A stretch of DNA of 64,000 nt from Methanoregula sp. (GTDB lineage: Archaea > Halobacteriota > Methanomicrobia > Methanomicrobiales > Methanospirillaceae). Below are positions 1 to 64,000 of this stretch, one piece after another. The stretch covers positions 1,116,001 through 1,180,000 of the forward strand of contig CP112999.1 in the NCBI GenBank assembly GCA_026625165.1. The letters are read 5' to 3'. Under the pieces are notes generated by a model, which did no database searches, was not told where the DNA came from, and saw only the letters and a list, made by a program, of their open reading frames with translations. The position numbers and the translations under genes were made by a program. Every line of letters starts with the position of its first letter. Within the stretch, counting starts at the first letter, position 1.

Positions 1-53
1 ACCACATTGGAGAAAAACAGGAAAGTTAAACCGTACAGCACCCAGGAAAGCAT
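1..53 (-). CDS. Possible membrane protein, N-terminal fragment at window edge
   Basis: On the minus strand an ATG at 53-51 (or an in-frame GTG at 65-63) opens a frame that stays open to the window edge and encodes a hydrophobic stretch (MLSWVLYGLTFLFFSNV), which looks like the first membrane segment of a protein whose body lies left of the window. Only about 17 codons are visible, so the call rests on hydrophobicity and frame alone. Confidence 0.3.
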   Translation of the reverse strand, partial: MLSWVLYGLTFLFFSNV

Positions 54-101
54 TAACCCGCGCACTGGTAAAAATGGGATTATTCAGGGGGACAATCGCC
101 C

Positions 102-578
102 TTAAAGGTTTTTCAATGCCACAAGGTCTTTGACCCCGACAAGTTTCCAGACAAGTGACCGCTCCTCCTCCGCAATTGCCGCCGGGGCGTCCTCAGGTGA
201 ATGCCCGAGTGCTGCAAGGATATTGCAGGAAAGATCGCGCTCGACAATCAGGTCAACGAATTTTTCGCGTATCAGTTTCTTTTCAATTGAGTCATGGACT
301 TCTTCCAGATATCCCTGCAGCGTGACAAACATATAGGAGGAAAGATCTTTTGAATACCGTTCAACTTCTACGGAAACATATGGGCTTTTCCGGAAATATT
401 CCAGTTTTTTCCCATATTTTGTAGAGAGGAAATACAGAAAGGACCCATCGAAAACATAGAGAAATGGTGCAATATACGGGTACTTTTCACCCTGGAATGC
501 GATCCGGCAGATATATCCCTTGTCAATCAGCCGGTCGTACTCTTTTTTTTCCATCCGAGGGATCTTAACAATCTCCAT
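102..578 (-). CDS. Pyridoxamine 5'-phosphate oxidase-like FMN-binding protein
   Basis: 158 residues with the split-barrel pattern of the PNPOx-like/NimA flavoprotein family: an N-terminal helix (EYDRLIDKGYICRIAF), a Y/P/Y-rich strand pair around PYIAPFLYVFDGSFLYF and STKYGKKLEYFRKSPYVSVEV, where family members bind the FMN phosphate, and a second barrel half ending in SLVWKL. Cytosolic; the substrate cannot be told from sequence. Such proteins reduce flavin-dependent substrates or nitro compounds, or act as flavin reservoirs. It stands alone, with about 70 bp before the next minus-strand gene. A distinct relative lies at 52038-52442. Confidence 0.8.
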   Translation of the reverse strand: MEIVKIPRMEKKEYDRLIDKGYICRIAFQGEKYPYIAPFLYVFDGSFLYFLSTKYGKKLEYFRKSPYVSVEVERYSKDLSSYMFVTLQGYLEEVHDSIEKKLIREKFVDLIVERDLSCNILAALGHSPEDAPAAIAEEERSLVWKLVGVKDLVALKNL

Positions 579-650
579 GAATATACACCATCTGATACGA
601 ACGGAAGATGATAAACCTTATCAAATATCGTTTGAATACAAGCAAAAAAA

Positions 651-2024
651 TTAAGGGGACTTTTCAACAGGAAATCCGGCACGAACCCACGCCTGCATTC
701 CACCCAGGACATTGGAAATGTCGTGGTACCGGTTCCTTGCAAGAATGCTCGCCGCGAGGCTCCCCTTGTATCCGGCATCGCAGCAGATCACAACGTGTTC
801 ATTTTTCGGGATTTCTGCCAGCCGTTGCGGCAGCTCCCCGACATATATATGGTGCGCCCCACGAATATGTCCCACAGAATTATAATTTTTTATATCACGG
901 ACATCAAGGATATAGGGTGTTTCTTTCTCCAGCCGTCCTTTAAGCTGCTGCACTGAACAAGTGTCAATCACAGCAATCTCCTGTGCCCCCCTGGACCATG
1001 CAGGAAAACCTCCCGCAAGGTAACCGGTGATATTGTCATATCCAAGCCTTCCGAAGTGCCGGAAGACCATGTCAAGCCCAACATTGAAATCATCTACAAG
1101 AATGATCGGTTTTTCATATGAAAGGAACCATCCGGCAAATGCCGGGATGCCTTCCCTCCAGATCGATAAACTGTCTCTGATATACCCCCCGGAAAAAGAG
1201 GTAGGTGACCTGATATCAACTATCTGTGCGCCTGATTTCATCAGATCGTGGACCTGTGAAATTCCCAACGGCCGGGAATGGGAAACATCTCCGGTGGCGT
1301 GTCCTTCGCCCAGGTTATACTTTTCCATGTGACGGAAGTACGGGGGAACATATGGGGATTCAGTAACCCGCTGCCGGATAAATGCTTCCCTGCCCATTTT
1401 GATCTGCCGGTTGGTCCTCCGCTCATAGCCAACAGTCGTAAATAAATGATCGGTAATCTCCCCCCCACAGACTGAACCGGCACCATGCGCTGGACAGATG
1501 ATAACTCCGTCCCCAAGTGCGAGGATCTTGTTGTTAATGGAATCAAAAATTTTAGCAGCCATCTCTGCATTCCGGTCTTTTCCAAAAAAATCAGTCCGGG
1601 CAATATCTCCGGAAAAGATAGTGTCGCCGGAAAAGATCATGTATGGATCAGGAGACACAGCAAGGTCTCGTAATACAAGCGAGATGCTCTCCTCAGTATG
1701 GCCGGGGGTTTCGAGCACCGCAATCTCAAGAGATCCAAACCTGAACCGGTCCCCTTCCTTGACCGGGACGCCATAAGCAAACGGGAGTTGTCTTCCATGA
1801 TAGATCCCGGCACCGCACCGCGCTGCAAGGTCCCTTGAACCGACAAAATAGTCCTCGTTGCGATGAGTTTCAAAGATATGGGTGATTACGGTTTCTGACT
1901 GATCTGCAATATCGAGAAACACTTCATAATCTCGGCGGGGATCGATGACCGCGGCAACACCGCCCGAACCCACGATATACGAATTATGGGCAATCCCCTC
2001 AGAAACAATTGTACGAAACAGCAT
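651..2024 (-). CDS. Metallo-beta-lactamase-fold protein with two rhodanese domains
   Basis: An N-terminal metallo-beta-lactamase domain (about residues 1-230 from the ATG at 2024) is followed by two rhodanese domains. The first metal motif reads ETHRNEDYFVG instead of the usual THxHxDH, so two of its metal ligands are replaced (His to Asn, His to Tyr), while PGHTEES, the FSGD aspartate and PAHG are kept. The first rhodanese domain has no cysteine in its active loop (ILVDD); the second has a normal loop (CCDAGYKGS). This domain order is that of persulfide dioxygenase/sulfurtransferase proteins, so handling of sulfane sulfur is likely but not shown. The frame extends upstream to 2093, but the ATG at 2024 places the start where MBL-rhodanese proteins begin (MLFRTIVSEG). 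Confidence 0.8.
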   Translation of the reverse strand: MLFRTIVSEGIAHNSYIVGSGGVAAVIDPRRDYEVFLDIADQSETVITHIFETHRNEDYFVGSRDLAARCGAGIYHGRQLPFAYGVPVKEGDRFRFGSLEIAVLETPGHTEESISLVLRDLAVSPDPYMIFSGDTIFSGDIARTDFFGKDRNAEMAAKIFDSINNKILALGDGVIICPAHGAGSVCGGEITDHLFTTVGYERRTNRQIKMGREAFIRQRVTESPYVPPYFRHMEKYNLGEGHATGDVSHSRPLGISQVHDLMKSGAQIVDIRSPTSFSGGYIRDSLSIWREGIPAFAGWFLSYEKPIILVDDFNVGLDMVFRHFGRLGYDNITGYLAGGFPAWSRGAQEIAVIDTCSVQQLKGRLEKETPYILDVRDIKNYNSVGHIRGAHHIYVGELPQRLAEIPKNEHVVICCDAGYKGSLAASILARNRYHDISNVLGGMQAWVRAGFPVEKSP

Positions 2025-2085
2025 CGATAGATCCCGTATCGGGAATAAACACTGCCGCTGTATAAAGGTTATGAACCCTGTGGTT

Positions 2086-3405
2086 TTATTCACCGCGCAA
2101 CAGGATTGACCTGATTGCGGGATTTGATTTGTGATCCTGTATAATAGTGCAGAGACGGGAAAGGCTCACCGGCCGGTACCCGATCACTTCAGCACTTACA
2201 TTGATCCTTCGTTTTTCAAAATTGACAAACGGGTATTCTGCAAGATTATTATTATGGTGGTGGCCGTGAATCACCCATCCTGAGAAAGACCCCGCTACAT
2301 CGTCAGGATTATGAATCAATAAAAAGGGGATATCCAGATGCACCAGTGTCCGAAAGAGATATGCATGATTATTTTTCCCATCATGGTTTCCTTCAATCAG
2401 TGTTATGTCGCCATTCAGTCGCTCGAGGTATTCTGACGGGCTTTTTGCATATTCGCCGTAACAGAGGTCGCCGATATGGAAAATCCGGTCAACAGGTTTA
2501 ACCATGCAGTTCCAGTTTTTGATCAGCATCTGGTCCATGTCGTCCACGGCATCGTGGGGAAACGGGCGGGCGCAGTACCTGATGATATTTGAATGGCCAA
2601 AGTGGAGGTCACTGATCACAAAAATATCCGGATCCTTGCTATACCTCGGGCGGGTCAGCTCAAGACCGCTTTTTTTCCGGTGCTCCTGGAGCGTCTGCTT
2701 CCAGGTTCGGTTACCATACGGGTCGTCCGGGAAAAACCAGCGGTGCTGGATGAGGTCGTATTCAGCAAGGATGTTCCCACCGCGAACCACCGTAATACGC
2801 AGACCCTCTTCATCATACAAGGGGGCATTTACAGGCACTTCTGTAAAATCCTCATTTGAGACTCCCTGCCGGATGAGCTGATGTCTGAAAAGCCCGGGTG
2901 ATTTTTCTGAAGGGGGGAAAACGAGGGACGAAGTATTTTCCAGGTATTCGAATATCTCTGCAGCCCGTTGCCGGTCAAGCCTGTTTGCGATCGTCACATG
3001 GAACCATTTCTGGCCAGGATCCTGATCCCAGGTGTTCAGCGTATCTGCAAGATTCCTGACCGATCGTGCAACAGCTTCGGTGAGATCTTCAAGCGGGGGG
3101 GTGGGGGTAACCTTATAGGCGATAACTGCACCGTTGAGCCCCTGGTTTGTGTCATATCCATGCACCAGGAACGGAATAGCGCCAAAGGGTTTTGCTGCAG
3201 ATTCAACCGCCCCTAACAGATCCTGTACAGAAAACCTGTCTTTTAACGTGAAAGGGCCAAAAAGTGTGATATGGGGGTGTTTCTCTGCAAATTCCTCAAT
3301 GGAAAATTTCCTGATGATCTTCGCTGTGATCCGTTTAACCCTCCATTTTGTCCTTCCCAGCCGGATCTCGATTAAGAACATATTATCCGGAAATGTTATC
3401 CCCAT
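2086..3405 (-). CDS. Fused 2H phosphoesterase (2'-5' RNA ligase-like) and calcineurin-like metallophosphoesterase
   Basis: About 439 residues. The N-terminal half carries the two HxT motifs of the 2H family (HITLFGPF near residue 46 and HVTIANRL near residue 140), typical of 2'-5' RNA ligase/cyclic phosphodiesterases. The C-terminal half carries calcineurin-type metal motifs: SDLHFGHSN, HIGDLCYG, EGNHDGKN and HGHHHNNN. Both sites look intact, suggesting one polypeptide acts on two steps of a nucleotide or RNA-end substrate; the substrate is not known. The start is ATG at 3405 or MFLIEIRLG at 3381; the GTG two codons upstream is a further option. The 3' end overlaps the upstream extension of the MBL-rhodanese frame. 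Confidence 0.8.
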   Translation of the reverse strand: MGITFPDNMFLIEIRLGRTKWRVKRITAKIIRKFSIEEFAEKHPHITLFGPFTLKDRFSVQDLLGAVESAAKPFGAIPFLVHGYDTNQGLNGAVIAYKVTPTPPLEDLTEAVARSVRNLADTLNTWDQDPGQKWFHVTIANRLDRQRAAEIFEYLENTSSLVFPPSEKSPGLFRHQLIRQGVSNEDFTEVPVNAPLYDEEGLRITVVRGGNILAEYDLIQHRWFFPDDPYGNRTWKQTLQEHRKKSGLELTRPRYSKDPDIFVISDLHFGHSNIIRYCARPFPHDAVDDMDQMLIKNWNCMVKPVDRIFHIGDLCYGEYAKSPSEYLERLNGDITLIEGNHDGKNNHAYLFRTLVHLDIPFLLIHNPDDVAGSFSGWVIHGHHHNNNLAEYPFVNFEKRRINVSAEVIGYRPVSLSRLCTIIQDHKSNPAIRSILLRGE

Positions 3406-3705
3406 GACCACAATCCGGTTTCAGTATTTTTCCCGAACATGGTTAAACCTTCTGACGTGATTTTATTCCTGCACAGGCAGGAGATTTTAATCGCAGGATA
3501 CAATCACAGATTCGGCATAATTTCCGGACCTGCAAAAAAACCCAGTCATTGTTAGTGTCGGCATGAAATTTTTATCAGGTTGTTTCATCACGGGCGCTGC
3601 AACGGATTTACGGATTTGCACACAGACAGTTTTTTTAGATATTCTAATAAAAATAAATAAAATCTGTCGAAATTTGTGTGATATTACAGATTTAACAGAA
3701 ACTTA

Positions 3706-4275
3706 ATGAAAAAAGAGGATGCAATAAATATCATGTTTGTTCCGACAAGGATCTTCTTCACCAAAGGTGTGGGAATCCACAAGGACCGTCTCGCTTCATT
3801 TGAACTTGCGCTGCGAAAAGCGGGAATCGAACGTTGTAATCTGGTCTATGTTTCAAGTATCTTTCCCCCGAAATGCAAACAAATATCAACTGCACAGGGT
3901 TTACAGGAACTAAAATCCGGCGGGATTACGTATTGCGTCATGGCCCGGAACGAGACCAATGAACCCAACCGGCTGGTATCCGCGGCAATTGGCCTCGCCC
4001 TCCCAAAGGACGTAGCGGAGTACGGGTATCTTTCGGAACACCATGCATTTGGTGAGACCAAGGAAAAGACCGGTGAATACGCAGAAGACCTTGCTGCAAC
4101 GATGCTTGCAACAACCTTAGGCATCGAGTTCGACATCAATGCCGCATGGTCTGATCGTGAACAGACCTATAAGGCAAGCGGGAAGATCATCAAGACACAG
4201 CACACCTGCCAGTCCGCTGAAGGAGACAAGAACGGGCACTGGACAACGGTTATTGCTGTTGCTGTATTTTTATAA
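3706..4275 (+). CDS. pdaD: Pyruvoyl-dependent arginine decarboxylase proenzyme
   Basis: 189 residues, slightly longer than the roughly 165-residue Methanocaldococcus enzyme. It converts arginine to agmatine for polyamine synthesis and, in archaea, for agmatidine in the AUA-reading tRNA-Ile. The self-cleavage site is in [12 protein letters not shown]: cleavage between Ser50 and Ser51 should turn Ser51 into the pyruvoyl group of the alpha chain. Other family features are [17 protein letters not shown], the acidic loop near [20 protein letters not shown], and the C-terminal [12 protein letters not shown]. The gene is monocistronic, with an AT-rich promoter region (AATAAAAATAAATAAAAT around 3644-3662) and a T-tract after the stop. 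Confidence 0.95.
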
Positions 4276-4279
4276 ATAA

Positions 4280-4289
4280 TTTTTTTTTT
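4280..4289 (+). terminator. T-tract terminator of pdaD
   Basis: Ten consecutive T residues begin five bases after the pdaD stop codon, between two convergent genes. Oligo-T on the coding strand is the usual intrinsic termination signal in archaea. Confidence 0.5.
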
Positions 4290-4318
4290 AGTCTGATCAG
4301 GTTTAAAAATAAAAAAAA

Positions 4319-5077
4319 TTACAATTTCTCCGCCAGTATAATCAACTTATCAGCAAGCTCCTGGACCGCAATTCTTGCCGGGCTGCTTGAGGGAATCTTT
4401 GAAACCGGAGTTGCAGCAAGGTCAGCCCTTTCCACTTCAGGATCTTCAGGGATGACTGCGATAAGATTTTTATCCCCATAATCGACCGGTGCTGAAACTG
4501 ATTTGTAACGGTTGAAGACAACATGTATCCGTCCGGGGGCAAGTCCAAGCGACGTAGCGATATTTTTAATACGGGAGACCGTTCGTAAACCCCGCGCCCC
4601 GGGATCGGTGACAATAAGAAGTGCGTCGGGATTCCCGACTGTTCCCCTGCTGATGTGCTCCATTCCTGCCTCAGTATCGATTACAACGAACCGGTACTGG
4701 CGCCCGAGCTGCTGCATACATTCCGACAGCAAATCATTTGCAAAACAGTAACACCCGGTACCTTCCGGGCGGCCCATCGCAATGAGGTCAAAACCGTCTG
4801 ATTCGACAAGTGCCTGGCGGAACCGGTATCTTATATACTCATGACGGGACATCCCATGAGGAATGTTCTTTGTGAATGCTTCCTCCCGCATGCTCCCCAG
4901 TGTTTCATGCACCTCGAGTCCCAGCGCTTCGTGGAGGTTTGCATTCGGATCTGCATCGACTGCAAGGACCGGTCGCTTTCCTGACTCAAGCAAAGAACGG
5001 ATCAAAAGTGAACTGACGGTTGTCTTCCCGGTCCCGCCTTTGCCGGAGACCGCGACCGTGAACGATTGTTGTCCTAT
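4319..5077 (-). CDS. CooC/AcsF-type nickel-insertion ATPase for CODH/ACS
   Basis: MinD/ParA-type P-loop ATPase with deviant Walker A (GKGGTGKTT), VDADPNAN, the paired cysteines of CooC dimers (GCYCFAN), and VVIDTEAGMEH, all typical of CooC (nickel insertion into CO dehydrogenase) and AcsF (nickel insertion into acetyl-CoA synthase). It is the last gene of the ACS operon. Since ACS but not CODH is present here, AcsF function is the better guess. The start is odd: the P-loop lies upstream of the first conventional start (TTG at 5005) and the frame is open back to a TAA at 5099-5101 without ATG, GTG or TTG. An ATA at 5075-5077, just after the upstream stop, is one possible initiator, used here as the boundary. 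Confidence 0.85.
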   Translation of the reverse strand: MGQQSFTVAVSGKGGTGKTTVSSLLIRSLLESGKRPVLAVDADPNANLHEALGLEVHETLGSMREEAFTKNIPHGMSRHEYIRYRFRQALVESDGFDLIAMGRPEGTGCYCFANDLLSECMQQLGRQYRFVVIDTEAGMEHISRGTVGNPDALLIVTDPGARGLRTVSRIKNIATSLGLAPGRIHVVFNRYKSVSAPVDYGDKNLIAVIPEDPEVERADLAATPVSKIPSSSPARIAVQELADKLIILAEKL

Positions 5078-5081
5078 GGTT

Positions 5082-6116
5082 TCACATCCTGCCTCTTTTT
5101 ATCCGGGATGATATTTCCCCTGCTGCCTGCATGATTGCCAGCGCCCCGCTACGGTCGGCAAACCGGATCCCGCAACTGGGGGTAACAATCGACTGCCGGT
5201 CAAACAGGGACACGGGTATACGGGTACAGAGTTCTGCCCGTATCGTCAGATACCTTGCATACAGGGAATCGACAGTCTCATTTGAGAACAACCGGAAATC
5301 GGCAGGGACTATGCCCCATGCAATGACCCCCCCGCGCTCCATGTATCCTGCAATAGTATCGCCAAAAAGTAAGAACTCTTTGGCTGTGGCAAATGCATCG
5401 ATTGAAATGACGGAGGGTTTTAAGTCAATGACAAATTCCCAATCGGTATTGGAACAGCAGTGGATTCCCAGTCCTCCCTGAACCAGTGAAGCAATGTCCT
5501 GCCAGCCTGATCGGACAGTTTCCGGATCAATTGGCACGACAGAAGAACCAAGCGATGCGAGATACGGCTCGTTGAGCACGACCAGTGTTTCCTTCACACC
5601 GGTCTTTTTTTGCATCTCCACTTCACACCAGCGGGATCGGAGCGCGAGCAGCTTTGCGACCATATCGGCGAGTTGTGCATCATAATAGATCGGGCGTTTA
5701 CCGGTATCAACCACCTGCATGCCAAATGTAACCGGTCCTGTCACCTGACACTTAAGTATAGGAAAAGAAGACAGATCATGATCCATCATCTCTGTAAAAC
5801 CCGAACCAAATTCATAGTGCAGCCCATAGGGTTCGAAGTTTGTTTCCAGATAATCGGAATATATTTTTTCCGTTGATTCAAGGGTACCTGCCGTGCTGTC
5901 ATAGATGAGCCTATTCTCCCGTATCATACGCCCTGGCAGTTGCTCGGAGTCGGTATAAACGATGGTTTCCTTTTGCCCACGTTCAGGCAGGGTCGGGACA
6001 TATGGGAATTCGGGGAATATGGAAAGGACATCGGCACATGCCTGTTTTGGATCGGTATGGGGCAGAGCCCCGACACCCGTGGCACGGGACTGAGGGGGGG
6101 AGATCATCTTTGCCAT
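5082..6116 (-). CDS. Core methionine synthase (MetE C-terminal/UROD-like fold), MesD type
   Basis: 344 residues, the length of a stand-alone MetE catalytic barrel. It begins with GVGALPHTDP, has the QVTGPVTFG and NEPYLASLG segments of the family, and offers a zinc site: GIHCCSN in the middle and VTPSCGIRF near the C-terminus (His/Cys...Cys, as in MetE). The likely reaction is methyl transfer to homocysteine. Core enzymes lack the folate-binding half and use a methylcorrinoid donor. The gene lies between the CoFeSP activator gene (3 bp gap) and the CooC/AcsF gene, so methyl-CoFeSP is the probable donor, as described for MesD of Dehalococcoides. That donor assignment is inference from context. 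Confidence 0.8.
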   Translation of the reverse strand: MAKMISPPQSRATGVGALPHTDPKQACADVLSIFPEFPYVPTLPERGQKETIVYTDSEQLPGRMIRENRLIYDSTAGTLESTEKIYSDYLETNFEPYGLHYEFGSGFTEMMDHDLSSFPILKCQVTGPVTFGMQVVDTGKRPIYYDAQLADMVAKLLALRSRWCEVEMQKKTGVKETLVVLNEPYLASLGSSVVPIDPETVRSGWQDIASLVQGGLGIHCCSNTDWEFVIDLKPSVISIDAFATAKEFLLFGDTIAGYMERGGVIAWGIVPADFRLFSNETVDSLYARYLTIRAELCTRIPVSLFDRQSIVTPSCGIRFADRSGALAIMQAAGEISSRIKRGRM

Positions 6117-6119
6117 GAG

Positions 6120-8021
6120 TTACCCCCGGTGTAACCTGCAGGCATCGAGCATTTTCTGCACCTCAGGAAAGAGCGAAAGATCGGTGTGCGGCAAAAATGC
6201 ACTGGAGGTATACTCATCCATGAACGCAGGTTCTGCATTCAGCTCGATATAGGCGATCCTTGTGGCAATGTCATCGAGTGTCTTTCGTTTCCGACGGTTT
6301 ATCAGGGCAATATTTGCTCCTGTAACTGCGCCGTTGCCAATATTTTTGATCTGGGTGATTGGAATTTCAGGGATCAGCCCGATTGTAGTAGCGTTCTTTT
6401 TGTTCAGGTAGTTACCAAATGCCCCGGCAAAGTAGATGGTGTTAATGTCCTGCCGCGATATTCCTGCCTCCTTCATCAGCGTCACACATGCGGCATGCAC
6501 AGATGCCTTGCTCATAATCAAATTCTTTATATCATTTTCATTCAGCACAATATCCTTTCCAATATCAGTTTCTTCCGCCCGAACGACTACAAACTCCGGA
6601 AAATGTACCCCTTCCCGGATCCGTAAATTATTAAAACTGGTATTGATCCGCCCGTTACGGTCAATAACACAGGTCGAGAGCAGCTCTGCAAGGAGATCGA
6701 TCAGTCCCGAACCGGTCAGACCCCTTGGCTTGATCCCGTTAATGGTGCTGTATATCGGGTCAAGCGTTGCAGGATCTATCACGATCATATCGATAGCACC
6801 GGGATTTGCCCGCATTCCAAAGAGGACTTCACCCCCTTCAAGTGCCGGTCCGGCAGCACCAGCGCAGGAAAACATCCACTCGCGGTTTCCCAGTACAACT
6901 TCGAAGTTTGTACCGATATCAATAAGGAGTGAAATATCTTCTTTTTCAGCCATACCGCAGGCAAGGATGTCGGCAATGATATCTCCTCCAATGAAATCGC
7001 TTACTGCGGGAAATGCAAAGAGCCCGCCATTCCTGTTGCAGGCAATTCCGATCCTGTCGGAAGCCACTGAGAGTGCCCGGCGGACAACCGGAACATATGG
7101 CTCAGCAATCATATATGCCGGATCAATCCCAAGCAGAATATGCGTCATCACCGTATTTCCTGCCACAACCACCTCATAAATATCCTCACGGTCGATTCCT
7201 GCACTGTTTGCGGCGGTGGTGAGTGCCGTATTGATGCTGTCTGCAGCAAGTGACTGAAGTTTTGTAAGGCCGTTCTTCTTTGCAAAATTCACACGGGCAA
7301 GGATATCTTCCCCACAACTGATCTGTTTGTTGTAATTAGAGGCAACGGCGTTCATTTTACCGGTAACAAGATCCCAGATGTATACAACAACGGTGGTGGA
7401 TCCAAGATCTACTGCAGCGCCGTAGAGCCGCTTTGATGTGTCATTTTCCTGAAGATCGACCAGACGGTATCCTCCGGGAACAAGTGCAATGGTGCATGTC
7501 ACTTTCCAGTCAGAATGACGCAGGACATAAGGTATCTCCCGAAGGACTTCGAGTGGCGCATATATTTTTTCTGCAATGGGGCCGCCGCTTTTCTGGATTC
7601 CCCACAGGAGCCGAGAGAGATCCGGAGAGGGGTCAGAAAGCGTCGGGGGCTGGAGTCTGACATAATATTTCCTGACGGAAGGGTACAACTCAATCCCAGT
7701 CTCCTGGCCTTCGATGAGTATTTTCTGTTCCTGGATCAGCGTACTGTCCGGGACAATGACCTGGATATCACCCTGAACGGTAGCCTGGCAGGCAAGACAG
7801 GCGCCTTCTATGAGTTCCTCTGAAGTAAAAAACTTCGAATTCTTCTGCGGGTCGAATTCGATCCTGCCGGATTGAACATAAACAACGCATTTTCCGCATT
7901 TTCCCTGTCCGCCACAGACTACATTGATATTCATGCCGCTGCGCTGGGCGGCATCAAGGATGGTGGTTCCACGGGGCACCTCGATCTTGCGGTAGCCTGG
8001 TAGAAAAGTTACGGTGAACAT
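6120..8021 (-). CDS. Reductive activator of the corrinoid iron-sulfur protein (RACE), ASKHA ATPase
   Basis: 633 residues. The N-terminus is a [2Fe-2S] ferredoxin domain with Cys36, Cys42, Cys45 and Cys75/78 (CGGQGKCGKC...ACLACQ). The rest is the DUF4445 ASKHA ATPase: AVDLGSTTVVVYIWDL, VVVAGNTVMTHILLGI, LLIDIGTNFEVVLG and IYFAGAFGNYL. Such proteins (AcsV/RACE) use ATP to drive electrons onto inactive Co(II) corrinoid and return CoFeSP to methyl-accepting Co(I). It directly follows the large CoFeSP subunit gene (stop TAA at 8025-8027, start ATG at 8021), which supports this partner. It is larger than RamA, the methylamine activator, and lacks that protein's C-terminal ferredoxin repeats. Confidence 0.92.
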   Translation of the reverse strand: MFTVTFLPGYRKIEVPRGTTILDAAQRSGMNINVVCGGQGKCGKCVVYVQSGRIEFDPQKNSKFFTSEELIEGACLACQATVQGDIQVIVPDSTLIQEQKILIEGQETGIELYPSVRKYYVRLQPPTLSDPSPDLSRLLWGIQKSGGPIAEKIYAPLEVLREIPYVLRHSDWKVTCTIALVPGGYRLVDLQENDTSKRLYGAAVDLGSTTVVVYIWDLVTGKMNAVASNYNKQISCGEDILARVNFAKKNGLTKLQSLAADSINTALTTAANSAGIDREDIYEVVVAGNTVMTHILLGIDPAYMIAEPYVPVVRRALSVASDRIGIACNRNGGLFAFPAVSDFIGGDIIADILACGMAEKEDISLLIDIGTNFEVVLGNREWMFSCAGAAGPALEGGEVLFGMRANPGAIDMIVIDPATLDPIYSTINGIKPRGLTGSGLIDLLAELLSTCVIDRNGRINTSFNNLRIREGVHFPEFVVVRAEETDIGKDIVLNENDIKNLIMSKASVHAACVTLMKEAGISRQDINTIYFAGAFGNYLNKKNATTIGLIPEIPITQIKNIGNGAVTGANIALINRRKRKTLDDIATRIAYIELNAEPAFMDEYTSSAFLPHTDLSLFPEVQKMLDACRLHRG

Positions 8022-8024
8022 TTA

Positions 8025-9356
8025 TTATTTCCACTCCTCAAGCAGGTATTGACCTATATCTGCCGCATCCCTTGGCCCGACCAGCACTTTCCACCCTGTC
8101 ATCTCCTCAATCCTGCCGGAAAGCGGTGCTGCATACCCGGGAATAATTAACTTTTTGTGGGAAACTTCGTTTTCCACCCCGAATTTAATTAACGAGTCAT
8201 GAATAAGGGTTTCGCTTAGTTTGCCTGCGGCAACAGATGTCAGAACCGATAATCCCTCTGTATCGACTATCAGCATAAAGCAGGGAATTCGGGTTGATTC
8301 AAGGTAACCCTGCAGGGTAAAAAAGGTCAGCGAAAAGTTCACCGTCATAAGCACAGGCGCATCTTTTCCGGGATTGCCTACACGGTATAATCCGGGGTTC
8401 ATCTGTATCGGTTTCTGGGGATCGGTATAGATATTCTGGCGCAGTGTAAGTGCCGCCAGTGTCGAAGCCGCCGACAAAGGCAGGGTGACAATGACGGATG
8501 CATATTTTACAATTCCAAGGGCAATTGCAGCATCCTGCATATCAACACATGTTGCATCGAGAAATACCGGGTAGCCAAGATCCGGTACCGCTCTCGTTAT
8601 GGAAAGCTGCCGTAAAGCTGTAGATGCAAAGATAAATTCGCCAAGGGACCGGGGGGATGGGTCCAGTACAATGTCCTGCACACCCTCTGCTGAACATGCT
8701 TGAACCAGCTGTTCTACTTGTTCGAGACCGGCGGCTTTTATTGCGAGAGGGCAGCCATGATGTTTTGCAAGGGCACACATATCTTTGAAATTCTCTTTTG
8801 TTGCTGCATGTATCATGGGTCGGTAGGTGCCGCAATGGACGAGCGCAGCAGAAAGCGCATCAACATTATCAGACATGAGCACAAGTGGAAGATCAGCAAT
8901 ACTCTCCACCGTGGTAACTGCAACTGATAACTTTTCCTTTGTCCCACTGGTATTTTCAATGGCAATGCCATTACACCGGAGCTCCGAACCGACCCGGGTA
9001 TATACCTCGTCCCTGACTTTTTTTGTCACTGCTGTGATCTCTTCCGTTGTCTGTGTATCAGTCACTTTGAAGAGAATTCCTGGCGGGTGGTAGAATGTCT
9101 TCTCGTGCCGGTAGAGCACGAACTCCTCGCCGACAGGAAACGACCGCTCCCCTATGCCAATCCTGACGAGCCGTATAGGAGGCCGCGTACTGGCGCCGAG
9201 CACAGATCTCGCATTATCATCAAGGTACGGACACAGCTCAACATCTGCTTTTCCACCTGCAAGTTTCATGGCAAAGGTAAGGCATGTGGGATCCCCGCAC
9301 TCCTTACAGTTCTTTTTTGGGAGGAGTTTGTAGATGTCAAGTGCCTTAAGTGCCAT
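8025..9356 (-). CDS. cdhE: CoFeSP large (gamma) subunit of ACS
   Basis: 443 residues from the ATG at 9356, which has a G-rich ribosome site (GGGGGACC) and lies one base after the small-subunit stop. The N-terminus carries the [4Fe-4S] motif C17-x2-C20-x4-C25-x16-C42 (CKECGDPTC...LCPY). The middle is the TIM barrel that faces the methyltransferase and small subunit; the C-terminal segment (about the last 120 residues) is the B12-binding domain. The protein carries the methyl group between tetrahydropterin and the ACS A-cluster (or methionine synthase). Length and order fit bacterial AcsC as well as archaeal CdhE. Confidence 0.92.
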   Translation of the reverse strand: MALKALDIYKLLPKKNCKECGDPTCLTFAMKLAGGKADVELCPYLDDNARSVLGASTRPPIRLVRIGIGERSFPVGEEFVLYRHEKTFYHPPGILFKVTDTQTTEEITAVTKKVRDEVYTRVGSELRCNGIAIENTSGTKEKLSVAVTTVESIADLPLVLMSDNVDALSAALVHCGTYRPMIHAATKENFKDMCALAKHHGCPLAIKAAGLEQVEQLVQACSAEGVQDIVLDPSPRSLGEFIFASTALRQLSITRAVPDLGYPVFLDATCVDMQDAAIALGIVKYASVIVTLPLSAASTLAALTLRQNIYTDPQKPIQMNPGLYRVGNPGKDAPVLMTVNFSLTFFTLQGYLESTRIPCFMLIVDTEGLSVLTSVAAGKLSETLIHDSLIKFGVENEVSHKKLIIPGYAAPLSGRIEEMTGWKVLVGPRDAADIGQYLLEEWK

Positions 9357-9357
9357 A

Positions 9358-10314
9358 TCAGGTCCCCCCCAATTGACCTGCACTGTTTTTCAAACCGGCA
9401 AATGCTTTCTTTAGCATGCCAACTGTTTTTGGATGGCGGACACAGATAATCTCCGCCCCGGCAACCGCTGCCGCAAGTCCGGTATAGAACTCCCAGGCAA
9501 TAGCCATTTCATTCTGATGTGCAGGGTCTGCCTCCCTCACTTCCTTTATAGTCAGTGAATCGATTGCTGAAGAGATCATAGGCATCGACAGGTCCAGGTC
9601 TCCTTTGAGTGCTGAGAAACGGATCCGTTCCATCGCAGAGTACGAGTATTCAAACCCGTATCCGAGGGCCCCGGTATACGGGTCAATCATGATATGGTCC
9701 CGCTTCACACCGATCTCCCGCAGCAGAATGTTGAGCTGTTTTGCGAGGTTGATATCGATGGGCGATTGTGCAATGACCGAATGGTTGTAGGCAAGAGCCG
9801 CAGCAGCAATACTCCGGTACCTTCCTGCTTCTGCAGTTCCAAGCAGCAACCTCTCTCCCTCCCCCACCTCACCACATTTCTGGAATACCTCACTATCGAT
9901 CCCCGGCTCGTTGCTCCCTTCAATGATTAGGGGGAGTCTGGTTGCAGACAATACCGCTTCGACAGTTTTTCCTACCAGAGAAATATTCGAAAAATTCTTT
10001 TGCCTTGTACTGGTAAGATAGAGGCGTACCAGATCAGAACCATATATGGATTCTGCAGTTTTTGCCCATGCGATGGTATCGTCAACAAGATCGCCACAGT
10101 ATTCCAAAATAATCTGCGGCCAGTAATGCGGGTCGTCGCATATCTCGAGAGCTACGAGCGGGGAGAAAGAGACCGGTGCATGGTCAAGGAATGGCAGGGT
10201 AGTTCCCCCGCCGATACAATAGGAAATCTTCCTTGTCCCGCCATCTGCAGGTGTGGCACCGAGGGTTACGCTGCCGATTGCACCCGTCCAGTCAAAACGG
10301 ATATCAAAGTCCAT
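9358..10314 (-). CDS. cdhD: CoFeSP small (delta) subunit of ACS
   Basis: 318 residues, the length of bacterial AcsD rather than the longer CdhD of Methanosarcina. It opens with a short beta segment (DIRFDWTGAIGSVTLGA) and continues as a TIM barrel: LPFLDHAPVSFSPLVALEICD, DLVRLYLTST, LPLIIEGSNEPGIDSEV, HSVIAQSPIDINLAKQ and IMIDPYTGALGYGFEY, the last typical of AcsD/CdhD. It pairs with the large subunit and caps the corrinoid. It sits between acsB (9 bp gap) and the large-subunit gene. Confidence 0.92.
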   Translation of the reverse strand: MDFDIRFDWTGAIGSVTLGATPADGGTRKISYCIGGGTTLPFLDHAPVSFSPLVALEICDDPHYWPQIILEYCGDLVDDTIAWAKTAESIYGSDLVRLYLTSTRQKNFSNISLVGKTVEAVLSATRLPLIIEGSNEPGIDSEVFQKCGEVGEGERLLLGTAEAGRYRSIAAAALAYNHSVIAQSPIDINLAKQLNILLREIGVKRDHIMIDPYTGALGYGFEYSYSAMERIRFSALKGDLDLSMPMISSAIDSLTIKEVREADPAHQNEMAIAWEFYTGLAAAVAGAEIICVRHPKTVGMLKKAFAGLKNSAGQLGGT

Positions 10315-10323
10315 CGGGTAACC

Positions 10324-12354
10324 TCACACCAGCTGTTTCATGGTCAGGGCCGGATGCCTGACACGCTCCAAAAAGGCGGTGAGATCTTCTATGGTGGTAG
10401 CCTTTGTCTCATCGGCGATCTTTATAAAGAGATCAGGACAGCCCTGCCCGATGAGTTTTTTTTGCAGCCGTTCCTTAAGTTCGTCTTTGAGCTGCAAAGG
10501 CATCCATACGAGGCGTCCGATACCGCCATCCCCCTGGAGGAACCTGTCCGAGAGGATAAAATTCTTGGAAATGCCCGCAAATCCCGGGGTCTGGGCTCCG
10601 CCCCCGATAGTCCCGGCAAGCGTGGAAAATGTCATTCCTGATGGTGTGACTCCTTTGAATTCCCGGTTCACGACCATAATTCCGTTTGCTTCCGGAAGCA
10701 TGAGGGCAATGCATTCAAAACACCCGCAACAGGTCATAGGGTACTCCATGACACTGTATAGTGAACAACGGTCGATTTCACCATGACTGGCCTTTTTTAC
10801 AAACCTGTTGACACCGTCAAACTCCCCGTTCCGGGCATTGAGAAGTACACCTTTTTCGACCGGCTGGTTTGCACCGGCCGGAGAGATTTCGTACGCAATC
10901 TTCCCGTCAAGCCAGCTGATAGCCCCGCAGAGAGCCGGTCGTTCAGGGGTGATCACGCACACGTGGTTTGGGGCAAAGGTCTGGCAGAGCGTACAGGAAT
11001 AATATGTATCTACGTCCTCATCGCGCATTCCCCGAATCCTGGCATCGCGTTCTTCATAAACAGTGTCTGCTTCCTTTTTTGCTGCAAGCACTTTATTCTC
11101 ATCGGTGATCAGTGTGACTGCAACGGCATCGAGCAGCTGGGGGAAGTCCATCCGGAACTTGCCTGCAAGAAGTTTACCGAGATGCATGATCTTCACTCCC
11201 TTTGCAACTGCCTCTTTTGATATCCTCACCCAGATAAGATCGCGCTGGGCGACATGCCATGATCCCTCACCATAATTGACAAAGTTATGGATCCGTCGCT
11301 CGAGCACCGGTTCATACTCTTTTTTCATGGATTTACCGGAGACTTCAATGATAATGCCAAGCGGGTTTGCAGATCCTTCCTTCATCTCTTCAATCTCTGG
11401 ACCAAGAACGGTAACCTGCCCATCTTGTATATCCCCGGGATTCCGCATTTTTAAGAGTTCAAATGCCGGAGACCTGCCACCGCCAAATTCCACATACATC
11501 TCCTCTTTTCTTATGCTCTTGCCTTCAAATGCGGGAGAACATCCCATAGGGATCGGGATTGCAGTCACCGTCACCCTGATGCCTTTTGCATCCATACCTC
11601 GCTGGACGGCAAGTTCCGGTTGTGCGTCAACCCATCCTTCTAGGGTATATCCTCCAAGTGATATGATAGGAAAACCGAGCACCCTCATTGCGTCAACAAG
11701 TGCAACATCTTCATCTGAGAGACCGGGGAAAACGATCACAATCGCCTTTGCACGCTCGGCAGCATATTTCAGGAGCCGCGCAGTATCCCCGGGCGTGACA
11801 CCGCCAAACATCAAAGCAACCCGCGACACAATATCAACAAAGTGCACTCCGTGCAGATTAGTAGACCCAAGCGGGATGAGCCGGTATTCAAGCCCGAGCT
11901 TCACTCCCGCGATGAGGAGTTCAGGAACGACTCCTCCGGCAAGGAATGTGAGCATATATTTTTCCTGCAATTCCCTGCAGATGCCAGAAGCGGTGCCTGC
12001 ATTCACCGGCTTTCCGATTAAGAGAGCAAGTCCGAGTATACTACCGTCCACAAGCGAATAGCCAAGTTTGCGCAGCACGGTGTCGCCTATGAAACCGGTA
12101 TAGGGGGATGGTTCTTTCCCTTCACGCCCGGTTTTTTCTGAGAGGAGACATTCAGCGGCAATGATTGGGTTGTATGAAGTCCGTACGTATGCATCAAGTG
12201 CGGATGCGCGGTCCCTCACGTCAATTCCTGTGAGTGCAAACGAAACCGGCAGGTGGTATGCGGTCTCATCGGACACTTGGAGAACCGATATCGACTGCAT
12301 CTGTTTTCTTAATAATTCCTTACCATTCGCTACTGTGTTTTTTACTTCGGTCAT
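10324..12354 (-). CDS. acsB: Acetyl-CoA synthase, full-length (bacterial AcsB-like) form
   Basis: 676 residues from the ATG at 12354 (GAGGGTGAG upstream). It joins CO, methyl from CoFeSP and CoA into acetyl-CoA. A-cluster ligands are clear: C454, C457, C466 and C476 match the 3-9-10 spacing of the bacterial enzyme, and the distal nickel site is C543-G-C545 (CCGCFEC). The first 250 residues match the N-terminal domain that docks on CO dehydrogenase in bacterial AcsB (YHLPVSFALTGIDV, FAGVVPELL-like region), a domain absent from typical archaeal CdhC of about 460 residues. It is the first gene of the operon. No cdhA/acsA is in the window. Confidence 0.95.
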   Translation of the reverse strand: MTEVKNTVANGKELLRKQMQSISVLQVSDETAYHLPVSFALTGIDVRDRASALDAYVRTSYNPIIAAECLLSEKTGREGKEPSPYTGFIGDTVLRKLGYSLVDGSILGLALLIGKPVNAGTASGICRELQEKYMLTFLAGGVVPELLIAGVKLGLEYRLIPLGSTNLHGVHFVDIVSRVALMFGGVTPGDTARLLKYAAERAKAIVIVFPGLSDEDVALVDAMRVLGFPIISLGGYTLEGWVDAQPELAVQRGMDAKGIRVTVTAIPIPMGCSPAFEGKSIRKEEMYVEFGGGRSPAFELLKMRNPGDIQDGQVTVLGPEIEEMKEGSANPLGIIIEVSGKSMKKEYEPVLERRIHNFVNYGEGSWHVAQRDLIWVRISKEAVAKGVKIMHLGKLLAGKFRMDFPQLLDAVAVTLITDENKVLAAKKEADTVYEERDARIRGMRDEDVDTYYSCTLCQTFAPNHVCVITPERPALCGAISWLDGKIAYEISPAGANQPVEKGVLLNARNGEFDGVNRFVKKASHGEIDRCSLYSVMEYPMTCCGCFECIALMLPEANGIMVVNREFKGVTPSGMTFSTLAGTIGGGAQTPGFAGISKNFILSDRFLQGDGGIGRLVWMPLQLKDELKERLQKKLIGQGCPDLFIKIADETKATTIEDLTAFLERVRHPALTMKQLV

Positions 12355-12513
12355 TATCACTCACCCTCTGATCTCATCGTTGCCCTGTGCATCACATATA
12401 GTTTCGGTACGGGACCCATCCGGCTTTATGCAAGAGAAATATCTTTGGAATTGGAAAAGAACAAAAATATTTATCCTGTTTAAATGATATTCTTTATAAC
12501 GAGAGGCTGAACA

Positions 12514-13416
12514 ATGAGAATATTTGAGAATAAAACCTGTTTTCTCGCAATCGTCCTGCTCTGTGCTGTGATATGTATTGCTCTTCCTGTGACGGCAGCA
12601 GATGGAATTTTGACTATCACGCTTCGTGGATCAGGCGGATATAACCTGGGAGATACCATTATTTTTGACGGGATTAACACGGCTGGAAACACCACTTTGA
12701 TTAAAATCACCGGACCCGGGTTACCCTCCGAAGGCGTCCCACCATATGATCTTTCGGGCACATCTGGAACAGGTAATATCGTGAGCGTAACTCCTGGAGG
12801 CAAATGGACATTCCGTTGGGACTCCCCGAAAAACTCCATGAAATTACAATCCGCAAAATACACCATTATTGCATCTGACAATGCATTCCCGGAAAAGACT
12901 TCTTCAACAAGCATATTCCTTAAAAAACCAGAATTTTTTATTATGGTGAAGCCGTCTTCTGCCCGTGCCGGGGATTATGTAGAGATCACAGGAATTGCGG
13001 AAAGCGGTGTCGATTATATCAAATTTAATGTGTCTGATGATGCATCCGGTAAAGTGGTTCACACATATCTGGCGCCAGTAAGCGGTACCGGTTCCTTCCA
13101 GTATGGATTCCATGTGGACATGAACCCCGGACAGTACAACATTGTTGGTACGAACCCCTCCATGGGAAATAACCTTGCTGCGGTCCTCACCGTAATTGAA
13201 CCGCAGGCAACCGGAAATCCCGCTGACTCGAACGTCACCGTGCAGCCCACAAGTCTGACTACCCTGGTTCAAACCCAAGCAGATGAGACCACTACGGTCA
13301 CTACAAACATGGAGGGCACACTATCCAAGACCGGTATCGCACCAGTTACAATCATTCTCGCTCTCTGTGTCTTTGGTGCGGTTATGATCCTACGATCAGA
13401 TATCAGAAAGAATTGA
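12514..13416 (+). CDS. Secreted, C-terminally anchored surface protein (DUF3821-like)
   Basis: 300 residues. A signal peptide (LAIVLLCAVICIALPVTAADG) precedes two beta-rich domains of the kind found in methanogen surface proteins (LGDTIIFDGINTAGN; ARAGDYVEITGIAESG), then a Thr-rich linker (about residues 240-270) and a C-terminal membrane helix (VTIILALCVFGAVMIL) with basic tail. This is the layout of archaeal cell-surface proteins anchored by their C-terminus. A promoter-like AAAAATATTTAT lies at 12464-12475. The gene is divergent from acsB. The protein at 22181-23026 has the same architecture and related repeats. Function unknown. Confidence 0.75.
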   Translation: MRIFENKTCFLAIVLLCAVICIALPVTAADGILTITLRGSGGYNLGDTIIFDGINTAGNTTLIKITGPGLPSEGVPPYDLSGTSGTGNIVSVTPGGKWTFRWDSPKNSMKLQSAKYTIIASDNAFPEKTSSTSIFLKKPEFFIMVKPSSARAGDYVEITGIAESGVDYIKFNVSDDASGKVVHTYLAPVSGTGSFQYGFHVDMNPGQYNIVGTNPSMGNNLAAVLTVIEPQATGNPADSNVTVQPTSLTTLVQTQADETTTVTTNMEGTLSKTGIAPVTIILALCVFGAVMILRSDIRKN

Positions 13417-13513
13417 TCACGGTCGATTCTCTCCTTTTTTACATCTTTCATTCCAAAGTATTCAACATAAGATATATCGGAATTCTGGAACATATGATAT
13501 ACCGGCACCTGAT

Positions 13514-15040
13514 ATGAAAAAATTGAAAAAAATTTCATTTATTGCTCGTATGCCTGACATACCAGGTGCTCTGCACCGGGCAGCAGCAATATGTCGGAAA
13601 TATGGTTCAAACATCAACCGTCTCCAGTATGACAGGAGGATCGATCCTGCTACTGTTTTTTTTGAAGTAACTACCGATACAGGATCTTTTAAAAAAATTA
13701 CTGAAGAACTTGGGCGAATCGGGTATCTCCAGACGTCGATAAAACCGGTCAGTTTTTTAAAATTTTACGCATATCTCCCACATCGTTCCGGATCACTTGA
13801 CGAATTTCTTGGATATACCACAAACGCGGGTGCCAATATTGCCCTTATTGATTTTGATGATACCGGGCGTCATCCTGAACGGTTAACGGTAAGCCTGAAT
13901 GTCGAACAGAGTGATGAAGTAGACCAGCTTATGGATAATCTGAAATCCCGCTATCGTCTTGAGATCCTTGATTATGACAATAGCGGCAGGCAGCTGGATG
14001 ATACAATTTTTTATGTAAAATTTGCTCAGAATATCCGCAACCTTATCGGTGAGGCAGAGGACTCATTCCTGCTCTCATTCCTTGCTGATACCAATCATAT
14101 CGCGCAGGAACTGACAGGCAGAGGCAATGATCCAAAGAAAGTGTTTGGGAGTGTTCTTGCAACCGGACAGACCCTGCATGCAACTACAGGTGTCTGTTTC
14201 TATGCGGATGTGCAGCAATTTTGCATTACCCCTGATGTTAACCTCTTGTGCTTCCAGATGCCGTGCGGCGGTAATATTTTTGTTTTTTCAGCGGCAGACG
14301 AACTCGTCATGGTGGATACCGGCTACGGGATTTACTATCCTGATGTAACCCGCATGTTTACTTATTATGGTCTGAATGATGGGCGACCCCTCTCGCGGAT
14401 AATAGTTACCCACGCTGATGCAGACCACTGTGGCGCCAGCGGTTATTTCAAAGTCCCGGTGTATCTCCACTCTGCAACAATTGAGATTATCCGACAGAAC
14501 AACCGCGCTTACGGTTCGCGCAGCGAGAGGTCTATCCTCGAGGCATTTTACACCAACATGATCAACGTGTTCTCGAAGTTTACGTCACCTGTCAATATCC
14601 ATCCTTTTCATCTGCCAGAAAAATCCGTTCGGGGGATATTTCCCATTCTTGAAACCCTGCGAATCGGGGATCTCGATCTTGAGGTTCTTGAAAGTCCTGG
14701 TGGACATCTCTGCGGGCAAATCTACCTATATTCAAAAGAGCAGGGTTTGCTGCTTGCTGCTGACTCCATCATCAACTTTGCCAGCCTGACACCTGAGCGT
14801 TCTGCATATAACGCGCTTGCAAATTTTCTTGTCACATCAGTGAATGTGGACAGTGAACTTGCACGAACGGAGCGCAAAGAGCTCTTTGACCTTATCTCCG
14901 CAACCGATGCCGCGCTCAGGCCACAGAAAAAGCGCTGCATTGTCTGCGGTGGGCACGGTGCTGTCTCTGTTTATAATGAGGGAAAGATGGTGACTTACGG
15001 CGAGGTGGAACACTACGGGGCGGTTGTGCCGGAAACCTAA
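13514..15040 (+). CDS. ACT-domain/metallo-beta-lactamase fusion protein
   Basis: 508 residues. The first 160 or so contain two ACT-like modules (FIARMPDIPGALHRAAAIC; FYAYLPHRSGSLDEFLGY), which usually bind amino acids. From about residue 240 there is a metallo-beta-lactamase domain with the full THADADHCG motif, a later ESPGGHLCGQIYL histidine, LLAADSIINF aspartate and CGGHGAVS histidine. The chemistry is therefore probably hydrolytic and controlled by an amino-acid-type ligand; substrate unknown. It is transcribed alone. Confidence 0.75.
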   Translation: MKKLKKISFIARMPDIPGALHRAAAICRKYGSNINRLQYDRRIDPATVFFEVTTDTGSFKKITEELGRIGYLQTSIKPVSFLKFYAYLPHRSGSLDEFLGYTTNAGANIALIDFDDTGRHPERLTVSLNVEQSDEVDQLMDNLKSRYRLEILDYDNSGRQLDDTIFYVKFAQNIRNLIGEAEDSFLLSFLADTNHIAQELTGRGNDPKKVFGSVLATGQTLHATTGVCFYADVQQFCITPDVNLLCFQMPCGGNIFVFSAADELVMVDTGYGIYYPDVTRMFTYYGLNDGRPLSRIIVTHADADHCGASGYFKVPVYLHSATIEIIRQNNRAYGSRSERSILEAFYTNMINVFSKFTSPVNIHPFHLPEKSVRGIFPILETLRIGDLDLEVLESPGGHLCGQIYLYSKEQGLLLAADSIINFASLTPERSAYNALANFLVTSVNVDSELARTERKELFDLISATDAALRPQKKRCIVCGGHGAVSVYNEGKMVTYGEVEHYGAVVPET

Positions 15041-15227
15041 TGCAAAGCTGTAATACATGGGGTGCCGGAACTGCGATTACAGCCGGAAAATTTTTGAGAT
15101 TGAAAATTAATACGGCCGGTTTTTTCTTCATTGTGAAAATTTTTTAACCGGTATTTTTTTACCATGCAAGCGATATCTGGCAAGCTGCCGGCACATAATT
15201 ATAGATTATGCAGATTATTCGTGAATC

Positions 15228-16109
15228 TCATACATCATAGTTCGTTACAATAATTTCCCTGGTTCCAATTCGCCGTTCGCCATTACAATTAATAAATCGT
15301 TTTGCATCAACAGTTCCAATGGTAAATCCGACAAAAAGATCCTCAATTTCTGAAACTTTTGAATTGCTTAACATCAACTGGACGCCTTTTTTTGAGAGCT
15401 TTTTGAAAACAGCTGTAAGACGTTTTTGGTCATCAAACGTAAAACCATTCGAATTGTAATCGGTAAAATTTGCGGTTTTAGATATTGGGTGGTAGGGTGG
15501 ATCGAAATATATAAAATCGCCTTTTTTTGCTGATTTAACTGCCTGTTCAAAATCAATGTTTAAAATTGTTACATTTTTTAGCATATGACTGAATTTAAAA
15601 ATAGAATGCTCAGTTGGCAGGCTCCTTTTTTCATAACGGCCGAACGGCACATTGAACTTTCCCTTACTGTTCACTCTCCAGAGCCCGTTGTATCCATGTT
15701 TGTTAAGATAAATAAAAAGTGCCGCCCTCCTTACGTTATTTCCCGGGAGCCCGGTTAGCATGTTAAATTCATTTTTCAGATTTCTGAATGCTTCTTCACT
15801 ATTTTCGAATTCTTTGTGCGACAAAGCATCAATTAATTTTTCTGGATCTTTTTTAACGACGTTATAGAGATTTATCAATTCACTGTTCAGATCGGAAATG
15901 ACGGCCTTGGAAATTTTCTTTTCGTTTTGGAGGTTGGCCAATAATGCCCCCCCACCAACAAATGGCTCGTAATAGGTGTTCCAGCTATCAGGAAGACGTT
16001 TGCCAATCTCACAAAGCAGTTGACGCTTACCACCGGCCCATTTGACAAACGGTCTTAACACAGTAAGAAAATTCCCCCCTCTTTGAATAAAATCTTCCCT
16101 ATCGATCAT
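15228..16109 (-). CDS. DNA adenine-N6 methyltransferase, Dam (D12) class
   Basis: 293 residues from the ATG at 16109 (a TTG at 16130 extends it by seven). It contains the SAM-binding motif FVKWAGGKRQLL, the FVGGGALL motif, and catalytic DPPYHPISKT, all typical of D12-class methylases of Dam or type II restriction origin. No restriction endonuclease gene flanks it, so it is an orphan methylase here. The coding sequence is visibly more AT-rich than its neighbours, suggesting horizontal acquisition. The recognition site cannot be read from the sequence; GATC is the usual target of close relatives. Confidence 0.88.
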   Translation of the reverse strand: MIDREDFIQRGGNFLTVLRPFVKWAGGKRQLLCEIGKRLPDSWNTYYEPFVGGGALLANLQNEKKISKAVISDLNSELINLYNVVKKDPEKLIDALSHKEFENSEEAFRNLKNEFNMLTGLPGNNVRRAALFIYLNKHGYNGLWRVNSKGKFNVPFGRYEKRSLPTEHSIFKFSHMLKNVTILNIDFEQAVKSAKKGDFIYFDPPYHPISKTANFTDYNSNGFTFDDQKRLTAVFKKLSKKGVQLMLSNSKVSEIEDLFVGFTIGTVDAKRFINCNGERRIGTREIIVTNYDV

Positions 16110-16201
16110 TAGTTCCAGATTCCGGGTCAATAAATGAAAGTCATCATTTTTTGCGAAATTCTCATTTACTTATGCGATGATATGCTTTCATAAGGAGGAG
16201 T

Positions 16202-16801
16202 ATGGCAGACAACAGGGTTCAGGAAATGATGTTGCTGATGGCATCGAAGATCCGCGCGATCTCAAAGACAATATCTGATGAGCGGGTGGAACAATTCCTT
16301 GCTGAACTGCTCCATGCGCAACGGATCTATGTAATAGGAGCGGGAAGGTCAGGGCTTGTGGCTAAAGCGTTTGCAATGCGGCTCATGCACCTGGGTTTAC
16401 AAGCGTTTGTTGTCGGGGAAACGATCACCCCTGCTCTGAGCAGGAATGATGTGATGGTCGTGTTCTCCGGTTCCGGTAAAACAAAGACCGTGGCAGATCT
16501 TGCGGAGACAGCCAAGGAGATCGGGGCGCATATCTGCCTAATTACTTCGAATCCCGATTCACGGATCGGAAAAATTGCCGATTGTATCGTGATCATCGAA
16601 CACCACCGTGATGAGGTGGATGATGATGCTGTTGAATTCGAGATCCGGCAGATGCTGGGCGAACATAAATCGTTTGCTCCTTTGGGGACGCTCTTTGAAA
16701 CGGTATCGGTAATATTTGCTGATGCGGTCATCTCCCGTCTCATGGAAATTACAAAGACCGATGAGAACACACTGAAGGGACGGCATACCAATATTGAGTG
16801 A
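16202..16801 (+). CDS. hxlB: 6-phospho-3-hexuloisomerase
   Basis: 199-residue SIS-domain protein with the family signature YVIGAGRSGLVAKAFAMRLMHLG and GSGKTKTVADLA; length matches archaeal PHI. It interconverts 3-hexulose-6-phosphate and fructose-6-phosphate; in archaea lacking the pentose phosphate pathway, with hexulose phosphate synthase, this makes ribulose-5-phosphate and formaldehyde. A strong ribosome site (AGGAGG) precedes the ATG. Its stop overlaps the region of the next gene's ribosome site, suggesting cotranscription with the aminotransferase. The partner synthase is not in the window. Confidence 0.9.
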   Translation: MADNRVQEMMLLMASKIRAISKTISDERVEQFLAELLHAQRIYVIGAGRSGLVAKAFAMRLMHLGLQAFVVGETITPALSRNDVMVVFSGSGKTKTVADLAETAKEIGAHICLITSNPDSRIGKIADCIVIIEHHRDEVDDDAVEFEIRQMLGEHKSFAPLGTLFETVSVIFADAVISRLMEITKTDENTLKGRHTNIE

Positions 16802-16814
16802 AAGAGGGGGAAAC

Positions 16815-17921
16815 ATGCAGGAACGATTTGCAGAACGTGTCCGGGGAATCGAAATTTCAGGGATCCGCCGGATCTTTGAGGCGGCAGGCCCGGATTCGAT
16901 AAACCTGGGACTCGGCCAACCTGATTTCGACACGCCGCAGCACATCAAGGACGCAGCGATTCGGGCAATACAGGAGGGTAAAACCGGTTACACGACCAAC
17001 AATGGTATCCCGGAACTCCGTGCCGCGATCTGTGATAAATTTAAAAAAGAGAACGGGCTTGCCTACCAGCCGGACCAGTTGATTGTAACCGCTGGCGCAA
17101 GTGAAGCACTGCATATTATAATGCAGGCTCTTGTGGATGAGGGTGACCGCATTCTCTGCGGTGATCCGGGGTTTGTGTCATATGCCGCGCTAGCGACTAT
17201 GGCCGGCGGCCGCCCTGTCAGCGTCCCGCTTGATCCTACGCTGCATGTCGATATAGAAGCCGCAAAAACCCTGATGGATGGTGCCCGGATGTTTGTCCTC
17301 AATTCCCCGGGAAACCCGACCGGCGCAGTTGAGAGCAAGGAGTCGATCAAGGCAATCGTCGAGTATGCCAACGATCGCGGGGTAACCGTAGTTTCCGATG
17401 AAGTCTATGAGCACTTTATCTACGGGAAAAAACACTGGAGTGCTGCGCAATTCGGTGAGGATGTTATCACAGTCAATGCGACAAGCAAGACGTATGCAAT
17501 GACGGGTTGGAGGTTAGGCTACCTGGCCGCTCCTCAGAACGTAGTTGGACAATGCCTGAAAGTGCACCAGTATTGCCAGGCATGCGCCACTTCCATCTCC
17601 CAGTATGCCGCTGTTGCTGCATATACCGGTGACCAGAGGCTTGTTAGTGTAATGCGCGATGAGTACCGGGCACGCCGGGATCTTCTCTGCAAGGCACTAA
17701 ATAGGATGGGTTTTGAATTCCCGGAACCTGAAGGTGCGTTCTACACGTTCGTCCCGATGAAACCGGCACTCGCACAAAGAATCATCGAAAGTGGCGTCAT
17801 TATCGTTCCGGGTTCTGCATTTGGCATGAATGCACCGGAGTATGCACGCCTGAGCTATGCAGCGTCCCGGGAAAACCTGAACCGTGCTATTGATAGGATA
17901 CGACAGGCAATTGGTGAATGA
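16815..17921 (+). CDS. PLP-dependent aminotransferase, class I (aspartate aminotransferase type)
   Basis: 368 residues from the ATG at 16815, which has GAGGGGG just upstream; an earlier in-frame start at 16794 lies inside the preceding gene. Fold-type I motifs: NLGLGQPDFDTP, YTTNNGIPELR, NSPGNPTGAV (Asn and Pro of the cofactor site), VSDEVYEHF (Asp to the pyridine nitrogen), and the Schiff-base lysine in NATSKTYAMTGWRLGY. Likely substrates are aspartate, or an aromatic or branched amino acid; the exact one cannot be read. One base separates its stop from the M42 peptidase start, so the two are probably one transcript. Confidence 0.88.
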   Translation: MQERFAERVRGIEISGIRRIFEAAGPDSINLGLGQPDFDTPQHIKDAAIRAIQEGKTGYTTNNGIPELRAAICDKFKKENGLAYQPDQLIVTAGASEALHIIMQALVDEGDRILCGDPGFVSYAALATMAGGRPVSVPLDPTLHVDIEAAKTLMDGARMFVLNSPGNPTGAVESKESIKAIVEYANDRGVTVVSDEVYEHFIYGKKHWSAAQFGEDVITVNATSKTYAMTGWRLGYLAAPQNVVGQCLKVHQYCQACATSISQYAAVAAYTGDQRLVSVMRDEYRARRDLLCKALNRMGFEFPEPEGAFYTFVPMKPALAQRIIESGVIIVPGSAFGMNAPEYARLSYAASRENLNRAIDRIRQAIGE

Positions 17922-17922
17922 T

Positions 17923-18963
17923 ATGACCAGGGAATTATTAAAAAAACTCTCCAATGCCCACGGGGTTTCCGGCAGTGAGGGAAGCGTTATTTCTGTTATA
18001 AAAAAGGAGCTCAAAGGGCACGTTGACGAGATGACTCAGGACTCGATGGGAAACCTCATCGCAGTAAAAAAAGGCAACAAATTCAAAGTTATGATCGCTG
18101 CCCACATGGATGAGATCGGGCTGATGGTTAAATTTGTTGATGATAAGGGATTTATCCGGTTCGTGGCTCTTGGCGGTTGGTATGCCCCGACACTGTACAA
18201 CCAGCGCGTTGTCCTGCATGGCACAAAAGGTAAGTGTTACGGTGTGATAGGGGGGAAACCCCCGCACATGATGGATGAGGACGAACGCAAGAAAGGGGTG
18301 AAGGTTGATGAGATGTTCATCGATGTGGGGGCTTGTAAGCGAGAGGACGTTGAAAAGCTTGGCATCGAAGTCGGCACCCCGGTAACCATCGACCGGGAAT
18401 TTGCCGAACTCGCCAATGACCGGGTGACTGGCAAGGCATTTGACAACCGTGCGGGTGTTGCCCTGCTGATCAAAACCCTGCAGCAGGTTGATTCACCGTT
18501 CACCATTTTTGGTGTCTTCACCGTGCAGGAAGAGGTCGGCCTCAAAGGTGCGCGGACGAGCGCATATTCCCTGAATCCAGATTGTGCGATAGCGACCGAT
18601 GTGACCATCCCCGGCGACCATATTGGTATTGACATGAAAGATGCACCGGTAGAAATGGGAAAAGGCCCGGTCGTTACGATTGTCGATTCCAGCGGGCGCG
18701 GGCTCATAGCTCACCGTGGTGTGGTAAAATGGTTAAAAGATGTTGCTGCCCGGCACTCCATTCCGGTCCAGATGGAAGTGGGTAGTGGCGGAACTACCGA
18801 TGCTACCGCTATCCACCTTACCAAAGGAGGAATTCCAAGCACCACCATCAGCATACCTTCGCGTTATATCCATTCTCCGGTCGAGGTGCTTGATACAAAA
18901 GATATCGATGCCGGTATCGAGCTTCTGGTGCAGGCACTCAAGGTTAAGCCAGATCTTTCATGA
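17923..18963 (+). CDS. M42-family metallo-aminopeptidase
   Basis: 346 residues from the ATG at 17923, immediately after the upstream TGA with GGTGA as ribosome site. Metal and catalytic residues of M42 (TET-type) peptidases are present: AAHMDEIGLMV (first zinc His/Asp), FDNRAGVALL (bridging Asp), TVQEEVGLKGA (catalytic Glu pair), ATDVTIPGD (Asp), and IPSRYIHSPVE (C-terminal His). Members form dodecameric cytosolic shells that trim oligopeptides after the proteasome. The specificity (acidic, hydrophobic or lysine) cannot be assigned. Confidence 0.9.
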   Translation: MTRELLKKLSNAHGVSGSEGSVISVIKKELKGHVDEMTQDSMGNLIAVKKGNKFKVMIAAHMDEIGLMVKFVDDKGFIRFVALGGWYAPTLYNQRVVLHGTKGKCYGVIGGKPPHMMDEDERKKGVKVDEMFIDVGACKREDVEKLGIEVGTPVTIDREFAELANDRVTGKAFDNRAGVALLIKTLQQVDSPFTIFGVFTVQEEVGLKGARTSAYSLNPDCAIATDVTIPGDHIGIDMKDAPVEMGKGPVVTIVDSSGRGLIAHRGVVKWLKDVAARHSIPVQMEVGSGGTTDATAIHLTKGGIPSTTISIPSRYIHSPVEVLDTKDIDAGIELLVQALKVKPDLS

Positions 18964-18988
18964 ATTTTTAAATTTTTAAAAAAAATTA

Positions 18989-19060
18989 CGCCCCGGCCGG
19001 GACTTGAACCCGGGTCAAAAGATCCGCAATCTTCTAGGATGTCCACTACCCCACCGGGAC
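18989..19060 (-). tRNA. tRNA-Arg (anticodon GCG)
   Basis: A 72-nt cloverleaf on the minus strand. Acceptor stem GTCCCGG pairs with CCGGGGC (one U-G), followed by discriminator G and no encoded CCA. The D-arm has A14, GG at 18/19 and A21; the anticodon stem GAAGA/TCTTT holds loop TTGCGGA, giving anticodon GCG; the T-arm is CCGGG-TTCAAGT-CCCGG. It decodes CGC and by wobble CGU. Confidence 0.9.
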
Positions 19061-19404
19061 ACGAGACTGAAACTTATGGTTCCCTTATCGACCGTCTTGA
19101 TAATCTGCAGGACGATTCCGCTGTATCGAGCGTTCGTAACCTGCACATCCCTTCGAAAAGGAAGTGCATAAATTCCATATTAACACTGTGCCAATTGGTA
19201 AAGAACATATCGCTAAAAACCGGATCCAATGTGGCCGTAGCTGACGGTGGAGCTGTTGACTGCGGCACTCATGGTCTTTTTAAAAACCGTTAATTGGGCG
19301 TAAAAAGCATAAAACAAGTTTAATCATGATATCAGTGAATTATTTAAAAATTTTTACCAAACAAGAAAAATCACAAATAATTACAAAAAAAGATTAATTT
19401 TACG
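19061..19404. other. Gene-free stretch
   Basis: Two short overlapping frames on opposite strands occur here (64 codons minus, 84 codons plus) but neither has a ribosome site or recognisable similarity, so I do not call them. The right part (19300-19404) is very AT-rich and probably holds the 3' untranslated region of the Lys/Ala peptide gene. Confidence 0.4.
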
Positions 19405-19479
19405 TTACTTCTTCTTTGCCTTCTTTGCGGCTGGTTTCTTCGCTGCCTTCTTTGCGGCTGGTTTCTTCGCTGCTGCCAT
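19405..19479 (-). CDS. 24-residue lysine/alanine-rich micro-protein (histone H1 tail-like)
   Basis: A complete tiny gene: ATG at 19479, stop TAA at 19407-19405, and a near-perfect ribosome site AGGAGGTG (19495-19488) with an 8-nt spacer. It encodes Met followed by two copies of AAKKPAAKK-type units, ending KAKKK. The unit is a perfect 27-bp tandem duplication. Composition is 11 Lys, 10 Ala and 2 Pro, like the (S/T)PKK and AKKPAAKK tails of histone H1 and of bacterial H1-like proteins, so binding to DNA or RNA is plausible. An AT-rich promoter region lies at 19500-19545. It is too short for routine gene callers. Expression is not proven. Confidence 0.6.
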   Translation of the reverse strand: MAAAKKPAAKKAAKKPAAKKAKKK

Positions 19480-19693
19480 TACAAGTCCACCTCCTGCCAC
19501 ATTTCGTTATTTAACTCATTAATTTAATTATTTAAAATATTTGTGGTAAATTTAAGGCATGAATGCAATTCCGGTTCGTTTTAATTGTGCTAATGTGGGT
19601 ATGCATCCCAATTTTCTGACATGATTTCTGACTTAGTACATTTCATCCAATCGGGATAAACAATTTAAATTGTATCCGCTAACGGAAGAATAT

Positions 19694-20029
19694 ATGAAAA
19701 AACCTTTTATTATCGGGGTTATTGGTGGAATTTTCGGACTGGCTGCTGCGCTTTTTATGATTGTCACCTCAACTTCCAATGAATTTACCCTGTCAGGTGT
19801 CCAGGCAGCGCTTTTTTCAAGCATGGGACTGATGGGGGCAGCAATAACGTCAAGTGAAACAAAGTTCGCCGGCTGGATGCTCATATCTTCGGCGGTATGG
19901 ATCCTTATCACCACTCCCCTAGCGGGAACACTCTCGGTCATTTATCTCTATGCACCCGCAATAATCTGTCTGGGCGCCGCAGGTGCACTTGCTCTTCTCG
20001 AACAGGAACCTGATAATCAAACCCTGTAA
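19694..20029 (+). CDS. Small four-helix membrane protein
   Basis: 111 residues from the ATG at 19694 (GGAAG upstream; an extension to 19670 is less likely). Four hydrophobic helices follow one another: IIGVIGGIFGLAAALFMIV, AALFSSMGLMGAAI, GWMLISSAVWILI, and IYLYAPAIICLGAAGALALL, with an acidic C-terminal tail. The pattern resembles the DUF4064-type small membrane proteins, but no function is known. Confidence 0.6.
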   Translation: MKKPFIIGVIGGIFGLAAALFMIVTSTSNEFTLSGVQAALFSSMGLMGAAITSSETKFAGWMLISSAVWILITTPLAGTLSVIYLYAPAIICLGAAGALALLEQEPDNQTL

Positions 20030-20106
20030 GCTGTTTAATTGTTCGTTTAAAATCAGGAAGATTACTCGCATCAGTTTTTATTTTATCAATACATATAAAT
20101 GGAGCA

Positions 20107-21519
20107 ATGCGCCCGTCATATCCTGGCAGGATCCTGCTTCGCTGGTGCGATCACTGCCATGTCCCGGTTCTTGAAAAACAATGTTATTGCGAAAAGATGA
20201 CACGAGCCGTGCCTGTAACACCACCTGGTGACGCACGTCCTGCGTTTGAAGCTGATATCCATCTAATCAATACCATTTACACTGATCATTTCGGGGCCCC
20301 TCTTGTTCCATCAGGCCATATTGTTCTTTTGAATAAAGTGCCGGATAAGGACCGGATGGAAGAAATCATTATCGGCGGCGGAATTGCAGGATCGATCCGT
20401 TACATCCCCAACGAACACCGGTGGGAGCCGATTCCCCGACCTGAGGCTGGTCTTCTTCTCATCCCAAAAAAACGTTTTGTTATAGTAGATGACGGGGCAG
20501 TAATGCCAATCCGTGACATGGGGGCAAGCGTCCTTGCACCAGGGCTTGTCACTATTGATGATGCAGTGGAATGTGGGGATGAAGTACTCATACTCGATAA
20601 ACACAAAACCTGTATTGGGGCAGGAAGAGCCCGGGCCGATTCAGAATCGGCACGAACGATGAAACATGGCGTCATAATCAGGACCCGGAAAAATATTCTC
20701 TCGATAATTATTCCCGGAACCGCAACATGGGAAGATGCCGTCAGGGCAAATACAGCCGTTCTGGAGCGGGCCGAATCGGCAACAGTCGGATTTGTTCAGG
20801 ATGTCGCTAGATCCACCGGTTTGCACAAGAATGTGTCATATTCGGGGGGAAAGGACAGCCTGGCCACATTCCTTGTTGTCACAAAAGCACTCGGGAAGAC
20901 CCCGCTCCTTTTTGCCGATACCGGGATGGAGTTTCCGGAAACCTATGCGAATATCGATACAATTTCACAGCGTTACGATGTTGATGTAGTGAGAACGGAT
21001 GGGCAGACCAAATTCTGGGAGATATTCAGCCATCGGGGTCCCCCTGCGGTCAATGCCCGGTGGTGCTGTAAAACCTGCAAACTTGATCCCATCCAGCACC
21101 TTATCCGTGAAAAGTGGGGAGAGTGCCTTTCATTTATCGGTCAGCGCAAATATGAGTCCATGCAACGAGCCCGGAGCAAACGCATCTGGAAAAATCCCAA
21201 TGTCCCGGCACAGACCTGTGCTGCACCCATTCAAAACTGGACCGCGCTTCATGTGTGGCTTTACCTGATGCGCGAACATGCACCTCACAATATTCTATAT
21301 GAACGCGGGTTGGACAGGATCGGTTGTTTCATGTGCCCGTCCAGCGATATGGCATTGATCCGGATGATTGAATCAAAATACCCTTCCTTATGGAGCAGTT
21401 GGCAGGAGCGCCTATGCCAGTGGCAGGAATCCCAGGGGCTTCAAAAGGATTGGGTTTTTGAAGGGAGATGGCGATTACAAGGAGGGAATCCAGTACTTGA
21501 AGAAGATAGTGATTGTTGA
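20107..21519 (+). CDS. PUA-domain/PAPS reductase-like adenylyl-transfer protein with zinc ribbon
   Basis: 470 residues in three parts. Residues 13-28 hold a zinc ribbon (WCDHCHVPVLEKQCYC). About 110-210 is a PUA-type RNA-binding domain (KKRFVIVDDGAVMPI ... VLAPGLVTIDDAVECGDEVLI ... GAGRARADSE). About 220-460 is a PP-loop ATPase of the PAPS reductase family (NVSYSGGKDSLA), with cysteines WCCKTCK and GCFMCPSS that could hold an Fe-S cluster. The PUA domain argues for an RNA substrate, such as tRNA thiolation, rather than sulfate reduction; this is inference. It overlaps hisH by 23 bp. Confidence 0.8.
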   Translation: MRPSYPGRILLRWCDHCHVPVLEKQCYCEKMTRAVPVTPPGDARPAFEADIHLINTIYTDHFGAPLVPSGHIVLLNKVPDKDRMEEIIIGGGIAGSIRYIPNEHRWEPIPRPEAGLLLIPKKRFVIVDDGAVMPIRDMGASVLAPGLVTIDDAVECGDEVLILDKHKTCIGAGRARADSESARTMKHGVIIRTRKNILSIIIPGTATWEDAVRANTAVLERAESATVGFVQDVARSTGLHKNVSYSGGKDSLATFLVVTKALGKTPLLFADTGMEFPETYANIDTISQRYDVDVVRTDGQTKFWEIFSHRGPPAVNARWCCKTCKLDPIQHLIREKWGECLSFIGQRKYESMQRARSKRIWKNPNVPAQTCAAPIQNWTALHVWLYLMREHAPHNILYERGLDRIGCFMCPSSDMALIRMIESKYPSLWSSWQERLCQWQESQGLQKDWVFEGRWRLQGGNPVLEEDSDC

Positions 21520-22102
21520 CTATGGCCTCGGCAACATGCGCAGTGTCATCCGTGGACTGGAAAATGCTGGTGCAAAAGCAGTTATCACATCAGATCCTTT
21601 TGAGATCGCGAGTGCAGAAGCAATTGTACTGCCCGGAGTTGGAGCTTTCCATGAGGGGATGGACCAGCTGGGTTCGCTTAAGGAAACGGTTGTTGCCGCG
21701 GTGCGGGACATTCCCCTGCTTGGGATCTGTCTGGGCATGCAGATGCTCATGGATACGAGCGAGGAACATGGGGCGCACAGAGGACTTGGGTTGATCCCCG
21801 GGCATGTAAAAAAATTTCCATCAGTCCCGGGTATGAAAGTGCCTCATATGGGTTGGAACTCCATCTGCATCGAGAAACCGGACAATCCGCTTTTTGAGGG
21901 ATTTGCATCAGAAGAATACGTGTATTTCGTTCATTCATATTACGCTGATACAACACCTGATTTTACGCTCACGTCCACAACATATATCTGCCCGTTTGCA
22001 TCGTCAATATGCAAACACAATGCTTATGGGGTCCAGTTCCATCCGGAAAAAAGTGGTGAGATTGGATTAAAAATGCTTAAAAATTTTATAAATCTGATAT
22101 AA
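21497..22102 (+). CDS. hisH: Imidazole glycerol phosphate synthase, glutaminase subunit
   Basis: 202 residues, class I glutamine amidotransferase. It supplies ammonia to HisF in histidine biosynthesis. Active-site triad: Cys in LLGICLGMQMLM, and His and Glu in GVQFHPEKS. The start is a TTG at 21497 (protein begins KKIVIVDYGLGNMRSV, the family N-terminus) with AGGAGG at 21480-21485; longer in-frame starts lie within the upstream gene. hisF is not in the window. Confidence 0.92.
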   Translation: MKKIVIVDYGLGNMRSVIRGLENAGAKAVITSDPFEIASAEAIVLPGVGAFHEGMDQLGSLKETVVAAVRDIPLLGICLGMQMLMDTSEEHGAHRGLGLIPGHVKKFPSVPGMKVPHMGWNSICIEKPDNPLFEGFASEEYVYFVHSYYADTTPDFTLTSTTYICPFASSICKHNAYGVQFHPEKSGEIGLKMLKNFINLI

Positions 22103-22180
22103 TTATCTTTTAAATCCGGATTGGATTTGTTTTCATGTATTTTAAGAAACTTTTAATTCCTGCGATTCGATGATAATGGC

Positions 22181-23026
22181 ATGAAGAAGCTCGCGGTTCT
22201 TTTCATTGGAATTTGTCTGTTAATCATCGGAACTGCATCCGCATACGGATTATATATTAACTGTTCTGATAAGATTCAGGTAGGACAACCCCTTAAAGTA
22301 TCCCTTGACAGCAACTTTCCTGCAGGGACAAGTTTCGACCTTGTCTTATACGAATCACAGTACACTGCCACGGAAATCAGCCGGCAGACCATAACAATTC
22401 AGGAGGATAAACAGACGCAGTACAAACTATTTGATACAACAGGATTGCGGGGCGGGAATTATAAGGTCGAGATCCAGTTCCATGGGCCCGATTCGTCACG
22501 CCTGAGTTCTGACTCAGTGATTGTCAAAATTTTAAAAATAGCCGACCGTTCCGGTGAGATTACCATAACCGCACCGATTACCCAGAATGTGGATGAAGCC
22601 CTGCGCATTGAGGGATCCATCCGCAAAGCCGGGAATAATGGTGTAGAGATTGAGGTACGGGGCCCTTCAGGCCCTGTTTTCGGCCCCCAGTGGATTGAGA
22701 CCAAAAATGACCTGAAATCCGGGGATGGGCAGTTCGTAAGGACAATCCCTGTAGGAACGCGCGGCGATTACCTGGTCAATTTTCAGGATATAAACGGATT
22801 CATCGGTACAATCACATTCCACGTTGTCAGTACTTCTCCAACAACAGGTCTGGCAACAGTGAGTACACCTCTCACAACCAAATCGACCACAAGACCACCG
22901 GTAACTACGGTCGCGACGACCACAACAACACCAACAAAATCCCCGCTTTCACCATTACTCTCTCTGATCGCTATATCCCTGATAAGCGGGATCGTGATAA
23001 CATCTCTCACGAATAAAAACAGATGA
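22181..23026 (+). CDS. Secreted, C-terminally anchored surface protein
   Basis: 281 residues. Signal peptide MKKLAVLFIGICLLIIGTAS precedes beta-rich domains (IQVGQPLKVSLDSNFPAGT; NVDEALRIEGSIRKAGNNG), a Thr-rich linker of about 40 residues (residues 222-262) and a terminal membrane helix (LLSLIAISLISGIVITSL). Same architecture as the protein at 12514-13416, and probably the same family of methanogen surface proteins. Function unknown. Confidence 0.7.
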   Translation: MKKLAVLFIGICLLIIGTASAYGLYINCSDKIQVGQPLKVSLDSNFPAGTSFDLVLYESQYTATEISRQTITIQEDKQTQYKLFDTTGLRGGNYKVEIQFHGPDSSRLSSDSVIVKILKIADRSGEITITAPITQNVDEALRIEGSIRKAGNNGVEIEVRGPSGPVFGPQWIETKNDLKSGDGQFVRTIPVGTRGDYLVNFQDINGFIGTITFHVVSTSPTTGLATVSTPLTTKSTTRPPVTTVATTTTTPTKSPLSPLLSLIAISLISGIVITSLTNKNR

Positions 23027-23047
23027 CATCAAATAAAAAATTTTAAC

Positions 23048-23647
23048 CTATTTTCTTTTCCGCCAGACATATACTTCATAGCAGAATAGTGCCGCTATAA
23101 CAACAGCCCCACCGAGAAAAAATGCTCCGGGGGTGTTGAGTGCAAAAGGCTGGGAAGCGACAATCATATCAGAAGCTCCCTTTGCATAGGCAACTCCTAC
23201 CGCCGGCGAAGGGGCACCGGATATAGTATTCATTCCTTCCGCTAACCTGCCGGTAGTACCTATGCCAGACTCAAGGATGATAACCACCAGCGATCCAAAT
23301 GCCACAATCGCAAAAAGGGAAGTATATTTCAGGAGCAGCGACCGGATATTTGTCTGCCGTGGTGCAACGATAAGGAGCTGGTTGGTGAGCATGTATACCT
23401 TCACTTCGCGACCTTTTACACTATATTTTGTTGCGGCAACAGAGATGAGCCCGGCATCAAGGAGATTCTCGATATGATATTTGGCAGTGTTCATCGGAAT
23501 GGAGAGGTGTTCTGAAATCTCGGTGGAGGTCTTCTGTCCGTCACCTATGTACTTCAGGATATCGCCTGCGGTCCTGCTTGCCATCGCCTTTGCAATCCTG
23601 GTAGCCTGCTCAGCGCCTGGTTCCAGGAGAACAACCTGATCAGCCAT
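23048..23647 (-). CDS. Membrane-bound ArsR-type winged-helix regulator
   Basis: 199 residues from the ATG at 23647, which overlaps the alaS stop by 8 bp. The N-terminal winged helix (ASRTAGDILKYIGDGQKTSTEISEHLSIPMNTAKYHIENLLDAGLI) resembles ArsR/TrmB-like DNA-binding domains. Two membrane helices follow (SLFAIVAFGSLVVIILES and AFFLGGAVVIAALFCYEVYV). This suggests a one-component regulator that senses at the membrane. It is probably translated from the alaS transcript. Confidence 0.8.
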   Translation of the reverse strand: MADQVVLLEPGAEQATRIAKAMASRTAGDILKYIGDGQKTSTEISEHLSIPMNTAKYHIENLLDAGLISVAATKYSVKGREVKVYMLTNQLLIVAPRQTNIRSLLLKYTSLFAIVAFGSLVVIILESGIGTTGRLAEGMNTISGAPSPAVGVAYAKGASDMIVASQPFALNTPGAFFLGGAVVIAALFCYEVYVWRKRK

Positions 23648-26381
23648 GGAGTGCTGCAATGATCCGTTCGCGCCCGACTTTCAATGCAAGGTCAAGCTGT
23701 GCGATATTTGGCCCGCCACCCTGCGCAACCGAGGGCTTTCCCCCGCCTTTTCCACCAAGGAGCTCGCATACCTGCCCGATGATCTCGCCTGCATTTACAC
23801 GGTTGTCTCCTGAAGCTAGGACGACACGTGCAGTCTCACCGCTTCCGGCAAGCAGCGCCACCCCACCCTTTTCCGATACAGTGCCCGCTATTATTGCAAG
23901 TTCGCGCGCCGGGAGATCCAGGCGTTTGACCACAACTGATATTCCACCTATTGTCTCGGCGACCATGTCCTGAATTTCAAGCTCTACCAGCTGATTGCTC
24001 AACCTCTCGATCTCTTTTTTCTGGTCTTTCCATTCATTAAAAAACCGGGATACTGTCGCAGGGAGGTTCTCCTGCTGAACGGAGAGGATGTCAGATGAGG
24101 AACTGACAATCTGTTCAAGGGTCTGCATATAAAAGAGTGCCGCGATGCCTGCAGCAAACTCAATCCGTTCAATGCCGTCCTGTATGTGCTCTACGCGGAT
24201 GATCTTTATCATACCGACTTCGCCGGTATTCCGGCAATGTGTACCGGCGCACGCTTCAATATCCCCTGCTACCTTTACCACCCGTATTTCCCGGCCGGGG
24301 GGTACTCCTCCCTGGTACAGGATAAAGCCATATTTCTGTTCAGCCCGTGTCCGGTCTTCAATGGTAATTTCAACCGGCTGGCTGGTCATGATCATCCGGT
24401 TGGCGGCAATCTCTATGCGCCTGAGTTCATCAGCTGTGATGTGTTTAAAGTGCCTGATATCAATCCGAGAACTTTCGTGACCCTTCTGTGCTCCTGCCTG
24501 ATGGATGTGTGCACCAAGCACTTCTTTTGCCGCATGGAGCAGGATGTGTGTTGCGGAGTGGTGACGCATCAGCGACCAGCGCCGCTCCTCATCCACCAGA
24601 CCTTTGACCCGGTCTCCGCGTTTTAAAATTCCGCCGCTGATATGGTGCAGTACAACCTCACCAATCTTTGTGACGCCGTCTACACGAACCATGCTTTCTG
24701 CAGACACCAGCGTTCCGGTATCCGAGGGCTGGCCACCCCCCTCAGGGTAAAAAAGCGTCTGGTCCATCACGGCATACCCATCAAAAAAGTCAAGGACCAC
24801 TCCTTCGAATTCAATTTCAGTTGGTTGCTCGTAATAGAGCTTTTTCGTTGCCGGTAATCCCTGTACTCGTTCGGTATACTTTGCCGATATGTCTTCTGTG
24901 ACTTCAATTGCGGATTCCGAATGCATATCGGCGATTTGTGAATAGAAGTTATCCGGGAGATCAATAACTGCCCCTTCCTTTGTTGCAATATCCCGGATCA
25001 TCTCAGGGGGAATACCATGAGAATCATAGAGAGTGATGATCTCGCTCGTCGGAACCCGCTGGCTCTTTGCCTTGTATGTCTTTGCAATTTTCTGTACGAT
25101 CCGTGTCCCGCGTTCAAGGGTCAACCCGTATTTTTCCACTTCGCGGTCGACAATCTCACGGACAACTCCGGTATCCTGTTCAAAAGATTTGCCCCCGACA
25201 ATATTCATCTGTTGTTCAATCATGTCGGCAAGCGGGTCTTTGATCTTAAGTTCGTTCATCATCCGCAGAGTCCTTCGGATGACAAGCCGCGCAAGGTAAC
25301 CCTCTCTCACATTTGAAGGAACGATACAGTCACCGAGCATGTATGCAAGGCATCGGGTGTGGTCAACAACAGCATATATCTTCTCTATCGGTGTGATCAT
25401 CCGGTCAAGTTTATCGAGCGGTACGTCAATTTGTGCAGCAACTTTCTTTCTGAGTGAGTAGAGGTTGGAACCGGAAATATCCATAAGTCCGGCAAACTTT
25501 GCGTTAAGTGCAAGGATTTTGGTGAAATCCTTGTTATCGAGAAGATGGGAAAGCCCTGCCGAACTCATGACCCGGCTGACCATTTCCGGAAACACGGCAT
25601 CGTAGATTGTTGGCGACCCTTTCGATGCCCAGACAAACCGTTCGAGACCATATCCCGTATCGACAACTCTTGTTTTCATCGGATAATATATCTGGCCGTT
25701 CAGGTCGATTCCGGGTTGGCCGGTCTTCTGTTTCCCAAGGCTCATAAAGACCAGAGTGGCAACTTCAAGGCCGCCGATGAGTACTTCGAGACTCGGACCC
25801 GCGTTACCTCCACCGATCCAAGGGTGCTCCTTGTACGTCACGCGGTGCAGGTCGGCCCCGATAGATTCAAGGAACTGATCACAGAGTTCCACAGTCCGAT
25901 CCTTCCAGTATATCTCATCGCTCTGGGTGTTGAAGGCATGGTGAGCCATCATTTCAAACATAGTGAGATGCCGCCCCGACCTCCCGACCGAATCCAGGTC
26001 GTTTAACCGGATGCAGGGCTGGGATATTGTGAGTGGATTTGCAGGAGGAGGGACGATCCCGGCCGTGACAAACGGCTGAAAATCTGCAATGGATGCAATG
26101 GTGAGGTAGATATCATCGCGCCACCGTGCAACTACCGGGTATCGTGCGAGGCGGGTATGCCCGTTTTTTTCAAAAAATGAAAGGTACGCTTCCCGCATTC
26201 CATCAAGCGTATTGCTTTTAAAAACAGGGTTGCTGATAAAATTATAGGGCTCGCAGGGTGCATCCCCGCAAATTTCCCTGCCGGGATCCCGGGTCCAGAA
26301 CGCGGAACCACAGCTCTTGCAGACTTTCCGGATCAACCCATGTGTTTTAAAATAATCGAGCTGGTATTCTTCTTCAAGCAT
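23640..26381 (-). CDS. alaS: Alanyl-tRNA synthetase
   Basis: 913 residues from MLEEEYQLDYF (ATG 26381). Archaeal form with an N-terminal cysteine module (CKSCGSAFWTRDPGREICGDAPCEPY), a class II catalytic core (KNGHTRLARYPVVARWRDD; GYGLERFVW), and an editing domain with HSATHILLHA and CAGTHCRN zinc residues; the C-terminal domain ends in a Gly-rich segment (GGKGGGKPSVAQGGG). A TATA-like TTTATACC at 26407-26400 on this strand lies about 20-25 bp before the ATG, so the message is probably leaderless or nearly so. The integrase gene of the mobile element starts divergently 64 bp away. Confidence 0.96.
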   Translation of the reverse strand: MLEEEYQLDYFKTHGLIRKVCKSCGSAFWTRDPGREICGDAPCEPYNFISNPVFKSNTLDGMREAYLSFFEKNGHTRLARYPVVARWRDDIYLTIASIADFQPFVTAGIVPPPANPLTISQPCIRLNDLDSVGRSGRHLTMFEMMAHHAFNTQSDEIYWKDRTVELCDQFLESIGADLHRVTYKEHPWIGGGNAGPSLEVLIGGLEVATLVFMSLGKQKTGQPGIDLNGQIYYPMKTRVVDTGYGLERFVWASKGSPTIYDAVFPEMVSRVMSSAGLSHLLDNKDFTKILALNAKFAGLMDISGSNLYSLRKKVAAQIDVPLDKLDRMITPIEKIYAVVDHTRCLAYMLGDCIVPSNVREGYLARLVIRRTLRMMNELKIKDPLADMIEQQMNIVGGKSFEQDTGVVREIVDREVEKYGLTLERGTRIVQKIAKTYKAKSQRVPTSEIITLYDSHGIPPEMIRDIATKEGAVIDLPDNFYSQIADMHSESAIEVTEDISAKYTERVQGLPATKKLYYEQPTEIEFEGVVLDFFDGYAVMDQTLFYPEGGGQPSDTGTLVSAESMVRVDGVTKIGEVVLHHISGGILKRGDRVKGLVDEERRWSLMRHHSATHILLHAAKEVLGAHIHQAGAQKGHESSRIDIRHFKHITADELRRIEIAANRMIMTSQPVEITIEDRTRAEQKYGFILYQGGVPPGREIRVVKVAGDIEACAGTHCRNTGEVGMIKIIRVEHIQDGIERIEFAAGIAALFYMQTLEQIVSSSSDILSVQQENLPATVSRFFNEWKDQKKEIERLSNQLVELEIQDMVAETIGGISVVVKRLDLPARELAIIAGTVSEKGGVALLAGSGETARVVLASGDNRVNAGEIIGQVCELLGGKGGGKPSVAQGGGPNIAQLDLALKVGRERIIAALHG

Positions 26382-26445
26382 TATCCACACATCCCAGTGG
26401 TATAAACAGGCAAAATTTTAAAGTATGTTAAGCTGATCTTCCTAT

Positions 26446-27705
26446 ATGGCACGAATGGAACAGTTCTTAAAACAATATTCCAGGTCCTCAACCAGATCGA
26501 GTTATTACTCAAGTGTGGTGGCTTTCCTATCATTCATCTATGGTTTTAATCGTGAAGGCAAAAGAATTACCGATGATGAGAAAAAGACCATAGAGAATTT
26601 ATCTGAACGCTATTTTGTTGAGGACCGGGATTATGAACAGGACCTGATCAATTTCTCAAACTATTGTGATGTGAAGAAAGCACCCACAACAAAGAGCTCT
26701 TACATAGCTGCGGTCCGGGAGTTCTATATTTTTAATGGTGTTGAACTGACGAAAAAACAGGAGAGGAATTTAAAGAATAAAATTTCCCGGGGCGGTCCAG
26801 TATCCGAAGAAGAAGATCTCACGAAAGAGAAAATCAGAATGATCCTCAATGCCTCGGATCTAAAATTAAAAACTCTCATCATGTTTATGATCACTTCGGG
26901 AGTACGTTTAGGTGAAGCGATAACCCTTACCCTCAATGATGTGAGAATTGATCCGACCGGGGAATATGGGGTTATCTCCCTTAAAGGACAAAGAAAATCC
27001 GGGGTCGGGACAAAGAACATACATTCCCGTAAAACGTTCATCAATAAAGAAGCGGTCGAGCTCCTCAATCAGTGGTTACAGGTCCGGGAAAAATATATTG
27101 ATTATATTATCGGGAGGAGCCGGGGACGGTTTAGAGTTAAGACCGCTAAAAGTGATAACCGTGTGTTTCCTTTCGGGAAAAACAATGCAGAGAATATCAT
27201 AAAAACCGCTTTGAAAAATGCCGGGGTTTTCAAGAAAGATGAGGACACCGGGAGATCAACTATCCATTTTCATCTATTCAGGAAATATTTTGTTACCAAC
27301 CTGACCTATGGCGGGGTTTCTGATAAGTATGTGGATTTTTTCACCGGCCATATTGACGCTCTGGACCGGTCATATAACAAACCAACAACAGAGAAACTAC
27401 TTGAAATTTATATGAAGGGTGAACCGTACCTGCGGATATTTGACGAGAGCGCATTAGAGATCGCAAAAACCCGGGAGGAGATCAAAGATACAAAGGATAA
27501 GGTCCGGGATATGCAGATTGAAAATCTCGTTATGAAATCGAAGCTACAGGACTTCGAGCGGGTACAGGCACGATTAAAAGAAGTTGAACAGAAATTGATG
27601 GCTATAAATTCCCTTGATAAAATGCAGGGATTACTTACCCCGGAAGATCATACCGCAATAGCCGAAAAAATTATCGCACTTCAGAAGGACCCGGGGAAAC
27701 GATAA
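26446..27705 (+). CDS. Tyrosine recombinase/integrase
   Basis: 419 residues. An N-terminal SAM-like core-binding domain (residues 1-115) precedes the catalytic domain with Arg in SGVRLGEAITLTL, the HxxR box HLFRKYF, GHIDALDRSY, and a Tyr nucleophile most likely in the SYNKPTTEKLLEIY segment. After the catalytic domain comes a long coiled coil (about residues 335-400, EIAKTREEIKDTKDKVRDMQ...), which may mediate multimer formation. It would integrate and excise the surrounding element. The codon use is AT-rich compared with alaS. Its 3' end overlaps the opposite-strand gene by 35 bp. Confidence 0.92.
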   Translation: MARMEQFLKQYSRSSTRSSYYSSVVAFLSFIYGFNREGKRITDDEKKTIENLSERYFVEDRDYEQDLINFSNYCDVKKAPTTKSSYIAAVREFYIFNGVELTKKQERNLKNKISRGGPVSEEEDLTKEKIRMILNASDLKLKTLIMFMITSGVRLGEAITLTLNDVRIDPTGEYGVISLKGQRKSGVGTKNIHSRKTFINKEAVELLNQWLQVREKYIDYIIGRSRGRFRVKTAKSDNRVFPFGKNNAENIIKTALKNAGVFKKDEDTGRSTIHFHLFRKYFVTNLTYGGVSDKYVDFFTGHIDALDRSYNKPTTEKLLEIYMKGEPYLRIFDESALEIAKTREEIKDTKDKVRDMQIENLVMKSKLQDFERVQARLKEVEQKLMAINSLDKMQGLLTPEDHTAIAEKIIALQKDPGKR

Positions 27706-28324
27706 CACTTTTTCTTTTCTTACATGCAGAGGTACGACAAGCACCACAACAATATTTTGTTTTTCCGTGTTTGGTGTTTGGTAAGTGTTTGCCACAATTC
27801 AGACAGTACCTATGTTTATCAATATCGGTGCCCGGATTAAAACCGATTGTTTTCAAATTTCTTTGACAGGACGGGCAATACTTTTGATGTGATCCATATC
27901 GGATAAATTTGTCTTTACAGTGTGGGCATGTCGCAACATCTACCGCACTTCCGGGAAATGTGACTTCAAGCACCCATTCAGAATTTTTTGCATTAAGTAT
28001 TTGCATTATGATGGGTTTGGGAGAAATCCATAACCCGGGGTTTTCTTCGATGTTTTTTAATTCGTGGTATTTCCGACCTTTTTTAAAAATGTAAAACGGT
28101 TTAATCGGGTGCCGGTTCTCAAAATCTCTTACCTGTTTAAGGCAGTCCTGAAATAGATTATATCTCGCCATATCAAGATTTTTGTAATCCTGGATTGTTG
28201 GCTCCTCAATAGTATCAAATGAAGCATTGAGTATAATCTTTTTTTGGCGATACTCTCGATACGCTTCTTCTCGAAGTTTCCAAATTTCGCGCTCGTATTC
28301 ATCAGCATTTTTACAAATATCCAT
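27671..28324 (-). CDS. Zinc-ribbon protein of the integrated element
   Basis: 217 residues. The N-terminal 100 residues are charged and helical. The C-terminal part has two cysteine modules: CPHCKDKFIRYGSHQKYCPSC and a second with CLNCGKHLP...YCCGACRTSACKKRK. The latter resembles zinc ribbons in archaeal plasmid and viral proteins. DNA binding is likely; specific role unknown. It is transcribed away from the rep side of the element, from a palindrome-containing divergent promoter at 28325-28405. Confidence 0.65.
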   Translation of the reverse strand: MDICKNADEYEREIWKLREEAYREYRQKKIILNASFDTIEEPTIQDYKNLDMARYNLFQDCLKQVRDFENRHPIKPFYIFKKGRKYHELKNIEENPGLWISPKPIIMQILNAKNSEWVLEVTFPGSAVDVATCPHCKDKFIRYGSHQKYCPSCQRNLKTIGFNPGTDIDKHRYCLNCGKHLPNTKHGKTKYCCGACRTSACKKRKSVIVSPGPSEVR

Positions 28325-28337
28325 TTATTAGACACCG

Positions 28338-28374
28338 CTAACGATATTTGATATTTTAATGCAATATTCGTTAG
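28338..28374. promoter_or_regulatory. Palindromic operator candidate in divergent promoter
   Basis: CTAACGA (28338-28344) and TCGTTAG (28368-28374) are perfect inverted copies, with adjoining TATT/AATATT also matching, around a 23-bp centre. The site sits between two divergent genes of the element (starts 28324 and 28406) and immediately before a TATA-like GATATATAAC at 28379-28388. It looks like the binding site of a dimeric repressor. Confidence 0.5.
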
Positions 28375-28405
28375 AGGGATATATAACATTTACTTACAGG
28401 TAAAT

Positions 28406-28576
28406 ATGTTTGAAATACCACGACTCACCTGTGAACGGTGCGGTCACTCTTGGTATATCCGAATACCAGACCCTGTGATATGTCCACGTTGTAAGAATCC
28501 TTTGAAGAACAAAAAAGAAACCGGGGCTCAGTCGCCAAACCAGACCCCGGCTATCGCCTCATCTGGAGGGACATAA
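28406..28576 (+). CDS. 56-residue zinc-ribbon mini-protein
   Basis: Starts at ATG 28406 after TACAGGTAA and ends with TAA at 28574-28576. Cys9-x2-Cys12 and Cys26-x2-Cys29 (CERCGHSWYIR...ICPRC) form a compact zinc ribbon of the rubredoxin/TFIIB type, followed by a flexible polar tail. Archaeal plasmids and viruses often encode such proteins as DNA- or protein-binding regulators. Its stop overlaps the next start (TAATG). It belongs to the rightward transcript of the element. Confidence 0.6.
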   Translation: MFEIPRLTCERCGHSWYIRIPDPVICPRCKNPLKNKKETGAQSPNQTPAIASSGGT

Positions 28577-28719
28577 TGAGCTCTTCTTCAGAAGTTTTAA
28601 CATTATCTTCTGATGTTGTCGAGTCCTTGCCGATCTTCTATCGAGCTATGGCTCAACATCTCGCCGAAACTGGCCGGGCAATAATCAAGGGTCCTTCAGA
28701 AAAAGAGCAACCAAAATAA
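28576..28719 (+). CDS. 47-residue hypothetical protein of the integrated element
   Basis: ATG at 28576 overlaps the preceding stop codon (TAATG), and GGAGGG lies at 28565-28570 as ribosome site. The peptide begins with a Ser-rich segment, has one predicted helix (LPIFYRAMAQHLAETGRAII) and a charged tail. No family recognised. The coupled start and good ribosome site are the evidence that it is real. Confidence 0.5.
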   Translation: MSSSSEVLTLSSDVVESLPIFYRAMAQHLAETGRAIIKGPSEKEQPK

Positions 28720-28731
28720 GAGGTTTTTCGG

Positions 28732-30039
28732 GTGGCTCCGGTGAAACCTCTTGTATCTAACAATTGTGATTTGTTAATTAAATACGTTTCCGTCCCGACT
28801 GAAACACTTTCAGAAGAAGTTTCCCCTCTAAACGGTATGGGGTCGGGTGACTCCATCCCGGTTCTGTTGGGTGATAATGAATCTGTTTTCTCAGTACAAA
28901 AACCTGCCGGTTCTGTTTCTAAACGGGAGGGTGGTTACATCCATCCCGGTTCTGTTGGGTCCGCTTGTCCTGCATGCCAACCGGAAACCGGCCGTATCTC
29001 TGCTATTGTACAACCTATTTCCGCCGTCGTAAAATCCATCTTTTCAACATTTGGCTTTGTATTTGGATGCAATCAAAAACCAAGTTATGATAGTTGCGGG
29101 AAAATCCGTGCAAAAATTGTGTGCAGTGTAGATGAAACCCATAGACCTTACTTCAAACATGAACGATGTAACGATCCGGGATGTCCGATCTGCTATACAA
29201 AATTCGCACGTCGCATAGCGGATGCGGTTGTCAAAAGAGTGCAGGGTTATATGTCCGTGTTTGGTTTTGATCCAATATCTCATTTGATATTCTGGCCGGA
29301 TTCCTTAACGGGATATTCAAATTTACAAGAAGCGTTCCGGGATGCCAAATTTATGCTCGGTAAACTCGGTGCAAAAATGGCGGTCGTTTGGTATCATCCG
29401 TACCGAATACCTGATGACATAAAAGAACAATTGCGCCGATATAGACGAGAGCATGGTATTTCGAATAAAACGGGGTTCTGGGAGATGGCGCATGATGACG
29501 TGTTGAATCTGGGTTCTCTGGAGGCTTATGTCGTTTATGGACCGCACTTCCATGCCATTGTATCAGGGTATCTGAAATCATCAAAAGAATATGCCAAACT
29601 CGGGATTGGCGGATACAAAAAAGTTCGGAGATTGGATGCAGTGGAGGATCTTGAGCGCGTCGCATATTACATCAGTACCCACGCATGCAGAGAAGCTACA
29701 AAATCAACAGTCCGGTATTTCGGAAAAATATCATATTCAAAACTTGCACGAGATGAAGGTACTGAAATTATCGAAGATGTTATTTGTGAAGTTTGCGGTA
29801 AATTACGGATGTCTTATCATTGCAACGATGAGGGCGAAACATCGGGGGTTTTACAGCACCATATCACGAGAAAGGTAACTATCCATAAATATTGGGAACG
29901 GGGTAAGGAACCGCAAGGGGTGCGGAAATCCCGCCGTTCTTTGAAATGGGCTACCGGTTGGTTCAACAAACATGGGTATTGCGGTGGTCAAGTACAAGGA
30001 AGTAAGGAGAAATATTATGACCAATGGGGTGCGATGTGA
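28732..30039 (+). CDS. HUH-type rolling-circle replication initiator
   Basis: 435 residues from a GTG at 28732; a second possible start is ATG 28837. A cysteine cluster at residues 146-154 (CNDPGCPIC) precedes the catalytic core: the HUH motif GPHFHAIVSG (His272 and His274) and a tyrosine motif about 40 residues on, VAYYISTHA (Tyr312/Tyr313). A further zinc module (CEVCGKLRMSYHC) follows. This order matches archaeal plasmid Rep proteins that nick the double-strand origin. The first 100 residues overlap a repeat-bearing segment (28827-28960) and may not be conserved. The stop overlaps the next gene's GTG (ATGTGA). Confidence 0.8.
   Translation: MAPVKPLVSNNCDLLIKYVSVPTETLSEEVSPLNGMGSGDSIPVLLGDNESVFSVQKPAGSVSKREGGYIHPGSVGSACPACQPETGRISAIVQPISAVVKSIFSTFGFVFGCNQKPSYDSCGKIRAKIVCSVDETHRPYFKHERCNDPGCPICYTKFARRIADAVVKRVQGYMSVFGFDPISHLIFWPDSLTGYSNLQEAFRDAKFMLGKLGAKMAVVWYHPYRIPDDIKEQLRRYRREHGISNKTGFWEMAHDDVLNLGSLEAYVVYGPHFHAIVSGYLKSSKEYAKLGIGGYKKVRRLDAVEDLERVAYYISTHACREATKSTVRYFGKISYSKLARDEGTEIIEDVICEVCGKLRMSYHCNDEGETSGVLQHHITRKVTIHKYWERGKEPQGVRKSRRSLKWATGWFNKHGYCGGQVQGSKEKYYDQWGAM
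28827..28960 (+). repeat. Direct repeat pair in the 5' part of rep
   Basis: Two units, 28827-28872 (46 bp) and 28918-28960 (43 bp), both begin TCTAAACGG and end with an identical 21-bp block (28852-28872 and 28940-28960; core CCATCCCGGTTCTGTTGGGT). A third partial copy (CCGGTTCTGTT) lies at 28907-28917. Spacing between the 21-bp blocks is 88 bp. Such iterated sites in or before rep genes can be Rep-binding iterons. Confidence 0.7.
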
Positions 30040-30182
30040 ACGAGCCCGATACAATCGAGCCGGAGATCCGCTTTGAGCCGGTGCCGGTCGAGTGTCACGG
30101 TCCTTTTATCAAACTCCATGATGGTTGGATTGTTCATCTCTGCGATGCCTGTATATTGTTCCCCTGTGAGGAATGGCGATGA
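30036..30182 (+). CDS. 48-residue Cys/His-containing mini-protein
   Basis: GTG at 30036 overlaps the rep stop (ATGTGA), and the stop TGA at 30180-30182 overlaps the ATPase start (ATGA). The peptide is acidic at its N-terminus and has Cys20-His21, Cys36-x2-Cys39 and Cys44, enough for one zinc site. Tight coupling to both neighbours argues that it is translated. Function unknown. Confidence 0.5.
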   Translation: MNEPDTIEPEIRFEPVPVECHGPFIKLHDGWIVHLCDACILFPCEEWR

Positions 30183-31330
30183 GCGCCGGAATGAATCCCC
30201 TCTTTGTTGCTAAGCTCAATCCTAATCAAAGAGCATGGATAAAAACGGCTAAGGGTGTAAAGTTCGTTAAGGAATTTCTATGGAAAAAAGGGAATCATTG
30301 TTTTGTTTTTGGAACTACCGGGTCCGGGAAAACTCAAAAACTTTATTTGTTGCTTTATTGGTTGAAGCACGGTGAAACCCAGATATGGTTCAGTACCGGA
30401 AAAAGTGATGAGATACTCCCGTTATTTTTCATGGGAATGAAGGTCAGGGTAATTGTTCCGAAAGGAACCTCAATCGAAATACAAGAAGAACACGGGGATG
30501 GGGTTTATGAACCACTGGATGAACAGCCGGAAATCATAGAAGTATCAAGTCCTATTGAAGCGTGGCATGCAGTAAAAAAACCGTCATGGAATAAGAACCG
30601 TAACAAAGTTTTTGATACAATCAGTATCTTCGAGTTCAGGAATACAATACCGGATAATAGTGTTCGTTTACGATGGATGAGTGAACTTTTTGAAACACTT
30701 GCTTTCCGTACACGGTTAAAACAGATGCCAAAGATATTTCCCTGTACGATATACCTAGATGAAGCACAATGGGCTATTGCAGGACAGAGAATATCGCGGG
30801 ATGCAGAACGGGAAAGAGTAACTGAAACCATAATTGAAAACGTGCTTGAGATGAGAAGCGCCGGGTGCCGGTTCGTTCTCTCCGCACAAGATTATACAAA
30901 CGTCCCGCCGGCTATCCGGCAAAATATGCTTTGTTCTATCATCTGCCGGGGTGCTGACGTTGCGCGGGATGAGAGTAAGGTATTAGCACAACATACCAGA
31001 GGGATGCACGGCAGAACATCACCGGCGCACTTCAAGAGGGATGAGGGATACTTTGTGCATGCTGACGGTACAGTTTACCCGGTTGGCCGGCCGTGGATCT
31101 TTCCTTTATTCCCGCTTGAATTAGAAGATAGAGAACGAATCAAACACATGAGGGTTAAGTACAGCGGTGAGTATGCCGGTGAACCTGTCATTATTCCTGA
31201 TGAGGAACTGGATTATACTTCCATGAATCTTGGAATCTATGCAGATCGTGTCATCAAACCAGCTCCAGAGCCACAAATACTAAGTAGACATGGCAGTTTG
31301 CCGGTTCCTGATGCACTAATAACAGATTGA
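30179..31330 (+). CDS. P-loop ATPase, HerA/FtsK/TraG-like
   Basis: 383 residues from ATG 30179 (an ATG at 30173 adds two). Walker A is GTTGSGKTQ (about residues 45-53) and Walker B is TIYLDEAQWA (about residues 190-199); a sensor-like LSAQDYTNVPPAIRQNM follows. This pattern is that of the HerA/FtsK clan, used as DNA-packaging motors by membrane-containing or pleomorphic archaeal viruses and as coupling proteins by conjugative elements. It lacks membrane helices, which fits a packaging or loading motor better than a VirD4 coupling protein. It ends the rightward operon of the element. Confidence 0.75.
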   Translation: MSAGMNPLFVAKLNPNQRAWIKTAKGVKFVKEFLWKKGNHCFVFGTTGSGKTQKLYLLLYWLKHGETQIWFSTGKSDEILPLFFMGMKVRVIVPKGTSIEIQEEHGDGVYEPLDEQPEIIEVSSPIEAWHAVKKPSWNKNRNKVFDTISIFEFRNTIPDNSVRLRWMSELFETLAFRTRLKQMPKIFPCTIYLDEAQWAIAGQRISRDAERERVTETIIENVLEMRSAGCRFVLSAQDYTNVPPAIRQNMLCSIICRGADVARDESKVLAQHTRGMHGRTSPAHFKRDEGYFVHADGTVYPVGRPWIFPLFPLELEDRERIKHMRVKYSGEYAGEPVIIPDEELDYTSMNLGIYADRVIKPAPEPQILSRHGSLPVPDALITD

Positions 31331-31435
31331 ACCTGCATGAACAGGAACCGATTGATTTTACTTCTTTTTTAGGAAAAAATTCCAAATATTTTGAATCTTT
31401 CGTTTTTTTGTATTATAGAATGGGGAACGCGATTC

Positions 31436-31473
31436 ACCGTGCTAATGTTTAGCATGCTACAATGTAGCACGGT
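31436..31473. repeat. Two adjacent hairpins closed by an outer stem (three-way junction)
   Basis: Hairpin 1 is TGCTAA-TGT-TTAGCA (31440-31454). Hairpin 2, directly adjacent, is TGCTAC-AAT-GTAGCA (31455-31469). The flanking ACCG (31436-31439) and CGGT (31470-31473) pair to close both, so the whole 38-bp block can fold as a perfect three-way junction on either strand. It is 105 bp after the ATPase stop, in gene-free DNA, and could be a replication origin (double- or single-strand) for the HUH Rep, a recombination site or a terminator. Confidence 0.75.
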
Positions 31474-31537
31474 TATCCTTTCATGGCGCGCAGGGTCCTT
31501 TTCTCCGTCCTGTAACATTAAAAAAAGTGCTGTTTAT

Positions 31538-31590
31538 ACCACATTGTTGTGTCAATAACAAGCATGAAAAACCACGTGTTGTATCAATAA
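31538..31590 (+). repeat. Imperfect 20-bp direct repeats near the right end of the element
   Basis: ACCAC-[ATTGT]-TGTGTCAATAA at 31538-31558 and ACCACGTGTTGTATCAATAA at 31571-31590 share 5' ACCAC and 3' TCAATAA and differ slightly between. They lie in the 349-bp gene-free stretch 31331-31679, with the hairpin block. Possible binding sites for the recombinase or Rep. Confidence 0.45.
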
Positions 31591-31679
31591 TTCAATTCAG
31601 AGAGTAATTATTGTATCTTTTCCGCTGATTCCCGGGTTGCCCCGGTAAAATGCCAATGATGAACGAACCCTTAATCCAT

Positions 31680-32003
31680 TCATCTCTGTGTTTTCCACCG
31701 GTCCTGATACCAGAGGCCGACTCGATCGAATTTTCCTGTAGAATGCGCAAACCTGACCGCAAGCAGGTGCCAGCACCCCCGTCCACGGTACAGGAAATCC
31801 CCACAGGTGCAAAAATCTTCATCAATAATATACTCAGAGGTTGCTCCCTGAACAATAAAAAAATCAAGATATTTTTTCACGCGCCCCTCTTCAAGAGCTG
31901 CCAAGGCTTTTATCCCGCGGGTGCCGTACGTGAGCTTGATCTCCTCACGGGTCAGAGGATCGATCTCCTTTTTTCCTGATAGCCGTGTAAACAGGTCAGT
32001 CAT
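31680..32003 (-). CDS. SWIM zinc-finger protein
   Basis: 107 residues with the CxCx(n)CxH SWIM signature CTCGDFLYRGRGCWHLL near residues 64-80. SWIM domains bind DNA or proteins; short archaeal stand-alone forms are common in methanogens and have been linked to recombination proteins. Its ATG overlaps the nif3 stop (ATGA at 32003-32000), so the two are one transcript. It is host DNA and marks the right flank of the integrated element. Confidence 0.8.
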   Translation of the reverse strand: MTDLFTRLSGKKEIDPLTREEIKLTYGTRGIKALAALEEGRVKKYLDFFIVQGATSEYIIDEDFCTCGDFLYRGRGCWHLLAVRFAHSTGKFDRVGLWYQDRWKTQR

Positions 32004-32710
32004 GTGAGTTGTCTGATTAAGGGTGGATCATCAATATATTCCCACCCCATCCGCATGCCGAGTTCCCGCATTGCCGGCGCTTCAAGTGAGTAATGGGTCG
32101 CTTCAATGCAGGGAATTGCCGCACTCCGTGCAACCGCATGCTTCATCTCTGCCGAGAGGAACGCATCAGCGCCCATTACTTGTGCCTCTTCGATTAATTC
32201 AGGATCAAACCCACTGCCGGCAACCACACCAAGCTTATGCACAGTTTGACCAATTTCACCCCAGATGCGGATATTCCCCCCAATGCGACGTGATATTTCT
32301 TCCGGCGATGAACCGAATGTGCCGATCCTTCCCGCTGACATCGGCATAATCCCGGTAAGGTCGAGCAGGTGACAGAGCGTATCATTGACTCCACCGTCAG
32401 CACGATCAAAATTGGTATGCATAACATAGAGGTTCATCTCTGCTGCAAGGAGAGTACGCAGGATCCGTGCGGTACATCCAGTCACCTGCGTCACCGGAGT
32501 CCAGAGAGGAGTATGGTGCACAACAAGCATATCTGCAGATGCAGCAACTGCTCTTTTTACTACGGCCGGGGTTACATCAAGGGCGCAACAGACACGGGTG
32601 ATCTCAGGCCGGCCCTCAATTATAAGTCCGATCCGCCCCTGATCAAATTCTTCGGCAAGCACGGGGGGCGCAAGCTCCTCCATCTCCCCGATAAACGCTC
32701 TGATATCCAT
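32000..32710 (-). CDS. Nif3/YbgI-family dinuclear metal-binding protein
   Basis: About 236 residues from ATG 32710 (a GTG at 32752 extends it by 14). Family landmarks are the N-terminal LAPPVLAEEFDQGRIGL, the metal motif MLVVHHTPLW, MHTNFDRADGGVNDTL, and the C-terminal EATHYSLEAPAMREL. Members form hexameric toroids with a two-metal site. Their role is uncertain; some related proteins act in cofactor or tRNA metabolism. Divergent from the homocysteine operon. Confidence 0.88.
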   Translation of the reverse strand: MDIRAFIGEMEELAPPVLAEEFDQGRIGLIIEGRPEITRVCCALDVTPAVVKRAVAASADMLVVHHTPLWTPVTQVTGCTARILRTLLAAEMNLYVMHTNFDRADGGVNDTLCHLLDLTGIMPMSAGRIGTFGSSPEEISRRIGGNIRIWGEIGQTVHKLGVVAGSGFDPELIEEAQVMGADAFLSAEMKHAVARSAAIPCIEATHYSLEAPAMRELGMRMGWEYIDDPPLIRQLT

Positions 32711-32810
32711 AGAATTGTATGGGAGAACCGGATTTATGACTGTGACTGCCACAAATATTACTCATAGTAATAAGAAATAATATAAATATGCGTATAACGA
32801 TATTTTGGGT

Positions 32811-34319
32811 ATGCGCAAGTCAATCGAGCAGATCAACCAGCGGATCCGCGATGGCAATGCCCGGGTTGTAACGGCAGAAGCGATGCCTGATATTGTTGCG
32901 GAACTTGGTGAAGATGGTGCATTAAAAGAAGTTGATGTGGTTACTACCGGCACATTTGGCGCGATGTGCTCATCGGGCGCGTTCCTCAACTTTGGTCACG
33001 CGGAACCACCCATCCGCATGGAACGGGTCTGGCTCAATGATGTGGAAGCATACGGGGGACTTGCAGCAGTCGATGCCTATATCGGGGCTACACAGCAGTC
33101 AACCACACGGGAAGACCAGTACGGGGGCGCCCATGTAATCGAAGATTTGGTCTCTGGGAAAGCAGTCGAATTACGGGCAATATCCCGGGGCACTGACTGT
33201 TACCCAAGGCGGACTATTACCACCGAACTTCTTTTGGAGAACTTAAACCAGGCAATCATGTGTAACCCGAGGAACGCGTACCAGCGGTACAATGCAGCGG
33301 TCAATACGACGGACCGGACCCTCCACACCTACATGGGCACTCTGCTCCCCTCCTGTGGCAACATCTCGTATTCCGGCGCTGGCCTGCTCAACCCGATCAC
33401 GAACGACCCGAAACTCCGGTTCATTGGCAGCGGCGTCCCCATATTCCTCTGTGGGGCACCCGGCAGGGTAATCGGCGAAGGTACTCAGCACTCCCCCGCA
33501 GGTGGATTCGGCACTCTGATGGTTACAGGGGATTTAAAGATGATGTCACAGAATTTCCTGCGCGCAGCGACCATGTCAGGGTACGGTGTCACGCTCTATG
33601 TAGGTCTGGGTGTGCCTATCCCGGTGATTGACAGGGATACAGTACGCGCAACTGCAGTCCGTGATGAGGATATCATGGTCGACCTGATCGATTACGGCAT
33701 CCCCAGCAGGAACCGCCCTGCATTAAAAAGTGTGAGCTATGCCGAACTGCGCAGCGGGACCGTATACCTAAATGGCGAAGATGTACGAACCTCATCCCTC
33801 TCCAGTTTCCGCAGGGCGCGGATAGTGGCATCAACACTTAAGGACTGGATAGAAACGGGAAAAATGGAGCTCTGCATGCCTACCCGGCCAATCGATCCAA
33901 AAAAACAGGTGCGTCCTATGCATGAGACTGTAAGGGGGCCCCGAGTGCTCGATATCATGGACAGAAAAGTGGTGAGCATTGGTGAAGATGAAGAGATAAA
34001 AACTGCCGCACAAAAACTACTCAAAGGTGAAACAAATCACCTCCCGGTCATCAATGCAAAGGGCAGGCTTGTAGGTATTGTCACGACGTTTGACATTTCA
34101 AAAGCGGTGGCAAACCCGCAGAAAGCCAGCCTTGTGCGCGATATAATGAAAAAGAAGGTGGTTACGACCACTCCTGATGAAGCGGTCGATATCGCAGTGC
34201 GCAAACTTGAGCAGCATAATATCAGCGCGCTCCCGGTAATTGATACCAAGGCACATGTAGTTGCGATGCTGACGGCAATGGATTTGGGCAAGCTTTTCGG
34301 GGGCAGGTGGCTGAAATGA
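32811..34319 (+). CDS. L-aspartate semialdehyde sulfurtransferase (COG1900/DUF39) with CBS domains
   Basis: 502 residues. The DUF39 catalytic part (1-370) carries the two cysteines implicated in Methanosarcina MA1821: GAMCSSGAF (Cys53) and GTDCYPRRT (Cys130). A pair of CBS domains follows (DIMDRKVVSIGEDEEIK; DIMKKKVVTTTPDEAVD), which usually bind adenosyl ligands. The enzyme makes homocysteine directly from aspartate semialdehyde and sulfide-derived sulfur. Start ATG 32811; upstream TTG 32805 is less likely. It overlaps the NIL-ferredoxin gene (ATGA). Confidence 0.9.
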   Translation: MRKSIEQINQRIRDGNARVVTAEAMPDIVAELGEDGALKEVDVVTTGTFGAMCSSGAFLNFGHAEPPIRMERVWLNDVEAYGGLAAVDAYIGATQQSTTREDQYGGAHVIEDLVSGKAVELRAISRGTDCYPRRTITTELLLENLNQAIMCNPRNAYQRYNAAVNTTDRTLHTYMGTLLPSCGNISYSGAGLLNPITNDPKLRFIGSGVPIFLCGAPGRVIGEGTQHSPAGGFGTLMVTGDLKMMSQNFLRAATMSGYGVTLYVGLGVPIPVIDRDTVRATAVRDEDIMVDLIDYGIPSRNRPALKSVSYAELRSGTVYLNGEDVRTSSLSSFRRARIVASTLKDWIETGKMELCMPTRPIDPKKQVRPMHETVRGPRVLDIMDRKVVSIGEDEEIKTAAQKLLKGETNHLPVINAKGRLVGIVTTFDISKAVANPQKASLVRDIMKKKVVTTTPDEAVDIAVRKLEQHNISALPVIDTKAHVVAMLTAMDLGKLFGGRWLK

Positions 34320-34702
34320 AGCTGCTTGTAAACTTTTCACGCGGAAAGGGAAGGAAGCCAATCATTGCGCAGGTTGTGCGAGATACAGGTGTCCTGATCA
34401 ATGTCGAGCGCGCGGTGATCGATTCGTCTGAAGGGGAGGCGCTTATCGATGTTCCCGATGATGCCTGCCATCTGGTGCGCGACAGGATGGCGAGCCTCGG
34501 TGCAACAGTCAGGATTCTTGAGCACGGGGTGACCTTTAACGAGAGCGAATGTGTGGACTGTGGAGCCTGCATCAGCATCTGCCCCCGCGAGGTCTTTTCA
34601 TTTGACAAAGACTTCACACTTCACCTTGCGGAGGAACGCTGTATCCTCTGTGGCAAATGTATCGATGCCTGCCCGCATCAGGCCCTTGCCCTGCCGGTAT
34701 GA
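34316..34702 (+). CDS. NIL-domain ferredoxin of homocysteine synthesis
   Basis: 128 residues. An N-terminal NIL domain (KLLVNFSRGKGRKPIIAQVV...) is followed by two [4Fe-4S] motifs, CVDCGACISICP and CILCGKCIDACP. Homologues (MA1822) reduce the sulfurtransferase encoded just upstream. Starts at ATG 34316 overlapping the upstream stop and ends overlapping the next start (ATGA at 34699). Confidence 0.92.
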   Translation: MKLLVNFSRGKGRKPIIAQVVRDTGVLINVERAVIDSSEGEALIDVPDDACHLVRDRMASLGATVRILEHGVTFNESECVDCGACISICPREVFSFDKDFTLHLAEERCILCGKCIDACPHQALALPV

Positions 34703-35412
34703 TTCGGGAGCGGTTCTTCTTCCGGCAGACAATCGCTACAATCCTTGCTGATCATCCGGAGCATATCGCCGCGGCAAAGGAGGGAATCTTCGCGGCACGG
34801 CAGGATGTGGAACGATATATCGCACGCGACCCGTTTTTTCAATTAACCCTTGAGCCGTACGCACCTGATTCGGATGATCTGGTGATTGTGCGGATGGCGG
34901 AGGCTGCAAAGAAAGCAGATGTCGGACCTATGGCAGGAGTGGCAGGGGCAATTGCGTGGGCGGGAGTCGAAGCGATGGTTGCGAGCGGTGCTGTATTTGG
35001 AGTTATTGATAACGGTGGTGACATCGCACTCATCTCCGACCGCCCTGTACGTGTAGGAGTGCATGCAGGCACAGCACCAATATCGGATCATGCAGCGTTT
35101 ATTGTCCCCCCACAAGAGCGGATAATGGGGATCTGCACCTCATCAGCAACGGTCGGGCCATCTGTCTCATTTGGGATAGCCGATGCCGTTACCATCTTTG
35201 CTCATGATGTTGCGCTGGCGGATGCATGGGCAACATCAGTGTGTAACAGGATCAGGGCAGATGACACATCTGTATTCTCCAAGCTTGATCCCTCCGAAGT
35301 GATGGGCGCATTTGCAGTCATTGGTGACCATACCGAACAATGGGGTAAACTCCCTCCATTGGTCAGTGCAATAGTGGATGAGCACCTGATCAGTGCCGGT
35401 GACCACCTATAG
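34699..35412 (+). CDS. UPF0280/COG2122 (MA1715-like) protein of sulfide assimilation
   Basis: 237 residues from ATG 34699. The family resembles ApbE-like proteins: MIRERFFFRQTIATI, GPMAGVAGAIAWAGVEAM, and a Gly-rich VIDNGGDIALIS. In Methanosarcina acetivorans the homologue MA1715 is needed for efficient sulfide use in homocysteine synthesis. Here it is the third gene of one overlapping operon with both partner genes, stronger linkage than in M. acetivorans. Biochemical step not established. Confidence 0.88.
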   Translation: MIRERFFFRQTIATILADHPEHIAAAKEGIFAARQDVERYIARDPFFQLTLEPYAPDSDDLVIVRMAEAAKKADVGPMAGVAGAIAWAGVEAMVASGAVFGVIDNGGDIALISDRPVRVGVHAGTAPISDHAAFIVPPQERIMGICTSSATVGPSVSFGIADAVTIFAHDVALADAWATSVCNRIRADDTSVFSKLDPSEVMGAFAVIGDHTEQWGKLPPLVSAIVDEHLISAGDHL

Positions 35413-35820
35413 CGTCGATTCAATATAGGTGAGCGCGTCCCGATAGGCATCGGTCCCCAGAAATGTTGCAAGCGCTTTCTCCCCGTCGCTGACTACCATC
35501 ACGGGCTTGTAAGCGATGACCCCGAAGATGAGCTCTAAAAGCTCGACCTCATCAACGATCACACCCCCTTCAAGGGCAGATGCGGGCATCAGGATCAACC
35601 GCTCCATCCTGAGAATATCCGGGATTTCACGAAAAAAATAAAAGAATGTCTGGTACGCGTTTAAAAGATCAGATACCAAGAGTTCGTTGCGCAACTCTGG
35701 TACAAGCCCGTCAAGTTTTTCTGCGAGCATCCCTTCATCCTCCCCACACTCATCAAGAAGCCGGTCGGCAATTTCGATAAGTTCGTGATATGGGACGGTG
35801 CATGCAGCCTTGTATATCAT
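35407..35820 (-). CDS. Conserved hypothetical protein
   Basis: 137 residues from ATG 35820. Mostly helical and acidic in the first half (HELIEIADRLLDECGEDEGMLAEKLDGL); the second half alternates strands and helices (ELLELIFGVIAYKPVMVVSDGEKALATFLG). No membrane segment, no cysteine motif. No family recognised; it converges on the homocysteine operon with a 6-bp overlap. Confidence 0.55.
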   Translation of the reverse strand: MIYKAACTVPYHELIEIADRLLDECGEDEGMLAEKLDGLVPELRNELLVSDLLNAYQTFFYFFREIPDILRMERLILMPASALEGGVIVDEVELLELIFGVIAYKPVMVVSDGEKALATFLGTDAYRDALTYIESTL

Positions 35821-35917
35821 ATTCAATTGAATTCCCATTTAAGGAAAATAATTGGATCGTATTCTAGAGTATACTACAATAATAAACAATATGTACACCA
35901 GCAGGGAATGATTACAG

Positions 35918-36199
35918 GTGAAAGACGAGCACATTGACTGGCTGATCTACCACCTAATCGAACCCATGGGTCCGGTGACAGTAGAGGAACTCGCTAAAAA
36001 AAGTGGTCTGGATCCTGCCACGGTCGAAAAGTCAATTTTACGGCTTGAAAATGACCTGCTCGTTGAACAATACAAAGGCAGGATACGCCTGCTCTCTTTT
36101 GGTGAATCCCTGATCCGGTGTCAGGTGAGATACGACCCTGCCCTCCCGTACACAATCGAAAACGGGGTCATAAAAGAAAAAAAGAGGCCGGACCCTTGA
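35918..36199 (+). CDS. Winged-helix DNA-binding protein
   Basis: 93 residues from a GTG at 35918. A winged helix spans residues 5-62 ([43 protein letters not shown]). The C-terminus is short and basic. It begins a run of five overlapping genes and overlaps the Trm56 start (TTGA), so it could regulate this run or act as a general small transcription factor. Confidence 0.7.
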
Positions 36200-36714
36200 C
36201 CCGTGTAGCAGTCCTGCGGATTGGCCATCGACCGGAGCGTGATCAGCGGGTTACCACGCATGTCGGGCTGACCGCCCGTGCGCTGGGCGCGGATGGGATG
36301 TACCTTTCCGCGGATGACAAGGGGGTGGTGCAGAGCATCGCTGATGTCGTGGATCGCTGGGGCGGGGTATTCTATTGTCAGGATAAAGTAAAATGGCGGC
36401 GATGCATCCTTGACTGGAGGAAAGAGGGAGGCTCGGTTGTTCACCTTACAATGTACGGGTTGAAACTGCCGGATGTCATCGGGAAAATACGTCGTGAGGA
36501 CAAGGTCCTTGTGGTTGTTGGTGCCGAGAAAGTTCCGGGTGAGATTTTCGGGCTTGCGGATTATAATGTCGCGGTCACGAGCCAGCCCCACTCGGAGATT
36601 GCAAGCCTTGCTGTCTTCCTTGATAACCTCTTTTGTGGAAATGAATTGACCCGGGAATTTGCCGGTGCAAAAATCCGGATTATTCCTTCTCCAGCAGGGA
36701 AAAAAACGGAGTGA
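36196..36714 (+). CDS. tRNA (cytidine-2'-O)-methyltransferase aTrm56
   Basis: 172 residues from a TTG at 36196 overlapping the upstream stop (TTGA). Archaea-specific SPOUT enzyme methylating the ribose of C56 in the T-loop. Signature segments: [29 protein letters not shown] at the N-terminus, [14 protein letters not shown], and the SPOUT knot [38 protein letters not shown]. Length matches the family. Confidence 0.92.
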
Positions 36715-36716
36715 AC

Positions 36717-37790
36717 ATGAAAGGGCGTGCGCTGGTAGCCGGGTTTGCCACCCGCCATGTGGCGCAGTCAGCGTTCCGTGCCGGCTATGCTGTCTGCGCG
36801 GTTGATCATTTCTGCGATCAGGACCTGAACTGGTATACACAGGACCATATAAAATTTGATGAACTCGAAGAACTCCCTGCGGCAGTAGAGGAAATGTCAA
36901 GCAGGCACCAGTTCGATTTGCTAATTGTGACAAGCGGTGCAGAAGACCTGCAAACCGATCTTTCTATTTGTGGCACATCCCGTGAAAAGGTCGCAATGTT
37001 CCTTGATAAACTCGATACACAAGCCTTTTTTGAGGAACTTGGAGTGCCTGTTCCCGGCCTTATGAAGGGGGGGGATTACCCTGCCATGGTAAAACCCCGA
37101 CGGGGTGCAGGGGGTTGGCGCAATGCCATCATCTCCGGAACGGAAAATCTTGTTACATGGCAGAAGCTCTATCCGGGTGTACCCTACCTGTTGCAGGAGG
37201 TAATTGAGGGTATACCCTCAAGTGTGTGCTGTGTGACTGATGGCACACGCGCCCGCGCGATCACCACAAATGAGCAAATTCTGAGGGGAGAGAACGGTTC
37301 ATCATTCGGATTTTCCGGATCCATAACTCCGTTGATACACCGGGAAAAAACCCGCATGATGACCCTTGCAGAGAAAGTTGCAGCAGCAAGCGGTTGCAGG
37401 GGAACAATCGGTGTTGATTTTGTGTGTGGAACCAAACCCTGTGCAATTGAGATCAACCCCCGGTTTCAGGCAACTGTGGATACGGTTGAGCAGTCAATGG
37501 GATGCAATATGTTTCAGCTTCATGTGGATGCATGCCGGGGAGTTCTGCCGAAATCTCTCCCACGGCCGTTACAATTTTCTGCCCGAAGCATACTTTTTGC
37601 GGACCGTGATCTGACCCTTCGATCCAATCTTGCGCGTCTTTCACCTATTGTCGCAGACATCCCGTATCCTGATACATACTTTGAAAAAGAACAGGCAATT
37701 GTAAGCGTCTATGGATGGGGAAAGACCAAAAATGCAGCTCTTCTGTTGCTGGATAAGCATATTAAAACGGTTCAACAATATCTACGGTGA
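36717..37790 (+). CDS. ATP-grasp enzyme (COG2232)
   Basis: 357 residues from ATG 36717 with GGAG five bases upstream. N-terminal Rossmann-like domain (ALVAGFATRHVAQSAFRAGYAVCAVDHFCDQD), central ATP-grasp fold (PAMVKPRRGAGGWRN; YLLQEVIEGIPSSVCCV), and metal/ATP residues in TIGVDFVCGTKPCAIEINPRFQATVD. Ligases of this fold couple ATP to amide or thioester formation; substrate unknown. Overlaps the TFE start, and is often found near tRNA and transcription genes in methanogens. Confidence 0.8.
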   Translation: MKGRALVAGFATRHVAQSAFRAGYAVCAVDHFCDQDLNWYTQDHIKFDELEELPAAVEEMSSRHQFDLLIVTSGAEDLQTDLSICGTSREKVAMFLDKLDTQAFFEELGVPVPGLMKGGDYPAMVKPRRGAGGWRNAIISGTENLVTWQKLYPGVPYLLQEVIEGIPSSVCCVTDGTRARAITTNEQILRGENGSSFGFSGSITPLIHREKTRMMTLAEKVAAASGCRGTIGVDFVCGTKPCAIEINPRFQATVDTVEQSMGCNMFQLHVDACRGVLPKSLPRPLQFSARSILFADRDLTLRSNLARLSPIVADIPYPDTYFEKEQAIVSVYGWGKTKNAALLLLDKHIKTVQQYLR

Positions 37791-38320
37791 TGGATGCCGC
37801 TGAAGATATGTTAAAGGATCCGGCGATCCGTGCGTACCTGCACAGGTTGATCGGTGATGAAGGGCTCGATCTCCTGATACGTTTCCCTGATGAAGGGGAG
37901 CATAGCGATGAAGACCTGGCAGCAAAGACCGGGATCAACCTCAATACCGTAAGGCACACCCTTTATACCTTGTATGAAAAGCGGCTGGCAGAATATCACC
38001 GTATAAAGAATAATGAAACAGGCTGGCTCACGTATCTCTGGCAACTCAGGGTTGACAAGATATACGATGCCATCCGGGAAGACCTCCAGCTCGTCCTTGA
38101 TAAACTGGAACACCGTGCCCAGTTTGAAGAAGAGAACGATTTTTACATATGCAAGGACTGCGGTATCATCTATCCCTTCACCCGTGCACTGGATAACGAG
38201 TTCAAATGCACGGAATGCGAGAACCATATTGCGCACTTTGACAATGATGCGCTCCTTGTTGCCCTCAAACAACGTGTCCGGAGCATTCAGGAATCACTTG
38301 GTCATGTCCAGTCCTCGTGA
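37790..38320 (+). CDS. tfe: Transcription initiation factor E, alpha subunit
   Basis: 176 residues (ATG 37790; preceding GTG overlaps the upstream stop). Extended winged helix (residues 10-90, IRFPDEGEHSDEDLAAKTGINLNTVRHTLYTLYEKRLAEYHR), a coiled linker (LQLVLDKLEHRAQFEEE) and a C-terminal zinc ribbon (CKDCGIIYPFTRAL...CTECEN). It stabilises the open promoter complex of archaeal RNA polymerase. The next gene starts 16 bp inside it. Confidence 0.93.
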   Translation: MDAAEDMLKDPAIRAYLHRLIGDEGLDLLIRFPDEGEHSDEDLAAKTGINLNTVRHTLYTLYEKRLAEYHRIKNNETGWLTYLWQLRVDKIYDAIREDLQLVLDKLEHRAQFEEENDFYICKDCGIIYPFTRALDNEFKCTECENHIAHFDNDALLVALKQRVRSIQESLGHVQSS

Positions 38321-38804
38321 ACAATACGAGGATTTGCTGCGAAACGCCGGTTGCAGCCCAAAAGTGATCGCGCACTGCAGGGCTGTCACGGATTGCGCGC
38401 TTGAGTATGCAGGGAACAACCCGCTTATTGACCGGAACCTGCTTGAAGCTGGAGCCATGCTCCACGACATCGGGCGCGGGAAAACGCATTCTATTCATCA
38501 TGCACAGACAGGGGCAGATATATGCCGCGCCCTTTTGTTTACTGAACCGGTGGCCCGGATTGTCGAATGCCATACCGGTGCAGGCCTGACTGCTGATGAG
38601 TGCACTCTCCTTCACCTCCTCCCCCGCAACTGTACTCCGTGCACTGCAGAGGAACGGATTCTTGCACATGCTGATAACCTAATGGTGGGGACTCATAAAG
38701 GCAGGATTGAGGGGACGCTTGGTTCTGCCATCCACCTCAGCAGGAAAATCCGAAGACGGCTGTACCACCTTGCACTCGATGTCGAGTGTTTGTGCAAAAA
38801 ATAA
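38304..38804 (+). CDS. HD-domain phosphohydrolase
   Basis: 166 residues from ATG 38304, inside the end of tfe. HD motifs: VIAHCRAVTDCALEYA, MLHDIGRGKTHSIHHAQTGADI, VECHTGAG and ILAHADNLMVGTHKGRIEGT. The small single-domain form resembles archaeal TIGR00295-type HD proteins. Probably a metal-dependent phosphohydrolase on nucleotides; substrate unknown. Confidence 0.85.
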   Translation: MSSPREQYEDLLRNAGCSPKVIAHCRAVTDCALEYAGNNPLIDRNLLEAGAMLHDIGRGKTHSIHHAQTGADICRALLFTEPVARIVECHTGAGLTADECTLLHLLPRNCTPCTAEERILAHADNLMVGTHKGRIEGTLGSAIHLSRKIRRRLYHLALDVECLCKK

Positions 38805-38818
38805 AATTAAAAAAATAT

Positions 38819-39319
38819 TCAGATGATAACCTGTTTAACCTGATGCAGGGCACGAATTTTTTCAACAACACCTTGTGGCAGAGGTTCTTCGACAATGATC
38901 ACAAGCTTTGGTTCTTCTGAGAGGTGAGGGTCTGTCACAAAAATCTGGCGAATAGAGAGAAGATGATCCGAAAGTACCCTTACCGTCGCACCGACAATTC
39001 CGCGCTCGCTGGCATTTTTCGGCAGAACTGTGATGACTGAATACCCTAGCGCTTCAGCCACATGGCTGAGGTCCGGGGTGGCACGCATGTTGATAAATAT
39101 CTCTTTTAACACGGGGCGATCGAGAATGCGGTGCGCTGTCGAATCCACGACACGACGGTCTGACCCGATTGCCTTGGCAACAGCAGTTGCAGGGACCTCA
39201 ATACCATTGCAGCTGATCCTGCCATCCTCCGTAACACCAAATCCATTTTCCAGCAAAAACCTGACAACCCGGCTCTGTGAAGGGGAATCCGCAAATTCGT
39301 GGATGATGTCTGACCACAT
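38819..39319 (-). CDS. HTH-ACT regulator of amino acid metabolism (COG2150)
   Basis: 166 residues from MWSDIIHEFADSPSQSRVVRFLLENGF (ATG 39319). The N-terminal half is a helix-turn-helix (GIEVPATAVAKAIGSDRRVVDSTAHRIL), the C-terminal half an ACT domain (IVGATVRVLSDHLLSIRQIFV). The family is widespread in methanogens and predicted to regulate by amino-acid binding. Monocistronic; an AT-rich region with TATA-like TATATTTATA lies just upstream (39351-39342 on this strand). Confidence 0.82.
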   Translation of the reverse strand: MWSDIIHEFADSPSQSRVVRFLLENGFGVTEDGRISCNGIEVPATAVAKAIGSDRRVVDSTAHRILDRPVLKEIFINMRATPDLSHVAEALGYSVITVLPKNASERGIVGATVRVLSDHLLSIRQIFVTDPHLSEEPKLVIIVEEPLPQGVVEKIRALHQVKQVII

Positions 39320-39535
39320 ACAAAGCACTGGGCATGGCGTATATAAATATACATCTATGCTGGTTGAGCAGCATTCCGATAATGGTTTCGAGGGTTTAGG
39401 TATTTTTATTCACACTGAATAAAGATAAAATCCTTTTTTGGAATGTTAGCCATACAGCGTCCGTATTTGATTTTTAAAGAGCGGACGTTACATAAATTTC
39501 TTTAACATAGACAGCCTCTTTGTTATGGCATAAAA

Positions 39536-39620
39536 GCGAGGGTTGCCAAGCCAGGTCAAAGGCGCAAGGTTGAGGGCCTTGTCGCGCAGGCGTTCGAGGG
39601 TTCAAATCCCTTCCCTCGCA
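39536..39620 (+). tRNA. tRNA-Leu (anticodon GAG)
   Basis: 85-nt class II tRNA: acceptor GCGAGGG/CCCTCGC with discriminator A, anticodon stem CAAGG/CCTTG enclosing TTGAGGG (anticodon GAG), a long variable arm (TCGCGCAGGCGTTC region) typical of leucine, and T-arm GAGGG-TTCAAAT-CCCTT. No CCA encoded. Confidence 0.95.
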
Positions 39621-39706
39621 TCGTTTCTTATTAAATTTTCACTTTATAGACCATTCATTACGCTGTCTTTTTTAATTTTCTGGATCTTTCAAATAATTTA
39701 AAAAAG

Positions 39707-40435
39707 TTATTGGGAAATTGCCGGAACATCATACGATCCAATGCCGGATTGCAGCTCGCCCTTTGCAATGACCCAGCCGTGGTTCTCTCCAGATATCATG
39801 GCGGAGATCGAGTTTGTGTACCGGTTGTACGCAGGTTCGAAAATCTTCCACTCGTTCTTCCCGGTGACCGTAGAGCTGATCTCTACCTTCACGATTTGGG
39901 AGGACTCGTAATCCGCGTAAACCGCGCTTTGGTACTGGTGACAGATCCCACCGAACCCTGAGTTTTTGAATTCAGGGCAGCTGACCTCTTTTGATTCCTG
40001 TACCGGCCGGAGCACGATATCACTATCCTGTGGAGATTTCGTATCAATGACCTTGCTGGCTCGTGCATCGGAAGAGGCATGTACGCTGAATCCCGCCCCG
40101 CCGCCCCCTAAAATGACCGGTGCCTGGATCTTTAACATGGTCGCCTTGCTGGATCCAAGAAGCGTGGTATCCCACCCCACAGGAATCCCTGTAAAGTTCC
40201 CGATGCTGAACTGCTCGACAAACGGTGAATTACCATTCGGGTTTGCCGGCACCGGGATAAAGAACGTGACGTTCCGCAACTCCCCGCTCGTTGAGATTGT
40301 CAGAGTGTACGAGTACGTGCTGACAAGCGTCCTCCGGTACTCCTTTTCCACGTAGGAACCGTAGAGTGTGGTTCCGGCAAAGATGACAATAATCACAATA
40401 AAGATGGAAGCTGCGATTTTGATGATCTTATCCAT
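39707..40435 (-). CDS. Membrane-anchored extracellular protein
   Basis: 242 residues from ATG 40435 (GGGGAGAGT upstream). One N-terminal membrane helix (IIKIAASIFIVIIVIFAGTTLYG) and an extracytoplasmic beta-rich domain with immunoglobulin-like strands (YSYTLTISTSGELRNVTFFIPVPANPNG). Two cysteines (SCPEF, ICHQY) could form a disulfide. No enzymatic motif; function unknown. Confidence 0.6.
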   Translation of the reverse strand: MDKIIKIAASIFIVIIVIFAGTTLYGSYVEKEYRRTLVSTYSYTLTISTSGELRNVTFFIPVPANPNGNSPFVEQFSIGNFTGIPVGWDTTLLGSSKATMLKIQAPVILGGGGAGFSVHASSDARASKVIDTKSPQDSDIVLRPVQESKEVSCPEFKNSGFGGICHQYQSAVYADYESSQIVKVEISSTVTGKNEWKIFEPAYNRYTNSISAMISGENHGWVIAKGELQSGIGSYDVPAISQ

Positions 40436-40608
40436 ACTCTCCCCTTTTTTAGAACAAAATGGTCCTGCATTATACACAGGTATTCATCTTTCCATTAATG
40501 AAAACCTGTCGGAAATCGACAATTCACACTTTTATCGATAAAGATGAACAAGCAGATTATCGGATGTTTAAGGCACTATACCTTTATCCTGCGGCGTGAA
40601 ATCATGTT

Positions 40609-41877
40609 ATGATGACAGGTCGGACTACACTCGTCCTCTCTAATGTCACATTGCCGGATGGAAGGGTCGCAGACATTTCCTCTGGCGGGGGATACGTCAC
40701 CCATATCGGTTCGGCGCAATCGTGCGATCGAATTATTGATTGCACAGGTCTTCTGGCACTCCCGGGTGCAATCGACATGCATGTCCATATGCGCGGGGGC
40801 AAGCAGTCTGCAAAAGAGGACTGGCAGACCGGCAGCCAGAGTGCCCTTGCGGGAGGTGTGACGGTTGTTGTTGATCAACCAAATACCGTCCCACCGGTTA
40901 CCTCCCCCATGGCACTACAGGACCGGGTCCAAGATGCAAAGGAACATTCTCTCTGCCATTTTGGAATTAACAGCGGGGTAAATGCCAAAACCTCTCTTGA
41001 AATGATGTGGCAGGCAGGAGCGCTCGCGTTCGGGGAGATCTTTTTTGCTCCATCAAGTTATGGAGAGGCGATTGGAAAAGAAACACTTATACAGGTATTT
41101 GAAAGGATCTCGTCGCTGGGGGCACTTGCAACCATTCATGCCGAAATGATCTCTCCCGTACCGGATCAGGACCTTCGATCTCATGACCGGGCCCGCTCAT
41201 CTGATGGAGAGACCGAGGCGGTCAGAACCGTGAATCAATGCAACAGATCCAGGTGCAGGGTGCATTTCTGCCATCTTTCATCGTCCGCTTCAATTGAAGC
41301 CGCATCAGGTTCAGTGGAAGTGACACCACACCACCTCTTTCTATCACAGGACTCCTTTGATCCCTCAAGTGCATTTGGCAAGGTAAACCCCCCTTTGCGC
41401 ACTGAAAACCAGAGGAGAGATTTATGGAAAAGATGGGAACGCATCGATGTGATCGCTTCCGACCATGCTCCCCATACGGCAGATGAAAAACATACGGCAT
41501 TTCCTGACGCACCTGCGGGCATCCCAGGAGTTGAAACCATGATGCCCCTCCTTGTTGCAAAGGTTATTGAACGGAAAATATCAGTTCTATCGCTGGCCAA
41601 GAAAACATCGTTTACCCCCGCAAATCTTCTCGGTATTCCTAAGGCGGGATTTTCCATTGGCAATCGCGCGGATTATGCCTTATTTCCCAAATCACCGGTA
41701 CGGATTACCATAGATACCCTTCACAGCAAATGCGGATGGACCCCCTATGAAGATCAAATGGCCGTATTCCCAGATACGGTTATCATGGGAGGAGAACCGG
41801 TTTATCACAAGAGGGAATTTCTGGAAGGTTCACCCGCATGGTTCCCGGGAGCCGGTTATCGTTATACAGGACAATAA
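40609..41877 (+). CDS. pyrC: Dihydroorotase
   Basis: 422 residues, type I cyclic amidohydrolase of pyrimidine synthesis (carbamoyl aspartate to dihydroorotate). Metal site: DMHVHMRGG near residue 56, IHAEM, CHLSS, TPHHLFLS and the catalytic Asp in VIASDHAPHT. The position usually holding the carbamylated lysine (GFKxF) reads FGEIFF, so a glutamate may bridge the metals. C-terminal ANLLGIPKAGFSIGNRADYALF is typical. pyrE lies at 47.3 kb and carB at 62-64 kb. Confidence 0.9.
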   Translation: MMTGRTTLVLSNVTLPDGRVADISSGGGYVTHIGSAQSCDRIIDCTGLLALPGAIDMHVHMRGGKQSAKEDWQTGSQSALAGGVTVVVDQPNTVPPVTSPMALQDRVQDAKEHSLCHFGINSGVNAKTSLEMMWQAGALAFGEIFFAPSSYGEAIGKETLIQVFERISSLGALATIHAEMISPVPDQDLRSHDRARSSDGETEAVRTVNQCNRSRCRVHFCHLSSSASIEAASGSVEVTPHHLFLSQDSFDPSSAFGKVNPPLRTENQRRDLWKRWERIDVIASDHAPHTADEKHTAFPDAPAGIPGVETMMPLLVAKVIERKISVLSLAKKTSFTPANLLGIPKAGFSIGNRADYALFPKSPVRITIDTLHSKCGWTPYEDQMAVFPDTVIMGGEPVYHKREFLEGSPAWFPGAGYRYTGQ

Positions 41878-41933
41878 CTCCCTGGAAGATACCACCCCAA
41901 AAACATAAATATTGGAGGCGCACAGGTGAGATG

Positions 41934-42105
41934 GTGCCGAGATAAGCGCTTCCATAGGTCCCCGGGTGATCGATTGGCGGATGCCTGGATGTGATCCATG
42001 GGACAACCCGGTTGCGCGACAGGCACTGCCCGGCAGAGGGTTAATTCATAGGTGATGAACGGCAGCATGCCACAGGTGATCCACGTGTGTTAATGCCGGG
42101 CAACA
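41934..42105 (+). ncRNA. Candidate double-hairpin RNA, H/ACA guide-like
   Basis: A GC-rich block in an otherwise AT-rich 252-bp intergenic region. Hairpin 1 (41934-42026) nests GTGCC/GGCAC, GCGC/GCGC, CCGGGT/ACCCGG and TGGAT-GTG-ATCCA, with ACA at 42019-42021 after the GCGC stem. Hairpin 2 has a perfect 9-bp basal stem, TGCCCGGCA (42027-42035) with TGCCGGGCA (42094-42102), directly followed by ACA (42103-42105), and an inner GGCA-GCA-TGCC hairpin. GTGAT/GATGA elements in both hairpins fit kink-turns. A TATA-like ATAAATATT (41906-41914) is about 25 bp before the first stem. This matches archaeal H/ACA guide layout; targets not identified. Confidence 0.5.
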
Positions 42106-42132
42106 TTCTCTTTCTTATAAAGGTGACCCGTG

Positions 42133-42453
42133 ATGCCATCATGTGCTGACGCGATATCCAATACAAAGAACGGTATTATCATCACAATTGAAGTTACAGC
42201 AGGAAGTAGGTCCAATACTTTTCCAGCCGGATTTAACAGATGGAGAAAAGCTATCGGGTGCCGGGTGACTGCTCCCGCACTGGAGGGAAGAGCAAACCGG
42301 GCAGTTATTGCTGTGATTGCAAAAATGCTGGAGATTCCCGAAAGCACAGTCCATATACAATCTGGCGCCACTTCACCGGTTAAGAAAATTCTCATTGAAG
42401 GGATGAGTAAGCCTCATATTGTTTTATGGCTCGAGTCCCTGCTTGACTCCTGA
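42133..42453 (+). CDS. UPF0235/DUF167 family protein
   Basis: 106 residues from ATG 42133 (a GTG precedes it). The family core is recognisable: IITIEVTAGSRSNTFPAGFNRWRKAIGCRVTAPALEGRANRAVIAVIAKML and IQSGATSPVKKILIEG, with the conserved Gly-Arg-Ala-Asn segment. Small cytosolic alpha/beta protein found across life with unknown biochemical role. Confidence 0.88.
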   Translation: MPSCADAISNTKNGIIITIEVTAGSRSNTFPAGFNRWRKAIGCRVTAPALEGRANRAVIAVIAKMLEIPESTVHIQSGATSPVKKILIEGMSKPHIVLWLESLLDS

Positions 42454-42580
42454 ACCCTTCAATTCAATTATAAAACTTGTTAGTTTATGGATATCCTTTA
42501 AGTAATTTTACACAAAATATATTTTTTATACCTATGATCAGGCATTTCATTCATCGCATGATCCATGGGGGTGCGTTTAC

Positions 42581-43813
42581 TTGTATTCACCGGATACTAC
42601 CAAGTACCTTATTCATATCAACCTCACCGCTGAGGGGGTGGTCGAGAAACCCGATGTAGTTGGTGCCATATTCGGCCAGACTGAAGGGTTACTCGGCGAA
42701 GACCTTGACCTGCGTGATCTCCAAAGGACCGGACGTGTCGGAAGAATTGACGTCCAGATAACAAGCAAGAAAGGCGAGACAAAGGGAGAGATCATGATCT
42801 CCACATCCCTTGACCGGGCAGAGACTGCAATCCTTGCCGCTTCGCTTGAGACCATTGACCGGGTCGGACCCTGCGTTGCTCGCGTAACCGTTGGTTCAAT
42901 CGAGGACATACGTGTCAGCAAGCGTAAAAAGATTGTGAACCGGGCAAAAGAGATCCTGATTGAACGGTTTGATGACGGTACTATTGACAGTAATGAACTT
43001 CTCGACGATGTGCGGCAGAGCCTTCGTATTGAAAAGATCGGCTCGATTGGCGAAGAGAAGATGCCATCAGGACCAAACGTGCTGGACTCGGACGCAATCA
43101 TCATTGTTGAGGGAAGGGCGGATGTTTTAAATCTGCTCCGTTTTGGGATCAAGAATGCCGTAGCGGTTGAAGGGACCAATATCCCAAAAACCGTCATTGA
43201 CCTGTGCGAGAAGAAGACTGCAACTGCATTTTTTGACGGGGACCGCGGTGGTGAACTTATTCTCCGCGAACTGTTGCAGGTGGCAGATATTGATTTTGTT
43301 GCTTTCTCCCCGCGCGCAAAAAGCGTGGAGGACATGACCCGCAAAGAGGTGATCAAGACCCTCCGTAATAAGGTGCCTGTCGAATACATCCGCGAACATT
43401 ATTTCGAAGACAGCGCCGAACTTCCCCCGGATCTCAAACTGGGGCGTGGGGGAGAAGATTTGGCATCACCTGAAAAAAGTGCAAAAATCTTCTCCACCGG
43501 AAAACGGGCACGGGAATCTGCACACCGGATACCCCAGACTCTGCGGGACCATATGGATGATGTGAGGGGTCAGCACCTCGCACGGTTCCTTTCTTCAGAC
43601 CTTATCATCATGCGGGAGATCAATTCTGATGAGATTGAGAAAGCGGTAGAGACTATTGATGACACGGTAACCGGGCTCGTGGTCGACCGCTCAGTTGACC
43701 AGAGACTGCTTGACCGTTTGGTGGTGAAGGGGGTGGAATATGTCGCTGCCCGGGATTTCAAAGGAATCATTAAACGCCCGTTGAATATCAGGCTTATGAA
43801 AATAGGTTCATAG
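42581..43813 (+). CDS. dnaG: Archaeal DnaG-like primase/exosome subunit
   Basis: 410 residues from a TTG at 42581 (GGGGGTG upstream). Lacks the bacterial zinc domain. The TOPRIM domain (residues about 165-255) has [26 protein letters not shown] and [15 protein letters not shown], with the Glu and DxD metal residues. In archaea DnaG is a subunit of the RNA exosome recognising poly(A) tails and has primase activity in vitro. C-terminal helical domain complete. Confidence 0.94.
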
Positions 43814-43875
43814 TCTTTTACCCAGACAAATTATTTAACATCAGGTACACTACGCTGATCTCCGGATGTGGTACG

Positions 43876-44157
43876 ATGCACAAAGAAGAACTAATCCAGC
43901 TTCATCAGATGCTCTACGACGTCAAAACCTATCTAGAAACATTAAATCCGAATCTGAAATTCACCCAATATCTGTCACTGAAGATCACACCCTCCCAGCA
44001 GCACAAGAGCAAGATGGAGCACAAATACGCCATTTTTGTGCTCGGAACTGAAATTGCCAATGCCATGAAGGATGTGGATTACACTTCATCAAGCCGTATA
44101 TCTGCACGGATGAAGGAGCTTGCCGATAAGGCATTAAAAGAGATGGAATATTCATAA
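43876..44157 (+). CDS. UPF0058 family protein
   Basis: 93 residues, all-helical: MHKEELIQLHQMLYDVKTYLE, then TPSQQHKSKMEHKYAIFVLGTEIANAM, the family signature. The family is restricted to archaea, and the protein probably forms helical dimers. Function unknown. AT/T-rich DNA downstream (44189-44217) looks like its terminator. Confidence 0.9.
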   Translation: MHKEELIQLHQMLYDVKTYLETLNPNLKFTQYLSLKITPSQQHKSKMEHKYAIFVLGTEIANAMKDVDYTSSSRISARMKELADKALKEMEYS

Positions 44158-44256
44158 TCCATTATCTCCCTTTTTTGCCTGATACCATTTTTAAAAATTT
44201 TTCTACAATTTTTTTTAGGGCATATCTTAAAATTTTTGAAAATTCGATTAACGGAT

Positions 44257-45192
44257 ATGAAATATTTTACGGGCACCGATAAAGGACTCGATCTCAAACA
44301 GGTTAATTCCGCTGTTGAGCATGCATTTGCCGATCACGGGAACGGCCTTGTCCGTATGCCCCCCAAGATGTATGTAATGCTCCCACAGGGGGATTTCCGG
44401 ACGATGCCCGCTTACCTTCCCTCTCTGGGCGTTGCCGGTGTTAAGGTTGTTAACGTCCATCCCCATAATCCTGAAAGGGGATTACCCACAGTTATGGCGC
44501 TCACAATCATCCTTGATATTCCGACGGGAAAACCGGAGGCAATCATCAACGCAACCCAGCTCACCGATATGAGGACAGGAGCTGCAGGTGCAATCGCGTG
44601 TAAGTATCTTTCTCCAAAAAAAGAAGTTGTTATGGGGCTTATCGGAACCGGCAGACAGGCTCAGGCGCAGGTAGCTGCCATTGAGCAGGAGATTGCAATC
44701 AGCGAGATACTAGTATGGAGCAGGAATCCTTTGCATGCCGAGCGGTTCTCAACCAGTATAAAAGGGATCGATTGCCATAGTGCATCCATCGAACGTACTT
44801 GTGATTGCGATGTTCTGGTAACGACGACCCCCTCAAAGGAACCGGTGGTAATGAGCGATCTTGTTCACGAAGGGACGCATATCAATGCCATCGGAGCAGA
44901 TGCCCCGGGGAAGGAAGAGCTGGACCCGGCGCTGCTTTCGCGTGCTTCCGTCTTTGTTGATGATATCGCGCAGGCTGTCCATTCAGGAGAGATCAACGTT
45001 CCCATTAAAAAAGGGCTGTTTACAGAAGAGAATATTTCCGGTACCCTTGGAGAAGTAGTGATTGGGAGAAAAAAGCGGAGGCGGCCTGAAGAGATAACAA
45101 TCTTTGATTCAACTGGGCTTGCAATCCAGGACCTTGCGATAGCAAAGATCGCGATGATGCATGGGACAGCTATCGTGCTGCCATTTCCCTGA
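44257..45192 (+). CDS. ala: Alanine dehydrogenase, archaeal ornithine cyclodeaminase/mu-crystallin family
   Basis: 311 residues from ATG 44257 (MKYFTGTDKGLD); a TTG at 44236 is a less likely start. Substrate-site motifs: RMPPKMYVMLPQGDF (Arg, Lys) and TQLTDMRTGAAGA; NAD-binding Rossmann motif GLIGTGRQAQAQ; and late IGADAPGKEELDPALL. Family members in Archaeoglobus oxidise or form alanine with NAD; cyclodeaminase and related amino acid dehydrogenase activity cannot be excluded. Confidence 0.85.
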   Translation: MKYFTGTDKGLDLKQVNSAVEHAFADHGNGLVRMPPKMYVMLPQGDFRTMPAYLPSLGVAGVKVVNVHPHNPERGLPTVMALTIILDIPTGKPEAIINATQLTDMRTGAAGAIACKYLSPKKEVVMGLIGTGRQAQAQVAAIEQEIAISEILVWSRNPLHAERFSTSIKGIDCHSASIERTCDCDVLVTTTPSKEPVVMSDLVHEGTHINAIGADAPGKEELDPALLSRASVFVDDIAQAVHSGEINVPIKKGLFTEENISGTLGEVVIGRKKRRRPEEITIFDSTGLAIQDLAIAKIAMMHGTAIVLPFP

Positions 45193-45210
45193 ATAAACAA
45201 AAAGGAAAAA

Positions 45211-46674
45211 TTATTTTGTTTTTTTAGCAAATTTTTTCCAGACCTGTTCCCGGTACACTGGACCGCTGTTGTATGTGCAGAAGGGAATGAGCCTGCCATC
45301 CGGTGTTGCATAATGGATGCAGCACCGCTGAACACGTTCGAGGTCGTAGTTGTACCGGTCCATGAAGTGCATGGTACCGATAAAGAGCGCATTCCAGTGA
45401 AATTCCCTGAGAGCATCAAAGTTCTGCCCGATCAGTGTCTTTCCAATCAACTTCCAGAACTCAGCAGTATTGCTCTGATCACCTTTCTTCACAGAGTCAT
45501 GAAGGTTTTTAACGCCCTCGATCAATGCCTTGTATTTGTTGATGGTCCCGCCTTTTTTCAGGGTATCTGCCATTTTTTCAATCGATTCAAAAAGGCTCTC
45601 GACATCAACCATTCGGTTTACGGTAACCATTCCATCCTTGGTAATAAAGACATACGTGGCCGCCCCACAGTGCTGGTGAGCAGTAAACCTGACCTGAGGC
45701 TTCCCGGTGTATGACTCAGCAAGGTCAGAGAACGGCAGGACGCAGGGGACCGGATAAAAATCATCCTTTTTAATAATGCCATGCGTCTGTGCCTCGATTC
45801 CGCTTAATACTTCAGGAATGGTAATTCGAGATTTTTTAATGTCATCGTCACTTGCTGCACCCGTAAACGCGACTGGCTGGAAATTGACGCCGCGCACAAC
45901 AGAGATATGATCGGCAGCAAACCGGATTATTGCTCCAAGCTCCCCGTCATTTTTTCCACGTATAACGGTGGGCACGAGAACGCACCCGAGACCGACGTTC
46001 TGAAGATTCTCAATCGCCTTTTTATGCATTTTTAAGAGGGGGTTGGTCTTTTGGGAAATTCCATCAAAGTGGAGGTATAATGTGTTCAGCCCTGCCTCTT
46101 TAAGTTCGCGGACATATTCAGGTTCTTCTGCTATCCTGACACCATTTGTGGCTATTTGTACCTGTGGAAACCCCATCTCTTTTGCCTTTTTGATGATCTC
46201 AACGAGATCTCCACGCATTGTGGGCTCTCCTCCGGAAAACTGGACTGCGGGAGCAGGTACCGGTTTTTCAGAGCGTAGCAGACTCATCATCCTGACTACA
46301 TCATCAAAGGAGGGCTCATATTCAAAGCCGCATGCCCGGGCATTCGCAAAGCAGAAATCGCAGTCGAGGTTGCAACGGTTCGTCAGGTCTATATTTGCAA
46401 GAAGGGTCTGCGAATGGTGGTGATTGCATAATCCGCAAGATGAAGGACAAAGGTCATCGGGGACAATGTTCTGGGGGTTTGATACCCCGGTTCCTACTGC
46501 ATCGTATCGTTCGAACCGGTGATACATGACAGGATCAGACCAGTAAATGTTCCGGAATGCCCCGTGCTCTTTGCATGTACGCTTCAGCCAGATCTTCCCC
46601 TCTTCCTCAACGATATCCGCCGAAATTACGGAGTTGCATACGGGGCAGAGACTTTTTGTACGTTTGATGAACAT
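45211..46674 (-). CDS. tes: Radical SAM enzyme of the tetraether lipid synthase (Tes/MJ0619) family
   Basis: 487 residues. N-terminal metal-binding module (CPVCNSVI...CKEHGAFRNIYW), a cysteine/histidine-rich linker (LCPSSCGLCNHHHSQTL), then the radical SAM core with NRCNLDCDFCFANARACG and FSGGEPTMRGDL. A C-terminal cysteine group (RCCIHYATPDGRLIPFC) likely binds an auxiliary cluster. Tes joins two archaeol chains tail-to-tail to make GDGT membrane lipids. The MJ0619 family was earlier proposed as a pterin methylase, so both remain possible. It is divergent from carS. Confidence 0.82.
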   Translation of the reverse strand: MFIKRTKSLCPVCNSVISADIVEEEGKIWLKRTCKEHGAFRNIYWSDPVMYHRFERYDAVGTGVSNPQNIVPDDLCPSSCGLCNHHHSQTLLANIDLTNRCNLDCDFCFANARACGFEYEPSFDDVVRMMSLLRSEKPVPAPAVQFSGGEPTMRGDLVEIIKKAKEMGFPQVQIATNGVRIAEEPEYVRELKEAGLNTLYLHFDGISQKTNPLLKMHKKAIENLQNVGLGCVLVPTVIRGKNDGELGAIIRFAADHISVVRGVNFQPVAFTGAASDDDIKKSRITIPEVLSGIEAQTHGIIKKDDFYPVPCVLPFSDLAESYTGKPQVRFTAHQHCGAATYVFITKDGMVTVNRMVDVESLFESIEKMADTLKKGGTINKYKALIEGVKNLHDSVKKGDQSNTAEFWKLIGKTLIGQNFDALREFHWNALFIGTMHFMDRYNYDLERVQRCCIHYATPDGRLIPFCTYNSGPVYREQVWKKFAKKTK

Positions 46675-46756
46675 CCATGTCCCCCTGTCATCTGTATTTT
46701 GTCAGGAAACCAGATGGAGTAACTTTAATGTTGGTATCTGCTGTTTATTACAGGTA

Positions 46757-47320
46757 TTGGAGTGCTACATTATTAGTATTGAGTTCTTCATATTACCATT
46801 GTTCTCGGCGATTTGGATTATGCTGCCCGCGTACGTCCCCAACCCGGTTGCTGCATTGTGTGGAGGAGGGACTCCTGTGGACTTTGGAAAGACCTCTTCT
46901 GACAACCGCCGTATCCTCGGCAATGGCAAAACATACCGTGGCCTCTTTTTTGGAATTCTTGCAGGTATCGGGATCGGCCTTCTGCAGATCTGGCTCTCGA
47001 ACACTTTCGGTTTACCCGAACTCCCCCGACACACCCCTCTCTCAATTACGCTTCTTGCATCCGGTGCACTAATCGGAGATATGTGCAAGAGTTATTTTAA
47101 ACGAAGACTCGGTAAGGAGCGGGGCGAGAAATGGCCGATTGCCGACCAGTATGACCTCGTCATTGGCGCCTTCATCCTTATGCTTGTATTTGATCCTTCG
47201 TGGCTTTTTACAAATGTGACGCTTCTTACCTTCATCATTATCCTGATTCTCACCCCAATCCTTCACAGGGTTGTCAATATGGTCGGTTATTTTATCGGAG
47301 TTAAAGAGGTACCATGGTGA
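46757..47320 (+). CDS. carS: CDP-archaeol synthase
   Basis: 187 residues from a TTG at 46757 (no ATG precedes the first helix; ATG 46820 would cut it). Conserved core: LPAYVPNPVAALCGGGTPVDFGK, RRILGNGKTYRGLFFGILAGIGIG, and GDMCKSYFKRRLGKERGEKWPIADQYDLVIGA. Several membrane helices. It transfers CMP from CTP to unsaturated archaetidic acid, the step before polar head groups are added. Overlaps pyrE by 7 bp. Confidence 0.93.
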   Translation: MECYIISIEFFILPLFSAIWIMLPAYVPNPVAALCGGGTPVDFGKTSSDNRRILGNGKTYRGLFFGILAGIGIGLLQIWLSNTFGLPELPRHTPLSITLLASGALIGDMCKSYFKRRLGKERGEKWPIADQYDLVIGAFILMLVFDPSWLFTNVTLLTFIIILILTPILHRVVNMVGYFIGVKEVPW

Positions 47321-47820
47321 ACCGGATTGCAGACATGCTCATACAATTCAAGGCAGTTGAGTTCGGCGACTTCACGCTTGCCTCAGGTGCAAAAAGCCCG
47401 TATTATATCGATGTTAAATCAGCGGCAACAAACCCGGAACTTCTTGTTTCTATCGCAGCGGCAATTGCAGAGTCATCTGAGTTTGAGATGGTGGCTGGCG
47501 TGGCAATCGGGGGTATCCCCCTTGCTGTGGCAACAGGAATCTTCACCAAAAAACCGTATGCAATCATTCGCGCTTCGGAAAAAGGCCACGGTAAAAAGAA
47601 TACTATCATCGGAGACGTAAAGAAAAAGACAATCCTTCTTGTCGAAGATGTCACAACATCCGGGAGCTCCGCGCTTTATGGAGTTGAGGTATTGAGGGGC
47701 GCCGGAGCCCGGTGCGAAAGGGTTGTCACCGTGGTTGACCGTGGCCAGGGGGCAGAAGAAATGCTCTCGTTGCACGGCATCCAGCTTGTACCTCTTGTGA
47801 GGATTGTGGAACTGCTTTAA
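47314..47820 (+). CDS. pyrE: Orotate phosphoribosyltransferase
   Basis: 168 residues. PRPP-binding motif ILLVEDVTTSGSS, and orotate-side FTLASGAKSPYYIDVKSA; VAIGGIPLAVA and RASEKGHGKKNTIIG form the catalytic loop region. Makes OMP from orotate and PRPP. Start ATG overlaps the carS end. Confidence 0.96.
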   Translation: MVNRIADMLIQFKAVEFGDFTLASGAKSPYYIDVKSAATNPELLVSIAAAIAESSEFEMVAGVAIGGIPLAVATGIFTKKPYAIIRASEKGHGKKNTIIGDVKKKTILLVEDVTTSGSSALYGVEVLRGAGARCERVVTVVDRGQGAEEMLSLHGIQLVPLVRIVELL

Positions 47821-47852
47821 GCATAAGAAATTTTTAGAAAGGGATCGTAGAT

Positions 47853-49145
47853 ATGGACATGAAAATCCTCGTGGTCGGCGGAGGTGGGCGCGAGCATGCC
47901 ATCGCATCCTCACTTTCCCGTACCAGCGGGGTCAATCTGTTTTCGGTCATGACAAAAAAAAACCCGGGCATCTTAGGGTTGGCAAAAAAAACTCTCCTTC
48001 ACAAAGAGACCGATGTTCCTGCAGTGATCCGGTTTGCCAGGGACATCCGCGCTGATTATGCATTTATCGGACCAGAAGCCCCGCTTGAGGCAGGTCTGGT
48101 TGATGCACTTGAACATGAGGGCGTGGCATGTATCGGCCCAAGTCGTGCAGCAGCGAGACTTGAGACTGATAAAGGGTTCTGCCGTGAAATGATGGAGCGG
48201 CACAAGGTTGCCGGTTGTCCCAAATACCGCATATGCCATAGCGTTGATGATGCTGTCTCGTTTGTCAAAAATTTTGGAGGTGACCTTGCGATAAAACCGA
48301 TCGGGCTCACTGGCGGTAAAGGAGTGCGGATTATGGGCGAACAGGTCGACATGGCTGGTGCAATTACTTATATTCAGCAACTGGGCGGAAACGTTATCCT
48401 CGAGGAGCGGTTGATTGGTGAGGAATTTACCCTGCAGGCATTTGTTGACGGAACGCACCTTGTCCCTATGCCTCTTGTCCAAGACCATAAACGTGCATTT
48501 GAAGGCGATATGGGACCAAACACCGGGGGCATGGGGTCGTATTCCATGCCGGACCACATGCTGCCTTTTGTGAACAAATCTGACTATATCACTTCCCTCA
48601 GTATTATGAAATCTGTGGTTACAATGATGAAAAAGATTGGACAACCCTACAAAGGAATACTATATGGGCAATTCATGAACACCACAGAAGGCCCCAAAGT
48701 CATAGAGTTCAATGCACGGTTTGGAGATCCCGAAGCAATGAACGTACTCTCGCTCTTGACATCGGACCTTGTGGATATCGTCACGGATATCGCCGGGGAG
48801 ACGCTCTCATCGGCAAAGGTGACGTTTGCCCATGCAGCTACCGTCTGCAAGTATATAGTCCCGGAAGGCTATCCCGATGCTCCTCATGCAGGTGACAGGC
48901 TTACCCTTGGCACGACAGGTTCAGCCCTGCTTTATTATGCCAATGTTGATGAAAAAAACGGACAACTGTTTACCCAGACCTCAAGGACACTCGCTTTCGT
49001 TGGTGTGGGTTCAACTCTTATTGAGGCAGAGGAGAAAGCTGAACGTGCGGCATCATCTGTGACCGGACGCATCCGGTACCGCAAAGATATAGGAACAACC
49101 GATCTCCTCAAAAAGCGATGTACCCATATGGAGGAGCTGCGATGA
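47853..49145 (+). CDS. purD: Phosphoribosylamine-glycine ligase
   Basis: 430 residues, second step of purine synthesis. ATP-grasp layout: N-domain [39 protein letters not shown] site [13 protein letters not shown] and [17 protein letters not shown], catalytic loop [14 protein letters not shown], and metal-binding [13 protein letters not shown]. Start MDMKILVV; the stop overlaps the argF start (ATGA). Confidence 0.96.
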
Positions 49146-50056
49146 AGAAGGATTTTATCTCGATTCTTGACATTTCGGAGGATGAACTAAAAAGTATCCT
49201 TTCTGATGCAATGCATTTAAAAAAGCTCAGAAAGGCCGGGACCCCCCATGAATTCCTGAAAGGAAAAAGCCTTGCCATGATCTTTGAAAAATCTTCGACA
49301 AGGACCCATATCTCCTTTGAAGTCGGAATGAATGAACTGGGAGGACATGCCCTTTTTCTCTCGACTCGGGACCTGCAGATCGGGAGGGGCGAAGAGATCC
49401 GGGACACCGCACGTGTTGCCTCTCGCTATGTATCAGCAGTGATGATCCGCGCATACAAGCAGAGCACTATCGAGGAGTTCGCACGGTATGCGACCATACC
49501 GGTCATCAATGGTCTTTCAGACCGGGAACACCCCTGCCAGCTCCTTGCAGACATCATGACCATAAACGAGCACTTTAAAGAAATGAAAGGATTGCGGGTC
49601 GCGTGGGTAGGTGACGGTAACAATGTCTGCAACTCCTTCATCCTCTCATCAGCCCTGACCGGTATGGATGTGTACGTGGCAAGTCCAAATGGATACACCC
49701 CGAAAAAAGATGTCCTCGATCATGCTAGAGAGATCGGAGGCAAGATACATGTATCACGGTCACCTCAAGATGCTGTCAGGGATGCAGATATTATCGTAAC
49801 CGATACGTGGGTATCAATGGGTGATGAGGATAAACACGATGAACGGATCAAGGCATTTTCCGGATATACTGTAGATGAACACCTGATACGGCTCGCATCT
49901 TCTGATGTCCGGGTGCTCCATTGCCTCCCCGCCCATCGTGGAGAGGAGATCAGCGACGGGGTCATTGATGGGAACCAGAGCCTTGTCTGGGATGAAGCGG
50001 AAAACCGGCTGCACGCACAAAAAGCCCTGTTATTATCGCTCCTCAAAAAAAGTTAG
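49142..50056 (+). CDS. argF: Ornithine carbamoyltransferase
   Basis: 304 residues from ATG 49142. Carbamoyl-phosphate motif [23 protein letters not shown], ornithine-side [12 protein letters not shown], and [11 protein letters not shown]. Forms citrulline in arginine synthesis, upstream of argG (52.4-53.7 kb). Translationally coupled to purD by ATGA overlap. Confidence 0.96.
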
Positions 50057-50071
50057 GGGATTTACAATTGA

Positions 50072-50320
50072 TCAGGCTGGTCTGATAAAATCATCCAGCC
50101 GTTGGAGCAGAAATTTTTCAACCTGCTCCATAACTTCACGTTTGCCACGAAATGCAAGGAGCTCGCGTTCATCCCCTTCCATATTTGCAAACCGCATCCG
50201 TTCCTTTCGTTCCACTATCTGGACATCAAATTTTTTCATCACTTCAACGATGATTGAACGCGGCACCCCTGGCGGGATGAGCACATCAAACAGAGGTTCT
50301 GATTTAAGGTCGTCTGCCAT
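50072..50320 (-). CDS. DUF1894 family methanogen protein
   Basis: 82 residues from ATG 50320 (a longer frame begins within the upstream gene). Small acidic/basic alpha-beta protein: FDVLIPPGVPRSIIVEVMKKFDVQIVERKERMRFANMEGDERELLAF. The family is limited to methanogens and usually sits next to the marker 14 gene, as here (14-bp gap). Function unknown. Confidence 0.8.
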   Translation of the reverse strand: MADDLKSEPLFDVLIPPGVPRSIIVEVMKKFDVQIVERKERMRFANMEGDERELLAFRGKREVMEQVEKFLLQRLDDFIRPA

Positions 50321-50334
50321 ATTTCTTACCAGCC

Positions 50335-51834
50335 TTATTTTCCAATTTTTATCCTTCGGTTCATAATGCAGGGGCCACCCCGCACACCCCCGACAGGATT
50401 TTTTGGTTTTCCCAGCGAGTTCATGCACCTGCCCATGAGCGCGGCGCCACGGGCAAGTCCGTCATCGACAAAGACCAGATGGTCGATTGGGTCGTCAAAG
50501 AGGTCGCGTTCAATAATTCCCTCAAGAATATAATCCGGTTTTCTACCGGATATCGCTGCCCTCCCGGTGAACCCTATGGAGGAATTACGGGGCACAAGAT
50601 TCTGATCCACGGCCACATCGATGAGGCGCAGTGCCATCCTTGCACAGACGCGGTCCACTACCTCATTCAATGTTGCGAGGTTATATTTCTTATAAATTTC
50701 CGAGCCAAGCAAAACAAGCCGATCAAGGTCGCTGCTGTTTACTCCGCAATCGCACCCGATCATCGCAATACCGGACTCCTGCGCGAGCTTCGCATTCACC
50801 GGCACCCTCCCGAAACGGTCGCGGTCCGGAGGAACAATTCGAATATCGATATACTTATGGCTTTGTTCAACATACTCGTCCACCACCTTACGGTTACCAC
50901 CTCTGAACAGTCCGCCCGATACACTGTGCTCCCCAAAGACATCGAGCGCGGTGCCAGTTCTCTGATGGACAAGCCCAGTTCCCCGCACGATTGCATCCGG
51001 GATAGCACCTGCGAGTCCGCAGAAATTTCCAATTGTCTTGGCAAACGGGTTTTGTGCGTCAGGAGCTATATCGCTGGTAATCCTCCCGTCAAGAGTTGTG
51101 CCAAAATCTATTGAAACACAGGGATTACGGAAATCCACGGCAGTCCATTTTGCACCTTCCTTGATCCCTGCCATCGCAAGTTCCCCCTCCATCTCGTTTG
51201 CAACCATTTCAACCCCGGTCGAGCCAACTGGAGGGATCACTCCGGCAACTGCGCCAACAAAGACCACCTTGTCTGCAAAACTGAATGGCTGTAGCTTTTC
51301 AGACTGGTTTTCTTTTGACATCGGCGGCGTCATTTTCCGGGGCGGGACACCTGCAATCAGGCAGCCGTTTGCCAGGGCGATAACAAAATCACCTACCTGA
51401 TCAGGGGATTCCATTTCCGCAACCACACCGGTACTGCGGACAACAAAATCCAGATCCGTATTCACATCAAGGTGGGCTTCCTCATGGCACTTGAGCAGGG
51501 TGTCCCGCACCAGTTCTGTCACAGATTCCCGTGTCAGTTCGGTTCCGTCCAGCGTCTCACCAAATATTGTCTCACCGGGTTTTGGCTTGCGGATATCCCG
51601 TGACATGCTCACGTGTTTATTGATAACATATGACATCCCGGTTTCGAGGTTTACACCGGTGAGGATGCATTTGGTAGTCGTATTACCCATTTCTACGGAT
51701 GCCACAATAAAATAAGGTTTATTTTTATATTCGGGAAACATCATCCCTGGGCCATGGACGATTGAGGGAGGAGGGGGGCTCTGGACAATATGGGGTTTTG
51801 GTTTGATGAAGCGACTAAAAAAACTCGCGCACAT
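50335..51834 (-). CDS. Methanogenesis marker protein 14 (DUF2114)
   Basis: 499 residues from ATG 51834 (MCASFFSRF). An ASKHA-like ATPase pattern is visible: FIVASVEMGNTTTKCILTG, DFVVRSTGVVAEMESPDQVG, FVGAVAGVIPPVGSTGVEMVANE, VSIDFGTTLDGRITS and LVFVDDGLARGAALMG. The family is confined to methanogens; its role is unproven. An ATPase for activation or cofactor maturation in methanogenesis is a plausible guess based on the fold. Cotranscribed with the DUF1894 gene. Confidence 0.88.
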   Translation of the reverse strand: MCASFFSRFIKPKPHIVQSPPPPSIVHGPGMMFPEYKNKPYFIVASVEMGNTTTKCILTGVNLETGMSYVINKHVSMSRDIRKPKPGETIFGETLDGTELTRESVTELVRDTLLKCHEEAHLDVNTDLDFVVRSTGVVAEMESPDQVGDFVIALANGCLIAGVPPRKMTPPMSKENQSEKLQPFSFADKVVFVGAVAGVIPPVGSTGVEMVANEMEGELAMAGIKEGAKWTAVDFRNPCVSIDFGTTLDGRITSDIAPDAQNPFAKTIGNFCGLAGAIPDAIVRGTGLVHQRTGTALDVFGEHSVSGGLFRGGNRKVVDEYVEQSHKYIDIRIVPPDRDRFGRVPVNAKLAQESGIAMIGCDCGVNSSDLDRLVLLGSEIYKKYNLATLNEVVDRVCARMALRLIDVAVDQNLVPRNSSIGFTGRAAISGRKPDYILEGIIERDLFDDPIDHLVFVDDGLARGAALMGRCMNSLGKPKNPVGGVRGGPCIMNRRIKIGK

Positions 51835-52037
51835 AGTAACCGATTTTGATTGTATCTTGTTATAATTTTCTATTCGATAAGACAGATGAAAAAGGTCGAA
51901 AATCGCACAAATTCTTTGCCAGGGCAAATTTCATCCATTTTATAATCCTCCTTGTCCTTCAAACGCAAAGCATTAACATATCAAAACACCATGAAAGGGT
52001 AACGGCAGTCAATTCCTGTCGAGAAGGAGGGAAAACG

Positions 52038-52442
52038 ATGGTGACACTAACTTCGGAAATGAAAGAAGTATTTGCCAAGAATAAACCTTATGCTATTGCC
52101 ACAGCATCTAAAAACGGGATCCCCAATGTAGCACCGATGAGCACGGTGCAGCTTGTCGCTGATGATACGATCTGGATAGGGGACAACTACATGGTAAAGA
52201 CGCTTGCAAATGTGAAGGAAAATCCCCATATGGCGCTCTATGTATGGGACCCTGAAAAGAAGCGTTGTTTCCAGATCAAGGGAACCGTCACCGTGAATAC
52301 CAGTGGCCCTGATTATGAAAAAATCAAGGCGCAGATAAAAGCAAAGGGGCCTCACTATCCTGCAAAGGGATTACTGATCTTAAAGATTACTGAAATATTC
52401 GATTGTACTCCCGGACCAACCGCTGGGAAAAAAGTAGCTTGA
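52038..52442 (+). CDS. Pyridoxamine 5'-phosphate oxidase-like flavoprotein
   Basis: 134 residues from ATG 52038 with AAGGAGGG at 52024-52031; the frame extends upstream but the ribosome site fixes this start. Split-barrel motifs: YAIATASKNGIPNVAPMSTVQLVADDTIWIGDNYMVKTLANV and MALYVWDPEKKRCFQIKG. Probably binds FMN or F420-like flavin as a dimer. Substrate unknown. Converges on argG. Confidence 0.85.
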   Translation: MVTLTSEMKEVFAKNKPYAIATASKNGIPNVAPMSTVQLVADDTIWIGDNYMVKTLANVKENPHMALYVWDPEKKRCFQIKGTVTVNTSGPDYEKIKAQIKAKGPHYPAKGLLILKITEIFDCTPGPTAGKKVA

Positions 52443-52445
52443 TTT

Positions 52446-53651
52446 TTATTTTTTATTTTTAGCTCTTTTATTTCTCATACCCTGCACCATACGTGCCTGT
52501 ATACCATAGTACTGGGAAACACCGATTGCATGGCACTGGTCAAGTGAGGTGCTGTCAAACGAGACCATATCATCTGAATACAGCGCATCCGGCGAACTCC
52601 TGCCAAGAACGCGGACACTGCCCTTAAATAATCCGATATCAACAGTCCCGTTTACCCGCTCCTGTGTTGTGTCGATAAAAGAATTGAGTGCAAGATACAA
52701 AGGTTCGTACACCAGTCCCATATATGCAAGTTCTGACCACTTGTCATCCACCATGCGTTTGAACGCGAGTTCCTCACGGCTGAGTACAAGGCCTTCAAGG
52801 TCCCGGTGGGCTGTCAGGATTACAGTTGCTGCGGGATGTTCATAGTTTTCCCGTGCTTTAAGACCAAGGATCCGGTCCTCAATCATGTCATTCCGGCCGA
52901 TGCCGTGTTTGCCTGCAACCGCGTTTAAGTGCTCAATGAGGTCATATCCCTTCATCTTTTTCCCATTCACCGCAACAGGAACCCCACGTTCAAACGAAAT
53001 TTTGATAGTTTCCGGTGTATCAGGGGCTTTTTGCGGGGATACTGTCCACAGATAGATTTCTTCAGGGGGATGGTATGCCGGATCTTCCAGTCTGCCACCT
53101 TCAATGCTCCGGCTCCAGCAGTTCTCATCCATACTCCATATCTTGCCTTTTTTTACAGGCACTGGTATCTTGTGTTGTTTTGCATACTCAATCTCCCAGT
53201 CCCTGGTCAGATTCAGTTCCCGTATAGGTGCAACCACGTCCAGTCCGGCTCCCCGGATTATAAAATCAAACCGAAGCTGATCATTGCCTTTTCCTGTACA
53301 CCCATGCGCAACTGCCGCGGCTCCTTCTTTTTTCGCGATACTCACAACTTCTTCTGCTATCAGCGGGCGCGTAAGTGATGTGCCCATCGGATAGCCTTCG
53401 TAAGAACCATTTGCCTTAATAGCGGGAAAAATATGGTTTTTGACAAACTTCTCCCGTGCATCGATGGTATAGTGTTTGTCTGCAAGTTTTTCTCCTTTTT
53501 CTGCTGCTATTCTGATCTCCTCATCCCGTTGCCCGACATGCACCGCAACAGTTATGATACGATCATAATCATATCTCTCCCTTAACAGAGGTATGCAGAT
53601 AGATGTATCAAGCCCGCCGGAATATGCAAGAACAATAGTCCCTTTTGACAT
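52446..53651 (-). CDS. argG: Argininosuccinate synthase
   Basis: 401 residues, N-type ATP pyrophosphatase: [17 protein letters not shown] (PP-loop), citrulline/aspartate site [25 protein letters not shown], and C-terminal [18 protein letters not shown]. Makes argininosuccinate from citrulline and aspartate. Length is normal for the family. Monocistronic. Confidence 0.96.
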
Positions 53652-53745
53652 AGATCAACCCAAAATACATGATTTTTAATAGTTAATAATCCCACTTTTT
53701 TTTAAAAAAAAGGGAAACAACAGAATAAAAATTTTGATTTTTAAA

Positions 53746-54213
53746 TTATTGCACGGTTATGGTTCCCTTAAACGCGCCGTTGGTAGTTGAAATCCAGTCG
53801 TAGGTCCCTGTCTTGTCAAATGTGTAACTGAACGAGCCTCCAGTGTAAATAGCCGGGGATGTAAACAAACCCTCTACTTTGATGATATTTTCCCGTGCCA
53901 TCATCTGATTTACCCATTCAACTTTAGTTCCTTTCTTAACAACAACCGTACCGGAAGGGTCTACAGTATTATAATTGGTCAATTTAATGGTGACAACGAT
54001 CTGAGGGGTAGGAGTTGCTGTTGGTGCAGCAGTTGTATTTACCGGGGCGGGGGCTGCTGTGGTCACTGCTGCTGTTGGTACAGCAGTGGTTTCCACTGCT
54101 GTTGGTGCAGCAGTGGGTGCGGCAGTCGCCGGGGGTGTGGCAGGTTGCGAAGTACATCCACAGAGCAGAATCCCGACAAACAGGATCATCAGGACAACAA
54201 GTAATTTCTTCAT
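53746..54213 (-). CDS. Lipoprotein with cupredoxin-like domain lacking copper ligands
   Basis: 155 residues. Lipobox LLCGC at about residues 16-20 gives a lipid-anchored cysteine. A linker of Ala/Thr/Pro repeats (about residues 22-70, from GCWGCTGTTGG-like DNA repeats at 54011-54135) holds a C-terminal cupredoxin-fold domain (GTVVVKKGTKVEWVNQ...TFDKTGTYDWISTTNGAFKGTITV). The usual His, Cys, His and Met ligands appear as Asn/Glu, Ile, Asn and Phe, so it probably does not bind copper. Cell-surface role unknown. Confidence 0.78.
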   Translation of the reverse strand: MKKLLVVLMILFVGILLCGCTSQPATPPATAAPTAAPTAVETTAVPTAAVTTAAPAPVNTTAAPTATPTPQIVVTIKLTNYNTVDPSGTVVVKKGTKVEWVNQMMARENIIKVEGLFTSPAIYTGGSFSYTFDKTGTYDWISTTNGAFKGTITVQ

Positions 54214-54367
54214 GCATCTCTTTTTTGTTATTTCGGTATATAAGCATATTCAATTCTCATCAGGTAACCAACATAATCCCTGACATAAACTCCCTATTCA
54301 GGATGCTAAAAAATGCAGAATTGAACATTAAAAAGGATAAACAACGAAAAATTTTTAATTATTTATT

Positions 54368-55705
54368 TTAATATAAATGCTTGAGCTTCCCGATAACACG
54401 ATCGACCTGCCCCACAGCCGTCCCGATATATGTATCAGGAGACAGTAACCGCTCGAGGTCCTGTTTTGAGCAGTACCGCATCACTATGCTATCCACCGCA
54501 AGCACCATCGCAAGCGGCCGGTTTTCGGCAAGCGCCTGCATGCTCGCAAGACGCACCCGTTCGTGGGCGTCCTGCCGGTTCATACCCTTTTTGGTGAGCT
54601 CGATCATGACCGATTCTGCCATATTGATACCCTGCAGAAGCGCGAGGTTTTTGCGGATCGCAGCACGGTTGATCAAGAGCCCTTCTAGCACAGTTGTCAT
54701 CAGCTGGAGACAATGATCGGTGAGGATCGAGGCTTCGGGAAAGAGCACACGCTCGCACGAGGAGTTGGTAAGGTCACGCTCGTCCCAGAGTGTATTATTC
54801 GCAAGCGCCGGTCCAACCGCAGACCGGATGATACGTGCCAGTCCGCAGACCTGCTCGGACCTGATCGGGTTGCGCTTGTGCGGCATTGTGGATGAGCCCA
54901 CCTGCTTTGCTCCAAATGCTTCCTCAACCTCCCCGATCTCTGTGCGCTGGAGAGAGCGCAGTTCAATGCCGATCTTGTCAAGTGTTGTCGCCACACCGGC
55001 ACAGAACATGAAATATTCCGCGTACCGGTCACGGGATATGACCTGGTTGGAGACGTCCACCGCACCTATCCCCAGATTTGCCATCATCGTTGCCTGGACC
55101 TCTATACCTTGTGAACCAAGTGCCGCCTGAGTGCCAACGGCACCGGTCATCTGCCCGACAACCACACGGGAGCGCATCTGGTCGAGCCTTTCGATATGCC
55201 TGCCGACTTCGCTCGCCCAGATTGCAAACCGGAGCCCGTAGGTCGTCGGGACTCCATGCTGCCCGTGCGTCCTGCCGATAGCAACAAGCGTCTTTGTCTC
55301 GTCCGCACGCCGCAGCAGGACCTTGAGGAGCCGACGGAGCTTTTCATCGATCAGGTCGAGCGTTTGCCTGAGCTGAAGACCGGTTGCCGTATCAAGGATA
55401 TCGTTTGAAGTTGCACCGTAATGCACCCACCCGCCGCCATCCCCGCATACCTCAGAAATCGCCCTGACGATTGCCATCATGTCATGGCTGATATCTGATT
55501 CAATCTCTTTGGCTCGTGCAAGCGATGCCCTGCCTGCATTCTGCGCGATCGCGTCGGCAGCAGATGAAGGGATCATCCCCTGTTCTGCTTCAGCCTGCGC
55601 GAGCGCAACCTCGGCAGCTACGATGCATGAAAACCGGTTCTCTTCGCTCCAGACAGCGCGCATCTCTGCTGTGCCGTAACGCTCCTCGATGGGGTGGACT
55701 GCCAT
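54368..55705 (-). CDS. purB: Adenylosuccinate lyase
   Basis: 445 residues, fumarase/aspartase superfamily. Signature GSSTMPHKRNPIRSE with the catalytic serine loop, IGRTHGQHGVPTTYG (catalytic His), and HYGATSNDILDTA. Acts twice in purine synthesis: SAICAR cleavage and adenylosuccinate cleavage. Start MAVHPIEERYG fits the family N-terminus. Divergent from the helicase gene. Confidence 0.96.
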   Translation of the reverse strand: MAVHPIEERYGTAEMRAVWSEENRFSCIVAAEVALAQAEAEQGMIPSSAADAIAQNAGRASLARAKEIESDISHDMMAIVRAISEVCGDGGGWVHYGATSNDILDTATGLQLRQTLDLIDEKLRRLLKVLLRRADETKTLVAIGRTHGQHGVPTTYGLRFAIWASEVGRHIERLDQMRSRVVVGQMTGAVGTQAALGSQGIEVQATMMANLGIGAVDVSNQVISRDRYAEYFMFCAGVATTLDKIGIELRSLQRTEIGEVEEAFGAKQVGSSTMPHKRNPIRSEQVCGLARIIRSAVGPALANNTLWDERDLTNSSCERVLFPEASILTDHCLQLMTTVLEGLLINRAAIRKNLALLQGINMAESVMIELTKKGMNRQDAHERVRLASMQALAENRPLAMVLAVDSIVMRYCSKQDLERLLSPDTYIGTAVGQVDRVIGKLKHLY

Positions 55706-55760
55706 GTGAACAGATCTGTATTAGACCATAATAAAAAGAGTCCGGACAAATGTGTATACC

Positions 55761-57767
55761 ATGGATGCATTCGACGCATTCTTCCCGTACGTTGAATACC
55801 GCCCGCACCAGCGCGAGATGCTGGAATTTGCAGCACAATGCGCACGCGGGGGCGGTATCGCAATGGTCGACGCACCGACCGGCAGCGGAAAATCAAGCGT
55901 TGTCGCATCCCTGCTCGCCGAAAGCAAGGGGCGCAAGGTGGTTATCGCGGTGCGCACGATCAGCCAGCTGAGCACATTCATCCGTGAACTTACGCTGATT
56001 AAAAAGAAACAACCCCAGCTCAGGACGGCATATCTCATTGGGAAAGCAAGCATGTGCCCTCTTGGTGGCGAAGGGGATGTGTACCGCAGGTGCGAAGGTG
56101 TTAAGGTGTTCTCATCGTCCCTCATGCGCGACCGTGCGGAGAAAGGCGTGCTTGTACCGTCAAAAGATCCTTTCATCATCCAGCAGATCCGGCGCATGGA
56201 CAGGGAACATCCGCTCATCTGTCCCTATTTTATCCACAGTAAATCCTTCGTTCAGGCTGATACCGGTGGTCTGAAGATGGTCCCCTCAAATTCCCTGCGC
56301 ATAAAAGCGGACCATATGGCCGGGCAGCAGGTGAGCCCTAGTGAACTGGCGGAGTACTGCAGTGACCTATGCCCGTACGAACTGATGCTGCATGCCGCGC
56401 GGAACGCCGATGTGATTATCCTGAACTACCATCACCTCTTTGATAACGCGATACGGGACCAGCTTTACCTGTCTCTCAACATCGAACCGGAGGATGTGAT
56501 GCTGCTGATCGATGAAGCACACAACTGCGGGGATGTAATCCAGTCCATAGGAAGCGTGGGATTGGCAGAACACGATCTCGAAAAGGCATCCCGCGAATTG
56601 TCCGGCATGCGGAGGCGCCACAAGGGTGCCGATGCGGTTCAGCATGTGCTTCCCCGGCTCACCGGTTTCATAAGGGGGCTGGGTAACTCGACCGAGGCAG
56701 AGGACTGGTTTGACCCTGCCATTTTTGACCGGATGGTAGTTAAAGGCTCGCTGTATAAGGACCTTGAGGAGATCGTCGATGAAGTGATGGGTCTGGCCGA
56801 ATCTGTCCGAGAGAAGAACCAGAAGACCGGGGATTACCGGGAGACTGCTATCGAACGGCTGACATTATTTTTATTACGGCTTTCGCAATCGGCGCATGAT
56901 CCTGCCTACCTCACAATCTACCGCAGGGATAATGAGGGGATTACACTGGAAGTAAGAAATATTGACCCTTCCGCACCCCTTCAGGAGATCTGCAGCTCCC
57001 ATGCCTGTTGTATGTTGATCTCAGGAACCCTGTCCCCAGTCCAAAGTTACCGACGGTATTATTTTGGCAGCCTGGATGTGAAGACCCTGATCCTGCCAAA
57101 CATGTTCCCTGAAAAGAACCGGCTAATCTGTTGCGCCAGTGATGTTACAACAGCGTTTTCGTTGCGGCAGGACATGAAAAATTATGAAAAAATTGAACAG
57201 TATATAATCGCTTTTTCTGCGCTACCAGGAAATGTTGCAGTGTATTTTCCCAGTTACCAGATCCTTGAATCATTTGCACAAAAGTGTATACCGGGAATCA
57301 GGAGAAAAACAGTATATATTGAGCCCAGGGGTGCCACCGATGCCGGGTCCGCACTTTCGGAATTCATGTCATTGCCATCCCGGGGCGGGGCGGGCGTGAT
57401 GTTTGCAGTCTGTGGAGGAAAGTGGAGCGAGGGTCTTGATTATCGTGGTGAGATGCTCGCCGGGGCAATGGTTGTCGGGCTCCCGCTTGCACCATTTAAC
57501 CGTGTCCGCAGGATGGTGATCGAATATTTCCGGCATAAATTCGGATCGGAAGGGGAATTCCTCTGCTACACGCTTCCGGCGATTAGCCGCGCCCTCCAGG
57601 CGCTGGGCAGGGTGCTGCGCACCCCGCAGGACCGCGGTGTGCTGGTGCTGGCTGAACGACGTTTTTTGGAAAGCCGGGTGAGAAACGCGCTTCCCGGCTG
57701 GATATCTGATGAGATGATCGAATCCGACATCAGTCGGTTCCGACAGGTTGTGTCTGCATGGAAGTGA
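55761..57767 (+). CDS. XPD/DinG-family Fe-S superfamily 2 DNA helicase
   Basis: 668 residues from ATG 55761 (MDAFDAFFPYVEYRPHQREML). Walker A DAPTGSGKSS, DEAH box LLIDEAHNCGD, and C-terminal motifs LGRVLRTPQDRGVLVLAERR. Cysteines placed between motifs I and II (MCPLGG, RRCEG, LICPYF, DLCPYE) match the four-Cys [4Fe-4S] domain of XPD. It unwinds DNA 5' to 3' in repair. Overlaps the ogt start by 10 bp. Confidence 0.9.
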   Translation: MDAFDAFFPYVEYRPHQREMLEFAAQCARGGGIAMVDAPTGSGKSSVVASLLAESKGRKVVIAVRTISQLSTFIRELTLIKKKQPQLRTAYLIGKASMCPLGGEGDVYRRCEGVKVFSSSLMRDRAEKGVLVPSKDPFIIQQIRRMDREHPLICPYFIHSKSFVQADTGGLKMVPSNSLRIKADHMAGQQVSPSELAEYCSDLCPYELMLHAARNADVIILNYHHLFDNAIRDQLYLSLNIEPEDVMLLIDEAHNCGDVIQSIGSVGLAEHDLEKASRELSGMRRRHKGADAVQHVLPRLTGFIRGLGNSTEAEDWFDPAIFDRMVVKGSLYKDLEEIVDEVMGLAESVREKNQKTGDYRETAIERLTLFLLRLSQSAHDPAYLTIYRRDNEGITLEVRNIDPSAPLQEICSSHACCMLISGTLSPVQSYRRYYFGSLDVKTLILPNMFPEKNRLICCASDVTTAFSLRQDMKNYEKIEQYIIAFSALPGNVAVYFPSYQILESFAQKCIPGIRRKTVYIEPRGATDAGSALSEFMSLPSRGGAGVMFAVCGGKWSEGLDYRGEMLAGAMVVGLPLAPFNRVRRMVIEYFRHKFGSEGEFLCYTLPAISRALQALGRVLRTPQDRGVLVLAERRFLESRVRNALPGWISDEMIESDISRFRQVVSAWK

Positions 57768-58201
57768 ACGGGGGATCATGCCGGTTCGGGCTCTGGTATG
57801 TCCATGTCTGGTGGAGCGGAAACCTGATCCACAGGGTGAGATTTTCAAAAACCGGTATCCCAGGCCCGGTTCCAGCTCCATTTCTCCAGTATTGTGCCGG
57901 ATTACCAGTCGACCTCTCAATATTCAAAAGCATCGCCCGAAAAGGGGACACTCTTTATGCAAAAATTTACCGTGCAGTACAGGATGTGCCTTATGGTTCA
58001 CAAGCGACATATGGCGAGATCGCGTTAATAGTTGGCACCGCTCCCCGGGTTATCGGTCGGGCAATGATGCAAAATCCCACTCCTCTTGTTGTTCCCTGCC
58101 ACCGGATCATCGGAGCGCGGGGTTTGGGCGGTTTTACGCCTGATATAGAGATCAAGGAGGCACTGCTTGCGATGGAAAAGAAAGGATTACAGAAGAAATA
58201 G
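57758..58201 (+). CDS. ogt: Methylated-DNA-protein cysteine methyltransferase
   Basis: 147 residues. Active-site PCHRIIG with the acceptor cysteine in VVPCHRI, preceded by VPYGSQATYGEIA (DNA-binding helix-turn-helix) and NPTPLVV. It removes alkyl groups from O6-guanine once per molecule. N-terminal domain short (about 55 residues). Coupled to the upstream helicase gene, suggesting a small repair operon. Confidence 0.93.
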   Translation: MEVNGGSCRFGLWYVHVWWSGNLIHRVRFSKTGIPGPVPAPFLQYCAGLPVDLSIFKSIARKGDTLYAKIYRAVQDVPYGSQATYGEIALIVGTAPRVIGRAMMQNPTPLVVPCHRIIGARGLGGFTPDIEIKEALLAMEKKGLQKK

Positions 58202-58292
58202 CCATGAAGAAATGACCAGAGATCTTCGTTACATTGAACAGGTTTTCCTCCAAATCCTGTACTGCAATCAAAAGATGCAATGAAAGTACTTG

Positions 58293-58325
58293 TACTGTGA
58301 AATTTATTTTACTGTAAAATTATTT
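58293..58325. repeat. Tandem repeat upstream of mobA, operator candidate
   Basis: TACTGTGAAATTTATTT (58293-58309) is directly followed by TACTGTAAAATTATTT (58310-58325), then GTACAG, the reverse complement of CTGTAC. The cluster ends about 48 bp before the mobA start. It could bind a molybdate- or tungstate-responsive regulator; that is a guess from position. Confidence 0.4.
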
Positions 58326-58378
58326 GTACAGAAAATCGATGCAGCCGGGATTTCACCAGCGGAAAAGGGGGATATTGC

Positions 58379-58975
58379 ATGAGATCTGCAGTCGTGTTGG
58401 TAGGGGGAGAGGCAAGGCGTGTCAACGGACAGGAAAAGTATTTTTTCATGTATGAAGGAAAGACATTCATCTCCCGTCTCATCGGATCGCTCTCGCAGGT
58501 GGTCGACGAGATCGTGCTGGTTGCCCGCGACCCGGAACAATGCTCCCGGTTTGGTCATTTCGAAGCCGTCCGCTGCATCACGGATATACGGAAAGGGATC
58601 GGCCCTGTGGGGGGGCTCCATGCCGGTGTGCTTGCGGCAAAAGGAGACCTGATATTTGTTGCGGCGTGCGACATGCCATGCATCAACCCGGACGTTGTTG
58701 ATTGCCTTTTTGACCTCATCGGTGGTTCTGACGCAGCAATTCCCTGCTGGAACAAGGAGATGTACGAACCCCTGCATGCAGTCTATTTGAGAAGCGCCCT
58801 TTTAACCTATCTAAAAAGCCATGAGTCGCGATCATTGCGTGATATGGTCAGGAACTTAAAGACGGTCTACGTGCCAGTTGAAACGCTTCGCAGGTATGAC
58901 CCCGCTCTCACAACATTCACCAATATCAACCGTCTCGAGGAACTGGATCAGTTCAATAGTACAGACACGGTATAA
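58379..58975 (+). CDS. mobA: Molybdenum cofactor guanylyltransferase
   Basis: 198 residues. Nucleotide loop VLVGGEARRVNGQEK, GIGPVGGLHAG, and metal site ACDMPCINPDVV match MobA. It adds GMP to molybdopterin (or the tungsten form), needed by formylmethanofuran and formate dehydrogenases of methanogens. Preceded by a 177-bp spacer carrying tandem repeats. Confidence 0.9.
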   Translation: MRSAVVLVGGEARRVNGQEKYFFMYEGKTFISRLIGSLSQVVDEIVLVARDPEQCSRFGHFEAVRCITDIRKGIGPVGGLHAGVLAAKGDLIFVAACDMPCINPDVVDCLFDLIGGSDAAIPCWNKEMYEPLHAVYLRSALLTYLKSHESRSLRDMVRNLKTVYVPVETLRRYDPALTTFTNINRLEELDQFNSTDTV

Positions 58976-59126
58976 GGGGGCAAAACCTCCAAATCGTTCC
59001 GATGGCCGTTTTTCTAAAGTATATATATATTGAGTTTGTAAGGTATTGTTTGATTTATTGTCTCTGAGCCGCGGGTGTTAAAAATCAAGGTAATGAAGAA
59101 TCCAAAAGGATACATCCCGTAAGTAA

Positions 59127-59999
59127 ATGAAAACAAACGAAGGATACCATATGGATATCAGCAGACATGTGACAAACGATCTCATCGAACTTTTTATTGT
59201 AACTGCCGCAGTCATCGGTGCAATCCTTTCATCGGTCTTTTCCCTGTCGCATGGAATCTTTGAGGTGTTCCCATTCCTTTATATTCTTCCAATAATTCTT
59301 GTCGTTTATTTCTACCCGGCATATGGCAAGCTGTTCACGCTATGCATCGGCCTTGTCTATATCGTGCTGGTCTGGTTCTACTCCACAGCCTATACAAACC
59401 AGATAATCATTGCTGCTGCCTGGTTTGCAATTTTTATTATCATTGGCGTTGTGGCATCTTCATATGCAAACCGGCTGCGGGACGAGGAAAAAAAGATCAA
59501 AAAAGTCCTGGAAACCGCACAGGACGGGATCTTCTGCTTTGAGCTCCGCTCCAACCGCCTACATGAGATTAACTCTCGGTGTGCACGAATGCTCAAATAT
59601 GAAAGGGAGGAGCTTTTGGGAAAAGATCTTTCCCAGATCTGGTGGAGCGAAACGGAACGGGCGGATTTTATTTCCTGTATCAGGATTGGACAGAGCCCGT
59701 GTAAAAAGGAAGTCCTGCTTGTATCAAAGGATGGCTCCCCCAACCACTATCTCATCTCCGCAATCCTTACCACAAACCATGTTGTTATATGTTCCGCGAT
59801 CGACACGGCAATCCAGAAAAATGTGAATGAAGATATCCGCCATGTTTTCGAAGAACTGGAGCAACAAGTCAGGGAGCGGACTGCCCACCTGGAGAAGAGC
59901 AATGAGCAGCTCAGGGCAGAGATCGAAGAACACCGGCGTATCGAGAATACCATTCTGAATGGGAAACAAAAGAACGATCGCGGGGAGCGGGAACCATGA
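59127..59999 (+). CDS. Membrane PAS sensor without kinase domain
   Basis: 290 residues. Four membrane helices (IELFIVTAAVIGAILSSVFSL; VFPFLYILPIILVVYFYP; LFTLCIGLVYIVLVWFYS; IIIAAAWFAIFIIIGVVAS), a PAS-like domain (TAQDGIFCFELRSNRLHEINSRCARMLKYEREELLGKDL), and a coiled coil (FEELEQQVRERTAHLEKSNEQLRAEIEEHRRIENTIL). It is a paralogue of the next protein, but stops where that protein's histidine-kinase domains begin. A start at ATG 59151 is also possible. It overlaps the next gene by 4 bp (ATGATGG) and may form heterodimers with it. Confidence 0.8.
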   Translation: MKTNEGYHMDISRHVTNDLIELFIVTAAVIGAILSSVFSLSHGIFEVFPFLYILPIILVVYFYPAYGKLFTLCIGLVYIVLVWFYSTAYTNQIIIAAAWFAIFIIIGVVASSYANRLRDEEKKIKKVLETAQDGIFCFELRSNRLHEINSRCARMLKYEREELLGKDLSQIWWSETERADFISCIRIGQSPCKKEVLLVSKDGSPNHYLISAILTTNHVVICSAIDTAIQKNVNEDIRHVFEELEQQVRERTAHLEKSNEQLRAEIEEHRRIENTILNGKQKNDRGEREP

Positions 60000-61441
60000 T
60001 GGATCGGGTGCTGAACCGGCAGGTATTCTGGATCTCTGTCATCGGACTGACGGTCATTGGGGCGGTTTATTCAACGATATATTCCCTCACCCATGGAATC
60101 CTCGATGTATTCCCGTTCCTGTATTTCATGCCCATCATTCTCGTAGTCTATTTTTACCCAAAACGGGCAGTGGTATTTTCACTTCTGCTTTCCACAACAT
60201 ATATCTTCATCGTCTACTTTTACGGGTTCTCCGATCCGAAACTTGTTGCCGTATCCACTGCATGGTTTGTAATCTTTATCACGATCAGTGTAGTGACATC
60301 ATCATTTGCCATCGGGCTCAGGGCGCAAGAACGGAAATTCCAGCGAATCTTCGAAAACTCACAGGCAGGCATTTTCACATTTGACTGCCGCACCCTTATT
60401 ATGAGGGAAGTCAACGAAAAATGTGCGCGATTGCTCAGGTACGAGTGCGAGGATCTTATCGGGCGCCACCTTTCCGTCATTTTACCGGAATCCATGGAAC
60501 GGGACAGGTTCATTTTAAATTTGAGGGAGAGGTCAGTCACAGGAGAAATTGAACTACAATTTGCCGCCCGCGACGGCACAGTTCGCCAGCTCCTTTTAAC
60601 AGCTTCAATTGTACCCAATTTCATTGCCATCTGTTCTGCGATCGATATTACCGAACGAAAACTTGCAGAAAAGGTCATCCAGAAAGCGCGAGAAGAACTG
60701 GAGATCCGTGTGAGTGAGCGGACCAATGAACTGACCATGGCAAACGAGATACTCCGGGCAGAGATCTCCGAACGTAAACGTTTTGAAGAGGCAATCCAGC
60801 TTGCAAACAAAAAATTAAACACCCTTTCGTCCATCACCCGTCATGACATCCTCAACCAGATTACAGCACTGGGTATGTATCTCTCGCTTGCCAAGGAAAT
60901 TGAAAGTGATCCTGCCGTTAATGAATACCTTGTCAAGATCGAACAGATCACCCAGCTGATCCAGAGGCAGATCCGTTTCACCCGGGATTACCAGAATATC
61001 GGTACGACAACCCCACTCTGGCAAAAGGTTCAGCTCATCATAGACAACACGGTCACGGACCTGCAGTTTGGCAAGGTCGCACTCGAAACTGACCTCAATA
61101 ATCTTGAGATTTATGCTGACCTGCTGCTGGAGAAGGTCTTTTACAACCTCATGGACAACGCCCTGCGTCATGGTGAGAAACTGACAAAGATCCGGTTTTA
61201 TTTCCGAAAGGATGATGCAGGAATTACCATTGTATGCGAAGACGATGGCGTGGGCATCCCGGAGCATGCCAAGGAGAAAATTTTCCGGAGGGAGTTTTAT
61301 CGGAACACCGGGTACGGGCTCTTCCTTGTTTTAGAGATCTTAGGTATCACCGGACTGTCCATTAAAGAGACGGGAGAACCCGGAAAAGGTGCCCGGTTTG
61401 AGATTGTTGTGCCCCCGGGTTCGTACCGGTTCGGGAAATAA
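59996..61441 (+). CDS. Membrane PAS histidine kinase
   Basis: 481 residues. Same four-helix membrane domain as its upstream paralogue, PAS-like domain (ENSQAGIFTFDCRTLIMREVNEKCARLL), coiled coil, phospho-acceptor helix with SSITRHDILNQITALG (His in RHDIL) and HATPase with N-box DNALRHG, G1 DDGVGIPEH and G2 GYGLFL. A complete sensor histidine kinase; ligand and response regulator unknown. Confidence 0.9.
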   Translation: MMDRVLNRQVFWISVIGLTVIGAVYSTIYSLTHGILDVFPFLYFMPIILVVYFYPKRAVVFSLLLSTTYIFIVYFYGFSDPKLVAVSTAWFVIFITISVVTSSFAIGLRAQERKFQRIFENSQAGIFTFDCRTLIMREVNEKCARLLRYECEDLIGRHLSVILPESMERDRFILNLRERSVTGEIELQFAARDGTVRQLLLTASIVPNFIAICSAIDITERKLAEKVIQKAREELEIRVSERTNELTMANEILRAEISERKRFEEAIQLANKKLNTLSSITRHDILNQITALGMYLSLAKEIESDPAVNEYLVKIEQITQLIQRQIRFTRDYQNIGTTTPLWQKVQLIIDNTVTDLQFGKVALETDLNNLEIYADLLLEKVFYNLMDNALRHGEKLTKIRFYFRKDDAGITIVCEDDGVGIPEHAKEKIFRREFYRNTGYGLFLVLEILGITGLSIKETGEPGKGARFEIVVPPGSYRFGK

Positions 61442-61680
61442 AAGTACGGTATGAAGCCCGTTTAAGCATCATGTAAAGAGCCCGAATTTTAAATTAGGAA
61501 CAAAGAAATTTTATTATTAATTCTTAATAAATCACTCATTTCAAAGGTCATGATGACACCTCTCTATTAAGGAAACTTGAAATAGGGTTATGAAAGGGAT
61601 ATGTAAGAGATGATATATTAGCCAGAGCCTCCCCTTTAAATTCTTTTTTAAATTATTGTATCCCTGAAATCACCCCAATG

Positions 61681-61690
61681 TTTATATATT
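61681..61690 (+). promoter_or_regulatory. TATA box upstream of the pilin gene
   Basis: TTTATATATT at 61681-61690 and a second AT-rich segment (ATATACGCAATATC) precede the pilin ATG by about 70 bp, leaving room for a leader. In the 316-bp gene-free stretch 61442-61757 I see nothing else besides this promoter; the rest is AT-rich without clear repeats. Confidence 0.5.
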
Positions 61691-61757
61691 CATATACGCA
61701 ATATCGTGGTATACATTGTAATGTCCGGATTACGGGCATAATAATTGAGGTGTACAA

Positions 61758-62153
61758 ATGAAACTCATGAAAAATGATGATGCAGTATCACCCGTTATCG
61801 GTGTGATCCTGATGGTAGCTATTACGGTTATTCTTGCAGCAGTCATCGCTGCATTCGTGTTCGGCATGGCCGGCAACATCCAGAAGACTAAGGTCGTTGC
61901 GGCGACGGCAGCCCAGTCAGGAAATAATGCAATTATTACCTACCAAGGGGGACAGGATGGTCCAGTTGTGAATTGGACTTTCGTGACTGTCACAAGTTCA
62001 ACCGGAACAGTACTCAAAAATAGAGCTTCACTTGGAAACACGACTGGATCTTCTATTACCATTTCCGGAGCGACTTCGGGTCAGGATCATGTAGTTGTTA
62101 CGGCTGACTTTTTAGATGGAAGTTCACAGGTCGTACTTGATACTTACGTATAA
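61758..62153 (+). CDS. Archaeal type IV pilin-like protein
   Basis: 131 residues. Class III signal sequence: short charged leader MKLMKNDDAVSPVIG followed by the hydrophobic pilin helix VILMVAITVILAAVIAAFVFGM, as in Pilin_N/DUF1628 archaeal pilins; cleavage is by the EppA/PibD-type peptidase just before the hydrophobic stretch. The rest is a small Ser/Thr-rich beta domain. It is alone, without assembly genes nearby; those must lie elsewhere. Confidence 0.88.
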   Translation: MKLMKNDDAVSPVIGVILMVAITVILAAVIAAFVFGMAGNIQKTKVVAATAAQSGNNAIITYQGGQDGPVVNWTFVTVTSSTGTVLKNRASLGNTTGSSITISGATSGQDHVVVTADFLDGSSQVVLDTYV

Positions 62154-62257
62154 ATTCTCCCTTTTTTTGAAATTCAATTTTGATTTATTGATTCCGATAT
62201 CAATTCGCATTTCTTTATTATTTATTGATGTGAAGCAATTGTATTGAGCTGCATATT

Positions 62258-64000
62258 TTATCCAATATAATGCCCGATTGGCTCGAGAGTCATCTTCTCC
62301 CGCTGGATTGCATCAATAGCCAGCGCTGCCGCACGCGCTGCCTGAATCGTCGTGATATAAGGGATGCTGTAATCCACCGCAGCCCGCATGATCTGGTAGT
62401 GGTCCAGCCGTGACTGTTTGTCGGTGGGGGTGTTGATGATGAGCCGGATCTCCCCGTGGCGCATCATATCGATGACATTCGGCGAGCCCTCCTGCACCTT
62501 GCGCACGAGATGTGCTTCAATCCCTGCTCCGTGAAGGTACTCAACCGTGCCTTCCGTTCCATAGAGTATCAACCCAAGGTCGCGCAGTTTTTGTGCAATC
62601 GGTATCACCTCGTCTTTCTGTTCCATGTTGACAGAGAGGAAGATGTTGCCCTTGAGCGGGAGTTCGTTGTCTGCCGAGATGGATGCCTTGTAAAATGCGA
62701 GCCCGAAGTCATAATCGATACCCATCACCTCCCCGGTGCTCTTCATCTCCGGACCCAGCATCGTATCAACACCCAGCAGTTTGTTAAACGGGAGCAGCAC
62801 TTCCTTGACGGCCACATGCCTGATCTCCCGTTCGTGGTACCCGAGATCGCACAGCTTCTTGCCGATCATCACCTTTGCGGCAATCTTTGCAATTGGGAGA
62901 CCGGTCGCTTTGGATACAAACGGTACAGTCCGGCTCGCCCTCGGGTTTGCTTCGAGGACATAGACAATATCATCCTTAACAGCAAGCTGGAGGTTTACCA
63001 GCCCGATGACTCCAAGTCCAAGCGCAATCCTGCGGGTATGATCGCGAACCTGTTCAAGAACTGCGGGGGAGAGGGACTGGGTGGGGATCACACACGCCGA
63101 ATCACCCGAGTGGATGCCTGCCTGCTCGATGTGCTCCATGATGCCTCCAATCAGTATCTCTGTGCCGTCACAGACCGCGTCTACATCAAGCTCAATCGCG
63201 TTCTGGAGATAGGAATCGATCAGCACCGGATGGTTCCGGCTCACCCGTACCGCCTCCTTCATGTACCGCTCAAGTTCAGTCGCATCATAGACGATCTCCA
63301 TCGCCCTGCCTCCGAGAACGTACGAGGGGCGGACCAGAACCGGATACCCAATCTTCTCTGCTTTTTCCTTTGCATCGGATTCGGAATAGGCGGACGTATT
63401 TGGCGGACTTGGAATTTTGAGCTTGTCAAGCAGGACGCTGAAACGGTCCCGGTCCTCGGCAATATCCATCGCATCCGGGCTTGTGCCAAGGATCCTTGTG
63501 TTAAGCTTAAGGCGCCTTATCTCCTGTTCGATAGGAACGGCGAGGTTCACCGCATTCTGTCCGCCGAACTGGACCATGACCCCGGCATAATCATCTTTTT
63601 TTAAGATATTTACCACATCCTCAAGCTGCATTGGCTCAAAGAAGAGCCGGTCTGATGTATCAAAGTCAGTGGACACAGTTTCCGGATTATTATTGACGAT
63701 ATGTACTTCAACACCCTCTTCCCGCAGCGCTTTTACGGCATGCACAGTGCAATAGTCAAACTCAATCCCCTGTCCGATACGGATTGGCCCCGATCCGAGG
63801 ATCAGGATCTTCTGTTTTATATTAGGGACTATCTCACAAATCTGCTCGCGGGTTGAGTAAAAATACGGCGTGCTTGCAGGGAACTCCGCTGCACAGGTAT
63901 CCACCATCTTGTAGGTAGGAACACCTGCCATCTCTTCGATAATTTCTTGTGAAATCCCGGTGATCTTTATTAGCTCACCATTGGAAAACCCGTACCGTTT
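62258..64000 (-). CDS. carB: Carbamoyl phosphate synthase large subunit, C-terminal part
   Basis: 580 visible codons of about 1,060. The frame stays open from the ATG at 63931 through the window edge (…RYGFSNGELIKITGISQEIIEE), so this is the C-terminal half of a gene continuing past the window. Second ATP-grasp half: RIGQGIEFDYCTVHAV, NPETVSTDFDTSDRLFFEP, RPSYVLGGRAMEIVYD, and the allosteric domain (EGTVEYLHGAGIEAHLV...INTPTDKQSRLDH). It supplies carbamoyl phosphate for argF and pyrimidine synthesis. Confidence 0.96.
   Translation of the reverse strand, partial: KRYGFSNGELIKITGISQEIIEEMAGVPTYKMVDTCAAEFPASTPYFYSTREQICEIVPNIKQKILILGSGPIRIGQGIEFDYCTVHAVKALREEGVEVHIVNNNPETVSTDFDTSDRLFFEPMQLEDVVNILKKDDYAGVMVQFGGQNAVNLAVPIEQEIRRLKLNTRILGTSPDAMDIAEDRDRFSVLLDKLKIPSPPNTSAYSESDAKEKAEKIGYPVLVRPSYVLGGRAMEIVYDATELERYMKEAVRVSRNHPVLIDSYLQNAIELDVDAVCDGTEILIGGIMEHIEQAGIHSGDSACVIPTQSLSPAVLEQVRDHTRRIALGLGVIGLVNLQLAVKDDIVYVLEANPRASRTVPFVSKATGLPIAKIAAKVMIGKKLCDLGYHEREIRHVAVKEVLLPFNKLLGVDTMLGPEMKSTGEVMGIDYDFGLAFYKASISADNELPLKGNIFLSVNMEQKDEVIPIAQKLRDLGLILYGTEGTVEYLHGAGIEAHLVRKVQEGSPNVIDMMRHGEIRLIINTPTDKQSRLDHYQIMRAAVDYSIPYITTIQAARAAALAIDAIQREKMTLEPIGHYIG

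Follow-up and report, generated by a model that had tools for sequence, protein, structure and literature searches.

The window analysed here, a 64,000-nt stretch of a Methanoregula sp. genome, carries a conserved element between pyrC and a DUF167/YggU (UPF0235) gene, all on the plus strand (Table 1). The element is a real RNA gene, a previously uncatalogued member of a known guide RNA family, and occurs in single copy in its own genome (E = 7.8e-41 with our covariance model, R1). A TATA-like box, already mentioned in a preliminary description of the locus, is indeed present: it lies downstream of the pyrC stop (41877), approximately 20–27 nt before the RNA start, and is conserved within the genus. 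The AT peak obtained by pooling all genomes is partly coding, since the box of other genera overlaps the 3′ end of pyrC; same-genus sequences were therefore relied on. We infer that this box acts as the promoter of the RNA gene, and a pyrimidine-rich stretch immediately after the element may serve as its terminator. In 49 of 51 genomes, the element is followed directly by the DUF167 gene in the same orientation, and the gap is often below 30 nt. The element is also kept in a genome where DUF167 sits elsewhere (G029) and in one without a DUF167 match (G047).

Table 1. Features of the RNA gene and its surroundings (window coordinates)
Feature	Position	Strand	Evidence or remark
pyrC, dihydroorotase, upstream neighbour	40609–41877	+	TIGR00857, 286 bits, above cut-off
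TATA box ATAAATATT, putative promoter of the RNA gene	41905–41913	+	AT peak in 50 genomes; visible in same-genus sequences L002–L008
Whole conserved element, double-hairpin H/ACA guide RNA	41932–42105 (174 nt)	+	strong DNA match in 51/61 relatives, covariation, covariance model
Outer stem GUGCC/GGCAC, with hairpin 1 and its ACA inside	41934–41938 / 42022–42026	+	inner four pairs 96%, outermost pair 85% paired, 50 genomes
Hairpin 1; 8-bp lower stem 41946–41953 / 42010–42017	41946–42017	+	7/8 pairs changed on both sides
Hairpin 1 5′ guide AUAGGU, A-loop register	41954–41959	+	pairs with GCCUAU 3′ of U2589
Hairpin 1 5′ GGUC, peptidyl-transferase register	41957–41960	+	pairs with GACC 3′ of U2620
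Kink-turn 1: GGUGA 41965–41969 with GUGAUCC 41991–41997; C-stem 41970–41971 / 41988–41989	41965–41997	+	covarying C-stem
Hairpin 1 3′ guide ACAACC, A-loop register	42003–42008	+	pairs with GGUUGU 5′ of U2589
Hairpin 1 3′ AACCCGGU, peptidyl-transferase register	42005–42012	+	pairs with GCUGGGUU 5′ of U2620
ACA box, hairpin 1	42019–42021	+	A and C invariant, last A nearly so, 50 sequences
Hairpin 2; 9-bp lower stem 42027–42035 / 42094–42102	42027–42102	+	6/9 pairs changed on both sides
Hairpin 2 5′ guide AGAGGGUUA	42035–42043	+	9 contiguous pairs with UGACCCUCU 3′ of U1959
Kink-turn 2: GGUGA 42051–42055 with GUGAUCC 42076–42082; C-stem 42056–42057 / 42073–42074	42051–42082	+	covarying C-stem
Hairpin 2 3′ guide GUUA	42089–42092	+	pairs with UAAC 5′ of U1959
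ACA box, hairpin 2; probable RNA 3′ end	42103–42105	+	invariant in 50 sequences
Pyrimidine-rich stretch, possible transcription terminator	42106–42119	+	read from the sequence
DUF167/YggU (UPF0235) gene, downstream neighbour	42130–42453	+	PF02594, E = 3.5e-20

Both hairpins are built alike: a lower stem is followed by an internal pocket, an upper stem and a kink-turn, which leads into a short C-stem, itself covarying, and on to an apical loop. In hairpin 2, the 9-bp stem followed by ACA is exactly as first described: the pairs are kept at 97.8% over 50 genomes, and the box abuts the stem. In hairpin 1, the GCGC stem (41946–41949 with 42014–42017) followed by GACA is present as proposed, but the basal stem comprises 8 pairs (GCGCNNCC with GGNNGCGC) and not GCGC alone, with the ACA box one nucleotide beyond it. 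The suggested L7Ae sites proved to be two full kink-turns, not isolated GTGAT/GATGA words. Each sets GG-U-GA opposite NRU-GA-U-CC, and, counted on the 5′ strand, the second G-A pair is reached 10 stacked layers above the pocket. The C-stem pairs of kink-turn 1 covary (UA, UG, AU, CG; CG, UG, GC) and are 96% paired in the 50-genome alignment, and a C-stem pair of kink-turn 2 is G-C, A-U or U-A in 21, 17 and 9 of 50 genomes, respectively.

The distance from the pocket-closing pair to the ACA box is 16 nt in hairpin 1 and 14 nt in hairpin 2. The consensus for productive archaeal H/ACA RNAs places the ACA/ANA box 14–16 nt from the pocket-closing pair and gives the GA stem about 10 layers (PMC4652768); as read from their pairing, both hairpins share this published geometry. 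Their lower stems, of 8 and 9 bp, likewise lie within the 7–9 bp of archaeal box H/ACA guide RNAs.

Conservation and identity of the element

When 61 genomes belonging to the same order were searched at the DNA level, 51 gave a strong match, with E-values between 1e-4 and 1e-128; most of these matches span 41931–42105. In the 50-sequence alignment, 93% of cells are paired, a figure biased in favour of the consensus structure because that structure was drawn by eye from a few of the aligned sequences. Double changes are far less affected by this bias: 28 of the 46 base pairs are changed on both sides (shuffle mean, 15.9), and double-changed cells number 185 against a shuffle mean of 47.9, a count reached by 0 of 500 shuffles. 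Sliding the partners by 1–3 columns lowers pairing to 33–42%. Compensatory changes among relatives are thus abundant, as expected if the hairpins noticed in the preliminary description are genuine, and the alignment columns that do not vary are those that an H/ACA RNA uses for its guides, kink-turns and ACA boxes. Folding energy gave no signal on the plus strand (MFE −68.1 kcal/mol; shuffles average −67.1; z = −0.23) or on the minus strand (z = −0.64 against shuffles). The element is clearly set apart from chance by its evolution, not by its folding energy.

One genome of the same order (G038, 98% complete) yielded no copy of the RNA by DNA search or with R1, yet its rRNA target sites are unchanged.

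In Rfam 15, no family matches the element at gathering score; the best sub-threshold match, in a search to E ≤ 10, is sR5 (10.4 bits, E = 7.3). The earlier label "uncharacterised" stands only insofar as no Rfam family covers the element. The two-hairpin H/ACA label was right: the element has kink-turns and correctly spaced ACA boxes, its pockets can pair with 23S rRNA on either side of uridines, and it is homologous to H/ACA RNAs published for Archaeoglobus and Haloferax. Very probably, 41932–42105 (+) is a double-hairpin archaeal H/ACA guide RNA that represents, in Methanomicrobiales, the ortholog of Haloferax HP1–HP2 and of the two final hairpins in Afu4 and Pf7/Pab40. An H/ACA RNA for functionally central ribosomal sites, common over much of the archaeal phylum, is yet without an Rfam family and so is probably unannotated in many genomes; our 50-sequence alignment yields a ready covariance model.

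The constant position upstream of DUF167 would also suit a cis-acting leader of that gene, riboswitch-like or L7Ae-responsive, in place of a free guide RNA, and L7Ae is reported to act on the translation of kink-turn mRNAs (PMC5539422). However, the element persists where DUF167 is absent or elsewhere, and its ACA boxes, its rRNA-matching pockets, its homology to studied guide RNAs of other orders and the nature of its invariant positions all argue against a leader, which we consider very unlikely. The probability of a short protein-coding gene is negligible: although a 68-codon minus-strand ORF overlaps the element, there is no Pfam match, the lengths of the element fall in equal shares on the three frames, relatives share no open plus-strand frame, and substitutions track base pairs, so that covariation refutes the coding reading.

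Predicted 23S rRNA targets

The guide RNA would most likely direct Cbf5 to convert specific 23S uridines to pseudouridine. Alongside the structure, conservation, complementarity and homology reported here, profile searches of the genome revealed genes for Cbf5 (332.7 bits) and Nop10 (81.7 bits). Transcription, RNP assembly and the modifications themselves we infer as follows. L7Ae would bind each kink-turn, and Cbf5, with Nop10 and Gar1, would dock on each hairpin via its ACA box; each pocket would base-pair with 23S rRNA flanking one uridine, where Cbf5 would produce pseudouridine.

Elsewhere in the window, part of a 500-residue open frame (20467–20700, +) matches the C-terminal (PUA-like) portion of the Cbf5 model at 31 bits; this frame is probably another PUA-domain RNA-modification protein.

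Target scans used the genome's own 23S and 16S rRNA. Both hairpins are complementary to 23S rRNA around uridines (U1959, U2589 and U2620), in agreement with the H/ACA label first inferred. Hairpin 2 fits helix-69 U1959 (E. coli 1915), located in GGGGGUAAC-UA-UGACCCUC, pairing over 9 bp in the 5′ arm and 4 bp in the 3′ arm. Averaged over 50 RNAs, this uridine ranks first of 903, and 0 of 1,000 shuffled arms reach the match. The 5′ arm, the discriminating arm in published H/ACA work, contributes −12.6 kcal/mol; helix 69 was not among the matches listed in a tight two-arm energy scan because the 4-pair 3′ arm has an energy of about 0.

Wherever it was read in the order, the helix-69 rRNA site does not vary; the GUU of the 3′ guide is likewise invariant there, and GUUA occurs in nearly all lineages. 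Outside the order, the 5′ guide reads GGGUUA, GGGUCA or GGUCA, all of which pair with UGACC(C), or GGGUAA, with one mismatch. U1959 corresponds to the same coordinate as A. fulgidus L1970. Hairpin 2 would select U1959, perhaps also U1961 (E. coli 1917), and its complementarity suggests that, like the last hairpin of the Afu4, Pf7/Pab40 and HP1–HP2 family, it guides helix-69 U1915 (E. coli).

Hairpin 1 fits two uridines, U2589 of the A-loop (E. coli 2555) and U2620 of the peptidyl-transferase centre (E. coli 2586), which rank first and second of 903 in the 50-genome average. Each target has a precedent, in different lineages: A. fulgidus Af4.2 is reported for L2601, with Af4.3 for L1970 (PMC4652768), and H. 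volcanii HP1 and HP2 are candidate guides for Ψ2621 and Ψ1956/1958, equivalent to E. coli 2586 and 1915/1917 (PMC2584109). The hairpin would select A-loop U2589, as in A. fulgidus, and/or peptidyl-transferase U2620, as in haloarchaea. At fixed geometry, U2589 is the only one of the 903 uridines to offer 6+6 pairs abutting the closing pair, a match reached by 0 of 1,000 shuffled arm pairs. U2620 offers 4+9 pairs with a 3-nt spacer, a match reached by 7 of 300 shuffled arms; in this register, the GUC/GAC pairs at the foot of the upper stem would have to open, and 2–3 guide nucleotides stay unpaired. Total duplex energy is −15.0 kcal/mol at the peptidyl-transferase site versus −11.3 at the A-loop. 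Across Methanomicrobiales, A-loop pairing of the guide stands at 11–12 of 12, and its core pairing at the peptidyl-transferase site at 9 of 9.

At slightly less than an even chance, the one pocket of hairpin 1 holds two registers that overlap and would lead to pseudouridine at both E. coli 2555 and 2586, with lineages having specialised from this dual state: haloarchaea would have kept only 2586 and one genus (g29), in which 2586 is C, only 2555. The distribution of pairings suggests such a pocket, able to serve two sites, with loss of one in particular lineages. It is quite possible, if rather less probable, that hairpin 1 targets A-loop U2589 only and that its peptidyl-transferase complementarity is accidental, given the uniquely fitting 6+6 arms, the published A. 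fulgidus target, and the persistence of A-loop pairing in g29 (10/12) where peptidyl-transferase pairing is down to 6–7/9. Against this stand the third C of AACCC, which is needed only for the peptidyl-transferase site and is invariant in 50 genomes, the breaking of the AACCC run in precisely the genus whose peptidyl-transferase uridine is C, and the haloarchaea, which lost A-loop pairing yet keep AACCC, H. marismortui being reported with Ψ2621. Targeting of U2620 only, as in haloarchaea, is unlikely: the longer pairing, stronger total energy and complete core pairing in 50 of 50 genomes would fit it, but it requires stem-base opening and a spacer, leaves the conservation of the adjacent ACA and AUA unexplained, is matched more often by shuffled arms, and must be reconciled with the nearly identical guide that serves the A-loop in A. 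fulgidus.

In genus g29 (G056, G195, G237 and G242; same order), all listed 23S copies carry C (GGGTTCAGACCG) at the position equivalent to E. coli U2586, and all other matches listed for the phylum carry U there. Haloarchaeal families (f13, f17, f21, f23 and f29) show 5–8 of 12 A-loop pairs and 4–8 of 9 peptidyl-transferase core pairs, rough counts from low-scoring alignments, with GAACCC mostly intact. How a modification guide changes or shares its targets could be tested directly with hairpin 1, given its overlapping registers and the natural U2586C in one genus. The RNA class and its target sites are already known; only the double complementarity shown by hairpin 1 is unusual.

In family f12 (G066, G084, G093 and G100), the A-loop reads GGGAGUUCACCC in place of GGUUGUUCGCC, so that the near-universal U2552 is A. 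The accompanying guide change (A74 to U) was rejected as strong support for A-loop targeting; it is weak evidence because it restores one pair only and the f12 guide retains a slightly better match to the ancestral A-loop (10 versus 9 of 12). Separately, the 23S rRNA of G186 (L297) shows no A-loop upstream of the peptidyl-transferase loop, possibly owing to an intron, an insertion or an assembly error.

Relatives across the phylum and comparison with known systems

Covariance model R1 matches 132 of the 247 genomes of the phylum, at scores from 182 down to 24 bits and with E-values down to 1e-15 outside the order. Haloarchaeal matches are weak and split; on inspection, they represent both hairpins in order, at low scores. 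Named genomes with the hairpin-1 pattern include Methanoregula, Methanolinea, Methanoculleus, Methanocalculus, Methanospirillum, Methanogenium and others, plus two Archaeoglobi. Among the lineages read, the outer stem GUGCC/GGCAC was seen in this order only and is absent in Archaeoglobi and other orders. At one locus (L081; G037:C1:2913400–2915400), about 200 nt separate hairpins 1 and 2, as in haloarchaea.

Genome G159 is, we take it, very probably Archaeoglobus fulgidus DSM 4304; in its 23S rRNA, if the helix-69 uridine is numbered 1970, the A-loop uridine becomes exactly 2601. The likeness to Afu4 (Af4.2 and Af4.3) is close, as the G159 hairpins (C1:2119207–2119356) carry the same guides, AUAGGU/GCAACC and GGUCA/GUUA, and the A-loop and helix-69 uridines assigned to the window RNA coincide with the published targets L2601 and L1970, respectively. 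Afu4 differs in having a third, upstream hairpin for 16S rRNA, of which the window RNA has none, and in lacking the outer stem around hairpin 1.

Pyrococcus Pf7/Pab40, compared with the window RNA through published descriptions, has three hairpins; its stem III targets the equivalent helix-69 uridine, L2016, and homology to haloarchaeal HP1 has been described for its stem II (PMC2584109, PMC4652768).

Haloferax volcanii HP1–HP2 resembles the window RNA in having two hairpins in the same order, and the haloarchaeal hairpin 2 guides, GAGGGUUA/GUUA, are identical. This Haloferax RNA is known as sR-h45. It differs in the spacer between its two hairpins and in its hairpin 1, which in haloarchaea (UUUAGUC..GCGAACCC) has lost the A-loop pairing found in the window RNA.
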